Assembly (NCBI RefSeq): GCF_032401055.1
Contig: NZ_CP135529.1
Span: 5,888,501-5,952,500, forward strand
DNA length: 64,000 bases
Origin: Tardiphaga sp. 709
Lineage (GTDB): Bacteria; Pseudomonadota; Alphaproteobacteria; Rhizobiales; Xanthobacteraceae
Direction: 5' to 3'
Within the stretch, counting starts at the first letter, position 1. Each line of letters begins with the position of its first letter. The position numbers and the translations under genes were made by a program. Below, one piece after another: positions 1-64,000 of the stretch. The notes under the pieces are model-generated. The model saw only the letters and a list, made by a program, of their open reading frames with translations. It had not been told where the DNA came from and did no database searches.

Positions 1-41
1 TTAATGTTCAGAAAATAGCCGGGAGCGTCGTTTCGACGGTC

Positions 42-698
42 TCAAACCCGGGAATTCCTGGCCGCATCACGCAGTTTGACCCGGGTCATGCGGATCATTT
101 CCAGCAGGATCGCTTCACCGGTATCGGTAAGCTCGTCGGAGGTCATGCGACGCGACGCAGTGTCTTGCGCCAGCAGCGGCACATGGACGAAGGCCGCGAG
201 GCGTGGCCCGTTCGGCGCGCGGGTGGCCTCAATGCTGCGCCACGAAAGGTAATTGCAGAGATAGCGGCCTGCATCGCGTGAGGGGCGCACATCGGTGCCG
301 CCAGCGAGGGCGGCCCGGAACAGACGCGCCGTGTGCGGGCCGAACATCTGCGCGCCGGCGCCAGGTACGATGCTGGCGCGGCGCACCGTGGCGTGGCCGG
401 CATCGGGCCATAGCATGGACACCGCGTTGCGGGCGCGCGTCTCGATCCGGACATAGGGCGTGCGCGCGGCGAGGCCGAACATCAGCAGAGCATCCGGACG
501 ATGGCGCGCGATCAGCTCGGGCAATTCGCGGTCGACGGTGGCATAGGTGACGTCGAAAATATGCGCGATGCGGGTGACGTCGGCGAAAGCAGGACGGCGC
601 AGCGTTGCGAGTTTTCGCACCAGCGCCTGTGTCGGATTGAACGGCGCGCCGGGGAACGGGCCGAAGCCGGTGATGAGGATGCGCGGGGCGCTGCTCAT
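42..698 (-). CDS. Pyroglutamyl-peptidase I family protein (peptidase C15)
   Basis: This 218-residue protein resembles pyrrolidone-carboxylate peptidases, cytosolic cysteine peptidases that remove N-terminal pyroglutamate. It opens with the family's ILITGFGPFPG segment. A GLAARTPYVRIETRARN stretch carries the likely catalytic Glu, DAGRYLCNYLSW carries the likely nucleophile Cys, and AAFVHVPLL carries the likely His, so the triad looks complete. It starts one base after the stop of meaB, which suggests co-transcription. A functional link to methylmalonyl-CoA metabolism is not evident. Family assignment is firm; the substrate is inferred. Confidence 0.85.
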   Translation of the reverse strand: MSSAPRILITGFGPFPGAPFNPTQALVRKLATLRRPAFADVTRIAHIFDVTYATVDRELPELIARHRPDALLMFGLAARTPYVRIETRARNAVSMLWPDAGHATVRRASIVPGAGAQMFGPHTARLFRAALAGGTDVRPSRDAGRYLCNYLSWRSIEATRAPNGPRLAAFVHVPLLAQDTASRRMTSDELTDTGEAILLEMIRMTRVKLRDAARNSRV

Positions 699-699
699 C

Positions 700-1686
700 T
701 CAATCCTTCAACAGCGTGACGATCGCCTCCGCCGCGACGGCAGGCGTCATCATGCCGTCGGCGACGTCGCGTTCGACTTGTTTGACCTTGCTGCGAATGC
801 CGGGATCGCTGCGCAGCCGCGCCTTCAAACGATCCTCCAGCATGGTCCACATCCATTTTACCTGCTGCTCGCGGCGGCGGGCGGCGAAATCGCCGGACGC
901 GTTCATCGCCGTGCGATGCGCGACGACCTTGTCCCAGAGCTCGGCGATACCCGTCCTGGTCAATGCCGAATAGGTCACGACCGGCGGATGCCAGTGCTCC
1001 GAGCGCGGCGCGAGGATATGGAGCGCGCCGCGATAATCCCCAGCGGTGATATTGGCGCGCTTCAGGTTGTCGCCATCGGACTTGTTGATGGCGATCATGT
1101 CAGCGAGTTCGATCAGGCCTTTCTTGATCCCCTGCAACTCATCGCCACCGCCGGGCAGCATCAGTGCAAGAAAGAAATCGGTCATGTCGCAGACCGCGGT
1201 TTCCGACTGGCCGATGCCGACGGTTTCCACCAGCACCACGTCGAAGCCGGCGGCTTCACACAGTAACATGGCCTCGCGGGTTTTTGCCGCGACGCCGCCG
1301 AGCGTGCCGGAGGACGGCGAGGGGCGGATGAAGGCGTTCGGATGAGCCGACAGATCGTTCATCCGCGTCTTGTCGCCGAGGATCGATCCACCGGTGCGCG
1401 CCGAGGACGGATCGACCGCCAGCACGGCGACCTTGTGGCCGCGCTCGATCAGATACATGCCGAGCACATCGATGGTGGTCGATTTGCCGACACCGGGCGA
1501 GCCGGTGATGCCGACGCGAAACGCCTTGCCTGTAGCGGGCAACAGCGCTTGCACGAGCTCGCGCGCGGCGGTCTGATGATCGGCACGGCGGCTTTCCACC
1601 AGCGTGATCGCCCGCGCCAGCGCGGCGCGGGAGCCGGCGCGGAGGTCTTTGGCGAGCGCGTCGATATCGATGGGGGCTTTCGTCAC
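700..1686 (-). CDS. meaB: Methylmalonyl-CoA mutase-associated GTPase MeaB
   Basis: MeaB is a G3E-family P-loop GTPase that protects methylmalonyl-CoA mutase and gates adenosylcobalamin loading. Residues 59-70 form a P-loop (GITGSPGVGKST). DVVLVETVGIGQSE is the switch region with the ETVG signature, and INKSDGDN is the base-recognition motif. The GTG start at 1686 gives 328 residues, normal for the family, and overlaps the stop of the upstream gene by 4 bases (GTGA). The open frame continues further upstream, but that part is out-of-frame sequence of the neighbour. The large mutase subunit lies upstream on the same strand. Confidence 0.93.
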   Translation of the reverse strand: MTKAPIDIDALAKDLRAGSRAALARAITLVESRRADHQTAARELVQALLPATGKAFRVGITGSPGVGKSTTIDVLGMYLIERGHKVAVLAVDPSSARTGGSILGDKTRMNDLSAHPNAFIRPSPSSGTLGGVAAKTREAMLLCEAAGFDVVLVETVGIGQSETAVCDMTDFFLALMLPGGGDELQGIKKGLIELADMIAINKSDGDNLKRANITAGDYRGALHILAPRSEHWHPPVVTYSALTRTGIAELWDKVVAHRTAMNASGDFAARRREQQVKWMWTMLEDRLKARLRSDPGIRSKVKQVERDVADGMMTPAVAAEAIVTLLKD

Positions 1687-2465
1687 TTGTCGTCGTCCTT
1701 CGGCCGCTCGCCGGCGAAGATCGCGCCGCCCTCGGCCGACAGATAGGGCTTGAGCTTCTCCCACGGCACGAAGGCGTGGTAATCGCCTTCGGCATAGGAG
1801 CCGACCGCATAGGGGCCGTAATGGAAGCTGAGGCCGGAGCTCTTGCCGGCTGACGTCGACGGCGCCAGCGATACCGGCCCGATCTTGAGCAGCTTCGGCT
1901 CCAGCGCGTCGACGAGGCTCATGTCGGGATTGTCGTTGTCGCGCTGTTTCTTCTCGACTTTTAGATCGGCGACGACCGCATCGCGGATCGCCGTCATCGC
2001 CGGCCCACCATCGGCAAGTTCGTTGAAGAACGGGCGGATGCTGATCATCTTGCCGCCCTGCCTGTCCCACAGCAGCGTGTCATTGGCCCGATTGGGATGT
2101 GCACCGCCGGTGTAGTTGTAGTCCGCGCGGATGATGCTGACATAGCGGCCGGAGACGAGCGAGCTCTGCGTATAGCTGCGCTCCGATTCCCAGGGCCGGT
2201 TGCGGATGTCCGCAGGCAGATCCCGCATGTCCTTGCGCTGCTCGGCCAGTTCCTTGAGCGTCTTCGCAGCCCAGCCATTGCTGGCGGATGTGAGATATTT
2301 CAGCAGCGGCGCATCGGACTTGATCGCGGCATCGAAGAAGACGGCAACCTCGGTGTATTTGGCCTTGAGCTGGATGTCGGGTGTCGGCTCGGCGGCGAGG
2401 GCAAACCCTGCAAATAGATTGCATGTCAGCGAGACAAACAGAAAGATCCGGATAGAGGATTGCAT
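1683..2465 (-). CDS. DUF3298/DUF4163-type exported protein
   Basis: This 260-residue protein has an N-terminal signal peptide (hydrophobic FLFVSLTCNLFAGFALA, cleavage likely after FALA). The rest resembles the DUF4163/DUF3298 (RsiV/PdaC-like) fold, with the characteristic YNYTGGAHPN segment near residue 120 and a C-terminal block ending in FHYGPYAVGSYAEGDYHAFVPW. Related domains occur in anti-sigma and lysozyme-sensing proteins, but no function can be assigned here. Location is probably periplasmic. The stop overlaps the GTG start of meaB by 4 bases, so the two are translationally coupled. Confidence 0.8.
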   Translation of the reverse strand: MQSSIRIFLFVSLTCNLFAGFALAAEPTPDIQLKAKYTEVAVFFDAAIKSDAPLLKYLTSASNGWAAKTLKELAEQRKDMRDLPADIRNRPWESERSYTQSSLVSGRYVSIIRADYNYTGGAHPNRANDTLLWDRQGGKMISIRPFFNELADGGPAMTAIRDAVVADLKVEKKQRDNDNPDMSLVDALEPKLLKIGPVSLAPSTSAGKSSGLSFHYGPYAVGSYAEGDYHAFVPWEKLKPYLSAEGGAIFAGERPKDDDK

Positions 2466-2473
2466 GAAGCCAG

Positions 2474-2812
2474 CTATTTGATTTGTGTATGACGGGCGAC
2501 AAACGATTTAAGAGGTTCCAGATCCTCTTCCACCATCGTCCACAACAGGCCAGCGTCCGTACGATGGTAGGCGTGGCGAAGCCAATTGCCCAAGTCGGCA
2601 AGCCTGCGCCAGTTGATCTCGTGTGCCTCCGACTTCAGGTCGTCGGGAATGTGGCGCGAGGCTTCGCTGATGTTTCCGAGAAGGCGCTCGACGGCTGCTC
2701 TGAGGATCGTGTCGTCTGTGAACGTTACAAGTGTGTGGCCGTGTACCCCGCGTCGAATGGTATCGATGGCCTCGTTGATGTGGCCGATTCTCTCGGCCGC
2801 CGTCGGCTTCAT
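2474..2812 (-). CDS. HEPN-family (DUF86/HepT-like) protein of a MNT-HEPN pair
   Basis: This 112-residue helical protein matches the DUF86 HepT-like family, which in type VII toxin-antitoxin systems is the RNase toxin. The conserved active-site region reads LADLGNWLRHAYHR. The His and Tyr of the RX4HXY motif are present, but the canonical Arg five residues before the His is Gly, with an Arg directly before the His instead. It starts within the stop codon of the upstream nucleotidyltransferase (TGATG, one-base overlap), the usual arrangement for the pair. Toxic activity is uncertain because of the substituted Arg. Confidence 0.82.
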   Translation of the reverse strand: MKPTAAERIGHINEAIDTIRRGVHGHTLVTFTDDTILRAAVERLLGNISEASRHIPDDLKSEAHEINWRRLADLGNWLRHAYHRTDAGLLWTMVEEDLEPLKSFVARHTQIK

Positions 2813-3126
2813 CAGAAGACCTCGACGATGTCGTCGGCAATACGCTCAGCGATACGCGGATCGAGCGAGCGGCGCATCGTCGCCTGTGTTTGCAGACCCG
2901 TCGCATCGTCGATCAAGTGCTGCACGCCAATCAGATCGAGCAAAGAAAAGGACGCTTCAGGCTTTATATCGACGAGCACATCCAGATCACTGTCCGGCCG
3001 TGCATCGCCGCGGGCACGCGAGCCGAATATGGCCAGCCGCGTGACGCCTTCGGCGCGGATCGCAGGAGCGATGTCGCGCAGCTTGGCGAGGATGATGTCC
3101 AGTTCAGTATCGGCCACGTCTGTCAT
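2812..3126 (-). CDS. MntA-like minimal nucleotidyltransferase (antitoxin)
   Basis: This 104-residue protein is a minimal nucleotidyltransferase. It carries the family signature GSRARGDARPDSDLDVLVD near residues 34-52 (GSx-x-x-G followed by the DxD metal site). In type VII systems MntA AMPylates the Tyr of HepT and so neutralises it. The cognate HEPN gene follows with a one-base overlap. The pair sits between the mutase large subunit and the DUF3298-meaB genes on the same strand, so it may be an insertion into that cluster. Confidence 0.85.
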   Translation of the reverse strand: MTDVADTELDIILAKLRDIAPAIRAEGVTRLAIFGSRARGDARPDSDLDVLVDIKPEASFSLLDLIGVQHLIDDATGLQTQATMRRSLDPRIAERIADDIVEVF

Positions 3127-3161
3127 GCAAGGACGCTAGCATATCTGGGTGAAAAGCGCAG

Positions 3162-5315
3162 CTACTCCGCCGCCTCGCTGTGTCCCAGCCGTGCATTCAG
3201 CTTGTGGATCAGCTCTTCCGCTGCCTCCGAGATCACCGTGCCGGGCGGGAAGATCGCCTCGGCGCCGGCCTTGTAGAGTTCGTCGTAATCCTGCGGGGGG
3301 ACGACGCCGCCAATGATGATCATGATGTCCTCGCGGCCCTGTTTCTTCAGCGCGGCCTTCAGCTCCGGCACTGCGGTGAGATGGGCGGCGGCCAGCGAGG
3401 AGAGGCCGAGGATGTGGACGTCGTTTTCGACGGCCTGCCGCGCGGCTTCATCGGCGGTGGCGAATAGCGGCCCGATATCGACGTCGAAGCCGACATCGGC
3501 GAAGGCCGAGGCGATCACCTTCTGGCCGCGGTCGTGACCGTCCTGACCGATTTTCGCGACGAGAATACGCGGGCGGCGGCCCTCGGCGTCCTCGAAGGCA
3601 TCGATCAGCGCCTGAACCTTCTGGACCTTGTCGTTCATGGTGGACGCCTCGCGCTTGTAGACACCGGTAATTGATTTGATCTCAGCGCGGTGGCGGCCGA
3701 ACACCTTTTCCATCGCGTCCGAGATCTCGCCGACGGTGGCCTTGGCCCGCGCGGCATCGATCGCCAGCGCCAGCAGGTTGCCGTTGCCGTCCTTGGCCGA
3801 GCGCGTCAGTGCCGCCAGTGCGGCATCGACGTCGGCCTGGCTGCGCTCGCCACGAAGCCTCTTCAATTTGTCGATCTGCAGCCGGCGCACAGTGGAGTTT
3901 TCCACCTTGAGCACGTCGAGCGCTTCTTCATTTTCCGGCTTGTACTTGTTGACGCCGATCACCGCCTGACGGCCGGCATCGATGCGCGCCTGGGTCTTGG
4001 CGGAAGCCTCTTCGATGCGCAGCTTGGGCACGCCGGCCTCGATGGCCTTGGCCATGCCGCCGAGCTCTTCCACTTCCTGGATATGCGCCCAGGCCTTGGT
4101 CGCAAGGTCGTGGGTCAGGCGCTCGACGTAATAGGAGCCGCCCCACGGATCGATGATGCGGTTGGTGCCGGTTTCCTGCTGCAAAAATAGCTGCGTGTTA
4201 CGGGCGATGCGCGCCGAGAAGTCGGTGGGCAGCGCCAGCGCCTCGTCGAGCGCGTTGGTGTGCAGCGACTGGGTGTGGCCCTGCGTCGCCGCCATCGCCT
4301 CGATGGTGGTGCGCATCACGTTGTTGTAGACGTCCTGCGCGGTCAGCGACCAGCCCGAGGTCTGGCAATGGGTGCGCAGCGACAGCGACTTCGGATCCTT
4401 CGGATTGAACTGCGTCAGCAGCTTGGCCCAGAGCAGCCGCGCGGCGCGCATCTTGGCGACTTCCATGAAGAAGTTCATGCCGATTGCCCAGAAGAACGAC
4501 AGGCGCGGTGCGAAGCGGTCGACATCGATACCGGCGGCGAGGCCAGCACGGAGATATTCGACACCGTCGGCGAGCGTGTAAGCGAGTTCGAGATCCTGCG
4601 TCGCGCCGGCTTCCTGCATGTGATAGCCGGAGATCGAAATCGAATTGTACTTGGGCATCTTTTGCGAGGTGTAGGCGAAGATGTCCGAGATGATCCGCAT
4701 CGAGGGCGTCGGCGGGTAGATATAGGTGTTGCGCACCATGAACTCTTTCAGAATGTCATTCTGAATGGTGCCTGTGAGCTTCTCCGGCGGCACGCCCTGT
4801 TCTTCGGCGGCGGCGACATAGAGCGCGAGGATCGGCAGCACCGCGCCGTTCATGGTCATCGACACGCTCATCTGGTCGAGCGGAATGCCGGCGAACAGCG
4901 TGCGCATGTCATAGATGGAGTCGATCGCCACGCCGGCCATGCCGACGTCACCCGACACGCGCGGATGGTCCGAGTCATAGCCGCGATGGGTGGCGAGATC
5001 GAAGGCGACCGAGAGGCCCTTCTGGCCGGCGGCGAGATTGCGCCGATAGAAGGCGTTGGAATCTTCCGCGGTGGAGAACCCGGCATATTGCCGGATCGTC
5101 CAGGGCTGGTTGACATACATGGTCGGGTAGGGGCCGCGCAGGAATGGCGCGATGCCGGGATAGGTATCGAGGAAATCGATGCCGGCGACGTCGGCTTCGC
5201 CATAGCCCGGCTTCACCAGAATGCCTTCCGGCGTCAGCCACGGTTCGCCCTGCGACGGCGCGCCCGCGGCGATGGGCGAGAAGGCGACGTTGGTGAAATC
5301 AGGAATCTTGGTCAT
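3162..5315 (-). CDS. scpA: Methylmalonyl-CoA mutase, large (catalytic) subunit
   Basis: This 717-residue enzyme interconverts methylmalonyl-CoA and succinyl-CoA with adenosylcobalamin. The N-terminal TIM barrel contains [20 protein letters not shown] and [14 protein letters not shown], typical of the catalytic subunit. The C-terminal B12-binding domain has the DxHxxG motif in [14 protein letters not shown] near residue 590 and a later GGVVPP segment. Length matches the catalytic subunit. The small subunit lies upstream on the same strand, separated by two small genes, and meaB lies downstream. No truncation was seen. Confidence 0.96.
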
Positions 5316-5333
5316 GGTCGTTTACCCTCGGTC

Positions 5334-5413
5334 GTCATGGCCGGGCTTGTCCCGGCCATCCACGTCTTGCTTTGTGGCTAAGACGTGGATACCCGGCATT
5401 CGCCGGGCATGAC
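5334..5413. repeat. Palindromic intergenic repeat (REP-like)
   Basis: This is a nested inverted repeat upstream of the mutase large subunit. The outer arms are GTCATGGCCGGGC and GCCGGGCATGAC. Internal hairpins are GGCCGGGCTTGTCCCGGCC and CCACGTCTTG/AAGACGTGG. The architecture is that of the abundant dispersed repeats of Bradyrhizobium-type genomes. It could fold in RNA and act as a processing or termination structure, but no function is shown. Confidence 0.8.
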
Positions 5414-5443
5414 GTGTTGTTGGTTGCGTGCATCTCATATCAG

Positions 5444-5803
5444 TCATGATCCGGCGACCGATAACTTGCGCCAGCGCACGCGTCGTTTAATCTCGTCCCG
5501 GACATCCTTGAACTCGCATTCTGAATAATAGTGCTCGACCGCTTCGTCGCGCACCCAGTCCTGCGCCCCGAGTGCAATCGCCAGCCGAAAGAGTTGAGCA
5601 TAGAATTTGTAGAAGATTCGGCCATGCAAAAGCCCGCGGCCGGGCTGCTCGACGAACAACCAGCGAAAGACTCTGTATTTGAGAGAAGACGGCAGCGTTT
5701 GAATTCGCCGCTCTTTTTCCGCAATCAGCTTCTCGTAACGTGCTGCAATCTCGGCATCGTCGAGTTTCGCCAGGTCTCCTCGCAGATTGATCCCGAAGCG
5801 CAT
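5444..5803 (-). CDS. Hypothetical protein
   Basis: This 119-residue protein is not recognised as a known family. It is rich in charged residues and Arg, with a possible amphipathic or weakly hydrophobic stretch in the middle (KFYAQLFRLAIALGAQ), and has no signal peptide. It lies on the same strand between the GFA gene and the mutase large subunit, only 16 bases after the GFA start region. A shorter overlapping frame exists but begins inside this one. Cytosolic location is likely. Confidence 0.55.
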   Translation of the reverse strand: MRFGINLRGDLAKLDDAEIAARYEKLIAEKERRIQTLPSSLKYRVFRWLFVEQPGRGLLHGRIFYKFYAQLFRLAIALGAQDWVRDEAVEHYYSECEFKDVRDEIKRRVRWRKLSVAGS

Positions 5804-5819
5804 GTGTCGCTCTCATGTC

Positions 5820-6287
5820 TCAATCATGATCCGGATGCTGATAGCTGAACACTTCCGCGCATTTCTCCGGTCCGTAATTCTGCATCGTCGTCTTGCTCGG
5901 CAGGTTCGACACGTTGCCGACCCAGCCCAGGCGTGACTCCGTGCCGAATTGCTGCGTCGGCACCACGCGGTCCGGCCGGTCGAAGGCGCCGGTCATGATC
6001 TCGATCTTGGGGCCGCCGATGGCGCGATAGCTCAGCGGCGTGCCGCATTTGGCGCAGAAGTCACGTTCCGCAATCGACGATGACTTGAACGCCGCCGGCT
6101 TGCCGCGGGTCCACGCAAAGTTCTCGTTCGGGATATCGGCGAGCGAGGCGAATGGCGCGCCGGTGGCCTTCTGGCACATGCGGCAATGGCAGATGCTGAC
6201 CCGGGTCGGCGCAGCCGACAGCGCAAAGCGGATCGCGCCGCATTGGCAGCCGCCGGTCAGCGCGGGTTTGCTCGCCGTTGCCGTCAT
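5820..6287 (-). CDS. GFA family protein (CENP-V/GFA zinc-binding fold)
   Basis: This 155-residue protein belongs to the GFA family, named for glutathione-dependent formaldehyde-activating enzymes. It has the ordered zinc ligands GGCQCGAIRF, CHCRMCQKATGAPF and FCAKCGTPLSY, giving two Cys-rich zinc sites. The family name does not guarantee formaldehyde-glutathione activity, and most members are uncharacterised. The gene starts 11 bases after the restored stop of the mutase small subunit and is probably co-transcribed with it. Confidence 0.88.
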   Translation of the reverse strand: MTATASKPALTGGCQCGAIRFALSAAPTRVSICHCRMCQKATGAPFASLADIPNENFAWTRGKPAAFKSSSIAERDFCAKCGTPLSYRAIGGPKIEIMTGAFDRPDRVVPTQQFGTESRLGWVGNVSNLPSKTTMQNYGPEKCAEVFSYQHPDHD

Positions 6288-6298
6288 GGCTTACTCCA

Positions 6299-8169
6299 TC
6301 AGGCCGAATTTAGCAGATCATAGGCCTGCACCAGCATCGCCAGCGCATCGCCGCCGGCAATGATAAAATCCCTAACGCCTGCGTCGCGCAAGGGCGCTTC
6401 GAGGTCGCCGGGGCGGCCTGCCAGATAGATATGCTTCGCGCCGGCAGCCTGAAGCGCTTTTGCTGCGGGCGCGGCCTGGCCGGCATAGAGCTTGTCGGAC
6501 GAGCAGATACATACCAGCGCGGCGCCGGAGGCCTTCCAGGCCTTGGCGAGTACGGCGGGATCGGAGAAGCCGTCGCTATCGAGGGCTTCGATGCCGCCGG
6601 TCTCGAAAAACTCTTGGCGAAGGTCGCGCGCGCCGTGAAATCGGCGGGCGTGCCGAGATTGGCCAGGAACACCTTCGGACGGGCACCCTTACGGGCCAGC
6701 AGGTGATCCGACTTGTCGCGCAGCGCCTCGAAGGGCGAGGCCAGCCGGATCGGTTCGAGCGGGTTGAACTTGATCTTGTCCTTGCCATAGGGCTTGCCGG
6801 GGATCGGCTTGACCTTCAGCACACTGGCACGTGCTTCATGCAGGTTCGGGAATTCGCTGGCGCCGGTGAGCACTTCGCGGCGCTTGGCGACGCTGGCCTG
6901 ACGTGCAGCACGGGTGGCGGCGACCTTCGGCTGGATCAGGTTGTTGCCCAGCGCCTGGAAGGCGCCGCCGGCTTTTTCGATGTCCTGGAACTGGGCCCAT
7001 GCGGCGTCGCACAGTTCGCGCGTCAGCGCCTCGATGCCGCCGGCGCCGGCGGCGGGATCGGTGACCTTGGCGAGATTGGACTCTTCCAGCAGCACCAATT
7101 GGGTGTTGCGTGCAGCACGGCGCGCGAAACCGTCGGGCAGGCCGAGCGCCAGCGTATGCGGCAGCACGCAGATGGAGTTGGCACCGCCGAGACCGGCAGC
7201 GAATGTCGCCATGGTGGCGCGCAGCATGTTCACATAGGGATCACGCTGCGTGAGCATACGCCATGCGGTGTCGGCAGCGATGAACATCGGCTTCGGTGTC
7301 AGGCCGCAGCTTTCCTCGATGCGCGCCCAGAGCAGGCGCAGCGCGCGGAATTTCGCCATGGTGAGAAACTGATCGGCATCAGCCGCGAGACGCGCATAGA
7401 CCATGCTGCGGGCCGTCTCGAGCGGAATGTTGTGGTCTTCCATCGCGCGCAGATAGGACACCATCACCGCGAGGACGTAAGACAGTTCCTGCACTTCGGA
7501 GCCGCCGGCATCGTGGATGATGCGGCCGTCGGCAACGGCGAACGGGCCCTTGAAGCCTTGCGCGGCGAGCTTCTTGATGGTGTCGGTGACGGCGGGCGCC
7601 ATCTCCCACCAGTTATAGGCGCTGGTGCCCCACACTGCGGTGGCGCCGATGGGATCGAGGCCAAAGCGGATATCGCATGTGGCGGGATCGATGCCCTTCG
7701 TTTTGATGTAATCGGCCAGATGCGTCACGGCCATGCGTGACTGCGGTCCGGCATGGAGTTCGATGCCGATCCCGGCGTCGAGATAGATACCGTCGAACAG
7801 CGTCTCGATGGTTTCTGGCGAGGCGACGAGGCCGAACCCCCGCGCGCCGTTGGCGCCTTCGAACACCAGCGTGAGACCAGTGGCGCCGTTTTCCAGATCG
7901 TGCAGGGCCTGCTTGTTCGACTTGCCGGCATCCGGGTGGTCGATCCGCTGCATGATCTGCCAGGGCGCGGCGGGCGGGCGGCCGGCGATCGGGGCGGCAT
8001 CCCGGGCGCGCGGATAGATCGGCTGGATCTTGACGCCGTCATAGGTCTTGCTGATCAGCTTCTCGAACGCTACGCCTTTCAGCACGCCATCGACGAGCTT
8101 GCGCCAGTCATCGTAACTCGCAGGCGCAAAATCGGCTGCCAGCCGCAGGTCGTCAGTCGCAGTCGACAT
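6299..8169 (-). pseudogene. mutA: Methylmalonyl-CoA mutase small subunit, single-base frameshift
   Basis: The first ~510 residues read as the non-catalytic mutase subunit (TIM-barrel-like) up to FLANLGTPADFTARATFAKSF. The frame then switches and would stop at 6310 with an unrelated tail. Adding one base to the run of five A residues at 6606-6610 restores an intact C-terminus: ETGGIEALDSDGFSDP, then CICSSDKLYAGQA, ending AYDLLNSA with a stop at 6299-6301. The downstream frame has no further lesions. The cause is therefore either a recent true frameshift or a homopolymer sequencing error. The intact protein would pair with the large subunit. Confidence 0.9.
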
Positions 8170-8281
8170 TTAGGAACTTCACTCCCGCCATTGCTTCGTT
8201 GTTGAGCCGGAAAATGCCATGCCGAGAAGGGGTTGCCAATGCCTGTTCGGGCATGGCCCTGCGCGGAATTGGGGCGTTCTT

Positions 8282-8503
8282 CCCTCTCCCCGCAATGCGG
8301 GGAGAGGGTGGCGTCGCGCAGCGACGACGGGTGAGGGGCGGGGCACAGAGCTAAACCAATCTGGTCGGAGCGGATCGCACGGTGGGATCCGCGAATGACG
8401 TCGTGACGATAGGGCGGCGCGCTGCCCCTCACCCGCCGCTAAGGCGCGGCGACCTCTCCCCGCCTAGCGAAGCTTCGCTGTGCACGGGATGCGGGGAAGA
8501 GGT
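8282..8503. repeat. Paired palindromic repeats in the mutA-folK gap
   Basis: The 348-base gap between the folate cluster and the mutase small subunit holds no gene but two related repeat blocks. The first contains the perfect hairpin CCCTCTCCCCGC-AAT-GCGGGGAGAGGG (8282-8308) and then GGGTGAGGGGC. The second carries the complementary GCCCCTCACCCGCCGC and GACCTCTCCCCGC (8423-8463) and ends with GCGGGGAAGAGG. Together they form a long inverted pair, a common dispersed element in this bacterial group. Confidence 0.75.
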
Positions 8504-8517
8504 TAGAGGGCCGGCGC

Positions 8518-9009
8518 TCAATCTAGATTCGGCAGCCGCTCGATGCCGTCGGTTGAGAGGGCCTTCAGATGCTCGCTCACTGTCTTGCCTGATATCACCC
8601 GGTCCGGGGCGATCTCGGCCAGCGGCACCAGGACGAAGGCGCGTTCGGTGGCGCGGGGATGCGGCAGGTGTAGTTCCGGCTTGGCGATGACGACGTCGTC
8701 ATAAGCGATCATGTCGAGATCGAGCGGACGCGGACCCCAGTGGCCCTCGGCAACGCGGTTGCGGCCGAATTTGTGTTCGATCCTGTGCAGCGTGAACAAC
8801 AGCGCGTGCGGATCGAGTTCGGTCTCGATCTCGATGGCCGCATTGACGAAGTGGTCCTGCGGCACATCGCCCGCCGGCGGCGTGCTGTAGTCTGCCGAGC
8901 GTTCGATCAGCGCGGCCTGCGTCATGCCGCAGATATTGCCGATCGCCTTGCGGAAGGTCATGCGGACATCGCCGACATTGCCGCCGAGTGCGATGAGGAC
9001 GCTGGCCAT
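8518..9009 (-). CDS. folK: 2-amino-4-hydroxy-6-hydroxymethyldihydropteridine diphosphokinase
   Basis: FolK transfers pyrophosphate from ATP to 6-hydroxymethyl-7,8-dihydropterin in folate synthesis. The 163-residue protein begins with the family's LIALGGNVGD and carries the signature GHWGPRPLDLDMIAYDD near residues 89-105. HLPHPRATERAFVLVPLAEIAP also matches the family. It follows folB by 3 bases and completes a folP-folB-folK operon on the minus strand. Cytosolic. Confidence 0.95.
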   Translation of the reverse strand: MASVLIALGGNVGDVRMTFRKAIGNICGMTQAALIERSADYSTPPAGDVPQDHFVNAAIEIETELDPHALLFTLHRIEHKFGRNRVAEGHWGPRPLDLDMIAYDDVVIAKPELHLPHPRATERAFVLVPLAEIAPDRVISGKTVSEHLKALSTDGIERLPNLD

Positions 9010-9012
9010 CGG

Positions 9013-9378
9013 TTACGCCCGCGACCTGCGCAGCACCACGCCGACGTCGTCGAAGATCGCGGCGATCGGCGCGTGCGGCTTGTGCACGGTGACCTTGACG
9101 GAGCTGATGCGCGGAAAATCCGCGAGCACCGCATCGGCCACCGCTCCGGCGGCGCGCTCTAGCAGCTTGTAATTGGTGTCCTTGAAAGCGGCGATCGCGG
9201 TGGCGACGACATTGGCATAGGACACGGTATCGGCGAGGCGGTCGGTGCGCGAGGCAAGATCGATATCGGCATCGAGTTCGAGATCGATGACGAAGCGCTG
9301 CCCGACCACGCCTTCGTAATCAAGCACGCCGTGATGGGCATGCACGGATACGCCCTTGATGAAGATCATGTCGGTCAT
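9013..9378 (-). CDS. folB: Dihydroneopterin aldolase
   Basis: FolB cleaves 7,8-dihydroneopterin to 6-hydroxymethyl-dihydropterin and glycolaldehyde. The 121-residue protein has the conserved HAHHGVLDYEGVVGQRF segment, the DTVSYANV region and the catalytic-Lys-containing VKVTVHKPHAPI block. The start overlaps the end of folP by 4 bases, so the genes are translationally coupled. Confidence 0.95.
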   Translation of the reverse strand: MTDMIFIKGVSVHAHHGVLDYEGVVGQRFVIDLELDADIDLASRTDRLADTVSYANVVATAIAAFKDTNYKLLERAAGAVADAVLADFPRISSVKVTVHKPHAPIAAIFDDVGVVLRRSRA

Positions 9379-10220
9379 CTTAAGTCCTCGATGGCTGCGG
9401 TGACGCGCAGGGCCTGAACGGTTTCCGCGACGTCATGGGCGCGGACGATTTTGGCGCCGTGCCGCACCGCGAGCAGATGCGCGGCGAGCGATCCGCCGAT
9501 GCGCTGCTGCGGCTCCGACGGAACGACGGTGGATATGAATTTCTTGCGCGAGGCGGCGATCAGCACCGGCAGGCCGAAACTGGTCAGCTCGTCGAACCGC
9601 GCCAGCGCAATCATGCTCTGCTCAGGTGTCTTGCCGAAGCCGATGCCGGGGTCGAGCACGATGTGGCCCGCGGGAATGCCGGCCCTGGCGGCGATCTCCA
9701 GCGAGCGCGCGAAAAAGTCTTTCATGTCGGCGACGATATCGATGCTGCCATCGACGTCGTCGCGGTTATGCATGACGACGACAGGCGCGTTGTGCTCGGC
9801 GATGACGCGCGCCATGTCGGGATCGCGCTGCAGTCCCCAGATGTCATTGGCGATGGCGACGCCGGCGGCGAGCGCTTTCGCGACGACGGACGCCTTCATG
9901 CTGTCGATCGATACCGGCGTGCCGAGCGCGACGACGTCGGCCAGCACCGGCACGAGCCGCGCCCATTCTTCATCGGCGGTAACAGGCCGGGACCCATAGG
10001 GCCGCGTGGACTCGGCGCCGATGTCGACGATCCCGGCGCCCTCGGCGATCATGCGCCTGGCCTGCGCCAGCGCGCGTTCCGGGGCATCGAACTGGCCGCC
10101 ATCGGAGAAGGAGTCCGGGGTGACGTTCAGGATGCCCATCACGGCAGGCACCGGCGATGCCAGCAGCGCGGCCAGCACCGGGTGGGCGGTCGGAGCAGAC
10201 GTGGTCGGACGCGCGATCAT
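9375..10220 (-). CDS. folP: Dihydropteroate synthase
   Basis: FolP condenses dihydropterin pyrophosphate with p-aminobenzoate, the target step of sulfonamides. The 281-residue TIM-barrel protein has signature 1 (MGILNVTPDSFSDGGQF, near residue 28) and signature 2 (GAGIVDIGAESTRPYG). Downstream it carries DIWGLQRDP, a VVMHNR segment, DPGIGFGKTPEQS and AASRKKF. It is the first gene of folP-folB-folK. The folate-binding loops look complete. Confidence 0.96.
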   Translation of the reverse strand: MIARPTTSAPTAHPVLAALLASPVPAVMGILNVTPDSFSDGGQFDAPERALAQARRMIAEGAGIVDIGAESTRPYGSRPVTADEEWARLVPVLADVVALGTPVSIDSMKASVVAKALAAGVAIANDIWGLQRDPDMARVIAEHNAPVVVMHNRDDVDGSIDIVADMKDFFARSLEIAARAGIPAGHIVLDPGIGFGKTPEQSMIALARFDELTSFGLPVLIAASRKKFISTVVPSEPQQRIGGSLAAHLLAVRHGAKIVRAHDVAETVQALRVTAAIEDLR

Positions 10221-10289
10221 GAGGTCGCTTTGCGCGGTCGGGGGAGGGAGTCAAGATGAGGGGTGGTTGCCGCGATGGCGCTTTCTTAT

Positions 10290-10331
10290 CCCTCCCCACG
10301 GCGCGTGGGCTACGCCACGCTTGGGGGAGGG
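10290..10331. repeat. Short inverted repeat in the DUF4332-folP gap
   Basis: The 135-base gap contains CCCTCCCC (10290-10297) and the complementary GGGGAGGG (10324-10331) around GGCGCGTGGGCTACGCCACGC, giving a GC-rich hairpin. It resembles other dispersed repeats in this window. It may act as a structural element between the two minus-strand genes. Confidence 0.5.
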
Positions 10332-10355
10332 AGAAGAGGAGCCCGCGCTACGCGC

Positions 10356-10763
10356 TCAATACGAAATCTTCAGCGGCAGCTGGCGGGCCTTCTCGATCAG
10401 GTCGCCGACCGACTTCTCCGAGGGCATCACCCGCACCAGCTTGCGCTTGTCGTTGGCCTCGCGCATCGCCTGAGCGAGGCGGGACGGGTTGCGGTGGGTC
10501 AATTCGCGTACCGTGTTGACGCCGGAGGCGCGGAGCAGTTCGGCTTTGGCCTTGCCCATGCCGGGGATGCGCAGGTAGTCGGCGAGGTTCGCCCATTCGA
10601 GCAGTTGCTGTTCGCTGAACCCGGTCTTGGCGGCGAGTTCCTTGCGGCATTTGGCAGAGTGAGCGGCGTCCAGCAGCCCTTCCATGGTGCGGATGCCTGC
10701 TTTTTTAAGTTTGGTCGCGGCGAAGGCCGTCAAACCGTCAATCTTGGAGATGGGATATGTCAT
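10356..10763 (-). CDS. DUF4332 domain-containing protein
   Basis: This 135-residue protein matches DUF4332, a helix-hairpin-helix-like domain. The sequence YLRIPGMGKAKAELLRASGVNTVRELTHRNP in the middle is the characteristic HhH block, preceded by a weaker copy (IDGLTAFAATKLKKAGIRTMEGLLDAA). Such repeats often bind DNA non-specifically, but no role is known. There is no signal peptide and the C-terminus is basic. It stands alone on the minus strand. Confidence 0.8.
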   Translation of the reverse strand: MTYPISKIDGLTAFAATKLKKAGIRTMEGLLDAAHSAKCRKELAAKTGFSEQQLLEWANLADYLRIPGMGKAKAELLRASGVNTVRELTHRNPSRLAQAMREANDKRKLVRVMPSEKSVGDLIEKARQLPLKISY

Positions 10764-10822
10764 GGTACTCAGACGTATGAAGATGCTTGACGCTTACGCG
10801 CGGCTGCTGACGTAACAGACGG

Positions 10823-11188
10823 TCAGGAGAACTGGCTCAGGCCAGGTGTGCCGGCAACGATCTCGTCCATGGCATCGGCGCCGATCTTCTCGCGGCCGAA
10901 CTTGAACAGTTCGCGCGCGACGCTCTGGATCTCGCCCATGCCGAGGCCAAGACCCATCAGCTTGCTGCCCAGGGCCATGATGCCGCCGCCCATCAGGCTG
11001 CTCAATCCACCGCCGCCCTCTGACGATGCGATGGCTGCATCCGCACCTGGAATTTTTTCGATGAGCGCATTGACCGGCGCGGCCGGTGCTTCCTTGCGCA
11101 GGAACCCCAAGATAATGCCGACAGCCTTTTCAGCCACGGCTTCATCGATGCCGACCTTTGCGGTCAGCGCTTTGATTAATTCGTCCAT
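10823..11188 (-). CDS. Hypothetical protein, DUF2267/DUF2780-like helical protein
   Basis: The protein is about 121 residues from the ATG at 11188, which has GAGGCGGGG a suitable distance upstream. An in-frame GTG five codons earlier at 11203 is less likely. It begins MDELIKALTAKVGIDEAVAEKAVGIILGFLRKEAP, then has a Gly-rich loop and a hydrophobic stretch (MALGSKLMGLGLGMG), ending in a helical tail. The pattern resembles small DUF2267/DUF2780-type proteins, without certainty. Function unknown. Confidence 0.65.
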   Translation of the reverse strand: MDELIKALTAKVGIDEAVAEKAVGIILGFLRKEAPAAPVNALIEKIPGADAAIASSEGGGGLSSLMGGGIMALGSKLMGLGLGMGEIQSVARELFKFGREKIGADAMDEIVAGTPGLSQFS

Positions 11189-11557
11189 GATGCCCCGCCT
11201 CACACCGGTTGAGTGCCGATGCCCTTATGTTGAAAAGTGATCTTGAGCCGCTGTGATTCTGAATTACAAGCGCGCCAACTCGCCCGACGTGCGATTCAGT
11301 GTGATCGCGTATCGAGTGTTGCACCAATGCAAGAGCAAACGTGAAATTTTGGTCAATTGTTCGCAGATGCGACAGCGCCGTACTTTGGAAACAGCAAAAA
11401 AATATGGCTTGCGTTTCGTCAGTAGAAACAACGGACGGGTTTCAGGTGTGGCGGGAACGCTTTGCGTTTCAATCGCTCGCCAAGATGCGGTAAGATCATG
11501 GTGAGCCGCAAATTTTTTTGAAATCTTTTTCTTGATGCGCGCGACAGAGGCGATCCG
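11189..11557. other. Intergenic region, 369 bases
   Basis: This gap separates a minus-strand gene from the plus-strand ATPase and must hold both promoters. It is noticeably more AT-rich than its surroundings, with runs of A and T (for example near 11396 and 11512). A short 83-codon plus-strand frame begins at 11253 but has no family resemblance and a poor start. No promoter could be called with confidence. Confidence 0.4.
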
Positions 11558-13186
11558 ATGGCGACCACCGAACTGAAGTCAGGCGATACCGACGGCAAGA
11601 TCTTCATCGGCAAGGGCGACCAACCGGCATGGCTGACGCTGGCCCTCGGTAATCGCCACGGTCTCGTCACGGGCGCGACGGGAACAGGTAAAACCGTATC
11701 GCTGCAGGTGATGGCGGAGGGCTTTGCACGTGCCGGTGTGCCGGTCTTCGCTGCGGACATCAAGGGCGACCTCTCGGGTATCGCCGAAGTCGGCGAGGGC
11801 AAGGACTTCATTTTGCAGCGCGCCAAGGAGATGGCGCTGACGTTCCAGCCTGACCAGTTCTCGACCGTGTTCTGGGACGTGTTCGGCGAGCAGGGACACC
11901 CCGTGCGCGCGACCATCTCGGAGATGGGGCCACTGTTGCTGGCACGGCTGCTCGATCTCAACGATGTGCAGGAAGGCGTGCTCAACGTCGCCTTCCGCGT
12001 CGCCGACGAGAACGGCCTGACGCTGCTCGACATGAAGGATCTGCGCGCACTGCTCGACGCCATCGTGCCAATGACCGCCAAGAAGGACGAGGTCGATCCA
12101 CTTGCGGATGTCCGCAAATCGGCCTTGAGCTTCGGAAACGTCACCAAGGCGACAATCGGTACCATCCAGCGTCAATTGCTCGTGCTGGAGAACCAGGGCG
12201 CCGATAAATTCTTCGGCGAGCCGGCGCTGGAGCTGAAAGATTTTCTCAAGACCGACCGCGACGGCCGCGGCATGGTCAATATCCTCGTCGCCGACAAGCT
12301 GATGTCGAGCCCGCGGCTCTACGCAACCTTCCTGCTGTGGCTGCTCTCGGAGCTGTTTGAGGAATTGCCCGAAGTCGGCGATCTGCCGAAGCCCAAGCTG
12401 GTATTCTTCTTCGACGAAGCGCATCTCCTGTTCAACGATGCGCCGAAGGCACTGCTCGACAAGATCGAACAGGTGGTGCGCCTGATCCGCTCCAAGGGTG
12501 TCGGTGTCTATTTCGTCACCCAGAACCCGATCGATGTGCCCGATCGCGTACTCGCCCAGCTTGGCAACCGCGTTCAGCACGCCTTGCGCGCCTTCACGCC
12601 GCGGGATCAGAAGGCGGTGCAGGCGGCAGCACAGACCTTCCGTGCCAATCCGAAACTCGACACGGCCACGGTTATTACCGAACTCGGCAAGGGCGAGGCA
12701 CTGGTCTCGTTCCTCGAAGGCAACGGCACGCCTGCGATGGTCGAACGCATCATGGTGCGTCCGCCGACCGCACGTATCGGGCCGATCACGCCTGAGGAGC
12801 GCAAGGCGATCATGAATGCCAGCCCGGTGAAGGGCAAATACGACACCGCGATCGATTCCGAATCCGCCTACGAGACACTGCAGAAGCGCATCGCCGGCAC
12901 GGCGGCGACGCCCGCCGAGGCCGGCGACGCGGCGGGCGGTGGTGGCGGCGGTGGTGGATTTTTGGGCCAGCTCGGTGCCATCGTCGGCACCATCTTCGGC
13001 ACCAATACCGGCCGCAACAGGCTCTCCACCGGCCAGGTGATTGCGCGCAGCGTCACCCGCAGCGTGACCAACAAGGTCGTCGGCGGCATCGTCGCCAATG
13101 TCGGCAAGCAGATCGGCGGCTCGCTGGGAAGCTCGATCGGCCGCGAGATCGTGCGCGGGACGCTTGGCGGGATTTTGAAGCGGTAG
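11558..13186 (+). CDS. HerA-like ATPase, DUF853 (YjgR) family
   Basis: This 542-residue P-loop NTPase is of the DUF853 family, related to HerA/FtsK translocases. The Walker A motif is [11 protein letters not shown] near residue 42 and the Walker B region is [13 protein letters not shown] near residue 285. Arginine-finger-type and sensor segments follow ([20 protein letters not shown]). The C-terminus is unusual for an ATPase: a poly-Gly linker near residue 460 precedes a Gly-rich amphipathic tail ([19 protein letters not shown]), which could be a membrane-contact segment. Cellular role unknown; no nuclease partner lies nearby. Confidence 0.88.
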
Positions 13187-13305
13187 GGACCGTCCAGACT
13201 GTCCATTATGCACCCGCCCGCGGCTTTGCAGGTCGCAGCGCCATCTGCTACCCACCGCGGTCTGAACCGCGCCGTGCCGGCGGGTCTTTGAAGCGGGACT
13301 GCGAA

Positions 13306-14619
13306 GTGACGAAAAGTGACGGCGAAATGCCGGTTTTGCGGTGGCCGTCCTTGCGGCAGCCGCTGGACGTACTGTTTCTTCTGACCTGCGTCCTGCTGAC
13401 AGCGGATGTGCTCGTCCCGGAAATCTTCGGTCACGGCAAGACCAAGGACTACGCGCTGTGGTTCTGGGCCGGGCGGCAGGTGTTGCATGGTGCGCCGCTC
13501 TATGAGGCGAAGACCAATGGTGCGCTGGATTTCATCTATCCGCCGCTGTCCGCGGTTTTGCTGGCGCTGCCGAGCTGGTTCGGCAAGGTCCCACTTTATC
13601 TCTTGCTCTCGATCCTGAATTCAGCGGCCTGGGCGATCACCAGCCAGCTCTCCAATGCCATGACCGGCTCGAAGAAGATTCCGGCGGCGTGGCTCGCGGC
13701 GCTGCCGGGCTTTGCGACCATCACCTTCGTGTTCGACATGTACGATCTCGGCCAGCCCAATCTGGTACTGCTGGCGATGATGCTGCTCGGCTTCTGGTGG
13801 ATGCAGAAGGATCGGCCGTGGCTTGGCGGCAGCATGTTCGCGCTGGCAACCGCCATCAAGGTGTTTCCGGTGGCGGTGCTGCCCTATCTGATCTGGCGGC
13901 GGCACTGGGCGGCCTCGGCGAGCATGATCATCTGCACGCTGCTGCTCCTCTATGTCGTGCCGGCGCCGTTTCGCGGCTTCGAGCGCAATGCGGCTGAGGT
14001 GAAGACCTGGTACACCGAAATGGTCGGCTCCAGCTCCGAGAAAGGCTTCGGCCAGCGCGACGAGCAGAACTGGTCTTGGGTCAACCAGTCGATCATCGCG
14101 ATGACGCATCGCCTGGTGCGGCCGATCGATTATTTCCAGGACGATCGCAAGCGTGGATCGGCCACGATGAACGTGATCGATGTCAGCTACAAGACCGCGA
14201 ACCTGATCGTGCTCGCAGTCTCCGGTCTGATCGGCCTCGGTTTCATCTGGTCGCTTTTGCCGCGATCGAAACTCACGCCGCGCTCACGTGCCGAAGAACT
14301 CGGCATCCTGTTCTGCCTGATGACGGTGGCATCGCCGCTGGCGCGGCAATATTACTTCATGTGGCTGTTCCTGCCGCTCACGGTGCTGATGCATCGCGCC
14401 GCCGATGATCCCAGGCCGAATGTACGGAGCGGGACATGGTGGCTGCTTGGCATCGTTGGCGTGCTGATGGCGCTGTCGATCCCGGTCTTCCCGGCCATGC
14501 TGCAGGCCTGGGGCAATAATCTTCTGGCGACCGCGCTGCTGGCAGGCGGCCTGATCTGGCATATGCACCACCCGCCGGTGCTGCTAGATTCCACCGAAGT
14601 TCCGGACCATCACGCTTAA
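13306..14619 (+). CDS. GT87 (DUF2029) membrane glycosyltransferase
   Basis: The protein is about 437 residues with many membrane helices and resembles glycosyltransferase family 87 polyprenol-phosphate-mannose-dependent enzymes. The typical N-terminal loop DYALWFWAGRQVLHGAPLYEA and FIYPPLSAVLLALP are present. The acceptor and sugar are unknown. The start is uncertain: TTG at 13288, GTG at 13306 (chosen; GGGA lies upstream) and ATG at 13327 are all in frame. An M20 peptidase gene follows after 12 bases. Confidence 0.8.
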   Translation: MTKSDGEMPVLRWPSLRQPLDVLFLLTCVLLTADVLVPEIFGHGKTKDYALWFWAGRQVLHGAPLYEAKTNGALDFIYPPLSAVLLALPSWFGKVPLYLLLSILNSAAWAITSQLSNAMTGSKKIPAAWLAALPGFATITFVFDMYDLGQPNLVLLAMMLLGFWWMQKDRPWLGGSMFALATAIKVFPVAVLPYLIWRRHWAASASMIICTLLLLYVVPAPFRGFERNAAEVKTWYTEMVGSSSEKGFGQRDEQNWSWVNQSIIAMTHRLVRPIDYFQDDRKRGSATMNVIDVSYKTANLIVLAVSGLIGLGFIWSLLPRSKLTPRSRAEELGILFCLMTVASPLARQYYFMWLFLPLTVLMHRAADDPRPNVRSGTWWLLGIVGVLMALSIPVFPAMLQAWGNNLLATALLAGGLIWHMHHPPVLLDSTEVPDHHA

Positions 14620-14631
14620 GGAAATTCGCTC

Positions 14632-16035
14632 ATGTCCAATACGCAGCTTGCATCCGTTCTCGATCGCGTCGATGCCGATTTCGACAAGGCTCTGGAGCGG
14701 TTGTTCGCGCTGCTGCGGATCAAGTCGATTTCCGCCGATCCGGCTTTCGCCGAGGACTGCAAGGCGGCGGCAAAGCATCTGGCCGGCGAGATCGAGGGCC
14801 TGGGCTTCAACGCCGAGGTACGGCCGACCGCGGGCCATCCCGCCATCGTCGCCACCGCCAAGGGCAACACCGGCAAGCGGCCGCATGTTCTGTTTTACGG
14901 TCACTATGACGTTCAGCCGGTCGATCCGCTGAACCTGTGGCATCGTCCGCCGTTTGAGCCGGTGGTCACCAAACATGCCGATGGCCGCGACATCATCGTT
15001 GCGCGCGGTGCGCAGGACGACAAAGGCCAGCTCTCGACCTTCGTGGAAGCCTGCCGGGCCTGGGTGAATGTCACGGGCTCGGTGCCGATCGATCTCACCA
15101 TCTGCATCGAAGGCGAGGAGGAAGTCGGCTCGAAGAACTTCGTGCCGTTCCTCGAAGCCAACAAGAAAGATCTCGCCGCCGATTTCGCGGTGGTCTGCGA
15201 CACCGGCATGTGGGACCCGAGTACCCCAGCGATCACCACGTCGCTGCGCGGGCTCGTCTATGAAGAAGTGAAGATCACCGCGGCCAATCGCGATCTGCAT
15301 TCCGGCATCTATGGCGGCGGTGCGCGCAATCCGATCCGCGTGCTGACCAATATTCTCGGTAAGCTGCACGACGACAATGGCCGCATCACCATTCCCGGCT
15401 TCTATGATGGCGTGAAGGACTTACCGGCCGATATTCTGGCGCAGTGGAAGGGCCTCGGTCTCACCGCGGAGAGCTTCCTCAAGCCGATCGGTCTTTCTAT
15501 TCCGGCCGGCGAGAAGGGCCGCGAACTGATCGAACAGATCACGTCGCGTCCGACCTGTGACATCAACGGCATTGTCGGCGGCTATACGGGCGAGGGCTCC
15601 AAGACAGTGATCGCCTCGCATGCTTCGGCGAAAGTTTCGTTCCGCATCGTCGAGGGCCAGGACCCCGGGAAGATCCGCGATGCGTTCCGGGCTTTCGTCA
15701 CGTCGCAACTGCCGGGCGATTGCAGCGCGGAGTTTCTCGATCATTCCAATGCGCCGGCCATCGCGCTGGACTGGAACATGAAGCCGCTCGCCGCTGCGCG
15801 CGATGCGCTGACCGACGAATGGGGCAAGCAGGCGCTGCTGATCGGCTCCGGCGCATCGATTCCCATCGTCGCCGATTTCAAGCGCACGCTCGGTCTGGAC
15901 TCGCTCCTGATCGGCTTCGGCCTCGATGACGACAATATCCATTCGCCGAACGAGAAGTACGACCTCAAGAGCTTCCATAAGGGCATCCGGTCGTGGGCGC
16001 GGATCATTGCTGCGCTGGCTGAGGTGAAGAAGTAA
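14632..16035 (+). CDS. M20/M28-type dipeptidase (ArgE/DapE/CPG2 superfamily)
   Basis: This 467-residue zinc peptidase of the M20 family has all expected metal and catalytic motifs. HVLFYGHYDVQPVDP carries the first His and catalytic Asp, and ARGAQDDKGQ carries the bridging Asp. CIEGEEEVGS carries the catalytic Glu pair, and FAVVCDTGMW a further ligand. FGLDDDNIHSPNEKYD near the C-terminus carries the last His. The length fits cytosolic dipeptidases of the CNDP-like group. GGAAATTCGCTC precedes the ATG. The substrate is unknown. Confidence 0.9.
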   Translation: MSNTQLASVLDRVDADFDKALERLFALLRIKSISADPAFAEDCKAAAKHLAGEIEGLGFNAEVRPTAGHPAIVATAKGNTGKRPHVLFYGHYDVQPVDPLNLWHRPPFEPVVTKHADGRDIIVARGAQDDKGQLSTFVEACRAWVNVTGSVPIDLTICIEGEEEVGSKNFVPFLEANKKDLAADFAVVCDTGMWDPSTPAITTSLRGLVYEEVKITAANRDLHSGIYGGGARNPIRVLTNILGKLHDDNGRITIPGFYDGVKDLPADILAQWKGLGLTAESFLKPIGLSIPAGEKGRELIEQITSRPTCDINGIVGGYTGEGSKTVIASHASAKVSFRIVEGQDPGKIRDAFRAFVTSQLPGDCSAEFLDHSNAPAIALDWNMKPLAAARDALTDEWGKQALLIGSGASIPIVADFKRTLGLDSLLIGFGLDDDNIHSPNEKYDLKSFHKGIRSWARIIAALAEVKK

Positions 16036-16126
16036 GCCGCGCATTCGTCCTTCTGGGGCGCCCGCTCTTGCGGGCGAACCCGGAATCCCGATGTAGCCTG
16101 GCACTGTCGGAGATTCCGATGTCGAG

Positions 16127-16168
16127 ATTCCGGGGCGCGATCGCCAAGCGGCGTTCGCGCCCCGGAAT
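16127..16168. repeat. Palindromic intergenic repeat
   Basis: A perfect 14-bp inverted repeat, ATTCCGGGGCGCGA (16127-16140) and TCGCGCCCCGGAAT (16155-16168), lies in the gap downstream of the M20 peptidase. Related fragments occur at 16049-16090 and again at about 16480-16494 after the next gene. This is a dispersed repeat of the host lineage rather than a gene-specific signal. Confidence 0.75.
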
Positions 16169-16248
16169 GACGAGCATGCCTTCGCGTTGACCCACATCAA
16201 GGCTTGCGTCAGGCTTTCCTGATCGAACGATAAAAAAGGGAGAACGCC

Positions 16249-16464
16249 GTGTCCGCATCCGAAATCGCCAGAACTCATTTTTCGGCAGCCATGACCGCTG
16301 CAGAAGCCGCCGGGGTCGATCAGGACAGCGTCTGTCGCTCCCTGGTGAATCTCGTGGTCTCGAAATATCTGGAGACGAGGACCGTGGCTGACGTTCAGTC
16401 GGAGCTGCGTTTCGTCGCCGACAATTGCGATCCCGATACGGACTTTGCGTTCATGCGGCCGTGA
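16249..16464 (+). CDS. Small hypothetical protein
   Basis: This 71-residue protein has a GTG start preceded by AAAAGGGAGAA, a good ribosome binding site. It is acidic and probably helical (ARTHFSAAMTAAEAAGVDQDSVCRSLVNLVVSKYLE), and ends with RFVADNCDPDTDFAFMRP. It has no signal peptide or membrane segment and no recognised family. Its position between a repeat block and a terminator marks it as a separate transcription unit. Confidence 0.65.
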   Translation: MSASEIARTHFSAAMTAAEAAGVDQDSVCRSLVNLVVSKYLETRTVADVQSELRFVADNCDPDTDFAFMRP

Positions 16465-16512
16465 TCCCAGGCAAGTGCGAGCGCCCCGGAATGACAGCAT
16501 GCACCAAACATA

Positions 16513-16542
16513 AAAACGCCGTCCGGAATTGGACGGCGTTTT
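16513..16542. terminator. Bidirectional intrinsic terminator
   Basis: A perfect 12-bp stem AAAACGCCGTCC / GGACGGCGTTTT with the loop GGAATT has an A tract on the left and a T tract on the right. It can therefore stop transcription from both sides. It lies between the small plus-strand gene ending at 16464 and the convergent aldolase gene ending at 16587. Confidence 0.9.
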
Positions 16543-16586
16543 GAATCACTGTGTAGAGGTATGTAACCTCTCTATAGCACCAAATC

Positions 16587-17369
16587 TCAGGTCTTGTAAG
16601 ACGGGTCGCGACGGTCGAGTTTGCGCAGCATCGGCGGCCAGACCAGCTTGGTCGAGCGCAGTTCGGCCTTGTCGGGATTGCCCACCAGCGCGGCGTTCTT
16701 GTCGATGACGATCTGGTCGACCGGATAGGCGGTCGGGCCGAGCATCCGGGTGCGGACCTGCATGGTGCAGGCGCGCTCCAGATAGTACATGCGCTCGAAG
16801 GCCGAGGCGACCGAGCGGCCGACGGTCAGCGTGCCGTGATTGCGCAGCAACATGGCGTTCTTGGTGCCGAGATCCTTTTGCAGGCGCGGACGTTCGTCGT
16901 GATCGAGCGCGACGCCTTCATAGTCGTGATAGGCGAGTTCGGGGATCACGAGCTGCGCGGTCTGGTTCAGCGGCTGCAGGCCTTCCATGCAGGAGGCGAC
17001 CGCAGTGCCGTCCGGCGTATGCAGATGCATCACGCAGCCGGCGTCTTCGCGGACTTCATGGATCGCCGAATGGATGGTGAAGCCGGCCGGGTTGATGCTG
17101 TATTCGCTTTCGGAGAGCTGGTTGCCGTCGAGGTCGACCTTGACCAGCGACGATGCCGTGATCTCCTCGAAGATCAGGCCATAGGGATTGATCAGGAAGT
17201 GATGCTCGGGGCCGGGCACGCGGGCGGAAATGTGGGTGTCGATGAGATCGTCCCAGCCATAGAGCGCGACGAGGCGATAGGCCGCGGCGAGATTGACGCG
17301 CTGCGCCCATTCGCCTTCGCTCATATGCTTCGGCACTTCTTTCAGGTGAGCGGCTTCGGCTGGTGACAT
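16587..17369 (-). CDS. Class II aldolase/adducin family protein
   Basis: This 260-residue protein has the class II aldolase fold. The zinc ligands sit in HLHTPDGTAVA (two His) and in LLRNHGTLTVG (third His), with the N-terminal WDDLIDTHISARVPG typical of the family. Members include fuculose-phosphate aldolases and decarboxylases, but the adducin-like subgroup acts on unknown substrates. It is probably cytosolic and transcribed alone, with the bidirectional terminator directly downstream. Confidence 0.88.
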   Translation of the reverse strand: MSPAEAAHLKEVPKHMSEGEWAQRVNLAAAYRLVALYGWDDLIDTHISARVPGPEHHFLINPYGLIFEEITASSLVKVDLDGNQLSESEYSINPAGFTIHSAIHEVREDAGCVMHLHTPDGTAVASCMEGLQPLNQTAQLVIPELAYHDYEGVALDHDERPRLQKDLGTKNAMLLRNHGTLTVGRSVASAFERMYYLERACTMQVRTRMLGPTAYPVDQIVIDKNAALVGNPDKAELRSTKLVWPPMLRKLDRRDPSYKT

Positions 17370-17498
17370 AGGTCAACTCCCGGATGGATGTTTGGTTGTT
17401 CCGTGGCGCGAGTCTAGTCCGGTGCCGGCGGAGCAGCAAGCCGGACGGTTTGCGCGGCAGACATGCTTTCGGGGCGGCAGAAGGCCCGATTACGACAT

Positions 17499-18503
17499 TC
17501 AGGAACTGAAACGCGCGCGATAGTCTTGCGGCGTAGCAGAAAGCAATCGCAGGAAGCTGCGCCGCATGGTTTCTTCGGAACCGAAGCCGCAGCGCTGCGA
17601 AATGCGTTTTACCGGCAGTTTCGTTTCCGAGAGCAGCCGCCGCGCGGCTTCGACGCGCAACTGTTCGACGGCGCGGGCGGGCGTGATGCCGGTGGCGTCC
17701 GCATAGTGCCGGCTGAAGCTGCGTTCGCTCATGCCGGCCTGTTCGGCGAGCATGGGCAGCGAGATGTCGTCGGCGAGATGCTTGCCGATCCAGTCATGCA
17801 GCGCGCCGAACTTGTCGTCCGCGGTCTGCAGCGACAATGCTGCGCTGAATTGCGACTGGCCGCCGGGGCGCTTGAGAAACACCACGAGATGACGCGCCAC
17901 CATCAGCGCGACGCTGCGTCCGAGGTCTTCTTCCACCAGCGCCAGCGCGAGATCGATTCCCGCGGTCACGCCGGCTGATGTCCAGAACGCGCCGTCGCGC
18001 ACGAAGATCGGATCGGACTCGACATGCACGTCGGGAAAGCGCTGCGCGAGTTCGGAACACCAGGACCAGTGGGTCGCGGCGCGGCGGCCGTCCAGTAGGC
18101 CGGTCGAGGCGAGCAGGAAGGCGCCGGTGCAGACCGAGGCAGTGCGCCGCGCCTTGCCCGCGCGCTTGCGCACCCAGGCGACGACAGTGGGATCGGACGC
18201 GGCGGCGTGCACGCCGGGACCGCCGGCGATGAGCAGCGTGTCGATCGGCTCGGCGTGGCGCGGCAGATCGCTTGCCGCCAGTCCGAGGCCGGCAGAGGCG
18301 GTGACGCTATGGCCGCCCCGCGCGATTACGCGCAGCGCATAGGGCGCGGGCTTGCCCTGGCGCTGCATGATCTCGTTGACCGAGGCGAACACCTGCAGCG
18401 GGCCGGACACGTCGAGCAATTGCACCATCGGGAACGCCAGGACGTCTATGGCGCGCGGGATCGTCGAACCGGTGTTTGGCGGAGAACGAGGGTTCTTTGG
18501 CAT
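17499..18503 (-). CDS. GlxA family transcriptional regulator (DJ-1/PfpI + AraC HTH)
   Basis: The N-terminal half is a DJ-1/PfpI-like domain (DVLAFPMVQLLDVSGPLQVF, then ASVCTGAFLLASTGLLDG with the nucleophile-elbow Cys). The C-terminal third is an AraC-type double HTH (LPMLAEQAGMSERSFSRHYADATG and VKRISQRCGFGSEETMRRSF). The ATG at 18503 is preferred; an in-frame ATG at 18542 would leave only 22 bases to the divergent gene. The divergent neighbour is a DJ-1-type hydratase and a likely target. Activator or repressor sign is unknown. Confidence 0.88.
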   Translation of the reverse strand: MPKNPRSPPNTGSTIPRAIDVLAFPMVQLLDVSGPLQVFASVNEIMQRQGKPAPYALRVIARGGHSVTASAGLGLAASDLPRHAEPIDTLLIAGGPGVHAAASDPTVVAWVRKRAGKARRTASVCTGAFLLASTGLLDGRRAATHWSWCSELAQRFPDVHVESDPIFVRDGAFWTSAGVTAGIDLALALVEEDLGRSVALMVARHLVVFLKRPGGQSQFSAALSLQTADDKFGALHDWIGKHLADDISLPMLAEQAGMSERSFSRHYADATGITPARAVEQLRVEAARRLLSETKLPVKRISQRCGFGSEETMRRSFLRLLSATPQDYRARFSS

Positions 18504-18564
18504 TTCCGCCAGAGTGTGCCGGGCTAGGGTCACCTTGTCCATTCACAAATATTCGGAGGAACCG

Positions 18565-19281
18565 ATGATCCCGCCAGACCAGCATCTCCAGATCGGCTCG
18601 TTGCTGTTCGAGGGGCTCGACCAGATCGATCTCACCGGCCCGTTCGAAGTCCTGTCCCGCATTCCGAACACCACCTACCGCATCTATGGCAAGACCGCCG
18701 ATCCCGTGCGCGACCACAGGGGACTGCGCATCACGCCCGATGCCGCCATTGCGGATGCGCCCAAGCTCGACGTGCTGCATGTCCCCGGCGGTTTCGGTCA
18801 GGAAGCGCTGATGGAGGATACGGTCGTGCTCGACTGGATCAGGGCACAGGCCGGACATGCGCGCGTCTTCTCGGTCTGCACCGGCGCGCTGATCTGCGGC
18901 GCTGCCGGCCTGCTGATGGGGCGCCGCGCGACCACGCATTGGGCGTCGTTTCATCTGCTGCGCTATTTCGGTGCGACGCCGGTCAACGAGCGCGTGGTGA
19001 TCGACGGCGACTGGATATTTGCTGCCGGCGTCACCTCCGGCATCGATGGCGCGCTGCGTCTGGCTGCGGAATTGCGCGGCGACGACGTGGCGAAGGGCAT
19101 CCAGCTCTACATGGAATATGCACCGGAGCCGCCGTTCAACAGCGGCACGCCGGAGACGGCGCCGGCTGCCGTATTGCAGCAGGCACGAACAGCCGTTGCC
19201 GGCATGACGGCGCAACGCGAGGCCACCGCACAACGCATCGCGACGAAGCTCGGCATCATCGTGCCGACGCCTGCGGAGTGA
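18565..19281 (+). CDS. DJ-1/PfpI family protein, isonitrile hydratase-like
   Basis: This 238-residue protein is a stand-alone DJ-1/PfpI domain close to isonitrile hydratase (InhA), which hydrates isonitriles to N-formamides. The nucleophile elbow is VFSVCTGALICGAAGLL with the catalytic Cys, preceded by HVPGGFGQEALM and followed by RRATTHWASFHLL. The ATG at 18565 has a strong GGAGGA five bases upstream; longer in-frame extensions overlap the divergent regulator. The substrate is inferred from the subfamily only. Confidence 0.85.
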   Translation: MIPPDQHLQIGSLLFEGLDQIDLTGPFEVLSRIPNTTYRIYGKTADPVRDHRGLRITPDAAIADAPKLDVLHVPGGFGQEALMEDTVVLDWIRAQAGHARVFSVCTGALICGAAGLLMGRRATTHWASFHLLRYFGATPVNERVVIDGDWIFAAGVTSGIDGALRLAAELRGDDVAKGIQLYMEYAPEPPFNSGTPETAPAAVLQQARTAVAGMTAQREATAQRIATKLGIIVPTPAE

Positions 19282-19323
19282 GCGGCGCAAGCCGCTTATC
19301 GTACAATTAGAAGGAATGCGACT

Positions 19324-19695
19324 ATGAATCTCACGCATATCCACGCCTTCACTGCAGCGATGCAGAGCAAGAATCTTGAAGCCATGCTCAGCCACATGGC
19401 CGACGACATCGTGCTGAAGACGCCGCTTGCTGCCGAGCCATTCACGGGCAAAGCAGCAATCCGGCCGGTGGTCACGGCGCTGCTGGGTGTCGTCGACACC
19501 TTCGACTTCCGCGAAGTGCTGCAGGGCCCGGAACACGTGTCCGCCTTCTTCGGTATCACCGTTGGAACAGAACAGCTGGATGGCGTCGACTACTGGCGTC
19601 TGAACGACGCCGGTCTGATCCAGGAAATGACGGTGCTGTGGCGACCGCTGCCGGCGGCGCTGGCCGTCGAGAAGAAGCTGGCCGCAGCCGCGTAA
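19324..19695 (+). CDS. SnoaL/NTF2-like domain protein
   Basis: This 123-residue single-domain protein has the alpha+beta-barrel pattern of SnoaL-like proteins (IHAFTAAMQSKNLEAMLSHMADDIVLKTPLAAEPFTGKAAIRP at the N-terminus). AAGGAATGCGACT precedes the ATG. It follows the hydratase-like gene by 42 bases on the same strand and may be co-transcribed. Such proteins act as isomerases, cyclases or binding proteins; no specific reaction can be assigned. Confidence 0.8.
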   Translation: MNLTHIHAFTAAMQSKNLEAMLSHMADDIVLKTPLAAEPFTGKAAIRPVVTALLGVVDTFDFREVLQGPEHVSAFFGITVGTEQLDGVDYWRLNDAGLIQEMTVLWRPLPAALAVEKKLAAAA

Positions 19696-19702
19696 GATAG
19701 CG

Positions 19703-21202
19703 TCAGCCCTTCGGCCGCTTCGGTGCCTTGCCGGAGCGGCCGCGTGGCGGAGCTGTGGCGCGCAGCACCTGTCCGACGATGGCGGCGGCCTTGTCGATCT
19801 CCTGTTCGTTCCAGGCGGAAAAGCCCATGAACAATCCCTGGCCGGTCACAGGTCCGGTGAAATACATCGATAGCGGGCGGCCGGTCACGCCGAGCTCGGC
19901 AAGTCGTGCCGAAATGGCGCGGTCGTCGCGATCGAGATCGAGATGGGCAAGCAACTGCATGCCACCGGCCGGCGGTTCGATCGTCAGGTGATCGCCGGCA
20001 TGAACTTGCAGCGCCTGCAGCAGGTGATCGCGCCGGCTGCGATAGACACGCGTCATCTTGCGGATATGCGCCGCGAAGTGATCGTCGTCGATGAATTCGG
20101 CCAGCGCATCCTGCACCGGCGCCGGCACGATATGGCTGCCGTGGCGCTGCGCTTTTTCGAACAGGTCGGCAAGATCCGGCGGCACGATGGCGTAGCCGCT
20201 GCGCACATCCGCGAACATCGGTTTCGAGAACGTGCCCACATAGAACACGCGGCCGCTGTCATCGAGGCCCTGTAGGGCGGCGACGGGGCGGCCGTCATAG
20301 TGGAATTCGCTGTCATAGTCGTCCTCGACGATGGCAGCCCCGATGTCATTGGCAAATGCAAGCAATTGCTGCCGCCGGCTCACAGGCATCAGCCGTCCGG
20401 TGGGATGCTGATGCGACGGGGTCACGAAGATCAGCCGCGGGCGATCGCGCCGGCCTTTGATGGATAGGCCGCTGCCATCCAGCGAAATGCCGCGCATGGT
20501 CGCGCCGGCCGCATTGAGCGCCGCATATGCGCCGCCGTAGCCGGGGCTTTCGACCCAGGCGAGATCGCCGGCATTGAGTAGCACGCGCGCGATGAGTTCA
20601 AGCGCAGACTGCGCCGATGGCATCAGGATGATCTGTCGTGCCTCGGCCCGCACGCCGCGATAGGCGATGAGATGGCGCAGCAGGGCGTTGCGCAACGAGG
20701 CGCGATTGATGGCGGGATCGCCGGTCGATCCGCGTCGCGCCGCGCGGCGCAGGCAGCGCGCCCAGATGTCGTGGGGAAACAGCCGCGCATCTGCCAGCGC
20801 CGGAGCCAACAGCAGTGGCCGCCCTTTGTTGATGAACGGCCAATCCGACTTCTGCACGCGCTCGGCCCAGCGCGACAGGCCGAGCGGCTTCGGCGTCTTG
20901 CCGGCGATGTTGCGTCCGGTGAGCAACGCCTTGCGCTCGGCGGCGGCGACCGTCGGGCGTCGTCCCTGCGCGACGTCGAGATAGCCTTCCATGGCCAGTT
21001 GATCGATGACGGTCGAGACGGTGTTGCGCGCGAGGCCGAGCTGCAGCGCGCAGTCGCGGCTCGACGGCAGGCGATGGCCCGGCGGCAGCGCGCCGCTCAG
21101 GATCGACGCGCGGAGCTGATCGTAGAGCTGCCGCGTCAACGTTTCGCCGCTTGCGGACCCGCGCTCGATATCGATCAGCCCCGCGAGAATGTCGTCCATC
21201 AA
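19703..21202 (-). CDS. MocR/PdxR-type GntR regulator with aminotransferase domain
   Basis: The 499-residue protein joins an N-terminal GntR winged HTH (LYDQLRASILSGALPPGHRLPSSRDCALQLGLARNTV) to a fold-type I aminotransferase domain. The PLP lysine lies in VGTFSKPMFADVRSGY, and the upstream Asp/Tyr region is IVEDDYDSEFHYDGRPVAALQ. MocR proteins usually sense PLP or an amino-acid-like ligand and regulate an adjacent divergent gene, here the EamA transporter. It ends 7 bases after the SnoaL-like gene in convergent orientation. Confidence 0.92.
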   Translation of the reverse strand: MMDDILAGLIDIERGSASGETLTRQLYDQLRASILSGALPPGHRLPSSRDCALQLGLARNTVSTVIDQLAMEGYLDVAQGRRPTVAAAERKALLTGRNIAGKTPKPLGLSRWAERVQKSDWPFINKGRPLLLAPALADARLFPHDIWARCLRRAARRGSTGDPAINRASLRNALLRHLIAYRGVRAEARQIILMPSAQSALELIARVLLNAGDLAWVESPGYGGAYAALNAAGATMRGISLDGSGLSIKGRRDRPRLIFVTPSHQHPTGRLMPVSRRQQLLAFANDIGAAIVEDDYDSEFHYDGRPVAALQGLDDSGRVFYVGTFSKPMFADVRSGYAIVPPDLADLFEKAQRHGSHIVPAPVQDALAEFIDDDHFAAHIRKMTRVYRSRRDHLLQALQVHAGDHLTIEPPAGGMQLLAHLDLDRDDRAISARLAELGVTGRPLSMYFTGPVTGQGLFMGFSAWNEQEIDKAAAIVGQVLRATAPPRGRSGKAPKRPKG

Positions 21203-21216
21203 ACTGGCTCAGTCAT

Positions 21217-21253
21217 TTTTACTGGAATGGATCTTTGATTGGGACCAGTAAAA
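21217..21253. promoter_or_regulatory. Candidate MocR operator between divergent genes
   Basis: In the 106-base divergent gap, TTTTACTGG (21217-21225) and its exact reverse complement CCAGTAAAA (21245-21253) are separated by 19 bases. A 9-bp inverted repeat in a MocR-transporter gap fits an autoregulatory and target operator. The -10 and -35 elements were not assigned. Confidence 0.6.
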
Positions 21254-21308
21254 CCTAGTGTCATCGGTCTGTCGAGTGCGCCATGCACCGAAGCCGTGAG
21301 ATGAAGCC

Positions 21309-22265
21309 ATGTCTGAACATCCCCTGTCGCGCCGCACGGCGCTGCTGTTGTTTGCCGTCGTCGTGACCATGTGGGGACTGAACTGGACGCTGACGAAATT
21401 TCTGGTGCAGCACATTTCGCCGCTGTGGTCGGTGGCGATCCGCGCCGTGATTGCCACGCTCGCTCTGGCAGCAATTACCTTGGCGCGCCGGCAATTCATC
21501 GTGCCGCGCCGCGGCGACATGCCTGTGATCGTCAGTGTCGCGGTGCTGCATATGGGCCTATTCTCGGTGCTGGTTGCCTTCGGCCTGCAATTCGTGCCGG
21601 TCGGTCGCTCCATCGTGCTCGGCTACACCACGCCGCTCTGGGTCGCGCCGGCCGCGTGGCTGCTGCTGCGCGAACCCGTTCCGCGAGAACGTCTCGCCGG
21701 CATCGTGCTCGGTCTTGCCGGCATCGCGGTCATGTTCAACCCGTCGGCATTCGACTGGAGCAACGGCAGTGCGCTGATCGGCAGCGGGCTGCTATTGCTT
21801 GCAGCTTTGTGCTGGGCGGCGAATATCGTCTATGTCCGCGGCCACCGCTGGATCTCCGAGCCGTTTCAACTCGTATTCTGGCAGGCGCTGCTCGCGAGCG
21901 TGCTGCTGACAGTGTTGGCGCTGATGCGCGAAGGCGTCCCCGATATCGCCTGGACGCGCGAACTTGTCGGCGCATTGCTGTTCGGCGGGATCTTCGGCAC
22001 GGCGCTGGCGCATTGGGCGATGGTGATCATCAACCGCAGCCTGCCGGCGACCATTACGTCCCTCGGCCTGCTGGCAACACCGGTGATGGGCGTTGCGATT
22101 TCCGCGCTGGTGCTGGGCGAGGCGATCGAGCTGTCGCTGATCGCCGCCATGGCCATGATCCTTGGCGGGATTGTCATCGGAACGATGTCGCGTTCAAAGC
22201 CGGACGCTGCAATCGCCGCGCAGCCTATCCCAGCCTCTGCCCGATCATCTCGCCAATCGCCGTGA
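21309..22265 (+). CDS. EamA/DMT superfamily transporter
   Basis: This 318-residue inner-membrane protein has about ten hydrophobic segments in two EamA repeats. The first is LLLFAVVVTMWGLNWTLTKFLV and the second begins near LLLLAALCWAANIVYVRG. It is probably a metabolite or drug exporter. It is divergent from the MocR regulator, which probably controls it. Its 3' end overlaps the convergent beta-lactamase by 41 bases. Confidence 0.9.
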   Translation: MSEHPLSRRTALLLFAVVVTMWGLNWTLTKFLVQHISPLWSVAIRAVIATLALAAITLARRQFIVPRRGDMPVIVSVAVLHMGLFSVLVAFGLQFVPVGRSIVLGYTTPLWVAPAAWLLLREPVPRERLAGIVLGLAGIAVMFNPSAFDWSNGSALIGSGLLLLAALCWAANIVYVRGHRWISEPFQLVFWQALLASVLLTVLALMREGVPDIAWTRELVGALLFGGIFGTALAHWAMVIINRSLPATITSLGLLATPVMGVAISALVLGEAIELSLIAAMAMILGGIVIGTMSRSKPDAAIAAQPIPASARSSRQSP

Positions 22266-23094
22266 ACACCGTCTCCAATTGTGGAGCCGTCGGCGTGCCG
22301 CCCTGCGTATAGGCGGCGATGACGACGGGTTGGTCCGGCTTCGGCCAGGTCACGGCGATGTCGCCGGCGGCGTCCTTGCCGTTATTGCCCGTCTTGTCGC
22401 CGATCTTCCATGTCTTCGGCAACCCGGCGCGCAAGCGCTTGTCGCCGGTCTTGCAGTTCACCATCCAGTCGGTGAGCTGATCGCGCGATGCGGGCGTCAG
22501 CACATTGCCGGTGACGAAGCGTTTGACATTGCCGGCCATCGCGGCAGGCGTGGTTGTGTCCTGCGGATTGCCAGGGCGCGAGCGGTTCAAAAGCGGTTCG
22601 TTGTGATCGAGGCGCGAGACGCTGTCGCCGGTCCTGTTCCAGAAGGCGGTGAGGGCGGCCGGACCGCCGACGCGCGCCAGCAGCATATTGGCGCAGGTGT
22701 TGTCGCTGAGTTCGACGATGGCCTTGCACATGTCGGCCACCGACAGCGCGCCCTGGGCGAGATTGTCGCGCGCGACCGGCGCATATTGCAGAAGGTCGGC
22801 GGCGGCATAGGGGATCATCTGATCGAGCTTGTCCTCACCCCGGTCGATGCGGGCGAGCACGCAGGCGGCGAGCGATGCCTTGAACGTGCTGCACATCACG
22901 AAGCGCTCATTGGCGCGCCACGCGATCTTTGCGCCCGTCTTCAGGTTTTCGGCATAGACGCCGATCCGCCCGCCGGTGTCGCGTTCATAAGCCAGCAACG
23001 CTGCCGGCGCGTCCTTTGCTGTTTCCTTGGCAAAGGCCGGCCAGGCCATGAGCGCCGGCGCAGCCGCCAGCAATGTGCGTCGATTGATCATCAT
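22225..23094 (-). CDS. Class A beta-lactamase
   Basis: The 289-residue serine beta-lactamase carries all class A motifs, at positions close to standard numbering. STFK has the nucleophile at residue 69, SDN is at 130-132, ENEPLLN-type omega loop Glu is at 166 (sequence NEPLLN), and KTG is at 234-236. The signal peptide starts MMINRRTLLAAAPALMA, whose twin Arg suggests Tat export to the periplasm. A Cys precedes the nucleophile as in several carbapenemases, but the partner Cys at 238 is absent (KTGNNG). No LysR/AmpR regulator is adjacent, so it is probably a chromosomal resident enzyme. Confidence 0.94.
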   Translation of the reverse strand: MMINRRTLLAAAPALMAWPAFAKETAKDAPAALLAYERDTGGRIGVYAENLKTGAKIAWRANERFVMCSTFKASLAACVLARIDRGEDKLDQMIPYAAADLLQYAPVARDNLAQGALSVADMCKAIVELSDNTCANMLLARVGGPAALTAFWNRTGDSVSRLDHNEPLLNRSRPGNPQDTTTPAAMAGNVKRFVTGNVLTPASRDQLTDWMVNCKTGDKRLRAGLPKTWKIGDKTGNNGKDAAGDIAVTWPKPDQPVVIAAYTQGGTPTAPQLETVFTAIGEMIGQRLG

Positions 23095-23320
23095 GGCGTG
23101 TCATTCGCGGGCGAAGAGGGAGAATTGATGGCGAGCGATTGGATATCGGCAATTTCGCGGGGAAGGGGATTGCGCTACACTCTGATTCTGGCGCGGCCCA
23201 CGCCTCCCCCTCCAGCGGGAAAGTATCGATCATACCGGGCTCTCTGATCACCGAACCAACTGTTCGAGCATCAAGCATAAGGAGGGGTTGTGACAACGCT
23301 CGCACCAGGAGGTTCTCACG

Positions 23321-24034
23321 ATGCGTCTTTCTGCACCTGTTTATCACTTGAAGCGCAAGGCCAGGCTTCTATCCCGCACCAATAACATTCCGCTGCACGA
23401 GGCACTCGACCGGGTTGCTGTGCAGGAAGGCTTCGGTGCCTGGAGCCTGCTCGTCGCGAGGATGTCTTCGGTGACACCTGCCGCGAAACTGTTCGAACAA
23501 CTGTCTCCCGGCGATCTCGTGCTGGTCGGCGCGCGCCCGGGTCAAGGCAAGACGCTGATGAGCCTGAAGCTCGCCGTAGAGGCGATGCGATCCGGCCATC
23601 GCAGCGTGTTCTTCTCGCTGGAATACGCTGAAAAGGACGTGCTGGACCGTTTCAGTGCCATCGGTGTGGAGCGGGCGCGTTTCGATACTCTGTTCGAATT
23701 CGACAATTCCGACGACATCTGCGCCGACTACGTCGCCCGGAAACTGGCGGATGCGCCGCGCGGCACGCTTGTGGTGATCGACTATCTGCAACTGCTCGAT
23801 CAGAAACGCGAGAACCCGGCCTTGATGGTGCAGGTGCGCGCGCTGCAGTCATTCGCGAGGGAACGCGGGCTGATCTTCGTCTTCATCTCGCAGATCCACC
23901 GGTCTTACGACCCCTTCGTGAAGCCATATCCCGATCTGGACGATGTTCGGTTGCCGAATCCTGTCGATCTCGGCCTGTTCAGCAAGACGTGTTTTCTGAA
24001 CAACGGCGACATCAGGTTTCAGGCGGCGCGTTGA
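23321..24034 (+). CDS. DnaB-like RecA-fold ATPase with N-terminal helical domain
   Basis: The 237-residue protein has a RecA-type ATPase core. Walker A is GARPGQGKTLMSLKLAVEA near residue 70, Walker B is LVVIDYLQLLDQ, and FVFISQIHRS resembles the DnaB motif IV region. The first ~48 residues (HLKRKARLLSRTNNIPLHEALDRVAVQEGFGAWSLL) form a separate helical unit like those in front of glyoxalase-superfamily proteins. It lacks the DnaB N-terminal domain and linker, so it is not the replicative helicase. AGGAGG lies 8 bases upstream of the ATG. Confidence 0.82.
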   Translation: MRLSAPVYHLKRKARLLSRTNNIPLHEALDRVAVQEGFGAWSLLVARMSSVTPAAKLFEQLSPGDLVLVGARPGQGKTLMSLKLAVEAMRSGHRSVFFSLEYAEKDVLDRFSAIGVERARFDTLFEFDNSDDICADYVARKLADAPRGTLVVIDYLQLLDQKRENPALMVQVRALQSFARERGLIFVFISQIHRSYDPFVKPYPDLDDVRLPNPVDLGLFSKTCFLNNGDIRFQAAR

Positions 24035-24052
24035 AACCCACGAGCTTCTGTT

Positions 24053-24077
24053 GTTCCGGCGCCTATGGTGCCGGAAC
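24053..24077. terminator. Hairpin between convergent genes
   Basis: GTTCCGGCGCC-TAT-GGTGCCGGAAC forms an 11-bp stem (one G-T pair) in the 44-base gap between the convergent ATPase and GT39 genes. No T tract follows on either strand, so it may be a Rho-dependent stop or a 3'-end stabiliser rather than a strict intrinsic terminator. Confidence 0.5.
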
Positions 24078-24078
24078 G

Positions 24079-25728
24079 CTAAGGCGCGGGGATCGCGAGC
24101 AGGCTCGAAATGCTGCTGCCGCGGATGTCGTAGACCTTGGCGAAGACGACGTCGTCGCGCTTGATCTCGGCAATCACGGGGGCCGTGAGGCCTTTGCAGT
24201 AGAACTCGCCAAGCGTCATTGCAAAGTCGGCCGACTGGCTGTCCCAGCCGATGGTGAAGTCGGGACCGAGCGCGACTTGTGCCGGACGCTGCGGGCCGCA
24301 CACGGCAACCTTCCACTTGCGGCCGACCGGCGGGCTTTCCTGGCGCTCGATGATCTGCTCGCGCAGCGCGTCGGAGGCCTGCTTCAGCGCAAGGCCCCAA
24401 TAGTCCAGCATGTACAGCGCATCGGCCTGGCGAACGGTGCCGGCGATGTAGTTGAAGTGGGTGTACTGATACGGATGCAGCCGGATCATCTCGGCCGTCG
24501 GCAGCATCAGGCCGAAGGAGAACACGGCAACGGCAGCCGCTTGCGAGCCGCGATGATTGACGCGCAGCCAATCCATCAGCGCCGCGAAAGCCGCGCCGCC
24601 GAGCACGGCCATCGGCGGGAGCACGAAGATGAAATGCCGGATGCCGTTATACAGCGCCGGGCGCTTCACCATGGCGATCACCAGCGGCAATGTGGCGGCA
24701 AAGGTCAGCATCAACAGGATGGTCTTGCGACGCGCCGGCACGGTGTCGCGCGACAGCGACATGATGGTCAGCGCGATGCCGCCGAAGGTGAGGCTGAGCA
24801 GCACTTCCGGAAGCTGCAGCGCGAACAGCGTCGGCAGATAGGACCACGGCATGTCCGGCACCGAGATCATCGCGCCGTCGAACATCTCCTTCCACGGCTT
24901 CTCGAAGAAGTGAGAGAAGTAGCCCAGTGCGCGCAGCGGATTGGCGGGCTCGAGAATCGACCACGGCCAGATCAGGCCCATGATCAGATAGCCGAAAGCG
25001 AGGCCCGGCAGCAGCACGTAGAGCACATGCAGCAAGCGGTGCACGCTCTCGCGCACGCCATTGGCGCGGACATCCTCGATCCACAGCGGCATGAAACCGA
25101 TCACTGCGTAGATCAGCGTGAGGCCGGCGAGAATGCGACAGCCGATCGCGCAGCCGGCACCGAGGCCGAGGATCAGGACCGTGCGCGGCGACGGGTTTGG
25201 ATATTCCTGCGCAAGGCGGACAAGCCCGAGCATCAGGATGACCATCGCCACGGCGAAGGGCGCATCCTTCGGGTTCATGAACATATGGCCGTAGAAGGTC
25301 GGACACAGCGCCAGCAGCAACAGCGTGGCGAGGCCGCCCACGGGGCCGGCGACGCGGCGCCCGAGACGCCATGTGACGCCGAGGCCGATGACGCCGACGA
25401 TCGCGCCGAGCAGACGGCGCGTCTCGAACAGCTCCAGCGGGATGATTTTGTGCAGCAGCGCGGCCGCCATATCGAAGCCGCCGCCATACATGTAGAGATT
25501 TGCAAACGACAAAGCGCCGGTGTCGGTGAACCCCGACCCGTACATCTTCAATAGAAGATCTGCATATTCAGCGTGGGTATAGTCGTCCCATCCGAGACCG
25601 TAGTCCCGGAACGTGAAGCTTGCGACGATACTGACAACGACTAGCGCCAGGATGGCGAGGTCGTCACACGTCCGTTCCACCGAGCGCCTTACTGGCGTGT
25701 CGATGGCCGCAGTCGTAATCGATGACAT
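24079..25728 (-). CDS. GT39-type membrane glycosyltransferase
   Basis: The 549-residue protein has about ten to eleven membrane helices. The early loop DYGLGWDDYTHAEYADLLLKMY carries an acidic pair, as in GT-C enzymes of the GT39/PMT type that use a lipid-linked sugar donor. HMFMNPKDAPFAVAMV is another conserved loop, and the C-terminal ~110 residues are a soluble periplasmic domain. The acceptor is unknown. It is a stand-alone gene with its promoter in the 353-base divergent gap. Confidence 0.8.
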   Translation of the reverse strand: MSSITTAAIDTPVRRSVERTCDDLAILALVVVSIVASFTFRDYGLGWDDYTHAEYADLLLKMYGSGFTDTGALSFANLYMYGGGFDMAAALLHKIIPLELFETRRLLGAIVGVIGLGVTWRLGRRVAGPVGGLATLLLLALCPTFYGHMFMNPKDAPFAVAMVILMLGLVRLAQEYPNPSPRTVLILGLGAGCAIGCRILAGLTLIYAVIGFMPLWIEDVRANGVRESVHRLLHVLYVLLPGLAFGYLIMGLIWPWSILEPANPLRALGYFSHFFEKPWKEMFDGAMISVPDMPWSYLPTLFALQLPEVLLSLTFGGIALTIMSLSRDTVPARRKTILLMLTFAATLPLVIAMVKRPALYNGIRHFIFVLPPMAVLGGAAFAALMDWLRVNHRGSQAAAVAVFSFGLMLPTAEMIRLHPYQYTHFNYIAGTVRQADALYMLDYWGLALKQASDALREQIIERQESPPVGRKWKVAVCGPQRPAQVALGPDFTIGWDSQSADFAMTLGEFYCKGLTAPVIAEIKRDDVVFAKVYDIRGSSISSLLAIPAP

Positions 25729-26081
25729 GGCGATGGATAACCCGGTGTCCCCAATGGCTCGGCTTTAGCGCTCTTTGAGCCTCGTTTCCCCGGCATCGAT
25801 ATAGCGCACTTCTCTTTTGAAGTAATTGAGAATTGTGGCTGAAGTTTCTTAATGCGTTGCAACAAACAGGACAAGGTAAAAGCTTTACCGTTTAGGGATA
25901 GATCGGCGTCTGCTGTCCCAAACCTGTTGTCTCCGGTGGAAGAAAACTCTCCCCAAAACCTACCACCAGGCCGATGTACAAGGGATGAACGCAAAATGCC
26001 GTTTGGCGGTGCACGCAATATGACGCTATCGTGGCACCCATGACGAGACTCGCGAGTGGTCCGTCGAGGAGTTCGAAGACT
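25729..26081. other. Divergent intergenic region, 353 bases
   Basis: The gap lies between the GT39 gene (minus) and a membrane protein gene (plus). It is AT-richer than its surroundings around 25800-25900 and contains many short A/T runs. No gene was recognised in it; a 63-codon frame at 25852 has no visible support. Both promoters must lie here, but none is clear enough to call. Confidence 0.4.
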
Positions 26082-26945
26082 ATGAAATTGCTGCTGATTG
26101 CCGGGATCGGGGTCATTCTGGCGGGCCTTGCCGCGATCGGCTTCGGCATTCCGGTCAAGGAATTCGGCTTCGGCAATACCCTGATCCTGACTGGAACGGT
26201 CGGGGCCTGCACCGGCCTGATCATGGTCAGCATGGCGCTCGCCGTCGGCGAGCTGAAGAAGTTTGGGCCGCAGGGCGAGATCGATGAACCGGTTCCGTCG
26301 CCCCGGCTGCCGCGCCGGGAACTGAAGTTGCCGCCGGTCCCGGGGGAGGACGCAGAGGAGGCGGATGACGCGCCCGCGCCGGCCCCGCTGTTCAGCCGTG
26401 ACCAGCCGGCCGCTCGGCCTGCCGTTCCGGAGCCAGGTGTTCCCCCGTGGCAGGACGAAGTGCTGCGCGACCGTGAGCGGCTTGCCTCCGCTGCCGCCGA
26501 GGCACCGGTGCCCGAGGAGCCGAAGCGTCGCAATCTGCTGTTCCAGTCATCGCGCCGGGAGCGGGAGAGGGCCGAAGCCGCAGCCGCTTTCGAGGCGGCC
26601 ATGCCAACGCCGGAGGCGCCCGCCGAGCAGCCGAAGAGTTTCGAGGATGCCTGGCCGCAGCCGGATCGGTCGCGCTCCGACGCGATCCGCCGCGCCGCTC
26701 GTACCTCGTCCTCGCCAAGCGACAAGCTGCCGGATGCCGCGCTGATCCCGGATCGTTACGTTCCGCCGACGCCGGCTGAAGAGCCGCCGCAAGCACCGGA
26801 CGTCACCGTGCTGAAATCGGGGGTCGTCGATGGCATGGCCTATTCGCTGTATTCCGACGGCTCCATCGAGGCGCAGATGCCCGAAGGCATGATGCGCTTC
26901 GCCTCGATCGACGAGTTGCGTGAGCATCTCGACAACAGGGGCTGA
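26082..26945 (+). CDS. Membrane-anchored protein with disordered Pro/Ala-rich region
   Basis: The 287-residue protein starts at the ATG at 26082 with GAGGAG ten bases upstream; in-frame starts from 26031 are less likely. Two N-terminal hydrophobic helices (LLLIAGIGVILAGLAAIGFG and LILTGTVGACTGLIMVSMAL) precede a long low-complexity stretch rich in Pro, Ala, Glu and Arg. The conserved C-terminus is VLKSGVVDGMAYSLYSDGSIEAQMPEGMMRFASIDELREHL. The layout suggests an inner-membrane anchor with a cytosolic disordered arm and a small binding tail. Function unknown; the family seems restricted to Bradyrhizobium relatives. Confidence 0.75.
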   Translation: MKLLLIAGIGVILAGLAAIGFGIPVKEFGFGNTLILTGTVGACTGLIMVSMALAVGELKKFGPQGEIDEPVPSPRLPRRELKLPPVPGEDAEEADDAPAPAPLFSRDQPAARPAVPEPGVPPWQDEVLRDRERLASAAAEAPVPEEPKRRNLLFQSSRRERERAEAAAAFEAAMPTPEAPAEQPKSFEDAWPQPDRSRSDAIRRAARTSSSPSDKLPDAALIPDRYVPPTPAEEPPQAPDVTVLKSGVVDGMAYSLYSDGSIEAQMPEGMMRFASIDELREHLDNRG

Positions 26946-27108
26946 CGCCGTTCAGCCATTTCCGTTGGCGGTCACTTTCAGCTGATCTCGACTAATCTTG
27001 CACGCAGAATGAAACCGGCGCGCTATACGTTGTTATTGCCCTTGTGGCTGTAATGCCCGCATGATTGTCAAGTAAAGTGCGGCTCCAATCCTTGAAAGAC
27101 GACGGACC

Positions 27109-27522
27109 ATGAACGACATCGCCGGCAAGAGCTTCATCGATCTCACGGCGACGATCGTGTCGGCCTATGTCGGTCACAATCCAACACCGGCGTCCGAACT
27201 GCCGGCGCTGATCGGTCAGGTTCACGCCGCCCTGGTGCGGGTGTCGAACGGCCGGCCGGAGGTCGCGGCAGAGCCGGCCAAGCCGGCCGTGTCCGTCAAG
27301 AAATCGATGACCGCCGAATATCTGATCTGTCTTGAGGACGGCAAACGCTTCAAGTCGTTGAAGCGCCATCTGCGCACGCAGTACTCGATGACGCCGGAAC
27401 AGTATCGCGAGAAGTGGGGACTGCCGGCCGACTATCCGATGGTCGCGCCGAACTATGCGGTGGCGCGTTCGCAGCTCGCCAAGAAAATGGGGCTGGGCCA
27501 GCAGCGCCGCCGGCGCAAGTGA
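27109..27522 (+). CDS. MucR/Ros family transcriptional regulator
   Basis: This 137-residue MucR/Ros-type regulator of AT-rich promoters, exopolysaccharide and motility genes has the core YLICLEDGKRFKSLKRHLRTQYSMTP followed by YREKWGLPADYPMVAPNY. The zinc-finger positions read Cys, Asp, His and Gln rather than two Cys and two His, so it resembles the zinc-independent members known in Rhizobiales. The C-terminus is strongly basic (QQRRRRK). The gene stands alone on the plus strand. Multiple MucR paralogs are usual in this lineage. Confidence 0.92.
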   Translation: MNDIAGKSFIDLTATIVSAYVGHNPTPASELPALIGQVHAALVRVSNGRPEVAAEPAKPAVSVKKSMTAEYLICLEDGKRFKSLKRHLRTQYSMTPEQYREKWGLPADYPMVAPNYAVARSQLAKKMGLGQQRRRRK

Positions 27523-27725
27523 CCTGACAGGTGACCCGGGCAAGCGATCTGGGCAAGTAATCCGCACAAATAAAGCTAAGCAATAAAGTCAGGTTCCATC
27601 CGCAGGAACCAATATAGAACAAATCGGAGACGAAGAAAGTTCTACGTCTGGATGCGGGATACATCTCCCGCCACGCGCCATTGGTGTGTGACAACACAGG
27701 CAGGCGATACGTGAACTTGGCGGGT

Positions 27726-27962
27726 ATGACGGGAGACTTTCAAGCAGACGTTGAGGCCATCCCGCGCATCGATACCGTGCCGCGAATTCTGGAAATGATC
27801 TGTCGGACGACGGGAGTGGGCTTTGCCCGCAGGTCGTGGCCGAGGACTGCGATGAACTCTGCGCGCGCCGGCCGCGGATCAATCGCAGTCGCCGCCGGAA
27901 ACCTGCTTTCTCAACGCCGCAGCTTCGAGCGATCGTGCGAAGGTACTGGTTCTTCTGAATAA
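27726..27962 (+). pseudogene. Remnant of a GAF-domain sensor protein
   Basis: The frame MTGDFQADVEAIPRIDTVPRILEMICRTTGVGFA matches the start of the GAF domain that opens many rhizobial GAF histidine kinases. After about 35 codons the sequence loses resemblance. A neighbouring frame gives VVAEDCDELCARRP, which is compatible with a shifted continuation, and nothing of the kinase domain follows before 28047. It is a short decayed fragment inside a 524-base gap. The rest of the gap (27523-27725 and 27963-28046) holds only a small GGTTCC/GGAACC hairpin near 27585. Confidence 0.6.
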
Positions 27963-28046
27963 AAGCCCACAAAGGAATAAAGTCTAAAATTCTACTTGCC
28001 GGGCCATTCAGGATGTGAGCTTATTATCCTAAATGGAGTCGCCCCG

Positions 28047-28643
28047 ATGAAAACGTCCCGCAGCACCACCAGGCATCCCGATCACGTCGATCACCATCGC
28101 GCGCAGCATCTGTCGCTGGAAACGCGGCAGATACTCACCGAGGACGGCGTCGCCAGCGTCCTCGTCAATGACAGTGAAAGCCCGCTCGGCTGGCTGGCCC
28201 GGCGCAAGGGCCGCGATGGCCGCAGCATGATCAGCCCGCATCAGTTCATCGCCGGCGAAAAGCTGCGCGCCGATTTCACGCGCGGCAACATGGCGCCGCG
28301 CATGACGGCGAACTGGGCCGCGCCGACCGGCGGCCGACCACGCGGGGCCGGCAGCAGTCCCGGCGAGATGACGGACGTCATGGTGACGTCGCGCCAGCGC
28401 GTCAGTCAGGCGCTGGAGGCCTGCGGGCCCGAATTTTCAGGGGTTTTGATGGACGTGTGCTGTTTTCTGCGCGGCCTCGAAGACGTCGAGCGTGAACGCA
28501 ACTGGCCGGCGCGCTCCGCCAAGGTCGTGTTGCAACTCGCGCTGGATCGCCTCGCGCGGCATTACGGCTTCGCCAGTGAGGTCAGGGGACAGCCATCGCA
28601 AGTGCGAACCTGGCTCGCAGATGATGCGGCGTTCGAGAGCTAG
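28047..28643 (+). CDS. DUF6456 domain-containing protein
   Basis: The 198-residue protein starts at the ATG at 28047, preceded by GGAGTCGCCCCG. It resembles DUF6456 proteins of Rhizobiales. The middle reads SPLGWLARRKGRDGRSMISPHQFIAGEKLRADFTRGNMAPRMTANW, and the C-terminal half contains RQRVSQALEACGPEFSGVLMDVCCFLRGLEDVERERNWPARSAKVVLQLALDRLARHYG. The spacing suggests a helical DNA-binding fold like phage-type regulators, but this is inference. No membrane segment. Confidence 0.8.
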   Translation: MKTSRSTTRHPDHVDHHRAQHLSLETRQILTEDGVASVLVNDSESPLGWLARRKGRDGRSMISPHQFIAGEKLRADFTRGNMAPRMTANWAAPTGGRPRGAGSSPGEMTDVMVTSRQRVSQALEACGPEFSGVLMDVCCFLRGLEDVERERNWPARSAKVVLQLALDRLARHYGFASEVRGQPSQVRTWLADDAAFES

Positions 28644-28762
28644 GCCATGGACTCAATCGCACGCAGCCAGATGCGGATGGATGCGAGCTTGACGGCGGCC
28701 AGGTCGTTGGCCGCGCTCACAGGCCCGCGCATCATCGTTTCCGCGACGCCAAGCGGCTTGCG

Positions 28763-28791
28763 TTGACGCCTGTGCGTTTTGCCGCCATATA
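28763..28791 (+). promoter_or_regulatory. Candidate promoter of the thr-type attenuator leader
   Basis: TTGACG (28763-28768) is followed after 17 bases by CATATA (28786-28791). TATACA at 28788 with a 19-base spacer is an alternative -10. Either places the transcription start within a few bases of the leader ATG at 28798. That implies a leaderless or nearly leaderless transcript, as known for the rhizobial trp leader. This is sequence inference only. Confidence 0.5.
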
Positions 28792-28797
28792 CAGCGC

Positions 28798-28875
28798 ATG
28801 AACGAGCTTCGATCAGCTGCATTGACCACCACGGCGACCGCTCACGGCGGATCGCCTTCTGGTCGCGCGCGCTAG
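28798..28875 (+). CDS. Threonine-rich leader peptide (attenuator uORF)
   Basis: This 25-residue ORF reads MNELRSAALTTTATAHGG and then seven more residues, ending at TAG 28873-28875. Codons 10-12 and 14 are ACC, ACC, ACG and ACC, four Thr codons in five. They lie just before and within the first strand of a hairpin set that ends in the terminator. No Shine-Dalgarno is seen, consistent with leaderless translation. Its expected role is to stall ribosomes when charged tRNA-Thr is scarce and so allow transcription into the downstream ThrRS gene. Confidence 0.75.
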   Translation: MNELRSAALTTTATAHGGSPSGRAR

Positions 28876-28907
28876 AGACAAGCGTACTTCAACCAGAAAA
28901 GGCCCCG
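28834..28907 (+). promoter_or_regulatory. Threonine attenuator: pause and antiterminator strands
   Basis: Strand 1 GCGACC (28834-28839, overlapping the last Thr codon) pairs with GGTCGC (28861-28866). Between them a small GGCG/CGCC stem strengthens the pause hairpin. Strand 2 GCCTTCTGGT (28854-28863) can instead pair with ACCAGAAAAGGC (28892-28903), ten pairs with a two-base bulge. That segment is the left arm of the terminator. The two folds exclude each other, as in classical amino-acid attenuators: a stall at the Thr codons masks strand 1 and favours the antiterminator. Confidence 0.75.
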
Positions 28908-28937
28908 CCGGCGACGGACGGGGCCTTTTCTGTTTTT
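28894..28937 (+). terminator. Intrinsic terminator of the attenuator
   Basis: CAGAAAAGGCCCCG (28894-28907) and CGGGGCCTTTTCTG (28919-28932) form a perfect 14-bp stem with an 11-base loop, followed by TTTTT at 28933-28937. It lies between the Thr-rich leader ORF and the ThrRS gene, 43 bases before its ATG, on the same strand. Its position inside the leader, not after a gene, marks it as a regulated terminator. Confidence 0.92.
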
Positions 28938-28979
28938 GATGATCCCCGTCCGCGCTTTTCCCCTCGTAAGGACACAGCA

Positions 28980-30191
28980 ATGGACGATCTCGATCACAGA
29001 AATCTCGGCATACAACTCAAACTCTGGCACCTACAGGACGATGCGCCGGGCATGGTGTTCTGGCATCCGCGTGGCTACGCAATCTATCGGGTGCTGGAGG
29101 ACTATCTCCGGCGCAAGATGCGTCAAGCCGGCTATGCCGAGGTCCAAACACCACAGCTGCTGCCAAAGGAGTTCTGGAGCCGCAGCGGCCACTGGGACAA
29201 ATTCCGCGAGCACATGTTCCGGGTCGAAGACGGCGAGCAGACGATGGCACTGAAGCCGATGTCATGCCCTTGCCACGTGCAGATCTTCAACAAGGGTCTG
29301 CGCTCGTGGCGCGAGCTTCCAATCCGCTATGCCGAATTTGGCGCTTGCCACCGCAATGAGCCATCCGGTTCGCTCCACGGCATCATGCGAACGCGCGCCT
29401 TCGAGCAGGACGATGCGCATGTGTTCTGCCGCGAGCAGGACGTGGAGGACGAAGTCGCGCGCTTCATCGCTTTGCTGGGCGAGGTCTATCGCGATCTTGG
29501 TTTTCCCGACTACGAAGTGGCGCTGTCGACGCGTCCGGCGGTGCGCGCTGGCGACGACGCGACGTGGGACTGGTCGGAGGCGAAGCTCGGCGATGCCGCG
29601 CGGCAATGCGGCCTCGCGCCTCAAATCAATCCTGGCGAAGGCGCGTTCTACGGACCGAAGCTGGAATTCGCGTTGCGCGACCGGCTGGGACGATCCTGGC
29701 AGTGTGGCACGGTGCAGCTCGACAGCGTTCTCCCGCAGCGGCTCGACGCGTCCTACATCGCCGCCGACGGCAGCCGCGCAAGGCCCCTAATGATCCACCA
29801 CGCGATCTTCGGATCGTTCGGCCGCATCATCGCGATCCTGCTCGAGCACCACGGCGGCGTGCTTCCTTTCTGGTTGTCGCCGGATCAGGTCGCGGTTGCG
29901 CCGATCTCGAAAGATCAGGCCGCATACGGCGCTGACGTTGCGGCGGCGTTCGAGGATGCGGGGATTAGGGCCGTTGCCTATGACGGCGCCGATACGCTTT
30001 CGCGGCGCATCGTGGCGGCGCATGACATGGCCGTGCCGGTGATGGCTATCGTCGGCGGGCGCGAGATGAGGGACGGCCGGGTGAGCCTGCGCGAGCGCGA
30101 TGGCTCGCAGGCCGGCGTTCCTCTGGCCGAGGCGGTGTCTCGCCTGCAGGCGAGGGCGCGGTCGGGCGCGCTTGGCGCTGAAGCACGATAA
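28980..30191 (+). CDS. Short threonyl-tRNA synthetase paralog (no TGS/editing domain)
   Basis: The 403-residue protein covers only the class II catalytic core and anticodon-binding domain of ThrRS. The N-terminal TGS and editing domains of bacterial ThrRS (~640 residues) are absent. Motif 2 is RYAEFGACHRNEPSGSLHG with Arg125, and motif 3 lies around FGSFGR with Arg282. The three zinc ligands are present: Cys96 (MSCPCHV), His147 (QDDAHVF) and His273 (MIHHAIFGS). All suggest an active enzyme. AAGGA precedes the ATG. It is preceded by a Thr-codon leader and terminator, so expression should rise when charged tRNA-Thr falls. A housekeeping thrS is expected elsewhere. Confidence 0.9.
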   Translation: MDDLDHRNLGIQLKLWHLQDDAPGMVFWHPRGYAIYRVLEDYLRRKMRQAGYAEVQTPQLLPKEFWSRSGHWDKFREHMFRVEDGEQTMALKPMSCPCHVQIFNKGLRSWRELPIRYAEFGACHRNEPSGSLHGIMRTRAFEQDDAHVFCREQDVEDEVARFIALLGEVYRDLGFPDYEVALSTRPAVRAGDDATWDWSEAKLGDAARQCGLAPQINPGEGAFYGPKLEFALRDRLGRSWQCGTVQLDSVLPQRLDASYIAADGSRARPLMIHHAIFGSFGRIIAILLEHHGGVLPFWLSPDQVAVAPISKDQAAYGADVAAAFEDAGIRAVAYDGADTLSRRIVAAHDMAVPVMAIVGGREMRDGRVSLRERDGSQAGVPLAEAVSRLQARARSGALGAEAR

Positions 30192-30263
30192 ACGTGCGTC
30201 AGCTGCGCTCCGATCAGTGGATCCCTGGCGGGCGTTTGGCGCAGCGCCTGCGGACGCTCGAGC

Positions 30264-30707
30264 CTATGGGGTCACGCCCTGGTTCGCATCTGCCAGGGTC
30301 TCCGTGGCGTCCCGGCGGATGCGCTCGACCATGGCACGCAGGCCGTTGGAGCGCTGCGGCGTGAGGTGTTCCTTGAAGCCGAGCTCGTCGAACACCTTGA
30401 TGGCGTCGGTGGCCAGAATATCCTCGGCTTTGCGGCCCGAATACAGCGTCAGCAGGATCGCGATCAGCCCGCGAACGATATGCGCGTCGCTGTCGCCGAG
30501 ATAGCTGAGCACCGGCGTGCCGTGGTCGCGGGCGACCTGGCGCGACAGCCAGACCTGGCTCGCGCAGCCGTTGACCTTGTTGGCGGAGGAATGTTCCTCA
30601 TCCGGCATCGGCGTGAGGCTGCGCCCGAGTTCGATGACGTACCGGTAGCGGTCGTCCCAGTCCTCGAGTAGCTCGAAATTATCGCGGATATCGTCAATCG
30701 TGGTCAT
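30264..30707 (-). CDS. sufE: SufE family Fe-S cluster assembly sulfur acceptor
   Basis: This SufE-like protein accepts persulfide sulfur from the cysteine desulfurase SufS and passes it to the Suf scaffold. The signature Cys lies in ANKVNGCASQVWLS near residue 50, followed by GDSDAHIVRGLIAILLTLYSGR. The ATG at 30707 gives 147 residues; a TTG four codons earlier is possible. It is alone here, with the rest of the suf operon elsewhere. Cytosolic. Confidence 0.93.
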   Translation of the reverse strand: MTTIDDIRDNFELLEDWDDRYRYVIELGRSLTPMPDEEHSSANKVNGCASQVWLSRQVARDHGTPVLSYLGDSDAHIVRGLIAILLTLYSGRKAEDILATDAIKVFDELGFKEHLTPQRSNGLRAMVERIRRDATETLADANQGVTP

Positions 30708-30799
30708 CGGGGCCTGCAAGCAATGTCAGGCCCTATATAGGGACGAACAGCGCCGAAAGCGACCGCCGTTTGCGGTAATTATCCGCCGCAATCAGCCGT

Positions 30800-31189
30800 T
30801 TAGGGAGCAACGGTGGGGGGCTGCCATTCGGCGGCGAGGTCGTCCTGGGTGAGCGTGTCGGGCCGGGCCATGGCGACCGCGCCCTGATTTTCGCCTTCGC
30901 CACCGATCGAGCCGGTGGTATCGGGCTTCTTCTCGGTGATGATCTGGTAGATTTTCTTCGCGCCGTCCTTGGCACGTTCGCCGATCACGGTGGCCGCATG
31001 GCCGCCGACTTCGCAGGTTGCCGGCTGGCGCTTGCAGAATTGGGCCATGTCGGACATTGCCGCACTCGCAGCCGATACCGCATCGGACGCGCCGATCTGA
31101 GGCAGCTTGTCCGACTCTGGCGTCTTGTCCCTTGGCAGCAGCACGAGCACGAGCCCGAGCCAGAATGCCATGCGAAGCAGGAAGAACAT
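30800..31189 (-). CDS. DUF5330 domain-containing protein
   Basis: The protein is about 129 residues from the ATG at 31189 (MFFLLRMAFWLGLVLVLLP), which begins with a single N-terminal membrane helix or uncleaved signal. The upstream in-frame extension to 31309 crosses promoter-like AT-rich DNA and is unlikely. The body has a two-Cys motif (FCKRQPATCEVG) typical of DUF5330 and a polar tail. It is probably an inner-membrane-anchored periplasmic protein of unknown role, found in Rhizobiales. Confidence 0.85.
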   Translation of the reverse strand: MFFLLRMAFWLGLVLVLLPRDKTPESDKLPQIGASDAVSAASAAMSDMAQFCKRQPATCEVGGHAATVIGERAKDGAKKIYQIITEKKPDTTGSIGGEGENQGAVAMARPDTLTQDDLAAEWQPPTVAP

Positions 31190-31598
31190 CGCGAACCCCG
31201 TTAGTCTCTTCGAACCGTTGCGATTTGTCGCAATTGGGATCGAAGTTAGCAGCAGTCGATAAATTGCAAGTATTTGCGATGCGGTTAAATCGACGAAAAT
31301 TCGCTTCATTCGGTTTGGCGTAAATTTTCCATTGATGAGCGGCGCGTGGGTTTTCCGACACGATGTTGGGGATGCACACTTTCGAAACCATATGGGCGCC
31401 GCGATTGAAACGTCTCGTTCACCATCGTTGTCGAATGGAAACGCGAAAACTCCTCTTAAATCAGCACTTACACGTTAGGCATGGCGAACGCGGCGGTCAC
31501 TTTAGTGTTCGCTTAATGTCGCTCTGACACGTTGGCGCAACGATAAAAGGAGGCGTTTCGGCGCGTCTGAATTTGACGATCAAGCCGAAGCGAGAGCA
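31190..31598. other. Divergent intergenic region, 409 bases
   Basis: This AT-rich gap separates DUF5330 (minus) from the membrane histidine kinase (plus). Apart from a CtrA-like site at 31502-31516 annotated separately, no gene or RNA was recognised. Several TTAA and TTAAAT half-sites occur (for example near 31292), which may be additional weak response-regulator sites. Confidence 0.45.
31502..31516. promoter_or_regulatory. CtrA-like site upstream of the histidine kinase
   Basis: TTAG-TGTTCGC-TTAA matches the TTAA-N7-TTAA full CtrA box at 7 of 8 positions. It lies about 83 bases upstream of the kinase start codon. CtrA control of cell-cycle kinases is common in alphaproteobacteria; here it is a sequence match only. 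Confidence 0.45.
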
Positions 31599-33440
31599 GT
31601 GACAGTATCGACCATCATTCGCGACTGCCTTGATGCCATGCTGCACCCTTCAGTGCGCTACGATGCGCTGACGAGTGCGCGTCATCGTGCATTCATGGCG
31701 CCGCGTTTGCTCGGCAGCCTTGCGGCCTTTGCGGCTTTTCCTGTCTATCTCGCGCTGCGCGGCGCGCCGAACGCGATTGAGGTCGCGGCTTTCGCCTGGC
31801 TGATGGCGCCGATCCTCTGCTCATATTTTCTGTCGCGTACCGGCCGCTATGAAAGCGCACAGGTGCTGTCGTCCGTCGCACTCGCCGGCCTCGTGATGAT
31901 GATGGCGATCTCCACCGGTGGCATCAATTCGTTCGCGGCGATCTGGCTTGTCGTGGTGCCGATCGAGGCGGCACTCTCGGCTTCGCGCCGTATCGTCGCC
32001 TTTGCATCGGCGCTGGCGCTATCCTGCGTCGGCATTCTCATCGTGCTGACCAGCCTCGATTGGTTGCCCGTATCCGAAGCCGGTGTCGCCGGCCATGGCG
32101 TGTTCATGGCCTTCGGCGTCGCGTCCGCTACCATCTACGCTGCCGGTCTCGCCTTCGGCGCGGAGTCGCTGGCGCGCACCAGCGTCTCGCTGCTTTATGT
32201 CGAGGAAGACCGTTATCGCCTGCTGGCGCGCAATATGAGCGACGTGATCTCGCGTCATCGTCACAATGGCGCCGTGCAGTTCATTTCGCCGGCGGCTGAA
32301 GCACTGGTCGGCGCCCCGGCGCAGCGGCTGCTCGGCCATGGCCTGTTCGATCGCGTCCATGTCGCGGATCGCCCGGCCTATCTGACGGCTCTGTCTGACG
32401 CCGCGCGCGGCGGCGAAGCCCGCAGCGTCGAATTCCGCCTGCGCCGCGATGTTGTGCGCGGCAATGAGCGCCTGCGCCCATCCGGGTCCGAATTCATCTG
32501 GGTTGAAATGCGCTGCCGGCCGATGGAGCAGGGCGCTGATATCTCGTCGCCCAATGCCGATGCGGAAGTCGTTGCGGTGCTGCGCGATGTTACCGACCGC
32601 AAACTGCAGGAAGAGGCACTGGCGCAGGCCCGCATCGAGGCCGAGCGCGCCGATGCGTCCAAGACGCGCTTCCTCGCCACCATGAGCCACGAGCTGCGCA
32701 CGCCGCTGAACGCCATTATCGGCTTCTCCGACATGCTGGTGCAGGAAGAGCTGATGATGCTCGATGCGACCAAGCGCAAGGAATATGCCCAGCTCATCAA
32801 CGATTCCGGCCAGCACCTGCTGTCGGTGGTCAACGGCATCCTCGACATGTCGAAGCTGGAATCCGGCAATTTCGAGATTTCGCCGGAGCCCTTCGCGCCG
32901 CGTCCGGCGTTGATCAATTGCTGCAATCTGTTGGCGCTGAAGGCGCGCGAGAACGGCATCGATCTCATCACCGATGCGCCGAAGGATCTGCCTGAGGTCA
33001 ATGGCGATCCGCGCGCATTCCGCCAGATACTGCTCAATCTCGTGTCCAATGCCATCAAGTTCACCGAGCGCGGCGGCAGCGTCACCGTGGCAGCGGGCAT
33101 CGAAGGATCACGCTTGATGCTGCGCGTCAGCGATACCGGCGTCGGCATTGCATCGGACGATCTCGCCCGCATCGGCGATCCGTTCTTCCAGGCCGGCAAG
33201 ACCTATCAGCGGCGCCATGAGGGCACCGGCCTCGGCCTGTCCATTGTGAAGAGCCTCGTCGGCATGCATGGTGGCGAGATGCAGGTGCAGAGCCGGATCG
33301 ACGAAGGCACCACCATCACAATCGCGCTGCCGCTGGAGTTTACGCCGCAGGCTGAACACGTCAGCAATATCGCGATCTTGAATCCCGCGGCGCGCACCGC
33401 GCCGTCCGACCAAGCCCATCAGGTGAAGAAGAGTGCCTAA
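31599..33440 (+). CDS. Membrane PAS-domain sensor histidine kinase (DivJ/PleC-like)
   Basis: This 613-residue kinase has about six N-terminal membrane helices (residues ~30-200), a PAS domain (residues ~210-340, DVISRHRHNGAVQFISPAAEALVG) and a HisKA domain. The phospho-acceptor is in MSHELRTPLNA near residue 364. The HATPase domain has NLVSNAIKFT, DTGVGIA and GTGLGLSIVKSLV. The layout and H-box match the DivJ/PleC/PdhS group that acts on DivK. The GTG start overlaps a GAGAG element. A CtrA-like site lies upstream. The last 8 bases overlap the next gene. Confidence 0.88.
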   Translation: MTVSTIIRDCLDAMLHPSVRYDALTSARHRAFMAPRLLGSLAAFAAFPVYLALRGAPNAIEVAAFAWLMAPILCSYFLSRTGRYESAQVLSSVALAGLVMMMAISTGGINSFAAIWLVVVPIEAALSASRRIVAFASALALSCVGILIVLTSLDWLPVSEAGVAGHGVFMAFGVASATIYAAGLAFGAESLARTSVSLLYVEEDRYRLLARNMSDVISRHRHNGAVQFISPAAEALVGAPAQRLLGHGLFDRVHVADRPAYLTALSDAARGGEARSVEFRLRRDVVRGNERLRPSGSEFIWVEMRCRPMEQGADISSPNADAEVVAVLRDVTDRKLQEEALAQARIEAERADASKTRFLATMSHELRTPLNAIIGFSDMLVQEELMMLDATKRKEYAQLINDSGQHLLSVVNGILDMSKLESGNFEISPEPFAPRPALINCCNLLALKARENGIDLITDAPKDLPEVNGDPRAFRQILLNLVSNAIKFTERGGSVTVAAGIEGSRLMLRVSDTGVGIASDDLARIGDPFFQAGKTYQRRHEGTGLGLSIVKSLVGMHGGEMQVQSRIDEGTTITIALPLEFTPQAEHVSNIAILNPAARTAPSDQAHQVKKSA

Positions 33441-34161
33441 AGCCAGTTCCAAAGCGATCAAGTCCAAACGCGGCCGCGCCGTCGCCATCGTCGATGAGCC
33501 CGCGGAGCGCGGCATCGTCCTGCGCGTGCTGCTGCACAGCCCGAAGGACATGGTCGCCGGGTTGATCGCATTCGCCGCGGTCAGCGCCATCATCGCCAAT
33601 GCCATTTTCCTGCAGAAGGGCCATCATCCGTCGCCGATGTTCGGTTCGAGCACCGTCGTTGCGTTTCCGGCACCGGCGCAGGTCGCCAATCCGCTGCCCA
33701 AGCCGCGTCCGCTGGATGCTGCTTCGTCGGACACCAAGCTCGATTCCCGCATGCTGGATTCCAAGCCGGTCAACAGCGCCAATGAGCCGAAGCCATCGCT
33801 CGCGGCAAAGCCCGTCGAACAGCGCGCGGCTGATCCGGTCGGCAATCTCCTGAAGGCGCCGGCACCACCGGCGTCACCGGCGACCACGGGCGCCGTGGCA
33901 CGCCCGCCTGCGGCGATCCCGAATGCGACCCGCACCGATCCGCTTGGCGATCTCATCACCAATACGCGCCGTGTCGCCGCTGTTCAGCGTGCGCTCACCG
34001 AATACGGCTATGGTCAGCTCAAGCCGACCGGCAATGTCGGCTCGGACACTGCGGCTGCGATCCAGCGCTTCGAGCGCGAACGCAAGCTTCCGGTGACCGG
34101 GCAGGTGTCCGATCGCATGGTGCGCGAACTCGCCACCGTCACCGGACGCGCGATCGACTAG
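33433..34161 (+). CDS. Membrane protein with C-terminal peptidoglycan-binding domain
   Basis: The 242-residue protein has a short basic cytosolic N-terminus and one membrane helix (MVAGLIAFAAVSAIIANAIFL). A Pro/Ala/Lys-rich periplasmic linker follows, then a C-terminal PG_binding_1-like domain (VAAVQRALTEYGYGQLKPTGNVGSDTAAAIQRFERERKLPVTGQ). It overlaps the kinase gene by 8 bases and is likely co-transcribed. The pairing suggests a wall-linked output or sensor partner of the kinase, which is inference. Confidence 0.85.
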   Translation: MPKASSKAIKSKRGRAVAIVDEPAERGIVLRVLLHSPKDMVAGLIAFAAVSAIIANAIFLQKGHHPSPMFGSSTVVAFPAPAQVANPLPKPRPLDAASSDTKLDSRMLDSKPVNSANEPKPSLAAKPVEQRAADPVGNLLKAPAPPASPATTGAVARPPAAIPNATRTDPLGDLITNTRRVAAVQRALTEYGYGQLKPTGNVGSDTAAAIQRFERERKLPVTGQVSDRMVRELATVTGRAID

Positions 34162-34193
34162 CGCCAGCCCTGCGGCTAGCCCGCTAGGGCGGT

Positions 34194-34517
34194 TCACGAC
34201 ATTTCGAGTTCGACGCGCGCCTGCTTCTTCGTCTTTGCGTCCGACACCTCGATTTTCACGCGCTCGCCGAGGGCAACCAGAAATCCAAACAGGCGCTCAT
34301 AAGAGTAGCCGCTGAACTGTCCGCGCAGCAACTTGGAGACGTCTGGCTGGGCAAGGCCAATCAGCTTGGACGCCTGTGCCTGAGTTAGCCCTTTGCTTTT
34401 GATGCGTGCGGCAATGCCGAGAACGATCTCGGCTTTGATCAGATGCTCGTCAGCGTTTGGCAGGCCGAGGTCGGCGAACACGTTGCCGCTGCTCTTTGTG
34501 CTTGTCGGTTTTTTCAT
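34194..34517 (-). CDS. HTH antitoxin of a HigBA-type system
   Basis: The 107-residue protein contains an XRE/HTH_37-type helix-turn-helix (IKSKGLTQAQASKLIGLAQPDVSKLLRGQFSGYSYERLFGFLVALG), the standard antitoxin for Gp49-like HigB toxins. The ATG at 34517 is preceded by GGAGGG; an in-frame ATG at 34535 is also possible. It overlaps the toxin gene by about 68 bases. It is expected to neutralise the toxin and repress the operon at the palindrome at 34916-34933. Confidence 0.87.
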   Translation of the reverse strand: MKKPTSTKSSGNVFADLGLPNADEHLIKAEIVLGIAARIKSKGLTQAQASKLIGLAQPDVSKLLRGQFSGYSYERLFGFLVALGERVKIEVSDAKTKKQARVELEMS

Positions 34518-34884
34518 TGCTGCCCTCCATGGCATGTTGGTAAAGCGTCTGCGCGTCTCTCAGACGGGATTTGATCAGGTCAATCTCGGATTTGGGCGTC
34601 TGGATTCCGGTTTTCGATTTCTTTTGAAATGCGTGGAGAACGTAGACCATGCCCTTCAGTTTGACCGTGTAGACCGCCCGAAACGTATTCCCATCAAAAT
34701 CAGAGACGATCTCGACAACGCCCGCGCCGTGGAAACCCTTCAAAGGCTTCGCGTCGGGGTGTTTTTTGCCTTTTTGGGCTGCACGCAAAGCAAAGCCAAC
34801 GCATAGCTTCACAGACACTGGAAATTCTGAAAGATCGTCTTTCGACGACCCTACGAATTCCAGGGGTGTGTCGGTGGGTGACAT
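34450..34884 (-). CDS. HigB/RelE-type toxin (Gp49-like)
   Basis: This 144-residue basic protein resembles Gp49-like HigB toxins, ribosome-dependent or free mRNA interferases. The core is FALRAAQKGKKHPDAKPLKGFHGAGVVEIVSDFDGNTFRAVYTVKLKGMVYVLHAFQKKSKTGIQTPKSEIDLIKSRL. FRAVYTV and LHAFQKKSK are family motifs. The C-terminal ~25 residues are highly basic and overlap the antitoxin gene, probably an extension. It is encoded first, as in many HigBA operons, and its promoter overlaps a palindrome. Confidence 0.88.
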   Translation of the reverse strand: MSPTDTPLEFVGSSKDDLSEFPVSVKLCVGFALRAAQKGKKHPDAKPLKGFHGAGVVEIVSDFDGNTFRAVYTVKLKGMVYVLHAFQKKSKTGIQTPKSEIDLIKSRLRDAQTLYQHAMEGSNEKTDKHKEQRQRVRRPRPAKR

Positions 34885-34915
34885 TCTGATATTGATGCCA
34901 GGCGACGTTGCGCGC

Positions 34916-34950
34916 TATAGTTATAATACTATAAAGCAGCGTCGCGTCAA
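34916..34950 (-). promoter_or_regulatory. HigBA promoter with palindromic operator
   Basis: Read on the minus strand, TTGACG (34950-34945) is followed after 16 bases by TATTAT (34928-34923), a good -35/-10 pair pointing to the toxin start at 34884. The -10 lies inside a perfect palindrome TATAGT-TATAAT-ACTATA (34916-34933). Occupancy by the HTH antitoxin would block the promoter, fitting autoregulation. The region is unusually AT-rich for this genome. Confidence 0.75.
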
Positions 34951-35022
34951 TGAAACATTTTAGGTTTCGCCCCCGGTAACTGGGTCACCTCGCGTTTTCG
35001 CTCTCTCTGGAATAATCAAGCG

Positions 35023-35370
35023 ATGTCACGATTGAAATCAGCGATTTGGGTGGCCGCATATCTGCGCCGCTGCCAGACCGAGGGCGTGTTCGGCGCCGTG
35101 CGCCGTCGTGGTGCGGAGGAGGCGGGCGCCGTGTTCGTGAAGGTCGCGCTGCTGGATGGCACCGCGATGCTATACACGCCGGCGCCGCAAAGCGCCTATG
35201 ACGAGAGCCGCCCTGTCGATCGCGTCTTCGCGCCGTCGCCGCCGCAGCCGGTCGAAGAACGCAAGATCGAAGAACGTCTGCAGAAGGAAATCTCGTTCGA
35301 TCCCGACGTCTGGATCGTCGAAACCGAGGACAAGGCTGGGCGGCATTTTCTCGAATTGGCGAAGGGTTAG
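35023..35370 (+). CDS. DUF1491 family protein
   Basis: The 115-residue protein matches DUF1491: it starts MSRLKSAIWVAAYLRRCQTEGVFGAVRRRGAEEAGAVFVKV and ends FDPDVWIVETEDKAGRHFLELA, the family's conserved ends. It is a small alpha/beta soluble protein of unknown function, widespread in alphaproteobacteria. It has no signal peptide. It lies alone between the toxin-antitoxin promoter region and a repeat. Confidence 0.88.
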   Translation: MSRLKSAIWVAAYLRRCQTEGVFGAVRRRGAEEAGAVFVKVALLDGTAMLYTPAPQSAYDESRPVDRVFAPSPPQPVEERKIEERLQKEISFDPDVWIVETEDKAGRHFLELAKG

Positions 35371-35381
35371 AGTCTTTATCG

Positions 35382-35430
35382 GAGCATGATCCGATCCGAA
35401 AACCGGCATCCACTTTTCGGGATCATGCTC
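35382..35430. repeat. Palindromic repeat of the GAGCATGATCC family
   Basis: GAGCATGATCC (35382-35392) and GGATCATGCTC (35420-35430) are perfect inverted arms around CGAAAACCGGCATCCACTTTTCG. This 49-base element is one of the commonest intergenic repeats in Bradyrhizobium-group genomes. It ends at the stop codon of the DUF2336 gene and separates two convergent genes, so it may serve as a 3'-end structure. Confidence 0.85.
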
Positions 35431-36407
35431 TAGCGCCCCGACGAATTCCGCGTCACGCGCGTGATATCCTCGCCCGGCTGCACGCCCGGCCGTGCCTGCG
35501 GCATGCTTGGCCGCGCGCGCTGGCGTTCATCGTCATAGAGTGCGGGGCGGAATTTGGCGCGCGTCGCGGCCATATGCGCGCCGCGCCAGGCGGCCACCAT
35601 GATCAGTGCCGAGCGTTCGCTCAGCACGTCATACATCCGCGCGATCCGGTAGACATTGGTCACCGACGTGCCGAATTCCGGATTGAGGAACAGCAGCACG
35701 CGCTGGAAGATGTCGCTCCGCATGCCAAGCGCCTTGGCGCAGCAGGCAAGCGGCTCGCCGCCGGGGTCGCTGACGACCTGTTCGGCAATGGCGGCAGGCA
35801 GCATCAGGGCTTCGCTCAACTCGCGCGCAAAGTTGTCGCGGTCTTCGGCGAAGGCGGCCATTTCAAGAATGTGCATGGCGCGTGCGGCGCGCGCTTGCGG
35901 AATCCGGGCGGAAGATCGCAGCGGCGTTTCAGCGAGATTATGCAGGATCTGCGCACGCTCGCTACTCGATGCGGCAAAGAACAGCGTGCTGATCTCGGAC
36001 GCGTCCCTGGGTGCCATGGCCATATTGGCGGCGACACGCATCTGCGCTTCGCTCGGCTGCTTCACGGTCGGCGCGGGAGACTCGGCGGCGGAGATAGGCT
36101 GCGCGAGCGGCACCGATTGGCCGGGTTCGGTCGGGTGCAGATTGAGCCGGCTGAGGATCGCGCGCGGGGTGTTCGGATAGATCGACAGCCGCGCGCGCAC
36201 CGCGGCGCGGGTGGCGTCATCGACCTGATCGATCAGGCGCGCGGTGAGTTCGACGAACTGTTTCTCTTCGTCGATCGTATGGTTCGGCGCCTGGACATAA
36301 AGATCCGTCAGCACGCGCAGCAAGGTCGGTCGCACGTCCACACCTTCGCGACGCGAGAGCGTCAGCAATCCGTCAAAGCCCGGAAACATCGGAGGTGAGG
36401 CAGGCAT
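35430..36407 (-). CDS. DUF2336 domain-containing protein
   Basis: The 325-residue soluble, helix-rich protein has the HEAT-like repeat pattern of DUF2336 (FVELTARLIDQVDDATRAAVRARLSIYPNTPRAILSRLN near residues 45-85, AISTLFFAASSSERAQILHNL-type segments later). Two Ser/Pro linkers are present. The family is typical of alphaproteobacteria and of unknown function. A perfect CtrA-type box lies 48 bases upstream of its start, suggesting cell-cycle control. Confidence 0.85.
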   Translation of the reverse strand: MPASPPMFPGFDGLLTLSRREGVDVRPTLLRVLTDLYVQAPNHTIDEEKQFVELTARLIDQVDDATRAAVRARLSIYPNTPRAILSRLNLHPTEPGQSVPLAQPISAAESPAPTVKQPSEAQMRVAANMAMAPRDASEISTLFFAASSSERAQILHNLAETPLRSSARIPQARAARAMHILEMAAFAEDRDNFARELSEALMLPAAIAEQVVSDPGGEPLACCAKALGMRSDIFQRVLLFLNPEFGTSVTNVYRIARMYDVLSERSALIMVAAWRGAHMAATRAKFRPALYDDERQRARPSMPQARPGVQPGEDITRVTRNSSGR

Positions 36408-36454
36408 GGCATACGCTTACTAAGGGAACCTTGCCTCAAATTATCGCGGACGCA

Positions 36455-36469
36455 TTAATATGTGTTTAA
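36455..36469. promoter_or_regulatory. Perfect CtrA-type box, DUF2336 side
   Basis: TTAA-TATGTGT-TTAA is an exact TTAA-N7-TTAA match, 48 bases upstream of the minus-strand DUF2336 gene. Being symmetric, it could also act on the plus strand. A second exact copy lies 120 bases away in the same divergent gap. Confidence 0.65.
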
Positions 36470-36589
36470 CCATGGGCCGCTGGCCGAGGCAGATCTGATT
36501 CCGACGAGTCGCTTCAGTCATGCGGCGCGAGCTGCATGCGCATCTGCTGATGGTGTCTCCGAGCCGTTGTCCCGACGACAAGCGTGGCG

Positions 36590-36604
36590 TTAACACGCCA
36601 TTAA
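36590..36604. promoter_or_regulatory. Perfect CtrA-type box, plus-strand side
   Basis: TTAA-CACGCCA-TTAA is a second exact TTAA-N7-TTAA match, 65 bases upstream of the small plus-strand gene. An extra TTAA half-site follows at 36617. In a 65% GC genome two exact full sites within 150 bases are unlikely by chance. Confidence 0.68.
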
Positions 36605-36668
36605 CCATGAATGTCCTTAATGACCGTGCGTCGGCAAAACGGGCGAAGCGGCGCGGAGAGACTGGATA

Positions 36669-36875
36669 ATGAGCACCATCATCAAGTTCCCGGCGGATGC
36701 GGCAGCGCGACGGCTGGGCGTGAATGTGGCGCCATCTCCCCGCGAAACCTCCGCAGAAATCCTGATCCTGCCGGTGATCCGAATCGAGCGTCAGATCGAC
36801 GACAGCAATGGTGGCAGCGGCCCGGAAGAGGGCACTGCGCCGGGACGCCGCCGCAAGCGCCGCGCCCGTTCCTGA
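36669..36875 (+). CDS. Small basic hypothetical protein
   Basis: The 68-residue protein starts at ATG 36669 (MSTIIKFPADAAARRLGVNV) and ends with a strongly basic tail (GRRRKRRARS). The N-terminal IIKFPADAAARR motif is shared by small proteins in this bacterial group. No domain was recognised; the basic tail could bind nucleic acid. It is 16 bases upstream of a lipoprotein-like gene and probably in one operon, under the CtrA-type site. Confidence 0.65.
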   Translation: MSTIIKFPADAAARRLGVNVAPSPRETSAEILILPVIRIERQIDDSNGGSGPEEGTAPGRRRKRRARS

Positions 36876-36891
36876 TCCCGGATCTATCCTG

Positions 36892-37683
36892 ATGTCCGCG
36901 ATATCCCATCCGAACCGGATACGGCTTCGGCGCAAGACGTCGTTTTTTGCGCTGTGTTTCATAGTTGCGAGTTTGATCGGCAGCACGCTCGGTGGCTGCG
37001 CCGGCGGCGATTTCGGCCGTACCCGCAACAATGCGGTGACCGACGACATGCATCGCTGGATCGGCGTCGAGGCCACCGGCAGCGTCGGCCTGAAGTCCTC
37101 GGAATTCCAGCTCACCGATCTCGAACGCCAGATGCGCGATCTCGCTTATCCCTTGATCGAGCCGCCGCATTCGCGCCCCCTGTGGAAGAGTGTGTTCGGC
37201 GACTACAAGCCGATCGCATCGCCATGGCGGCAGAATGTCATCTTCGATCGCACGGCCTATGGCCGGCTGCTGATCGACGAGCCGCATCGCTCGCATACGT
37301 CGCGCTACAGCGTGCTGATGGATGACGCGCGCGACGACATCCTTCGCTTCGAAGCCTTCTATGCGACGGCTGCGAAAGTCGTCGAGCTCGATCGCAAGCG
37401 CAATGCCAGCCTGAAGCTGGTGTCGGCGCTGGAGCCGAAGGAGCGCGTCGACGCCATCGCGCGCATGGATGAGAACGCGCTGATCGTGCAGTGGGTCGAG
37501 CAATGCCTGCAGCGCCGGGTGTCGTCCTATAAGTGGGCGCTGGAACGCATGGTGATCCACGCCCCCGATGGCATGGCGTCCAGCGCCGATATGCTGATCG
37601 GCGAATTGGCGGCGCAGACTACGGCCGTGGCCGGCAGTCTCACGCCAGTGCGCCCCGGCAAGGTGCTTCAGGTCGGCGGATAG
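36892..37683 (+). CDS. Hypothetical exported lipoprotein-like protein
   Basis: The 263-residue protein begins with a basic N-terminus and a hydrophobic segment ending in a lipobox-like LGGCAGG (TSFFALCFIVASLIGSTLGGC), implying a lipid-anchored envelope protein. The mature part is helical, with DLERQMRDLAYPLIEPPHSRPLWKSVFGDY and a middle region including LDRKRNASLKLVSALEPKERVDAIARMDEN. No known domain was recognised. The ATG at 36892 is preferred over upstream in-frame starts that overlap the preceding gene. Confidence 0.78.
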   Translation: MSAISHPNRIRLRRKTSFFALCFIVASLIGSTLGGCAGGDFGRTRNNAVTDDMHRWIGVEATGSVGLKSSEFQLTDLERQMRDLAYPLIEPPHSRPLWKSVFGDYKPIASPWRQNVIFDRTAYGRLLIDEPHRSHTSRYSVLMDDARDDILRFEAFYATAAKVVELDRKRNASLKLVSALEPKERVDAIARMDENALIVQWVEQCLQRRVSSYKWALERMVIHAPDGMASSADMLIGELAAQTTAVAGSLTPVRPGKVLQVGG

Positions 37684-37715
37684 TTGGACGTGTAGGGCTG
37701 GAAGCGTAGGGCGGA

Positions 37716-38696
37716 TTACGCTTCGCTGATCCGCGCCACGGCGTCGGACGTTTCCACTGGCTTCACCTGATCATCCGGCTTGGTCTGGCGGCCAAGAATC
37801 TGCCGCGCGCCCTTGCGCGAAAACGGCTGCACGATCTGTCCCAAAAAATCCGATGCGACGTTGCCACTGATGCCGAGCCGATCCGGCGACGCCTTGGCGG
37901 GATTGAGATAGGTGCCGAACGCATGATCCCACACCATGATGTTCTCGCAATAGTTGCTGTTGCCTTCCTTGAGCGTTTTCGAATGGTGCCAGCGATGCAG
38001 TTTTGGCGTCGCAAAGATCGGATCGAACAGCGCCGTGCGCGTCTCCACATTGCAATGGGTCAGGAGGCCGGTGATGGCCGTCACCGCGCCGACCCAGAGG
38101 AAGACCGGCAACGGCGCATCGAGCAGGTAGAGCGGCGCCTGGCTGAGCGCCATCTTGATCAGCGAGTCGATCACGTGGAAGCGTCCGGTATTCACCACCC
38201 AGAGCCGGACCACGCTGTGATGAAGCGCATGGAAGCGCCAGAAGAACAGGTTTTCATGCGCGATCCGGTGTGACCAGTAGAGGCCGAATTCGGCAATCAC
38301 CAGCGCCAGCACGACCTGCGCGATCAGCGGCCACTGTGTCGGCCACAGATGCGAGGCGTGATCGTCTGCACGCGTCACGGTCGCCACCGCCATCGGCACA
38401 ATCGAGGTCGCCGCGACGGCCAGTTGCGCCGCCCCCTTGGTCAGCAGCGTGTGACCGAGATCATTCAGCGTTTCGCCATCATGCTCCAGCCATTCGGCGC
38501 GATGCGGCGTCATGCGTTCGAGCAGCACAATCGTCAGCAGAAGCGCGGCATAGACGACATTGAACCAGAACAGCGGGGCATCGCTGGCGAAAGCCATACC
38601 GGCACCGAGCAGCGCCCCGAAATACAGCAGCGGCCACCAGATCAGGGACAGGAGATAGGTGACGGCCGTATGGGACGGCTCTTGGTCGTGTTGCAT
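37716..38696 (-). CDS. Sterol desaturase/fatty acid hydroxylase family protein
   Basis: This 326-residue integral membrane di-iron enzyme has all three His motifs of the fatty-acid hydroxylase superfamily: HRIAHE, HALHHS and KLHRWHHSK, with FHVID between them. About five to six membrane helices surround them. Members hydroxylate or desaturate sterols, carotenoids, sphingolipids or hopanoid-type lipids. The substrate here is unknown. It is a single gene. Confidence 0.92.
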   Translation of the reverse strand: MQHDQEPSHTAVTYLLSLIWWPLLYFGALLGAGMAFASDAPLFWFNVVYAALLLTIVLLERMTPHRAEWLEHDGETLNDLGHTLLTKGAAQLAVAATSIVPMAVATVTRADDHASHLWPTQWPLIAQVVLALVIAEFGLYWSHRIAHENLFFWRFHALHHSVVRLWVVNTGRFHVIDSLIKMALSQAPLYLLDAPLPVFLWVGAVTAITGLLTHCNVETRTALFDPIFATPKLHRWHHSKTLKEGNSNYCENIMVWDHAFGTYLNPAKASPDRLGISGNVASDFLGQIVQPFSRKGARQILGRQTKPDDQVKPVETSDAVARISEA

Positions 38697-38828
38697 GGAG
38701 GCCCCGCATTCGCGCCGATTCGTGGGTCGGCGATGGATGCGGAGCTTCGCTGCGGGAGATTGCAGGCAGATTACGCCAGAGGGGTCCCTAGACGTTTTCT
38801 ACGCGGGAAATGGTCGCGGCAGATCGTC

Positions 38829-39639
38829 CTAGTCGAATTTATAATTCAACCCCGCGCGCGCAGTATGCAGTGTGGCCTGGCTTGAGCTGTTGATGGTGAG
38901 GCCAAAACCGGGCGCCGTGTTGCTGTCCCCGGTCGTGCCGACCTTGCCCAAGTCGATATACAGATACTCTCCTTTGACCGACCAGTTGCGCGACAGCGCA
39001 TATTCGAGGCCGGCGCCTGCCGCCCAGCCGACTTTGGTCTCGCTTACGGAGTTGCGGATATCATTGAAGCTGAAACCCACGGATCGAACGACGGCTTGCG
39101 AGAAATCGTGACGTCCAACCGCGAGGCCACCGGTTGCGTAGACCAGCAGGTCTTGTTGTACGGCGTAGCCCAGCCGCCCGCGGAATGTTGAAACCCATTT
39201 CACGTTGTCATGCTCGGTGAATGAGCGGTCTGCCAACGTCGCCGCCGGAGGTCGGACCAATGAACCGGTGCTTCGGCCCCCTTTGATGTCTGCGAACGAG
39301 AAGTCCGCTTCGACGCCCCACACCCAGTTGGCAGTCTGAAAATTGTAACCGGCTTGCAGGCCGCCCAGCGCACCGGATGTTTGGAGGGCAGGGCTGCCGT
39401 TGTCGATCAGCCATTGCCCACCACGGCTCCCCAGGTGGCGCCGGGGACCAGCGAAACTTTCGCATCGTTCCAGCCATATCCGGCATGGGCGCCAACATAA
39501 AACCCGGTCCAGCTCCACGGAGCCGGCGCAACGAGGGGCGCCTTGTAGTGCGGTTGAGCGAGATTGTCCGCGGTTAGCGCGGGCGTTGAAGCAGACAATA
39601 CGCAGCCGATCACAGGGCCAATTTAGCAGATTTCGACAT
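38829..39639 (-). pseudogene. Outer-membrane beta-barrel protein (Omp25-like), two frameshifts
   Basis: Three frames carry consecutive parts. ATG 39639 with GGAGAG upstream gives MSKSAKLAL, then a stop. The next frame gives IGCVLSASTPALTADN (the rest of a signal peptide) and PWSWTGFYVGAHAGYGWNDAKVSLVPGATWG. The third gives WLIDNGSPALQTSGALGGLQAGYNFQ and runs to the end (ARAGLNYKFD). One missing base after GCCCT near 39610 and one missing G in the GGGG run near 39430 restore a single ~270-residue barrel of the porin/Omp25 type. Whether decay or sequencing error, the barrel family is clear. Confidence 0.85.
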
Positions 39640-39874
39640 CGAGCTCTCCAGCACTTCGAGACGTGACTTCCATGCAGGACCACCGGACAGCAGGCCCCTC
39701 ATATGCGCCCCCGAAAGTCCGGAATCGCCTTCGCCACTGCTACGCGTTGCGGGATTTCGTGTCGTCACCCCAAAGTATGATGTGGTAAAATATGCTGCGT
39801 GTGCGCATCCGGAAATTGACTTCGATCTCGCCCTGCCACACCAGAGCGCGCGCAATCACGGATTTGGAATGCTT

Positions 39875-41008
39875 ATGGACGTTGTCGACAATGACGTACT
39901 CTCTTCAATCATCGGAGATATCTACGACTGCGTTCTGAACCGTGAGGGATGGTCGAGTGTTCTCACCCGCATCACGCAGACGATGGACGCGGCCTACACC
40001 ACGATTGCACTCGCTGGCACGTCGGACAATCACGGCCGGTTTGCTGCCCAATCGCCCTGGGATGCCGAGCGCATGCGCGCGCTGCAGGACTACAGTTTCG
40101 ATGATATTCCGGGCCTGAAAGCTGCTGTCGTCGGCGACATCGATACGCCTGTATCGACGCTCTCGCTGATGCCCGAAAGTGAATTGCAGCAGACCGCGTT
40201 CTTTCGCAATTGGGCCGGACCGCAGGGATTGCGCGAAGGGTGCATTGTCAAATTCGTCCACACGCCGGATCGCATCGGTCTGCTTGGCTGCACCACCTGG
40301 GCGGACAAGGCTGCCGTATCTGCCGAGGATCAACGGTTTCTGACCTTGCTGTCTCCGCATTTGCGCAGGGCTGCGATGATCAGCGACCTGCTCGATGACG
40401 TGCGCGTGACGGCGCATCTGTTTCGCGAATCTCTCGAGAACCTTGCAGTGCCCGTCGTGCTGACCGACGCGGTCGGATCGGTGCTCCATGCCAATGCAAG
40501 TGCCGAACGCATGTTTGCAACGGATGGTCCGATCCTGCGCCAGGGGCGAACCATTCAGGCACAGAACGCATTGATGGGCGACGCCTTGCTGCAGGCGATC
40601 GCAAGCGCTGCATCGGACGTCTCACTCGGCGGCAAAGGCATTGGCTTGCCGGTGTCGGCGGCAGGGCAACCGCCCGCCGTCGCCTATGTCTTGCCTTTGA
40701 CTGATGGTACGGCGCGCGCCGCTTTCCGTCCCGCATGTGCGGCCGTCTTCGTCTCGACTACGACGTCGGCCTCTCCAATGCCGGAGGCCGTGTTGACGAC
40801 GCTGTTCGAGCTCACGCCTGCCGAAGCGCGCGTGCTCGTGAGCGCCGGAAAGGGGCTCAACCCGTCCCAGACCGCCGCTTCGCTCGGGATCTCAGAGAAT
40901 ACGCTGAAGACGCATCTCAACCGGATCTACGCCAAGACCGGCAGGTCACGGCAGGCTGATCTCGTGAAGCTCGTGGCGGATATCGGCACGCCGCTGGCAA
41001 CGGGATAG
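39875..41008 (+). CDS. LuxR-type HTH transcriptional regulator
   Basis: The protein is about 377 residues. The C-terminal LuxR HTH is clear: LTPAEARVLVSAGKGLNPSQTAASLGISENTLKTHLNRIYAKTGRSRQADLVKLV. The N-terminal ~300 residues resemble the sensory region of rhizobial LuxR proteins with a PAS-like segment (NLAVPVVLTDAVGSVLHANASAERMF). The start is uncertain: ATG 39875 is chosen, with ATG 39869 and an upstream GTG at 39782 also in frame. The ligand is unknown. Confidence 0.85.
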   Translation: MDVVDNDVLSSIIGDIYDCVLNREGWSSVLTRITQTMDAAYTTIALAGTSDNHGRFAAQSPWDAERMRALQDYSFDDIPGLKAAVVGDIDTPVSTLSLMPESELQQTAFFRNWAGPQGLREGCIVKFVHTPDRIGLLGCTTWADKAAVSAEDQRFLTLLSPHLRRAAMISDLLDDVRVTAHLFRESLENLAVPVVLTDAVGSVLHANASAERMFATDGPILRQGRTIQAQNALMGDALLQAIASAASDVSLGGKGIGLPVSAAGQPPAVAYVLPLTDGTARAAFRPACAAVFVSTTTSASPMPEAVLTTLFELTPAEARVLVSAGKGLNPSQTAASLGISENTLKTHLNRIYAKTGRSRQADLVKLVADIGTPLATG

Positions 41009-41030
41009 CTGATGGCGCGACAGCGAGCGC

Positions 41031-41609
41031 TCAGCGCTTGCCCTTCACCGGCGCAGCCGGCGGATCGGTCTGCACCCGACAATTCGAAGCGGCGAGGGAT
41101 GCCTGGGCCTGGATCATCAGGCCGGGTTCGGCGGCGAGCGCCTTCAGCACGATCAGGCCGGTCGCGGTCGGCGAGTCGATGATGAGGCGGTCGGCGGATG
41201 TGACGTCCTCTTCCTCGGGCAGGGCCTCGTGCTGTGCCTCGGTCATGAGATCCAGCTCGATGACGCGGCGGCCAGCGGAGCGGTCGTTGATCGCGTAATA
41301 GGCGACGTCGCTGCGGGTGTAGAACGACACCGATGTGTAGGACTGGCTGACCGGCACGGTCAGTTTGATCGGTCCTTTGGCCAGATCGTAGCGGCAGACG
41401 GCCATGGCGAAGGCCGGGTCCATGAACGGCAGCAGCGCATTGGCCGGCTCGGTCTGCGGCAATGCTGTCACCGCATTTTCTTTCGTCACCGAAGCGAGGC
41501 GAGAATAGGCATCTTGCGTGGCGATGCGCGGCAGTGCCAGCACGCTGACAAGATGCACGATGCCGCCGAGCACGACACCACCGATGATTGCGAACAGCAG
41601 CCGGATCAT
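41031..41609 (-). CDS. DUF1254 domain-containing protein
   Basis: The 192-residue protein has an N-terminal membrane helix (LLFAIIGGVVLGGIVHLVSVLAL) and a periplasmic DUF1254 segment (DPAFAMAVCRYDLAKGPIKLTVPVSQSYTSVSFYTRSDVAYYAINDR). It overlaps the upstream DUF1214 gene by 4 bases, and the two together correspond to the two halves of larger DUF1254/DUF1214 proteins. Function unknown; envelope-associated. Confidence 0.87.
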   Translation of the reverse strand: MIRLLFAIIGGVVLGGIVHLVSVLALPRIATQDAYSRLASVTKENAVTALPQTEPANALLPFMDPAFAMAVCRYDLAKGPIKLTVPVSQSYTSVSFYTRSDVAYYAINDRSAGRRVIELDLMTEAQHEALPEEEDVTSADRLIIDSPTATGLIVLKALAAEPGLMIQAQASLAASNCRVQTDPPAAPVKGKR

Positions 41610-42184
41610 GGGCAGCTCACCGTGGCAATGGTGGGCATCGGTGCGTCTTTCTGCGTCCGGGTGGCAACGCCAACCGGCGTATCGTAGAGCCGCAGCATCA
41701 ACACATAGCGTTCCAACGCTGATGTCGGCAGCCAGTTGCCCGCGCGCGAGCGCGCAGCGATGCGGATCTCGAACGCGCCATCGGCATTGCGCACCACTTC
41801 CTGGCTGGTGAAGCCGTAGCGCTGCAATGTGTTGGGCACCAGACGGCCTTTGGTGTCATAGAGCGAGAGCGTCCAGAAACGTGCAGCCGGTGTCACGCCT
41901 GACACGACGATATCGCAGCGACCGTCCAGCGGCTTTTTCTTGTCGTCGGTGGTGGCAGTGAAGGTGACGCCGTCGCCCGTGCCGATCGGCAATTCGCCCG
42001 ACCGCGCAATGGACGCGCGCGCATAGGGATCGATCTCGCTCGTGCCGGTACGCGGGCGCGCAGTCCATGCACCGATGGTGAGTGTGCCAAGGTCTGTGCC
42101 GCGGGTCGCGGTGGTCCAGGTCAGACCGAGACCGACAGCAGTGGCGATCGCGAGCGCCAGAAGCGTGAGGAAGATCAGCCGCAC
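41606..42184 (-). CDS. DUF1214 domain-containing protein
   Basis: The 192-residue protein begins with a signal or anchor helix (IFLTLLALAIATAVGLGLTW). The DUF1214 body includes DGVTFTATTDDKKKPLDGRCDIVVSGVTPAARFWTLSLYDTKGRL. Its stop overlaps the ATG of the DUF1254 gene by 4 bases. It is encoded downstream of the PBP1A gene on the same strand, with 24 bases between, and may share its transcript. Confidence 0.87.
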   Translation of the reverse strand: MRLIFLTLLALAIATAVGLGLTWTTATRGTDLGTLTIGAWTARPRTGTSEIDPYARASIARSGELPIGTGDGVTFTATTDDKKKPLDGRCDIVVSGVTPAARFWTLSLYDTKGRLVPNTLQRYGFTSQEVVRNADGAFEIRIAARSRAGNWLPTSALERYVLMLRLYDTPVGVATRTQKDAPMPTIATVSCP

Positions 42185-42208
42185 GTGCGCACCGTCATGA
42201 TAGCAGCT

Positions 42209-44533
42209 TCAGTTCTTGCGCGACGCGGGGGCGGTTGCGGATGTGGTCGTCTTGGCATCCGGTGCATCATTCGCCGACGCGTAGCTCTCGGGGAAGGCCA
42301 GCGCGGAGGAGGCGCGAGGCTTCGACGGTTCGTTGGATGATGTGCGGCCTGCGGTCTTGCCGGCGTCGTCGAGCAGCTTCTCGACACGCAGCAGGACGTC
42401 GGCGCCGCGGCGCGTCAGCACCGGCGGCGGGCCGGGCTTGGCGTCCTGCGCGTTGGCGGCCATCACGGATGAGACGGCTGCGGCAGGATTCTTGGTACCC
42501 GCGCCGACGCCCGGGATTTCCTTGATCTCGATACCCTGATGGGCGGCGACCATGATGTCGTGCCATGTCTGTGCCGGCAGCGAACCGCCCGTCATGCGGT
42601 TGGTCGGCGAGTAGTCGTCATTGCCGTACCAGACTGCGCAGCTGAAATTGCCGGTGTAGCCGACGAACCAGGCGTCGCGATACGCATTCGTGGTGCCGGT
42701 CTTGCCTGCTGTCGGGATGCCGTCCAGCGCGGCGCGGCGCGCGGTGCCTTCGCTGACCACGTGGCTCATCATGCCGGCCATATCTGCGGCAACGGAGGCC
42801 GGGATCGCCTGCAACTGTTTCGGACCATCGCGGTCGAACCGCCAGACGAGGTCGCCGGCGCCGGTGCGCACCTCCAGCACGGCATGTGGCTTCGACGAGC
42901 GCCCCTTGTTCGGGAAAGTCGCATAGGCGACGGCGTGTTCAAGCACGGTGACTTCGGTGGAGCCGATCGGCAGCGACGGCGTATCAAGCAACGGCGCCGT
43001 GATGCCGAAGCGGCGCGCGGTCTCCACGATCTTGACGCGGCCGGCCTTGGCCGGATTCTGCGCGCCCTTGCCGAGCGCTATCGAGATCTTCACCGGCACG
43101 ACGTTGATCGAACGGGTGATCGCCTGCGTCAGCGTCACGTTGCCGGAATAGGAGTGGCCGTAGTTCTGCGGGCACCAGTTGCCGATACAGACCGGGCCGT
43201 CGAGGATGATCGAGGTCGGCTTGTAACCGTTGAGCAGCGCCGTTGTGTAGACATAGGGCTTGAACGACGAACCTGGCTGGCGCATCGCGTCCACCGCGCG
43301 GTTGAACTGGCTTGCGCCATAGTCGCGGCCACCCACCATGGCGCGGACGCCGCCTTCGAGATCCGACACGACGGTGGCGGCCTGCGTCGCATGATAGTCG
43401 CGGCCGAACTGGCGGAGCTGGTTTTCCACGGCGGCTTCGGCGGCGCGCTGCACATTCATGTCGATGGCGGTGCGGACCACGAAGACGCGTTCGACATAGG
43501 ATTTCGGGAATGTATCGACGAGCTTGCGCATCTCGTCGAAGGCCCAGTCGAGATAGTAGTTCGGCGAGATTTCCTGACGACGATCGACGGCGACGGCGGG
43601 ATTACGCCGGGCGCCGAACACCTGACCTTCGGTCATGAAGCCGGCATCGACGAGATTGTCGAGCACCACGTTGGCGCGGGCACGCGCTGCGGGCAGGTTG
43701 ATATGCGGCGCGTATTTGGTCGGGGCCTTGAACAGGCCGGCGAGCATCGCCGCTTCGGCGAGGTTCACGTCGCGCGCGGATTTGTTGAAATAGAAATGCG
43801 CGGCGCCGTCGACGCCGAACGTGCCGCCGCCCATGTAAGCGCGGTCGAGATAGAGCTTCAGAATCTCGTTCTTGGTCAGGCGGGTTTCCAGCCAGATGGC
43901 GAGGAACGCTTCGTTGACCTTGCGCTCGATGGTGCGCTCGTTCGACAGGAACAGGTTCTTGGCGAGCTGCTGCGTCAGCGACGAGCCGCCCTGGCGCACG
44001 CCGCCGGCCTGCGCATTGGTCACCAGCGCGCGCGCGGTGCCGGCGATGTCGATGCCGAAGTGATCGTAGAAGCGGCGGTCCTCGGTGGCGAGGGTGGCCT
44101 TGATCAGGTTATCCGGGAAATCTTCCAGCGGAATGGAGTCGTTGTGCTTGATGCCGCGGCTGCCGATCGGATTGCCGTAGCGATCCAAAAACGTCACTGC
44201 GAGATCGGATTTCTTCAGCCAGTCTTCATCGGCGGTTTCGCGAAACGCCGGCTGCGCCAAAGCGAGCATCAGGATGAGACCGCCGAGGCCGATGGTTGCC
44301 ATTTCCGACAGCGGCTCGATGAACACCCAGCGCTTCCAGCGACCGACATAGAAGCGGTCCATGAAGGTGGAGTAGCGTTCCCACAGTTCGCGGGTGCCGC
44401 GGCCGGACGAGAACAGGCCGGAATCGATGCGCGCATCCAGATCCAGCAGGAAATGCCGGAATTTGGTCTTCCAACGGGATGGCACGATCTGAGGCACGGG
44501 GGCCCTTGGTTTGTTGCAGCGCTCGCGTGCCAC
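42209..44533 (-). CDS. Class A penicillin-binding protein (PBP1A type)
   Basis: The 774-residue bifunctional peptidoglycan glycosyltransferase/transpeptidase has a cytosolic N-terminus and one membrane helix near residue 80. The GT51 domain contains the catalytic Glu in ATEDRRFYDHFGID (~150) and RQGGSSLTQQLAKNLFLS. The transpeptidase has SSFK (~421, in RQPGSSFKPYVY), SIN (RSINVVPV) and KTG (~610, AGKTGTTNAYRDAWF). A long Ser/Pro/Lys-rich tail follows. The first codon is GTG at 44533. It is an inner-membrane enzyme of cell-wall synthesis. Confidence 0.95.
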   Translation of the reverse strand: MARERCNKPRAPVPQIVPSRWKTKFRHFLLDLDARIDSGLFSSGRGTRELWERYSTFMDRFYVGRWKRWVFIEPLSEMATIGLGGLILMLALAQPAFRETADEDWLKKSDLAVTFLDRYGNPIGSRGIKHNDSIPLEDFPDNLIKATLATEDRRFYDHFGIDIAGTARALVTNAQAGGVRQGGSSLTQQLAKNLFLSNERTIERKVNEAFLAIWLETRLTKNEILKLYLDRAYMGGGTFGVDGAAHFYFNKSARDVNLAEAAMLAGLFKAPTKYAPHINLPAARARANVVLDNLVDAGFMTEGQVFGARRNPAVAVDRRQEISPNYYLDWAFDEMRKLVDTFPKSYVERVFVVRTAIDMNVQRAAEAAVENQLRQFGRDYHATQAATVVSDLEGGVRAMVGGRDYGASQFNRAVDAMRQPGSSFKPYVYTTALLNGYKPTSIILDGPVCIGNWCPQNYGHSYSGNVTLTQAITRSINVVPVKISIALGKGAQNPAKAGRVKIVETARRFGITAPLLDTPSLPIGSTEVTVLEHAVAYATFPNKGRSSKPHAVLEVRTGAGDLVWRFDRDGPKQLQAIPASVAADMAGMMSHVVSEGTARRAALDGIPTAGKTGTTNAYRDAWFVGYTGNFSCAVWYGNDDYSPTNRMTGGSLPAQTWHDIMVAAHQGIEIKEIPGVGAGTKNPAAAVSSVMAANAQDAKPGPPPVLTRRGADVLLRVEKLLDDAGKTAGRTSSNEPSKPRASSALAFPESYASANDAPDAKTTTSATAPASRKN

Positions 44534-44791
44534 CCACCGGGCACCGCGCGGACGTCATGCTGAAATAATGCGGCAACCCGGCGGCAGGTTTGCGGCCGCC
44601 GGAGAGTCGGTCAAGTTCTAGCCGAGCAGGGCGGATAAACCAATGGCATTGCTTATCATTTGCACGAAAGGGCTAACGGCCCGCCGGATTTTGCCCTTGT
44701 TTGCGAAGCCTTCATCACGATGTTGCTTGCAGAGGCGATGCGGCTGCTCCTAGAACGGCTTTTCGCCCCAAACTGGATCGATTCAAATCGC

Positions 44792-45304
44792 ATGACAGCG
44801 CGTCCCCCGCGTCCTTCCGCACAAGCGGGAATGTTCTGGAAAACCAAGACGTTGGAAGAGATGTCCGACGGCGAGTGGGAAAGCCTCTGCGACGGCTGCG
44901 GACGCTGCTGTCTGGAAAAGCTGGAAGACGAAGATACCGGCAAGATCTATTACACCCATGTGGCTTGCCGCTTGCTCGACGCCGGCCTCTGCGCCTGCAA
45001 GGACTATCCGAACCGCTCCGACCAGGTTCCCGATTGCGTGCGGCTGACGCCCGACAATGTCCGCACCCTGAGCTGGCTGCCGCCGAGCTGCGGCTACAAG
45101 CTCGCGGCCGAGGGGCGGGATCTCTACTGGTGGCATCCGCTGATCTCCGGAAGTCCGGACACGGTGCACGAGGCCGGCGTTTCGGTGCGGGGGCGGGTCG
45201 AGGGCAATGAGGACACGATCTCCGACGACGAGTTGCAGGATCACATCGTGACCTGGCCGGCGCTGCTGCCGCGCAAGGCGAGGCTGAAGAAGCGGCCGGC
45301 CTAG
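44792..45304 (+). CDS. UPF0260 (YcgN/YkgJ-type) Cys-cluster protein
   Basis: The 170-residue protein matches UPF0260, with an N-terminal [24 protein letters not shown] and further Cys in [20 protein letters not shown] and DCVRL. The pattern suggests binding of an iron or zinc cluster; the function is unknown. The ATG at 44792 fits the family's usual start; in-frame codons up to 44660 are unlikely. It is divergent from the PBP gene. Confidence 0.9.
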
Positions 45305-45498
45305 AATTCTGCGTCGCGCGGCGTCCGATCACGCGCATATGACGGTCTGATGATTGCCGTGGGACGCTCCCATGCAAGGAAACAACTGTTGCTGAACGGG
45401 GCGGGGGAATAGATTTCTTCCAAGGAGAGTCTGTGCGTGGGAGTTCGCGCCGATCTGGCTCTCCGGTTACCTCCCAGGTCCTTTGAATCCAAAGTTTC

Positions 45499-47112
45499 AT
45501 GAATAAGATCGAGCGACAGAGCCGGTCAGCGGCCGATGATCAGGTATTGCCCGAGGAAATCCCGTCGGATGAGTTCCTGTCGGATGAACTCGCGCAGGAA
45601 CTGTCGCGGATTCCCACGGAAGTCATCGAACCCGGCGACGCGCCTGCTGCCCTGAAGGCGCCGCTGACCCCCGCCGAAGTCCGCACCATCCTGATGAGCC
45701 TGCTGCTGACCATGTTCCTGGCGGCGCTCGACCAGACTATCGTTGCCACCGCGCTGCCGACCATCGGCCGGCAATTCGCCGATGTGAACAATCTGTCCTG
45801 GGTCATCACCGCCTATCTCTTGGCATCGACCGCAGTGGCGCCGGTGTTCGGCACGCTCAGCGATATCTATGGCCGCCGCGCCATGATCATCACCGCGATG
45901 TCGCTGTTCATGGTTGGCTCGATCATGTGCGCCCTGGCGCCGAACATGATCGTGCTTATTATCGCGCGCGCTTTGCAGGGCCTCGGCGGCGGCGGCATCC
46001 TGCCCATCGTGCAGGTGGTGATTTCCGACGTGGTGTCGCCGCGTGAGCGCGGCCAGTATCAGGCTTATTTCAGTGGCGTGTGGGTGGCGGCCGGCATTGG
46101 CGGTCCGATCATCGGTGGGCTGTTCGCCGAACATCTGCACTGGTCGATGATCTTCTGGATCAACATTCCGCTCGGTGTGGGATCGCTGGCGCTGTTGCTG
46201 CCGAAGATGAAGAAGCTTCCTGTGTTTCATCGCCGCCGCAAGGTCGACTGGCTCGGCGGCCTGCTGCTGATGGCATCGGCCGTTGTCTTCATGCTGGTGC
46301 TGACATGGGGGGGCACCAAATTCTCCTGGGCGTCGCCGACGATCGTCGCAATGATCGGCGCTGCGGCTGTGATGGCTTTCGCCTTCATCTGGCATGCGAT
46401 CCATCACGACGAGCCGTTCCTGCCGTTGCCGCTGATGTCCGGCTCGGTGGTGCCTTTCGCAATGGCCGCCGGTGGCTGCGCCATGGGCGCGATGCTCGGG
46501 CTGACCGTGCACATGCCGCTCTATTACGAAGTGGTCTACGGCCTGACCGCAGGCGAAGCCGGCGTCGCGCTGATCCCCATCGCGGCGGTGTCGGTCGGCG
46601 GCGCCGCCTTTGCCGGCCACATGATGACCAAGGCGAAACACTACAAGCGCGTGGCTATCGCCGGCACCGCCATGTCGGCGCTGATGGGCCTGCTGCTGGC
46701 GCTGATGACGCCGCTGCCCCTATGGGCGCTGCTCACGATGCTCGGCCTGTTCTCCATCGGCCTCGGCACTGTGTTTCCCGTCAGCCTCGTCTCGATCCAG
46801 AACGCTGTGCCGCGACCACAGATCGGCACCGCCACCGGCGCGATGAACTTCTTCCGCGCGCTGATGGCGTCGTTCACCGTCGCCGCCTTCACCACCATCC
46901 TGTTGATGGCGCTCGGCACGGACATCTCGATATCAGGCGAACATGCCGCCAGCAGGCATCCGATAGCGGCCAGCGATATGGTCAGTGCCTTCCGCTACGT
47001 GTTTGAAGCCGCGGCAGCTCTGCTGGCGCTGTCGACGCTGTTCCTGCTGCTGATGGAAGAGCGCCCGCTGGCAGGGCCGGCAAAGGCGAAGCCGTCACTG
47101 GTTTCGGAATAG
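45499..47112 (+). CDS. DHA2-family MFS multidrug efflux transporter
   Basis: The 537-residue protein has an acidic ~60-residue cytosolic N-terminus and then about 14 membrane helices of the EmrB/QacA (DHA2) type. LDQTIVATALPTIGRQF and LSDIYGRRAMII are the motif D1- and motif A-like sequences, and GGGGILPIVQ plus WVAAGIGGPIIGGLF cover motif C. No adjacent membrane fusion protein or TetR regulator is seen, so it may act alone across the inner membrane. Substrates unknown. Confidence 0.93.
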   Translation: MNKIERQSRSAADDQVLPEEIPSDEFLSDELAQELSRIPTEVIEPGDAPAALKAPLTPAEVRTILMSLLLTMFLAALDQTIVATALPTIGRQFADVNNLSWVITAYLLASTAVAPVFGTLSDIYGRRAMIITAMSLFMVGSIMCALAPNMIVLIIARALQGLGGGGILPIVQVVISDVVSPRERGQYQAYFSGVWVAAGIGGPIIGGLFAEHLHWSMIFWINIPLGVGSLALLLPKMKKLPVFHRRRKVDWLGGLLLMASAVVFMLVLTWGGTKFSWASPTIVAMIGAAAVMAFAFIWHAIHHDEPFLPLPLMSGSVVPFAMAAGGCAMGAMLGLTVHMPLYYEVVYGLTAGEAGVALIPIAAVSVGGAAFAGHMMTKAKHYKRVAIAGTAMSALMGLLLALMTPLPLWALLTMLGLFSIGLGTVFPVSLVSIQNAVPRPQIGTATGAMNFFRALMASFTVAAFTTILLMALGTDISISGEHAASRHPIAASDMVSAFRYVFEAAAALLALSTLFLLLMEERPLAGPAKAKPSLVSE

Positions 47113-47131
47113 GCGAAGCCGTCATCCGACT

Positions 47132-48619
47132 TCAGGCATGCCCCGCTGCAATGCGTGTGAAGGCGATGTACTTGACCAGCGGGTCGAGCGGGACTGCCAC
47201 GCTCGCAATATCCCCGTCGCGGCCGGTGGAAAATGAGAGGGAAAGCCGGCTTGGCATCAGGCCGCCGGGTGACTTGGGCGCCTCTGGGAGCTCGAACGTG
47301 TCCGAGTTTTGATGCGTGAGCGGCTCCGACATGCCGCGAAACGCCCAATGCAATTTGCCTTCGGCATGCGTGATCGTCATCCGGCCGTAACCTGGATGCT
47401 CGTAGTCACCGGCATAATCCGCGAGGTCACGGGGCTGCTGGGTGGCCGGCGTCGGTGCGGCTTTGCCGGCCTGCAGCCAGGCCTCGTATTGCGTCACGAA
47501 TTTGCGGCGTTGCTCGCGGAAGCGATCGAAGCAGGGTACCGGTTCCTTGCCGCAGACGCGGTCGAAGACATAATTCGCGAGGATGTGCGGAGCGAGTATC
47601 GGAGCCATGCCATTATTGGCGAGCACTGCGACACCGACGCCCCGATCGGGCAACATCATCATCAGCGCGTTCGTGCCGGTGAAGCCGCCTCCGTGCCACA
47701 CGACGCGCTCTCCGCGATACCAGTGCGAGCGGAAGCCGAAACCGTAATGCACATCGCTGTACTCGGCGAAGCCGGTTGCCCCGACATGCACGCGCGGCTT
47801 CTGGAGCTCTTGTATCAAGCCGGATGACAGAAGACGTTGTCCTTCAAACGCGCCCTGGCCGAGATGAAAACAAAGCCAGTTCGCGAAGCTTGTAATCGAC
47901 GTGCTCATGCCGCCCGCAGCCGGCACGCTGATGGGCCAGAGTTTCGTGCGCTGACAAATGTCTCCCATCATCCCGTAGGGCACGGCCGCGTCGGTGGCTG
48001 CGGCAAGTTCCTCCACAGTGAACGTCACCTTCATGTCCAGCTTGTCGGTCAGCGAGCGGGTGAATTCGGCCCAGCTCTGGCCGCTGACGCGCTCGGCCAC
48101 CATGCTCGCAATGAGGTAGCCGAGGTTCGAGTACTGAAAGGCGCTGCGAATGTCGGCGCTTGGTTCGAGATAGCGCAGCGCTGCCAGCATTTGGGCGGGT
48201 GACAGATCGCCGGGCAGCCAGATCCAATCGTGACGTGGCAATCCGGAATGGTGGCATAGCAGGTCGCGCACCGTGACGCGGTCGCTCGCAACGGCGTCGT
48301 AGAGCCGGAATTCCGGGATGTATTCCCGCACCGGCTTCTTCCAATCCACGCGTTGCTCGTCAACCAACAGAGCCAGGCCCGTAGCAGCGAACGACTTCGA
48401 GACAGACATGATTTGAAATTGCGTATCCGTCGTGACTTTCAGGCCGGCTTTGATATCGCGAAGGCCGTAGGTCCCGACGAACGCAACCTCCAAGTCTTGC
48501 ACGATAGCGACCGCGAGGCCCGGGACCTTCCACTCCTTCATGACCTCTACGACAAGATCTTTGAATTCGGGAATAAACGCCGCAACGGATTGGCTGCCTG
48601 CGACAGGTTCAAATGCCAT
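47132..48619 (-). CDS. Serine hydrolase, beta-lactamase class C-like
   Basis: The ~495-residue protein has the class C/DD-peptidase fold with SVSKSF (SxxK), YSN (YxN) and WHGGGFTG (HGG, in place of KTG). A C-terminal lipocalin-like DUF3471-type domain reads LADYAGDYEHPGYGRMTITHAEGKLHWAFRG. No signal peptide is evident, arguing against a periplasmic antibiotic-resistance role; an esterase or peptidase is more likely. The ATG at 48619 is preferred (GAGG upstream); GTG 48637 is also in frame. Confidence 0.88.
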   Translation of the reverse strand: MAFEPVAGSQSVAAFIPEFKDLVVEVMKEWKVPGLAVAIVQDLEVAFVGTYGLRDIKAGLKVTTDTQFQIMSVSKSFAATGLALLVDEQRVDWKKPVREYIPEFRLYDAVASDRVTVRDLLCHHSGLPRHDWIWLPGDLSPAQMLAALRYLEPSADIRSAFQYSNLGYLIASMVAERVSGQSWAEFTRSLTDKLDMKVTFTVEELAAATDAAVPYGMMGDICQRTKLWPISVPAAGGMSTSITSFANWLCFHLGQGAFEGQRLLSSGLIQELQKPRVHVGATGFAEYSDVHYGFGFRSHWYRGERVVWHGGGFTGTNALMMMLPDRGVGVAVLANNGMAPILAPHILANYVFDRVCGKEPVPCFDRFREQRRKFVTQYEAWLQAGKAAPTPATQQPRDLADYAGDYEHPGYGRMTITHAEGKLHWAFRGMSEPLTHQNSDTFELPEAPKSPGGLMPSRLSLSFSTGRDGDIASVAVPLDPLVKYIAFTRIAAGHA

Positions 48620-48724
48620 TGGGACAAGCCTCGACACTTCTGGTTAAGCGTAAGCTGAAATGCAGACGATACCCGGCTCCACGATACTCCCAAGTCTCGC
48701 TGCCCCGGGCGAGCTCACACATAG

Positions 48725-48739
48725 TTACCGCATGATTAA
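48725..48739. promoter_or_regulatory. CtrA-like site upstream of the Flp pilin
   Basis: TTAC-CGCATGA-TTAA matches the TTAA-N7-TTAA box at 7 of 8 positions and lies 110 bases upstream of the pilin start. CtrA activates pilA in Caulobacter, so a CtrA site here fits established biology of Flp-type pilins. It is also 106 bases upstream of the divergent serine hydrolase start. Confidence 0.5.
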
Positions 48740-48849
48740 TTCATAATTGATCCTGTTCATGAACCTTCCTGCAACCTCTGCCGCTTAGGTTGAGTGCAGT
48801 TTTCAGGGGACGGCGTGGAAGAAATCCGCGGCCGTATGAGGAGATTTCC

Positions 48850-49014
48850 GTGTTGCGTTTGATTTCGAAATTTATTGACGATGAGTCCGGTGCAACGGCC
48901 ATCGAATATGCGCTGATCGCTGCCGGTATCAGCCTCGCGATCATCGTCGCCGTGCAGGGCCTTGGCACCACGCTGAACGGGCGTTATGCCGCCGTGAATA
49001 CGTCGCTGAAATAG
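48850..49014 (+). CDS. Flp family type IVb pilin
   Basis: The 54-residue prepilin starts at GTG 48850 with GAGGAGA upstream. The short leader ends in DESG, followed by ATAIEYALIAAGISLAIIVAVQGLG: cleavage is expected after Gly, with the conserved Glu at +5 and a single hydrophobic helix. It is the pilin monomer of Tad/Flp pili. The tad export genes are not nearby. An upstream ATG frame (48790) is less likely. Confidence 0.9.
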   Translation: MLRLISKFIDDESGATAIEYALIAAGISLAIIVAVQGLGTTLNGRYAAVNTSLK

Positions 49015-49179
49015 AGCAGCGAAGACCGGCCGGAGCCGGCGCACTGCCATTGCAATCGACAAAGGACATGGCTGTCTTGTCGAAACGCAATGTCGTGAAT
49101 GTCCTATCGATTGTGCTGCTGCACCCTATATGATCGTGCGCGGGCCTGGAGCCTGCGCATTTTCATATGGATGACCATC

Positions 49180-49464
49180 ATGACATTGAATTCGCGTTTG
49201 AATCTTTCGGCATTTGCCGGTTTGGGATTTGCGGCATTCGTCCTCGCGGGAGCGACACCGGCCTCGGCGGCTGGTGCGCAATTCTGCATCGCCCAGAGTG
49301 GCGCCAACGGCGAATCCTCCTATGTGAGCAACTGCATCTTTTCGGACTACCAGCAATGCATCAATGCTGCAGTCGGTACGCGAGGCAACTGTGTGGGCAA
49401 TGTCGAGTATCGCGGCGGAGCTGCTGCGGAACCGGCGCCAAAACGTCGCCGGCGCGCGCGGTAA
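49180..49464 (+). CDS. DUF3551 domain-containing exported protein
   Basis: The ~94-residue protein has a signal peptide (LSAFAGLGFAAFVLAGATPASA) and then a small Cys-rich DUF3551 domain (FCIAQSGANGESSYVSNCIFSDYQQCINAAVGTRGNCVGN). The four Cys likely form two disulfides. The C-terminus is basic (KRRRRAR). ATG 49171 is an alternative. A paralog follows directly. The family is abundant in Bradyrhizobium-group genomes; function unknown. Confidence 0.83.
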   Translation: MTLNSRLNLSAFAGLGFAAFVLAGATPASAAGAQFCIAQSGANGESSYVSNCIFSDYQQCINAAVGTRGNCVGNVEYRGGAAAEPAPKRRRRAR

Positions 49465-49493
49465 GTGATCGCCCGTTCGTAAGGGACGCATCG

Positions 49494-49802
49494 ATGACAA
49501 CATGGATTCGTGGGCTCGTATGGACCGTGGCTGCGCTCACCATCGCGTCGGTCGCGTTGCGGACCGTGGAGTCTGCGCAGGCGCGGCCATCGGTCGCAGC
49601 CCGCTCAGGGATTCCACCGTTCTGCGTGTTGACCGGCGGCCCTCGCGGGCCGGGGAGTGTGCCGCAGATCTGCCGGTTCTTCGACTATCAGCAGTGTCTG
49701 CAGGCTGCGGCCGAGCTGCGCGGCAATTGCGTGGTCAATATCGACTATCCCGGCAAGATCACCGGAGCGCCGGGAGCGGCGTGGTCGCAGCCGCCGCGAT
49801 AG
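49494..49802 (+). CDS. DUF3551 domain-containing exported protein (paralog)
   Basis: The 102-residue protein is a second DUF3551 member: signal peptide (LVWTVAALTIASVALRTVESAQA), then FCVLTGGPRGPGSVPQICRFFDYQQCLQAAAELRGNCVVNIDYPG. The Cys spacing and the YQQC...RGNC core match the preceding gene, showing tandem duplication with strong divergence. AAGGGACGCATCG precedes the ATG. Periplasmic location is likely. Confidence 0.83.
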   Translation: MTTWIRGLVWTVAALTIASVALRTVESAQARPSVAARSGIPPFCVLTGGPRGPGSVPQICRFFDYQQCLQAAAELRGNCVVNIDYPGKITGAPGAAWSQPPR

Positions 49803-49870
49803 CCAGCGCGTTGATTGCGCGGATAAAATTCCGATTTAAGGACTAAATTCAAAATCTAGGATTTTTAGCC

Positions 49871-49899
49871 TTGACAGCGTCGCGCTGTCGAAGTAGCTT
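49871..49899 (+). promoter_or_regulatory. Promoter with internal palindromic operator
   Basis: TTGACA (49871-49876), a 17-base spacer and TAGCTT (49894-49899) form a good promoter. The -35 and spacer contain a perfect inverted repeat GACAGCG-TCG-CGCTGTC (49873-49889), a likely repressor site. The expected start near 49906 coincides with an ATG that opens a 12-codon Arg-rich ORF. Confidence 0.6.
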
Positions 49900-50054
49900 T
49901 ACGGCATGCTCCACAAGTGGGTTCGCAGGAAACGCCGTTGCTGAGTAGTTGCGGTGAATGGCCCGGAACATCGACCTCAATCCGGCGTTGCTTTCCATAC
50001 GGTGCCGCTAGAAATTTCATGACGGCGTCCAACAGCAAGCGAAATGAGGGTGCC

Positions 50055-50222
50055 ATGGTAATCAGGAATTCGGCAACCAAGGAAAACGAACAGATCGTCG
50101 AATCCGCGACAGAGGCACGCCAGGCCGAACCGGGCCCGTCGATCCTCGCGCTTTTGGCGATCAGCCTCGGCCTCGCTGTGCTGATCCTTGGCGTGGTCTG
50201 GTTTGTGTTCTTCAGGACGTGA
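50055..50222 (+). CDS. Small single-pass membrane protein
   Basis: The 55-residue protein has a charged N-terminal arm (MVIRNSATKENEQIVESATEARQAEPG) and one C-terminal membrane helix (ILALLAISLGLAVLILGVVWFVFF). GAGGG precedes the ATG at 50055. No family was recognised. It lies between the DUF3551 pair and the terminase-like remnants; it has its own promoter candidate about 150 bases upstream. Confidence 0.62.
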   Translation: MVIRNSATKENEQIVESATEARQAEPGPSILALLAISLGLAVLILGVVWFVFFRT

Positions 50223-50296
50223 TCGGTTCCTGGGATCTGCCGATCAATTTCAGTCAGTCCGGCATGATCGACTGACAGCAGCAAAGAGTTCCCAAC

Positions 50297-50779
50297 ATGG
50301 TCAGAAAGCCAATGGCCCGCCCGGCGAGAAAGCCGGCGCGGGCTGCTGTCGTGAGTACTGAGGAAACCCCGGCGTTCGTATTGCCCGATGCAATTGATGA
50401 CGCACCTGCTGACAACATGACGTCCGATGATAGGGCGAAGCCCGGATCGCGCGGTCCATTGGTTGAGCGTGTCACCAAAGTCATCGAACGCGAACTGGAT
50501 CTAATCGAGAACATCGTCGGGCGCATAGGCGGGGATGAAGCGCTGCGCACCGAATCCGAACGTCGCGCCCGCACGCTGGCGGTGCTGGCGCGTACGCTGA
50601 TCGAATTGAAGAAGGCGCGCGTCGACGACGAGCAAGGGTCTGCAGAAGATGACGACCGCCCGCGAGACCTCGACGAACTCCGTCAAAGACTTTCTGAACG
50701 TCTTGCAAAACGCCTCCGAGGAGGGGCGCAACTTTCTGCTGGCGGGGCTGACACGAGGCGAGATGGGATTCCTGAATGA
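50297..50779 (+). CDS. Small-terminase-like protein at the head of a GTA remnant
   Basis: The 160-residue protein has a basic N-terminal arm (RKPMARPARKPARAA) and a helical middle, PLVERVTKVIERELDLIENIVGRIGGDEALRTESERRARTLAVLARTLIELKK. It ends with a block containing RDLDELRQRLSERL. This arrangement is what I expect of the small protein encoded directly upstream of the large terminase in rhizobial gene transfer agent clusters. Assignment rests on context and gross pattern. It overlaps the following terminase-like frame by 131 bases. Confidence 0.6.
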   Translation: MVRKPMARPARKPARAAVVSTEETPAFVLPDAIDDAPADNMTSDDRAKPGSRGPLVERVTKVIERELDLIENIVGRIGGDEALRTESERRARTLAVLARTLIELKKARVDDEQGSAEDDDRPRDLDELRQRLSERLAKRLRGGAQLSAGGADTRRDGIPE

Positions 50780-51221
50780 GCGCTGGGACGTCTTTGCGCA
50801 TCGGCACCAGCTCCCGCCCGTACTGGCGGCGAATGGCGCGCCGTGGCTGACCTGGCTGATGATCGGCGGCCGCGGTGCGGGCAAGACCCGCGCTGGTGCC
50901 GAGTGGGTGCGCGCACAGGCAATGGGCCGCGCCCCGCTTGCATCTGAGAAGGCCGGGCGCATCGCACTGGTCGGAGAATTGACGGTAGAATGCGCCGCGC
51001 TGTGGTGTGTTCTGATGCACGAATTCTGGACCGGCGACATCCAGACCATCAATGCGCTGGTCAATGCCACGGCGCTGCTGGTGACCTATTGGGGGTTCCG
51101 TTTCGGCGTGCTAGGCGTCTATATCAGCGGCCGTACCCGCGAAAAGGTCAGTGCACTCACCGGGCAGGATTCACCCGGCCTGGTCGAGAAGCTGGTGAAA
51201 GCGGTCGTGAAGAAAAAGTAA
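50649..51221 (+). CDS. Chimeric ORF: truncated GTA large terminase fused to a membrane-protein tail
   Basis: Residues ~40-110 match the start of GTA/phage large terminases (HQLPPVLAANGAPWLTWLMIGGRGAGKTRAGAEWV with Walker A GGRGAGKT at 73-80, then GRIALVGE). At residue 110 (about 50979) the terminase sequence stops. The last 80 residues are different: ALWCVLMHEFWTGDIQTINALVNATALLVTYWGFRFGVLGVY, with one hydrophobic segment, and a basic end KLVKAVVKKK. Walker B and the nuclease domain are missing. The simplest reading is an in-frame deletion of the GTA structural cluster. ATG 50763 is an alternative start. Confidence 0.7.
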   Translation: MTTARETSTNSVKDFLNVLQNASEEGRNFLLAGLTRGEMGFLNERWDVFAHRHQLPPVLAANGAPWLTWLMIGGRGAGKTRAGAEWVRAQAMGRAPLASEKAGRIALVGELTVECAALWCVLMHEFWTGDIQTINALVNATALLVTYWGFRFGVLGVYISGRTREKVSALTGQDSPGLVEKLVKAVVKKK

Positions 51222-51296
51222 GGTTGGCGCCGTCGCCATTCATGGAGTGTTCACGCGTCCGGGCATCAATTCGGATTGTGAACGCGGAGAAGTCAT

Positions 51297-51962
51297 TTGC
51301 GCCTGCTTGTCGTTGAAGATGATCCCGACCTCAACCGTCAGCTCACCACGGCGCTGACCGATGCCGGCTATGTCGTCGATCGCGCCTTCGATGGCGAGGA
51401 GGGGCATTTCCTCGGCGACAGCGAGCCCTATGACGCCGTGGTGCTCGATATCGGCCTGCCGAAGATGGACGGCATTTCGGTGCTGGAAGCCTGGCGCCGC
51501 AACAACCGCATCATGCCGGTGCTGATCCTCACCGCGCGCGACCGCTGGAGCGACAAGGTGCAGGGCTTCGATGCCGGCGCCGACGATTACGTCGCCAAAC
51601 CGTTCCACCTCGAAGAGGTGCTGGCCCGTATCCGCGCGCTGCTGCGCCGCTCCACCGGCCATGCTCAGTCCGAACTGACTTGCGGACCTGTGTCGCTGGA
51701 TACCCGCACCGGCCGCGTCAGCGTCTCCGGCAATCCGATCAAGATGACATCACACGAATACCGGCTGCTGTCCTATCTGATGCACCATACCGGTCGGGTG
51801 ATCTCGCGCACCGAACTGGTCGAGCACCTCTACGATCAGGATTTCGATCGCGACAGCAACACCATCGAGGTGTTCGTCGGCCGCATCCGCAAGAAGCTCG
51901 ACGTCGATATCATCCAGACCGTGCGCGGCCTCGGCTATCTGCTCACGCCGCCGCAGCCGTGA
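51297..51962 (+). CDS. feuP: FeuP-like OmpR-family response regulator
   Basis: The 221-residue regulator has a receiver domain with phospho-acceptor Asp51 (VVLDIGLPKMDG), conserved Thr (LILTARDRWSDK) and Lys (DYVAKPFHLEEV). It ends with an OmpR winged helix (MTSHEYRLLSYLMHHTGRVISRTELVEHLYDQDFDRDSNTIEVFVGRIRKKL). It corresponds to FeuP, which with FeuQ controls cyclic glucan export and osmoadaptation in rhizobia. The start is TTG at 51297 with GGAGAAG upstream. The sensor follows after 22 bases. Confidence 0.88.
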   Translation: MRLLVVEDDPDLNRQLTTALTDAGYVVDRAFDGEEGHFLGDSEPYDAVVLDIGLPKMDGISVLEAWRRNNRIMPVLILTARDRWSDKVQGFDAGADDYVAKPFHLEEVLARIRALLRRSTGHAQSELTCGPVSLDTRTGRVSVSGNPIKMTSHEYRLLSYLMHHTGRVISRTELVEHLYDQDFDRDSNTIEVFVGRIRKKLDVDIIQTVRGLGYLLTPPQP

Positions 51963-51984
51963 TCATCTCCGGGATCATGCGCTG

Positions 51985-53361
51985 ATGCGCAACAGCTCGC
52001 TCGCAACGCGGCTGTTCCTGTCGGCGACGGCCTGGGTGGTGGTGATCCTCCTGATCACCGGCATCGTCCTGTCCTCGGTCTATCGCAGCGCCACCGAGCG
52101 CGCCTTCGATCGCCGCCTCAATCTCTATCTCCGTACCCTGGTGGCGGAAGTCGCCAATCCGCCGGACGCGCCCGATCACGATACGCCATCGCTCGGCGAG
52201 CCGCTGTTCGAACTGCCGCTGTCGGGCTGGTACTGGGAAATCGCGCCCACCGAAGGCGCGAAGACCGAGATGCGGGCCTCGCGCTCGCTATGGGACAAGA
52301 AGCTTCCGAAGCTCGAGGATCAAGGCATCGAGCTGACGGCGTCGGGGATCCGCCAGGGCTATGTGGACGGGCCGGAAGACCAGCGCCTGCGCATGGTGGA
52401 GCGTCCCGTCGATCTCGGCGCCGACGGCAAATTCCGCATCAGCGTTGCCGGCGACGCCACCGAGATTTTCGAGGAAACCCGCACCTTCGACTATTACCTT
52501 GGCGGCACGTTCGCTGCACTCTCGATCGTGCTCGTGCTTACCACGATCTTCCAGGTCCGCTTCGGCCTCGCGCCGCTGAAGCGCATGTCCGATGCCATCG
52601 CCGATATCCGCTCCGGCCGCGCCGAGCGGCTGGAGGGCACATTCCCTGTCGAGATCTCACCTCTGGCGGGCGAGATGAACGCGCTGCTCGATGCCAACCG
52701 CGCCATCGTCGAGCGCGCGCGCACCCATGTCGGCAATCTCGCCCACGCCATCAAGACGCCGCTGTCGGTCATCGTCAACGAGGCGAACAGCCGTGGTATC
52801 GACCCCTTTGCGAGCAAGGTGCTGGAGCAGGCCGATGTGATGCGCGATCAGGTCACGCATCATCTCGAGCGTGCGCGGATCGCGGCGCGCGTCACCATCG
52901 TCGGCACCGTCACCGATGTCGCGCCGGCGCTGGAGGCGTTGTGCCGGACAATGCAGAAGATTCACCGGGATCGCGGCATCACCATCGACCTTGAGGCCGA
53001 TGCCGCGGCGAAATTCCGTGGTGAAAAACAGGACATCGAGGAGATGGTCGGCAACCTCGTCGACAACGCCTGCAAATGGGCGGACTCCCACGTCACCATC
53101 GGCGTGCAGGTCGAGCGCACCGGTGGTGCCGATCCGGCGTCGAAGCTGCGGATCATCGTCGATGACGACGGACGCGGGCTGTCCGATACCGAGCGCGCCC
53201 AGGTCGCGCGCCGCGGCCAGCGGCTCGACGAGACCAAGCCGGGGTCAGGTCTGGGTCTGTCCATCGTGGTCGATCTGGCAGCGCTGTATGGCGGTAGCCT
53301 GACGCTTGGCAAGGCGCCGATCGGCGGGCTGCGGGCCGAACTGGTGCTGCCGGGTGTCTGA
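51985..53361 (+). CDS. feuQ: FeuQ-like sensor histidine kinase
   Basis: The 458-residue kinase has two membrane helices (residues ~10-32 and ~170-190) around a periplasmic domain. A HAMP segment and HisKA follow, with the acceptor His in NLAHAIKTPLSVI near residue 253. The ATPase motifs are MVGNLVDNACKWA, DDDGRGLSD and GSGLGLSIVVDL. It pairs with the upstream regulator. In rhizobia FeuQ is held in check by a small periplasmic protein, FeuN; none was recognised here. Confidence 0.87.
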   Translation: MRNSSLATRLFLSATAWVVVILLITGIVLSSVYRSATERAFDRRLNLYLRTLVAEVANPPDAPDHDTPSLGEPLFELPLSGWYWEIAPTEGAKTEMRASRSLWDKKLPKLEDQGIELTASGIRQGYVDGPEDQRLRMVERPVDLGADGKFRISVAGDATEIFEETRTFDYYLGGTFAALSIVLVLTTIFQVRFGLAPLKRMSDAIADIRSGRAERLEGTFPVEISPLAGEMNALLDANRAIVERARTHVGNLAHAIKTPLSVIVNEANSRGIDPFASKVLEQADVMRDQVTHHLERARIAARVTIVGTVTDVAPALEALCRTMQKIHRDRGITIDLEADAAAKFRGEKQDIEEMVGNLVDNACKWADSHVTIGVQVERTGGADPASKLRIIVDDDGRGLSDTERAQVARRGQRLDETKPGSGLGLSIVVDLAALYGGSLTLGKAPIGGLRAELVLPGV

Positions 53362-53408
53362 GTTCCGGCCTTCTTGCGCCCCGTTGTCGCCCGAATTATC
53401 CCGTTCGT

Positions 53409-53434
53409 AACGTCTTTGACGTTTCCTGTGTTCC
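53409..53434 (-). promoter_or_regulatory. EcfG-type promoter-like sequence, antisense to feuQ
   Basis: On the minus strand the sequence reads GGAAC, 17 bases, then CGTT, an exact match to the alphaproteobacterial general-stress sigma EcfG consensus. It points left into the 3' end of the sensor kinase gene, and no minus-strand gene follows. It could produce an antisense transcript or be a chance match. Confidence 0.35.
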
Positions 53435-53459
53435 GGTTTGCGTTTGGGGTCTGCGGTCC

Positions 53460-53930
53460 ATGGTCAAGTTCAACGCCTTCTGTGTTGTCGCTGTTGCGCT
53501 GGCGCTGGGTGGGTGCGACGTGACGACGTCAGACGGCGGGCTGAGCCTCGGCACCGATACGATCGCCCGGGCCTATAGCAGCACCAAGTCGGCCGTCGGC
53601 CTGTCCGAGGAAAACGCAGCGGCGGCGGTGACCAATGCCGCCTTTGGCGGCTTGATCGGCGCTAAGCTGGGCGCGCAGTTGAACGACGAGGATCGCCGGC
53701 TGGCCTACGAGGCCCAGATCGCCGCCCTCGACCGCGGTGCCCCCGGCGCGCCGGTGCCCTGGCGCAACGCCACGTCGGGACGCTATGGCAATATCGTTGC
53801 CGGACCGGCCTACAACCAGAAGGGCCGGGAATGCCGCGGCTTTTCCCACACCGTCACCGTCAATGGTGACCTCAAGACCGCCCGCGGCACCGCCTGTCGC
53901 AGCCCTGAAGGCACTTGGGCGGCGGCCTGA
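53460..53930 (+). CDS. 17-kDa surface antigen-like lipoprotein with glycine zipper
   Basis: The 156-residue protein has a lipoprotein signal (AFCVVAVALALGGCDV, lipobox LGGC). It has a glycine-zipper-type segment (AVTNAAFGGLIGAKLGAQLNDEDRRLAYEAQIAALDRG) and a C-terminal domain with WRNATSGRYGNIVAGPAY, ECRGFSHTVTVNGDLKTARGTACR. This is the RT0821/Lpp0805 surface-protein family. It is outer-membrane associated, function unknown. Confidence 0.87.
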   Translation: MVKFNAFCVVAVALALGGCDVTTSDGGLSLGTDTIARAYSSTKSAVGLSEENAAAAVTNAAFGGLIGAKLGAQLNDEDRRLAYEAQIAALDRGAPGAPVPWRNATSGRYGNIVAGPAYNQKGRECRGFSHTVTVNGDLKTARGTACRSPEGTWAAA

Positions 53931-54029
53931 TCCCGGTTCCTCAACGCCTTCTTAACGGGGCGCCTGCTACAAAAATCGGTGGCGATTTTCGGTTGTAGAT
54001 CGACCGGAAAGCACGGATTCCTAGGCTGC

Positions 54030-55409
54030 ATGAACAAAACCTCGATCGATCGCTTGCGGGAGTATCTGGCGCAACTGCCCGAGCAGTCGCAGATGCTGCT
54101 GATGCGCGAATATGAGCGCGCGATCGAGCGCGGCGAAGACGTCGTGGTCGCCAATTTCGTGCTCGACCTGCTGCGCGGCGTGGTTCGCGGCCACGAGAAT
54201 GCAGTGCGCCCGCGGGTCGAGGATCCGACCCGTCTCGTCTTCAAATCGCTCGAGCCGTTCCTGGTGGAAGGCGTCGGCAATGTCCGGCCCGGACAGATCC
54301 GGCGCGCCTCGCTGCTGCCGATCTGGCAGTGGCTGGAGCGCGACGCCGCAGACGCCGTGCGCGAGTTCGAGGCGGCCGTCTCTGCATCGCCTGAGCCGAG
54401 CGCATCGGACATCGAACGTGCCGTCAAGAAATTCCAGCAGGCGGCAGCAGCCGCCATTACCGCTGCCACGTCGGGCAATCGCGGCGCGGCCCGCATCGGG
54501 CCGACCCATGCTGTCGAGGACCTGCCGTCCATCGGCGCGGTGCTGAAGGCGCGCGAGCAACTCGACGGTTTTGCCGGCAAGCTGCCGAGCGTGCTGCGCA
54601 GCTTCGGTGATAGCCAGATCGCCTCGGTGAATAGCGCGCTGAACGTGCCGACGCTGACCACGCCGCAGGTGCTGCCTTTCGCACTCTCGCTGGTGATGCA
54701 GCGGCTGGCGGCGCCATGGCAGATCATTCGTCTGGCGGTGAAGATCGCGGCCTCGGACGATGAAATCCGCGTGGCCGCCACACCCTATGGCGTTGCCGTG
54801 ACCATGGCGCTGTCCGATCTCAATCGCGTCGCAGCAGAACTGCGCTCCGATATCAGGCGTGGCAAGCTCGACAGCGCGCCCGAACATCTCAAGATCACTC
54901 ATGACGGCGTGCGCGGCCTGCGCACCGAACTCGACATGCGCAACGACTCGACCTGGGGGCGCCAGATGGCGGCGATCCGGGTGGAGATTTCCTCGACGCT
55001 GCAGTCGGAGATCGAGAGCGTGCCGGGCAGGGTGCGGCGTCTGCTGCGCCAGCGCCCCGACAAGGATATTGCCGCGACGGCGACGATCGATTTCGCCGAG
55101 GTCGAGGAGACCGTGGCGCTGATCAATTTCGTCGCGGTGTGCCGGACCTATGCCAGCGAACTGGCCATCAACGAGGTGACGCTACGGACCTATTCCGACC
55201 TGCAGCAATATGTCGAGAAGTCCACGGAGTCGTTGGTGCAGTCGCTCCGCGCCGGCGATGCCCGCGTCCGTAGCTACCGGCAGATGCAGGCCAAGGCCGC
55301 TATCCGCTTCTGCCAGGTGTTGTTCGGCCAGGAATACGCCTCGCTGATGAGCCGCGCCGCCGAACAGGCCATGGTCGTGGTCGAGCGCAAGCCGAAGCGG
55401 GCCGGCTAG
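54030..55409 (+). CDS. Large conserved hypothetical protein
   Basis: The 459-residue, mostly helical cytosolic protein starts at ATG 54030 (MNKTSIDRLREYLAQLPEQSQMLLMREYERAIERGED). It has no signal peptide, membrane segment or recognised domain. Two regions stand out: a Ala-rich helical stretch (SDIERAVKKFQQAAAAAITAAT) and a later DLNRVAAELRSDIRRGKLDSAPEHLKITHDGVRGLRTELD. A TCAA-N7-TTAA CtrA-like site (53941-53955) lies 75 bases upstream. Lineage-specific; function unknown. Confidence 0.75.
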   Translation: MNKTSIDRLREYLAQLPEQSQMLLMREYERAIERGEDVVVANFVLDLLRGVVRGHENAVRPRVEDPTRLVFKSLEPFLVEGVGNVRPGQIRRASLLPIWQWLERDAADAVREFEAAVSASPEPSASDIERAVKKFQQAAAAAITAATSGNRGAARIGPTHAVEDLPSIGAVLKAREQLDGFAGKLPSVLRSFGDSQIASVNSALNVPTLTTPQVLPFALSLVMQRLAAPWQIIRLAVKIAASDDEIRVAATPYGVAVTMALSDLNRVAAELRSDIRRGKLDSAPEHLKITHDGVRGLRTELDMRNDSTWGRQMAAIRVEISSTLQSEIESVPGRVRRLLRQRPDKDIAATATIDFAEVEETVALINFVAVCRTYASELAINEVTLRTYSDLQQYVEKSTESLVQSLRAGDARVRSYRQMQAKAAIRFCQVLFGQEYASLMSRAAEQAMVVVERKPKRAG

Positions 55410-55468
55410 GCCAGGCGATGCGAAATGGCTCGTCGGCGACGTGACATCCGCATCGCCTCATTCCGAGA

Positions 55469-57544
55469 TCAGAGCGCCAATTGAATGCGATTGGTTTCGC
55501 TGCCGTCACGTGCGGCCGGGACGGCGCAGCAGATCAGCACTTCATCATCGGCCACCGCAGCGGCAGGTTCTGTGACATAGGTGACCGTTCCCGCCAGGAG
55601 CTTCGTTCGGCAGGTGCCGCAATGCCCCTCACGACAACCGAAATCTGGGCTCAGGCCGCGCGATTCCGCGAGGTCGAGCAACGATCCCGACTCTGGCGTC
55701 CAGCGCGCTTCCTTCGCAGACTCCGCGAACACCACATGGACCGATGTCGATGACGATGGCCGGCGCGCCGGTGCTGTCGCCGGGCTGTCGACGGTTCGCA
55801 CCAGTGATGCGGGGCCGAATGCTTCGGCGTGGATACGGTTGTCAGCGATGTTCAATGCACGAAGACCGTCATAGAGCGACTGCATGAATCCGGAGGGGCC
55901 GCAAAGATAGAAATCGTAGTCCTCCATCGGCATGAACCGTGACAGCAGGGCCATGTCGATACGCCCTGCAGCGTCGTAGTCGGTGCCTTCGTCGGCATCC
56001 GCGACATCGCCGAGAACGCGGATAATGCGGACGGCTCCTCCTGCCGAGTTTTCGAGTTCGTCCAGCTCGCTCCCGAAAGCGCGATCCTGCTTCGCGCGGG
56101 CTGCCTGAACCAGGACGGTCGGCCGAACTTTCTGCGTTCGAAGGCCCTCATAGACCACGTGCCGTAGCATCGCGAGCATCGGTGTGATGCCGATGCCACC
56201 CGCCAGCAGCACCGCCGGCCGCTCCTCGGCGGCATCGATTGTAAATTCGCCGGCCGGCGCCCGCGCTTCGATGACGTCGCCGACCTTGATGCCGTCGTGT
56301 AGCCGCTGCGACACCAGTCCGTCGCGTTTGACGCTGATGCGGTAGACGTGATCCGAAGGAGCGACTGACAGCGTATAGGTTCGGATGGCGGTCTTTTCCG
56401 CTCCGTCAATGGGCAGTCTGATCGGGAGATACTGTCCGGCGCGATGAGGGAGGAGGCCGGCGCCGTCAGTCGGCTCCAGATGGAACGACCTCACCGTTGC
56501 GTTCTCATCGACGACGTTGATGACCTTGAATGGCCGCCACTTGGTCGCAAGTTCAGCAGCCCGCAAACGACCAGCTGCCTGCTCCCAGTTGCCTGTCATG
56601 AGAGTGCTCGGAGCCCATCCGTCGGGCCGGGACGACCAGCGCAGGGACAGGGCGCCGCGCCGAAGAACGATACGCCGCGCGTTGAATTGCCAAAGGCGCT
56701 CGGCGCCCTGGAAGGCGGCGATCTCTGGCGAGTCCAGGATGACGCGGGCGTCACCGGTCATCTGCAGAACGTCGCCGGTCGCGTAATCGACAAACAAGAG
56801 CCCGGCTTTGCCGTTGACGAGGATGTTGCCCAGCGTGGCGAAGAAGAGATTGCCGGCGAAATCCGGGATTGTGAGCGTGCCGTCGTCGGCAATGCGCACG
56901 AAACCGGGATTGCCGCCGCGGCTCGAGACGTCGACCTGTCGACGGGATTCTCGCTCGACATAGGACGCGACAAAGAACATGTCGGCGGCTTCGATCATGC
57001 GGCGTGCCGTTGCGTCGATTTCGGCTTTCTCTTCGATATTTCCCGTAAACAGTTCGCGTGGATCGTGGACGAATTCATAATCGCGGAGCTGGATGTAGCG
57101 CGGGCAATTGCCGAAACTTTGGTCGACGTCAAAATGAATGGCGTCATTGTCCGACGGCCCGATGATGCCGTTGACGCGATTGCGTCTGCGCGTGTGGAGT
57201 TCGATGCCGAGCAGGCCGATTGCATCGCCCTCGTGCATACCTTCGCTGGCGGGATCGCTTGGCTCCCTGACGACATCGATATCGAGCGATTGCGCTGTTG
57301 GCGATGAGATAAAGCCGGGTTTGCCGGTGACAAATGTGGCCCATGCGTCGCCTGCGCCGTCGACGCTGCCGAGCGCGATGAAGGGGATCTGGGCGTAGAA
57401 ATCCCGGTGTTGCGTCGGCATGTAATCGCGCACGATACGCTTGCCGAGCTCATCCATATGAGCCGAAACGCCGACCTTTTCCTGGATCGCCTTCTCGCCG
57501 GCGTGCCAGATGTCCAGTTTTGATAGCGATATGGTGTCGGTCAT
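55469..57544 (-). CDS. PNPOx-like / FNR-type / 2Fe-2S ferredoxin fusion oxidoreductase
   Basis: The ~691-residue protein has three parts. Residues ~1-330 form a pyridoxamine-phosphate-oxidase-like flavin-binding region (FYAQIPFIALGSVDGAGDAWATFVTGKPG). The middle is a ferredoxin-reductase-type FAD/NAD domain (RTYTLSVAP and AGGIGITPMLAMLRH, ending YLCGPSGFMQSLYDGL). The end is a plant-type 2Fe-2S domain (GCREGHCGTCRTKLL with C-x4-C-x2-C, last Cys in LICCAVPA). Similar fusions pass electrons from NAD(P)H to an unknown acceptor. The ATG at 57544 is preferred over an upstream GTG. A GST gene lies 57 bases upstream. Confidence 0.87.
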   Translation of the reverse strand: MTDTISLSKLDIWHAGEKAIQEKVGVSAHMDELGKRIVRDYMPTQHRDFYAQIPFIALGSVDGAGDAWATFVTGKPGFISSPTAQSLDIDVVREPSDPASEGMHEGDAIGLLGIELHTRRRNRVNGIIGPSDNDAIHFDVDQSFGNCPRYIQLRDYEFVHDPRELFTGNIEEKAEIDATARRMIEAADMFFVASYVERESRRQVDVSSRGGNPGFVRIADDGTLTIPDFAGNLFFATLGNILVNGKAGLLFVDYATGDVLQMTGDARVILDSPEIAAFQGAERLWQFNARRIVLRRGALSLRWSSRPDGWAPSTLMTGNWEQAAGRLRAAELATKWRPFKVINVVDENATVRSFHLEPTDGAGLLPHRAGQYLPIRLPIDGAEKTAIRTYTLSVAPSDHVYRISVKRDGLVSQRLHDGIKVGDVIEARAPAGEFTIDAAEERPAVLLAGGIGITPMLAMLRHVVYEGLRTQKVRPTVLVQAARAKQDRAFGSELDELENSAGGAVRIIRVLGDVADADEGTDYDAAGRIDMALLSRFMPMEDYDFYLCGPSGFMQSLYDGLRALNIADNRIHAEAFGPASLVRTVDSPATAPARRPSSSTSVHVVFAESAKEARWTPESGSLLDLAESRGLSPDFGCREGHCGTCRTKLLAGTVTYVTEPAAAVADDEVLICCAVPAARDGSETNRIQLAL

Positions 57545-57601
57545 CGGTCCGCTCTCGTTAGCGGTGTCGGGCGTATGCCTGGATACGCCCGACACACGCA
57601 G

Positions 57602-58219
57602 TTAAGCCGCAGCCGCGAGGCCGACGGGTGTCTTGGCGAAAGGCACAAAGCCGGGCAGCGCTTCGATGCGGCGCAAGAAGGCGTTCACCTTCGGATAGCC
57701 GGACAGATCGACATTTCCTTCCGGCGCGCTTGCGATGTAGCTGTAGAGCGCCACATCCGCGATGGTCGGACCATTGCCAACGAGCCAGTCGCGATCGGCG
57801 AGATGCGCTTCGACTAGTGCCAACAAGGCGTGCGCACGCGAGATCACTTCCTCTGGATTGAAGTTCCTGCCGAAAACGGTGATCAGCCGTGCAGCGGCAG
57901 GACCATAGGCCAGTTGGCCTGCAGCGACAGACAGCCAGCGCTGGATGGCCGCGCTTCCCTTCGCGTCATCGGGCAGCCACTCGGCTCGGCCGGATGCCTT
58001 GGCGAGATAAACGAGTATGGCGTTCGAGTCGGAGACAATGGTGCCACTGTCATCGAGGACCGGCACCTGACCGAACGGATTGAGCGCAAGGAAATCCGGC
58101 GTCTTGTGTGCGCCCGACTTCAGGTCAACCTCGATGAGTTCGTGGGGCAGGCCAAGGAGCGAAGCGAACAGATGCGCGCGATGAGAGTGGCCGGACAGTG
58201 GATGGTGATAGAGCTTCAT
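57602..58219 (-). CDS. Glutathione S-transferase
   Basis: The 205-residue protein has an N-terminal thioredoxin-like domain ([49 protein letters not shown] with the cis-Pro and Ser-containing glutathione site). The all-helical C-terminal domain includes [19 protein letters not shown]. It lies upstream of the flavin/ferredoxin fusion on the same strand and may share its transcript, hinting at joint detoxification or redox chemistry. Confidence 0.9.
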
Positions 58220-58247
58220 TATCTTGATCCTGAATTCGTGGTCGGGT

Positions 58248-58481
58248 TCATTCCCGTTCAGCGAATGCAAGTTGCTTCATGATCCGGCGCGCGAGAATGC
58301 ACGCTCTGCGCACTTCATCATTGCACCGGATGAAATAACCGCGGCTTTTGTCGGCGCGCGACAGGGCCGATAGCGGTTTCGTCAATCGCGTCGATGGGTC
58401 TTCCCGGAGAACATCCACGTCACGGAGGGGCGTTACTCGGAAAGCGGGCTCGCAGCCGCCGCAATCCTTGATCCAGAACAA
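58248..58481 (-). CDS. Small hypothetical protein, possibly frameshifted
   Basis: The 77-residue frame from a TTG at 58481 reads [36 protein letters not shown] and ends KQLAFAERE. It is moderately protein-like with Cys and Arg. The frame extends upstream without an ATG. The upstream ATG frame (MTTDAAQLTF) would join it if one T were added in the TTTT run near 58506. It is unsupported by any recognised family, so confidence is low. Confidence 0.35.
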
Positions 58482-58592
58482 GCCGCCGGACGTCGCGATG
58501 GCATAAAAGTCAATTGCGCGGCGTCGGTGGTCATGGTGTAACCCGGCAAAGATGTTGTTTAGATCGACTCAAGACTACGCCGGAACCCATTG

Positions 58593-59711
58593 ATGGCCTT
58601 ATGGTTTGTGTTCGCCTTGATGACCGCCGCGGCGACTTTCGCCGTGTTGTGGCCGCTTGGCCGGACCCGCTCCGATGCGGGGGGCACCGAGGCCACCGTC
58701 TACCGGGATCAGCTCGTCGAAATCTCCCGCGATACCACCGCCGGCCTGATCGGGCCGACCGAGGCGGAAGCGGCGCGTGTCGAGATCAGCCGTCGTCTGC
58801 TGGCGGCCGTTGATGCGGAGGGCGCGGCGTCCGTGGGCAGCAGTCCTGGGTTTCGCCGCGCGGTGGCGCTGGTGGCGCTGATCGGCCTGCCGCTGCTGGC
58901 CGTCGGCTTCTATCTGCCGCTCGGTTCGCCTGCCATGCCGGACTTTCCGCTCGCCGCGCGCAATCAGTCGCCGAGTCCCACCCAGCCGCTGGACAATCTC
59001 GTCGCACAGGTCGAGCAGCATCTCGAGAAAAACCCGACCGACGGTCGCGGCTGGACCGTGCTGGCACCGGTGCTGGCGAAGATCGGCCGTACCGACGACG
59101 CGGTGCGCGCGTTCCGCAATGCGATCACCTATGCCGGCGATACGGCTGCGCGACGCGCCGATCTCGGCGAGGCCATGGCGATGGCCGCCAATGGTGTCAT
59201 CACCGCGGATGCCAAGACCGAATTCGAACGCGCTGTCGCGCTCGATGCCGGTGAGGTCAAGGCACGCTACTTCCTGGGCCTCGCGGCCGAGCAGGATGGG
59301 CGTGGCAGCGACGCTGCGGTGATCTGGCGCGACATGCTGGCAAAGGGACCTGCGGATGCGCCATGGCGTCCGGTGGTCACGGCGGCCCTGGCGCGCGTCG
59401 GCGGCAGCGCTCCGAAATCAGGCCCGAACCTGCCGGCTCTGTCGGAAGACACGATCGCGTCGGTACAGGGCATGAATGCCGGTGACCGCAATGCGATGAT
59501 CCACGGCATGGTCGACCGGCTCGCCACGCGGCTCAAGCAGGACGGCAGCGACGTCGAGGGATGGTTGCGGCTGGTGCGGGCCTATATGGTGCTCGGTGAG
59601 CGCGACAAGGCAAAGAGCGCGCTGGCGGATGCACGGGAGGCGGTCGGCACGGATGCCGAGCGGCTGCGCAAGCTGAACGATGGCCTGAAAGATTCCGGGC
59701 TGGATGGGTGA
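58593..59711 (+). CDS. ccmI: Cytochrome c biogenesis protein CcmI
   Basis: CcmI (CycH in Bradyrhizobium) chaperones apocytochrome c to the heme ligation complex. The ~372-residue protein has an N-terminal membrane helix (FVFALMTAAATFAVLWPLG). A second helix near residue 90 (VALIGLPLLAVGFYLPLG) separates the cytosolic loop from the periplasmic TPR domain (VEQHLEKNPTDGRGWTVLAPVLAKIGRTDDAVRAFRNAI). It is the first gene of a ccmI-ccmE-ccmF-ccmH cluster. Confidence 0.9.
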   Translation: MALWFVFALMTAAATFAVLWPLGRTRSDAGGTEATVYRDQLVEISRDTTAGLIGPTEAEAARVEISRRLLAAVDAEGAASVGSSPGFRRAVALVALIGLPLLAVGFYLPLGSPAMPDFPLAARNQSPSPTQPLDNLVAQVEQHLEKNPTDGRGWTVLAPVLAKIGRTDDAVRAFRNAITYAGDTAARRADLGEAMAMAANGVITADAKTEFERAVALDAGEVKARYFLGLAAEQDGRGSDAAVIWRDMLAKGPADAPWRPVVTAALARVGGSAPKSGPNLPALSEDTIASVQGMNAGDRNAMIHGMVDRLATRLKQDGSDVEGWLRLVRAYMVLGERDKAKSALADAREAVGTDAERLRKLNDGLKDSGLDG

Positions 59712-59717
59712 CTTCCA

Positions 59718-60206
59718 ATGACGCGCAAGCAGCGAAGATTGACGATGATTGGTGGAGCGCTGGTGGTGCTCGCCATCGCGGCCGGACTCGTGCTCAACGC
59801 GCTGCGCGACTCCATCGTGTTCTTCTCGACACCGCAGATGGTTGCCGAAAAGCAGATACCGGTTGGCAAGCGCTTCCGTCTCGGCGGCATGGTCGAGCAA
59901 GGCTCGCTGGTGCGCGGCGACAATCTGGCTGTCAGCTTCAAGGTGTCCGATGGCGGCGCGACGCTGCCGGTGAATTATAAAGGCATCCTGCCGGATCTGT
60001 TCCGCGAGGGGCAGGGCGTTGTCGCCGAAGGCGCGATGGATGCGTCGGGCGTGTTCAAGGCCGACACCGTGCTGGCGAAGCACGACGAGAACTACATGCC
60101 GAAGGAAGTCGCTGACGCGCTGAAAAAGCAGGGGCGGTGGCAGGAAGGCGCTGACGGCAAGCCGGTAATGTCGCAGGGCGCTGCCAAGCCCGTGGTGACG
60201 CAGTGA
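59718..60206 (+). CDS. ccmE: Heme chaperone CcmE
   Basis: CcmE carries heme covalently on a His and hands it to the CcmF/H ligation complex in the periplasm. The 162-residue protein has an N-terminal membrane anchor ([20 protein letters not shown]). The OB-fold domain includes the heme-binding His in [14 protein letters not shown]. Its stop overlaps ccmF by 4 bases, and it follows ccmI by 6 bases. Confidence 0.95.
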
Positions 60207-62185
60207 TTGCCGAAGCCGGACATTACGCACTGGTGCTGGCGCTCGCGCTGGCGCTCATCCAGTCGACGGTGCCGATCGTCGGTGCGCGCCTGCGCGATCC
60301 CGCATTGATGAATGTCGCGCGCTCCACGGCACTGGCGCAGTTGCTGTTTGCGGGGCTGTCGTTTCTCGCGCTGACGACGCTCTACGTCACGTCGGATTTC
60401 TCCGTCGCAAACGTGTTCGAGAATTCGCATTCCGCAAAGCCGCTGCTCTACAAGATCACCGGTGTGTGGGGAAACCACGAAGGCTCGATGCTGCTGTGGG
60501 TGTCGATCCTCGCACTGTTCGGCGGGCTCGTCGCCGCCTTCGGCAATAATCTGCCGCTGTCGCTGCGCGCGCATGTGCTGGCGGTGCAGGGCTGGATCGC
60601 TGCGGCGTTCTATATGTTCATCCTGATGACCTCGAATCCATTCCTGCGGCTGGCGCAGCCGCCGCTCGAGGGCCGCGATCTCAATCCGGTGCTGCAGGAT
60701 ATCGGCCTCGCGGTGCATCCGCCGATGCTCTATCTCGGCTACGTCGGCTTCTCCATCGCCTTCTCCTTCGCCGTCGCCGCGCTGATCGAAGGGCGTATCG
60801 ATGCCGCCTGGGCGCGTTGGGTGCGGCCATGGACGCTGGTGGCATGGATCTTCCTGACACTGGGCATCGCGATGGGTTCGTACTGGGCCTATTACGAACT
60901 TGGCTGGGGCGGCTGGTGGTTCTGGGATCCCGTCGAGAATGCATCATTGATGCCATGGCTGTCCGGCACTGCGCTGCTGCATTCCGCCGTGGTGATGGAG
61001 AAGCGCAATGCGCTGAAGGTCTGGACCATACTTCTCGCGATCCTGACTTTCTCGCTGTCGCTGCTCGGCACCTTCCTGGTGCGCTCTGGCGTCCTCACCT
61101 CCGTCCATGCTTTTGCGACGGACCCGACGCGCGGCGTGTTCATCCTGCTGATCCTGTGCCTGTTCATCGGCGGCAGCCTGATGCTGTATCTGGGGCGCGC
61201 GTCGTCGCTGAAGCAGGGCGGACTGTTCGCGCCGATCTCGCGCGAGGGCGCGCTGGTGCTGAACAACCTATTCCTCACCACGGCTTGCGCCACCGTGTTC
61301 ATCGGCACACTGTATCCGCTGGCGCTGGAAATGCTGACCGGCGAGAAAATCTCGGTGGGCGCGCCGTTCTTCAATCTCACTTTCGGGCCGCTATTCGTGC
61401 CGCTGCTGCTGGCGATGCCGTTCGGGCCGCTGCTGGCGTGGAAGCGTGGCGATCTCAGAGGCGTCACGCAGAGGCTGATGGCGGCCGGCATTGCCGCGCT
61501 GCTGGCGGTGGCACTGATCTGGGCATGGACCACGGGCGGCGCGGCGCTGGCACCGCTGGCGATCGGGCTCGGCGTGTTCGTCATTGCCGGATCGATCGTC
61601 GATATCGCCGAGCGCACCATGCTGTTTCGCCTGCCGTTCGGCGCCGCATTCCGTCGCGCGCGCGGATTGCCGCGCGCGGCTTGGGGCACGGCCTTCGCCC
61701 ATGCCGGCATCGGCGTCGCGCTGATCGGCATCGTTTGCGAGAGCACGTGGAATACCGAATATATCGGCACCATGCAGCCGAACGATGTGGCGAAGCTTGC
61801 CGGCTATGAGCTCACGCTCAAGGATGTGACGCAGCGGCAGGGGCCGAATTTCCGTGAAAGCATCGCACGCTTCAGGGTGACGCGCGGTGGTGACGAGATC
61901 GGCGAGATGACACCGTCGAAACGTAACTTCGCGGCGCGGCAGTCCTCCACCACGGAAGCCGCGCTGCTCTCGCGCGGCGCCAGCCAGCTCTATATTTCGC
62001 TCGGGGAGGAAGCCGCGGGCGGCGCGGTTGCCGTGCGGATGTATCACAAGCCGCTGGTGCTGATGATCTGGTGGGGACCGGTGCTGATGGCTTTTGGCGG
62101 ACTGCTGTCACTGTCCGACCGGCGGCTACGCGTCGGCGCGCCGAAGCCGGCAAAGGCATCGCGCGCATTGCAGCCGGCGGAGTGA
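60203..62185 (+). CDS. ccmF: Heme lyase CcmF
   Basis: CcmF is the inner-membrane subunit that attaches heme to apocytochrome c. The 660-residue protein has about 13-15 membrane helices and the WWD domain ([19 protein letters not shown] near residue 235), with conserved periplasmic His and the [14 protein letters not shown] segment. The GTG-type start overlaps ccmE by 4 bases, and the next gene follows after 4 bases, so translation is coupled. Confidence 0.96.
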
Positions 62186-62189
62186 CGGC

Positions 62190-62687
62190 GTGACACGCAT
62201 TGTCGCAAGCCTCATCGCCGTCATGTTCCTGCTCGGTGCGCCGCTCGCCCATGCGGTGCAGCCGGACGAGATCATGAAGGACCCGGCCCAGGAAGGCCGC
62301 GCGCGCAACCTGTCGAAGGAGCTGCGCTGCATGGTCTGCCAGAACCAGTCCATCGACGATTCCGATGCGCCGCTGGCGCGCGACCTGCGTCTCTTGGTAC
62401 GCGAGCGCATCGCCACCGGCGAAAGCGACAAGCAGGTGCTGGATTTCCTGGTGGCGCGCTATGGCGAATTCGTGCTGCTGAAGCCGCGGCTCAACCTGCA
62501 CACGCTGCTGCTGTGGCTGCTGACGCCACTGGTGCTGATCGGTGGTGGCTTCGCCTTGTGGTGGCACAACCGGCGGCGCGGGAGTGCAGGCGGCAGCGAT
62601 GATGATGCCGTGATGAAACTCACCGCCGAGGAAGAGGCGCGGATCGAAAAGCTGATCGCGGCGCAGAACGAGACGACATCGACCTAG
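62190..62687 (+). CDS. ccmH: Cytochrome c maturation thiol protein CcmH
   Basis: CcmH (CycL) reduces the apocytochrome CXXCH disulfide. The 165-residue protein has a signal peptide (IVASLIAVMFLLGAPLAHA) and the redox motif LRCMVCQNQSIDDSDAPLARDLR. A C-terminal membrane helix follows (LLLWLLTPLVLIGGGFALWW). It starts at GTG 62190, four bases after the ccmF stop. It is the last gene of the cluster; a convergent regulator gene follows at 62709. Confidence 0.95.
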   Translation: MTRIVASLIAVMFLLGAPLAHAVQPDEIMKDPAQEGRARNLSKELRCMVCQNQSIDDSDAPLARDLRLLVRERIATGESDKQVLDFLVARYGEFVLLKPRLNLHTLLLWLLTPLVLIGGGFALWWHNRRRGSAGGSDDDAVMKLTAEEEARIEKLIAAQNETTST

Positions 62688-62708
62688 TGGAGCTGTTGCC
62701 GCGGCGGT

Positions 62709-63395
62709 CTATTCGGCCGGTAACACCGCCTGGATATTCCGACCCGTGCGTTCAATGTGCTCCTTCAAGATCCGCGTTGCATCGCGGGTGCGCCGTTCGA
62801 TCATCGCATGGGCCATGGCCGTGTGTTCTGCAGGCACATCGCGATCCGGCTGATGCTTCTTCAGGAAGATGCGACGATAGCGATCGCTCTGGTCGTGCAG
62901 CGTCGCACAGAACTGCCGCAGCAGCGGCATCTGGCATGCCGAGATCAGTTCGGCGTGGAAGGCGCGATGCGCAATCTCCCAGGCTTCCTGTTCGGCGGCC
63001 GAGCGTGAGCCGCGCTTGCAGCGGCTAAGCTGATGCAGCGAGCCGAGCACGCGTCCTTCCCAAGCGACGTCGCCATGTTCGATGGCTTCCTTGACGGCGA
63101 GGCCTTCGAGTTCGACGCGCAGCCGGATGATCTCGGCAAGATTGCTCGCAGAGACTGGCGTGACGCGATAGCCGCGCTGGTCGATCAGCGCGACGAGCCC
63201 GTCATTCTCCAGACGACACAGCGCTTCGCGCAGCGGGCTGAGGCTGACGCCGAAAGCGGTGCGCAGGCGATCGAGATTGAGTTTGCTGCCGGGCATCAGC
63301 TCGCCGCGCATGATCGAGTCCCGCAAGCGGGCGACCAGCGTGGTGGACAATGTGGTCGGGATCGCGCCGGCCGTGGTGGTGCGTGCGGTGCTCAT
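62709..63395 (-). CDS. GntR family regulator (FCD domain)
   Basis: The 228-residue regulator has an N-terminal GntR winged helix (TLVARLRDSIMRGELMPGSKLNLDRLRTAFGVSLSPLREALCRLENDGLV) and a C-terminal FCD helical domain. The FCD metal ligands are visible in LRVELEGLAVKEAIEH, EIAHRAFHAELISAC, LHDQSDRYR and HTAMAHAMIERR. It is next to an amidohydrolase on the same strand and probably controls it in response to a carboxylate ligand. Confidence 0.92.
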   Translation of the reverse strand: MSTARTTTAGAIPTTLSTTLVARLRDSIMRGELMPGSKLNLDRLRTAFGVSLSPLREALCRLENDGLVALIDQRGYRVTPVSASNLAEIIRLRVELEGLAVKEAIEHGDVAWEGRVLGSLHQLSRCKRGSRSAAEQEAWEIAHRAFHAELISACQMPLLRQFCATLHDQSDRYRRIFLKKHQPDRDVPAEHTAMAHAMIERRTRDATRILKEHIERTGRNIQAVLPAE

Positions 63396-63401
63396 GATGG
63401 C

Positions 63402-64000
63402 CTATCCGATGCTCCCGAAACCGTAGAGCGAAGCCGGATTATCCACCAGTGCCATTTGCTGCGCTTTGGCATCCGGCAGCCAGAGCGGGATGAGATCGAC
63501 GAGGTCGCCATCGTTCGGCATCGCGACCGGGCAGATCGGATGCGGCCAGTTGCTGCCCCAGAGGATGCGGTCGGGGCGCGCTTCGACCACGCGCGCGATC
63601 ATCGGCAGCATGTCGCGATGCGGATAGGGCTCTGCAGAGAGGCGATACAGGCTGGCGAGCTTGATCCAGCAGCGCTCGGTGTCGAGCAATCCCAGCAAGG
63701 TTCGGAACGGTTCGGAGTCAACGCCTTCCGCAGCGCTGATCCGGGCGAGGTGATCCAGCACGAACGGACTACGGACCTGCATCAGTTGCGGCGCGACGTC
63801 GACCAGTTCGCTCGCTCTGTTGAAATGCAGCACGAGATGCCAGCCGAAATCGAACGTCTCGTCCGCGAGGCCGCGCAAATGCGCGAAAGATGCGCCGCCG
63901 CTGACGACGGTGGACATCCGGCAGCCCCGCATGCCGCGGAGGTGCATGTCTTCCAGCTCCTGCTGCGGCAGGCCCGACGGGATCACGGCAACCCCGCGCA
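63402..64000 (-). CDS. Amidohydrolase (PDC hydrolase-like), 5' end beyond window
   Basis: The visible ~199 residues are the C-terminal part of a TIM-barrel amidohydrolase of the 2-pyrone-4,6-dicarboxylate hydrolase type. HLVLHFNRASEL, FVLDHLARI, CWIKLASLYRLS and DRILWGSNWPHP (the conserved metal-binding GSxWPH) are visible. The frame continues past 64000, so the start lies outside. It is adjacent to a GntR regulator, consistent with catabolism of an aromatic-derived dicarboxylate; the substrate is not certain. Confidence 0.85.
   Translation of the reverse strand, partial: RGVAVIPSGLPQQELEDMHLRGMRGCRMSTVVSGGASFAHLRGLADETFDFGWHLVLHFNRASELVDVAPQLMQVRSPFVLDHLARISAAEGVDSEPFRTLLGLLDTERCWIKLASLYRLSAEPYPHRDMLPMIARVVEARPDRILWGSNWPHPICPVAMPNDGDLVDLIPLWLPDAKAQQMALVDNPASLYGFGSIG

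Follow-up and report, generated by a model that had tools for sequence, protein, structure and literature searches.

Why should a bacterium that already possesses a full-length threonyl-tRNA synthetase (ThrRS) keep a second, shortened one behind a threonine-rich reading frame and a terminator? The question is raised by a locus of Tardiphaga sp. 709 (NZ_CP135529.1), lying in the stretch of 64,000 nt that was analysed as a whole (the window, whose positions are used throughout). The best explanation, and in our judgement a very probable one, is a transcription attenuator, in which a ribosome translating Thr codons controls an auxiliary ThrRS devoid of editing. Judged from its sequence, the locus appears to be a switch built to activate this spare enzyme when Thr-charged tRNA runs out. 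Its parts are arranged as follows.

28763-28768, + strand: TTGACG, leader promoter −35 box; the leader ATG lies 35 nt further on
28786-28791, + strand: CATATA, putative −10 box, 6 nt 5′ of the leader ATG
28798-28875, + strand: leader ORF of 25 codons, MNELRSAALTTTATAHGGSPSGRAR, probably on a leaderless mRNA
28823-28842, + strand: region 1, which pairs with region 2 (pause hairpin 1:2)
28825-28839, + strand: sensor, codons 10-14, ACC ACC ACG GCG ACC (Thr Thr Thr Ala Thr)
28846-28866, + strand: region 2, GGCGGATCGCCTTCTGGTCGC, partner of region 1 or region 3
28892-28910, + strand: region 3, ACCAGAAAAGGCCCCGCCG, partner of region 2 (antiterminator) or region 4 (terminator)
28894-28937, + strand: intrinsic terminator; hairpin 28894-28932 with 14 perfect pairs and an 11-nt loop, then T5
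28911-28923, + strand: region 4, GCGACGGACGGGG, partner of region 3 or region 5
28944-28955, + strand: region 5, CCCCGTCCGCGC, 3′ of the terminator
28968-28972, + strand: Shine-Dalgarno AAGGA of the ThrRS gene, within region 6 in relatives
28980-30191, + strand: short ThrRS, 403 aa, catalytic core and anticodon domain

The leader is as an earlier note on this DNA had described it, 25 codons with four Thr in five (codons 10, 11, 12 and 14). Because CATATA ends 6 nt upstream of it, the leader ATG has no space for a Shine-Dalgarno sequence. A single match to TTGAC-N30-ATG-N20..50-ACNACNAC exists in the 64 kb (0.01 expected), and no promoter was listed by a generic sigma-70 scan. The same distance recurs in relatives: TTGAC stands 35-37 nt 5′ of the leader ATG in 31 of the 33 distinct short-ThrRS leaders whose loci were selected by protein alone (L009 and L011 have none at the expected place), and the leader mRNA is therefore probably leaderless. 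Some leader starts had been picked by hand among in-frame ATGs, partly via the promoter, and therefore this count is favoured; when the rule was applied to all ATGs, in short as well as in full-length loci, the result was again 31/33.

Downstream, the earlier note had claimed a pause hairpin, an antiterminator of 10 pairs and a perfect 14-bp terminator with T5. Hairpin and terminator were found as described; the antiterminator is also present, and it is longer than claimed, because GGCGG of the leader pairs in addition with CCGCC of the terminator 5′ arm. Antiterminator and terminator exclude each other and follow in the order 1:2, 2:3, 3:4 that characterizes an attenuator. None of 200 shuffles reached any of these three pairings of the window. 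Compared with 200 dinucleotide shuffles, the fold of the 146 nt from 28795 to 28940 has z = −6.7. Two further pairings lie partly or wholly 3′ of the terminator: region 4 with region 5 (−25.6 kcal/mol; shuffle p = 0.02), and region 5 with region 6, which in the window is not above shuffles (p = 0.51). A generic scan listed no terminator here on the + strand, the loop of 11 nt being longer than the limit of 8 of that tool.

The leader is conserved before short ThrRS genes. All 33 distinct protein-selected loci have a Thr-rich leader, although they are not independent, since 18 of them are near-identical leaders from one group; L126, whose leader is identical to that of L010, and L043, at a contig edge, are left out of the leader counts. 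Orthologs without Thr codons or stems had been named in the earlier note as the evidence that would speak against it; this test was run, and its reading came through, with at least three Thr in seven codons in 33/33 leaders and at least four in 31/33. The mean number of Thr per leader in the three frames is 4.97, 1.21 and 0.15, the leader's own frame being highest in 33/33, and all four Thr codons are used across the set. A single ORF combining TTGAC at 35-37 nt with at least three Thr in seven codons was present in 31/33 short-ThrRS loci versus 1/79 full-length thrS loci (82, less three that had no usable upstream stretch), and in a background control of 770 stretches of the window it gave two matches, both of them the window's own leader. 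Two loci depart in detail. In L166 the leader ORF continues beyond the usual stop; L178, a short-ThrRS locus obtained with the leader model, has the Thr leader MNPQRSVRDFVSVALTTTTTTSFGGSSGDRMR, no TTGAC at the usual place, and ends with its contig.

Whether the alternative pairings have been maintained together was assessed by exchanging segments between species. Among 22 ThrRS leaders, 1:2, 2:3, 3:4, 4:5 and 5:6 were all more stable within than between species, and 0 of 2000 permutations was as good for any of the five neighbour pairings; among 27 isochorismatase leaders (30 candidates minus L192, L199 and L211, which the script left unplaced) p was at most 0.0005 for all five. The ten non-neighbour control pairings gave p of at least 0.11 and at least 0.23 in the two sets, and the permutation p-values ignore relatedness throughout. 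In both sets the five neighbour pairings thus show co-evolution and the ten controls none. When 52 leaders were tested against shuffles, p ≤ 0.05 was reached by 1:2 in 30, 2:3 in 43, 3:4 in 48, 4:5 in 31 and 5:6 in 15 (the values of L009 for 3:4, 4:5 and 5:6 are void); segments 5 and 6 overlap by 6 nt in this test, whereas in the swap test they do not. In the Bradyrhizobium-type group the 5:6 pairing exceeds shuffles in 0/23 leaders, the window included and the void L009 being one of the 23; among the remaining leaders it does so in 15/29. It was consequently rejected for the window and its group and kept for the others.

In equilibrium folds computed with a mask over the leader up to region 2, 2:3 gains in 22/22 leaders. 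Under the same mask 3:4 falls by more than two pairs in only 9/22, rises in L012, and hardly shifts in the window (13.0 to 11.7 pairs); the Shine-Dalgarno stretch opens by more than 0.2 in 5/22 and closes in 0/22. In L148, 2:3 already exceeds 3:4 without masking. Antitermination would therefore need to be kinetic in many leaders.

A mechanism can be proposed from these parts. Transcription would start at or beside the leader ATG, to judge by promoter spacing, and the message would be read leaderless. When Thr-tRNA is plentiful, the ribosome would reach the leader stop and cover region 2, the 3:4 terminator would form and no thrS transcript would be made. When it is scarce, through low threonine or a failing ThrRS, the ribosome would stall at the Thr codons inside region 1, 2:3 would pair, the terminator would be broken and thrS transcribed. 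Region 4, a terminator arm, would then be free to pair with region 5. Outside the Bradyrhizobium type, in about half of the relatives, region 5 would otherwise pair with the Shine-Dalgarno stretch of thrS; as it would be drawn to region 4 in those relatives, a stall would therefore favour translation too. This suggests an alternating chain of hairpins that couples termination to Shine-Dalgarno exposure, its last link being unsupported in the window, such that one stalled ribosome may govern both termination and access to the ribosome-binding site. The product would be a spare ThrRS, and the full-length enzyme could edit in trans what the spare one leaves uncorrected. On this model a reporter should respond to Thr, RNA 5′ ends should coincide with the ATG, and the deletion should have a phenotype only under limiting ThrRS.

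A ribosome-stalling Thr attenuator is of a known kind; the arrangement and the set of genes are new. The E. coli pheST operon, like this locus, has a leader-peptide attenuator on a tRNA synthetase, a Phe leader peptide in front of the sole, full-length enzyme, and we know of no pairing chain there that reaches the gene's Shine-Dalgarno site. The E. coli thr operon leader (RF00506) likewise places Thr codons before a terminator; it also has Ile codons and, unlike the present leader, controls a biosynthetic operon. In Bacillus subtilis, thrS and thrZ are governed by T-boxes, in which uncharged tRNA binds the RNA directly and there is no leader peptide, whereas here the ribosome would stall in a leader ORF and the enzyme is truncated. 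In the region 28000-30500, Thr_leader RF00506 scored 22.6 bits on the + strand and 24.9 bits on the − strand against a gathering threshold of 55, and no T-box was among the 12 Rfam matches at E ≤ 10; in 20 related loci no Rfam family, T-box included, reached gathering. The best sub-threshold hits, to ctRNA_p42d and, on both strands, to Thr_leader, coincide with the terminator palindrome and were discounted. According to PMC3997798, B. subtilis has in thrZ a second gene for ThrRS that follows a leader terminator, a precedent with another mechanism, and a paper cited there concerns, by its title, thrS induction after threonine starvation. Sinorhizobium meliloti trpL/rnTrpL offers a Rhizobiales precedent, an attenuator RNA starting leaderless at the leader ATG (PMC7298713); in the present case leaderlessness is suggested by promoter spacing. 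The S. meliloti attenuator differs in its Trp codons and in controlling trpE(G), and the consulted portion of that article describes no counterpart of 4:5 or 5:6.

The enzyme itself was examined next to its full-length relatives. As had been claimed, it is a ThrRS paralog with an intact catalytic core and without TGS and editing domains: a Pfam search found the class II core and the anticodon domain only. The Zn ligands C334, H385 and H511 are kept in 50/50 short ThrRS (L178 and identical proteins being left out of this comparison), as are Arg363, Gln381, Asp383, Tyr462, Gln479 and Arg520. The check for a full-length thrS proved positive, in the window's own genome and in 37/37 relatives; the overall reading of the earlier note thus stands in its main part, a Thr attenuator (33/33 leaders) on a core-only paralog beside a full-length ThrRS. 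The starvation-induced expression that it also proposed, with proofreading traded for supply or with resistance to ThrRS inhibitors, would be a possible use of such an enzyme. In a quick tree search the short ThrRS form one clade apart from the full-length ones (SH-aLRT 100; L077, L143 and E. coli were flagged as long branches), and origin from a truncated local thrS is unsupported. In L170 (G931) the short gene is split into two pieces on different contigs. Among the matches listed in a search for plasmid carriage (30 of 102 records), the first three, with 57, 57 and 56% identity, lie on large soil replicons; matching from residue 1, they look like members of the short family.

It could be argued that the short ThrRS has another substrate or task, such as another tRNA or a biosynthetic pathway, and that the attenuator merely reports the use of Thr-tRNA. 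On the one hand, the TGS and editing domains are absent, and class-specific changes adjoin the Zn ligands (N333S in 50/50, R512H in 49/50) and occur in the anticodon domain (positions 575, 583 and 585). On the other hand, those residues for Zn and substrate binding that were examined are retained, and NCBIfam scores the protein as a threonine--tRNA ligase (TIGR00418, 451 bits against a cut-off of 384). Once ORFs that lie within the ThrRS gene or overlap it are left aside, no ORF family is common to at least four of 16 loci, one being common to three Paraburkholderia-type loci; there is therefore no shared pathway in these loci, and an operon or biosynthetic-cluster function was rejected. We consider another task unlikely and retain a spare ThrRS under Thr-codon control. 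Other second ThrRS are instructive here. Anabaena T2 is, in the consulted part of PMC4787780, an inducible second ThrRS with a degenerate editing domain and weak proofreading, corrected in trans by T1 and induced by zinc limitation through Zur; unlike it, the short ThrRS lacks the editing domain altogether and would be controlled by Thr codons. ObaO is another second, special-purpose proteobacterial ThrRS, self-resistant, for which the part of PMC11252418 consulted names Gly463 (replaced by Ser) and Leu489 as changed. The short ThrRS resemble ordinary ThrRS at both positions (Gly463 in 50/50, none with Ser; Leu489 in 49/50), which speaks against ObaO-type resistance by the known substitution; inhibitor resistance might arise by other routes.

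The attenuator on truncated ThrRS was found in Proteobacteria and one myxobacterium, and on sequence grounds the same switch also fronts unrelated genes in distant bacteria. Similar leaders precede genes for an isochorismatase-like hydrolase, an MFS transporter, GNAT and ABM proteins, and others. Off-target matches of the covariance model R1, to terminators only, account for 6/26 loci (L151, L152, L155, L157, L158 and L159), 1/40 further loci (L198) and several of 43 weaker matches, e.g. L222, L235 and L236. Such a range of genes would suit a leader that responds not to uncharged tRNA-Thr but to a drug or peptide motif by which ribosomes stall on nascent chains rich in Thr, and some ribosome drugs do show context effects at Ala, Ser and Thr. 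However, the Thr run is of variable length and contains interruptions (TTTAT, TTTTTT, TATTKTTT), which fits a codon sensor, a ThrRS would be an odd answer to a ribosome drug, and three leaders of like design are Met-rich instead of Thr-rich; drug sensing is accordingly rated improbable. A plain constitutive terminator or small RNA beside an ORF that is Thr-rich by chance might explain the strong primary-sequence conservation of CCCCGCCGG..ACGGACGGGG, and an attenuator RNA can act in trans, as described for rnTrpL in the consulted part of PMC7298713, but this reading is highly improbable, given that in 33/33 the Thr codons belong to the frame of the leader itself and show synonymous variety, the contrast between short and full-length loci, and the co-evolution of the 1:2 and 2:3 alternatives in the swap test. 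The leader RNA may have a trans role in addition to attenuation.

With these loci leader-peptide attenuation extends to a spare synthetase that lacks editing and to genes outside amino acid synthesis, and reuse of the leader before hydrolase and transporter would make tRNA charging a stress signal beyond amino acid supply. A broader reading, possible though doubtful, is a modular, leaderless switch of six RNA regions spread across Proteobacteria. Its Thr form would be a defence against ThrRS failure: a poisoned or starved ThrRS would cause a stall at Thr codons, opening both transcription and the ribosome-binding site for a spare ThrRS, isochorismatase-like hydrolases or an MFS transporter, and versions with other codons, e.g. 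Met in front of GNAT acetyltransferases, would protect further steps of tRNA charging. Leader reuse, like the probable leaderless start and the pairings 3′ of the terminator, is an addition to what the earlier note contained. The Met leader was present before 3/10 protein-selected GNAT relatives, namely the three with at least 60% identity, and the MFS transporter leader is a captured thrS leader together with the first thrS codons.

The window's threonyl-tRNA synthetase (ThrRS) paralog, which lacks the TGS and editing domains (short ThrRS), lies behind a short Thr-rich ORF and a terminator.

28763, + strand: -35-type box TTGACG, 35 nt before the leader ATG
28786, + strand: CATATA, 12 nt before the leader ATG
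28798 (ATG) to 28875 (end), + strand: leader ORF of 25 codons, MNELRSAALTTTATAHGGSPSGRAR
28894-28937, + strand: terminator of 14 perfect pairs and T5, 3' of the leader ORF
28968, + strand: Shine-Dalgarno site between terminator and ThrRS gene
28980-30191, + strand: short ThrRS, 403 aa

Pfam detects a class II core and an anticodon domain in this protein and no further domain, and NCBIfam places it above cut-off as threonine--tRNA ligase. The earlier note had taken it for a backup synthetase, and a full-length thrS, 49% identical to it, is indeed present in the same genome. The locus is flanked upstream by a DUF6456 protein and downstream, on the opposite strand, by a SufE-type protein.

Three protein searches (the best 80 loci of at least 581 stretches; 18 genomes of the genus, three of them with the short gene; 391 genomes of the family, where 21 matches comprised 19 short and two full-length genes) together gave 34 short-ThrRS loci with 33 distinct leaders. 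The leader of L126 repeats that of L010; L043, at a contig edge, was set aside from the leader counts. Named carriers are Bradyrhizobium, Burkholderia, Paraburkholderia, Inquilinus, Azospirillaceae, Acidocella, an uncultured bacterium and the myxobacterium Citreicoccus. The Thr codons on which the proposed attenuator depends are kept throughout: a Thr-rich ORF (at least three Thr per 7 codons) is present in 33/33 leaders, with at least four Thr in 31, and the Thr excess lies in the leader's own reading frame in all 33. All four Thr codons are represented (ACC 117, ACG 39, ACT 5, ACA 3). One ORF combining such a Thr run with a TTGAC that lies 35-37 nt upstream of the ATG was found in 31 of the 33 (exceptions L009 and L011); the identical test was positive in 1/79 full-length thrS control loci (L051) and in two of 770 background stretches of the window, both being the window's own leader. 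Considering this spacing, the transcription start is expected on the A of the ATG or close to it, and the leader would therefore lack a Shine-Dalgarno site. In S. meliloti, the trp attenuator RNA reportedly has its 5' end at the trpL ATG (PMC7298713).

The leader RNA can be divided into six consecutive regions. The pause hairpin (1:2) is formed by the Thr codons (region 1) and region 2 (GGCGG..CTGGTC). Region 3 (ACCAG..GGCCCCGCC) doubles as the 5' arm of the terminator and is a partner of both region 2 (2:3, the antiterminator) and region 4 (3:4, the terminator). Region 4 (CGGACGGGG) has an alternative partner in region 5 (CCCCGTCCG), located between terminator and gene. In many relatives, the Shine-Dalgarno stretch (region 6) is a further partner of region 5, as in L013 (CTCCGTTTG/CAAACGGAG), L128 (GCTGTCC/GGACAGC) and L137 (CTCCGTTTC/GAAACGGAG). 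In a dinucleotide-shuffle test of 52 leaders, which include L009 anchored at the wrong place, pairings 1:2, 2:3, 3:4, 4:5 and 5:6 reached p <= 0.05 in 30, 43, 48, 31 and 15 leaders, respectively; the counts were 18, 21, 22, 18 and 0 for the 23 Bradyrhizobium-type leaders and 12, 22, 26, 13 and 15 for the other 29. For the window leader, p was 0.00 for the first three pairings and 0.02 for 4:5, and 5:6 was no better than shuffles (p 0.51).

A swap test compared each strand's fit to its own species' partner with that to another species' partner (2000 permutations; the p-values are optimistic, as the rows are related to one another). In 22 ThrRS leaders chosen as representatives, the observed mean of each of the five neighbour pairings was reached by no permutation out of 2000, and the ten non-neighbour pairings were not better within species (p 0.11-0.96). 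The leaders of a different gene family, isochorismatase (27 taken from 30 candidates), gave p <= 0.0005 for the five neighbour pairings and p >= 0.23 for the ten controls. Since the controls are negative, the test is not merely permissive.

Leader-peptide attenuation is classical. Because the Thr codons lie within region 1, a ribosome stalled there would leave region 2 free; a ribosome that has run to the stop codon of the leader would cover it. Equilibrium folding of 22 read-through leaders, unmasked and with the leader masked up to region 2, agrees in direction with this stalling model. Unmasked, the terminator prevails in 21/22 (exception L148), with mean pairs of 10.2 for 3:4, 0.9 for 2:3 and 0.0 for 4:5; masking changes these to 6.7, 10.6 and 4.0. 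Pairing 2:3 gains in 22/22, 3:4 loses more than two pairs in 9/22 and gains in L012, and the Shine-Dalgarno stretch opens by more than 0.2 in 5/22 and closes equally in none. In the window, 3:4 changes little (13.0 to 11.7 pairs), so antitermination there would require 2:3 to form ahead of the synthesis of region 4. Translation gating might operate in the groups with strong 5:6 pairing, the window lying outside them.

The catalytic core had been described as intact, and comparison of 50 different short with 82 full-length cores (E. coli numbering) bears this out: the Zn ligands C334, H385 and H511 and the substrate residues examined (R363, Q381, D383, Y462, Q479, R520) are retained in all. Two positions, each adjoining a Zn ligand, differ: 333 is S in 50/50 short vs N in 82/82 full-length cores, and 512 is H in 49/50 vs R in 81/82. 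In an enzyme without an editing domain, N333S and R512H might change Ser/Thr discrimination. Short and full-length enzymes also differ at anticodon-domain positions 575, 578, 583 and 585. The obafluorin self-resistant ThrRS, ObaO, differs from ordinary ThrRS at G463 and L489, according to PMC11252418, whereas the short enzymes keep the ordinary residue in 50/50 and 49/50, respectively.

A single branch (SH-aLRT 100) separates all short from full-length cores in a quick tree built with 28 of the former and 36 of the latter, in which L077, L143 and E. coli were flagged as long branches. Within the short group, Burkholderiaceae, Acidocella and Inquilinus are intermixed, which points to transfer between lineages. 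No conserved neighbour gene was found across 16 short-ThrRS loci, and leader and gene thus appear to move as a single unit. A second match, read as full-length ThrRS, is present in 37/37 short-carrying relatives checked; its open frame is just 561 aa in one genome (G361), and in another (G931) the short gene is split in two pieces on different contigs.

In B. subtilis, as here, a second ThrRS gene lies behind a leader terminator (PMC3997798), and Anabaena has an inducible second ThrRS, the products of which are corrected in trans (PMC4787780). No description of the present element was found in the open-access literature, in titles and abstract starts among the matches listed, and the main text of PMC2965389 names neither thrS nor isochorismatase.

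A covariance model built from 26 leaders had matches in 39/398 genomes of the phylum (E <= 1e-3), in 82/249 genomes of family f66 (E <= 1e-4) and in 14/148 genomes of family f44. Family f66 is taken to be Burkholderiaceae, since it clusters with named Burkholderiaceae in the ThrRS tree; f44 is probably Pseudomonas-like. Gene types were assigned by Pfam on one to three examples each of isochorismatase, MFS, GNAT, nucleotidyltransferase, DUF1127, asd, DUF2917 and ABM, and by eye for the remaining loci; on this basis, 26 of the matched loci comprised 5 short ThrRS, 4 isochorismatase-like, 6 DUF1127-type starts, 2 nucleotidyltransferase, 1 GNAT, 1 asd, 1 aspartokinase-type and 6 off target, and 40 further loci comprised 15 short ThrRS (L170 interrupted), 17 isochorismatase-like, 3 MFS (of which one is vestigial), 3 GNAT behind Met-rich leaders, 1 full-length thrS and 1 off target. 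Two full-length thrS genes carry the Thr leader (L051:5121-5180 and L175), and the element is therefore not restricted to the short enzyme.

Isochorismatase-like hydrolases stand behind the Thr leader in Pseudomonas-like and Burkholderiaceae-like genomes (e.g. L138:1501-1676); a protein search of f44 using the isochorismatase sequence as query (E <= 1e-40) gave 12 places, all already leader-model loci. The MFS gene of L168 (1485-1722) is alignable to the short-ThrRS locus L136 over ~240 nt, covering the -10 region, the Thr leader and the gene up to about codon 17, and this transporter has apparently captured the leader and the beginning of a short thrS. L165 is of the same type and L163 is a remnant. 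A bolder reading would be that of a tRNA-charging stress switch common to a spare synthetase and detoxification-type genes.

Other leaders were seen beside these. Like-designed leaders with Met replacing Thr (e.g. MNRFCRLNMMCLFMTASGGP) precede GNAT acetyltransferases (L193, L197, L200), and a Met-rich leader is present in 3/10 protein-selected GNAT relatives. In Bradyrhizobium-like genomes, ..NHMTRFGWAVGGVVR-type leaders with the same kind of terminator precede DUF1127 or similar small proteins (L141, L142, L144, L145, L149, L150, L240). Nucleotidyltransferase-type proteins of family f3 (L153, L156) have leaders with STTSTTT or STSTTT. Burkholderiaceae-like loci L214-L217, L220, L221, L223, L224, L226-L231 and L238 have ..INHPMNA..-like leaders, sometimes in tandem pairs, upstream of short proteins, DUF2917-type where examined. 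The weaker covariance matches include DUF2917 genes with leaders rich in residues other than Thr, and ABM (antibiotic biosynthesis monooxygenase) domain proteins with a Thr-rich leader (L206 and L210; VTIITTTPISNGG, VTVITTTTIGNGG).
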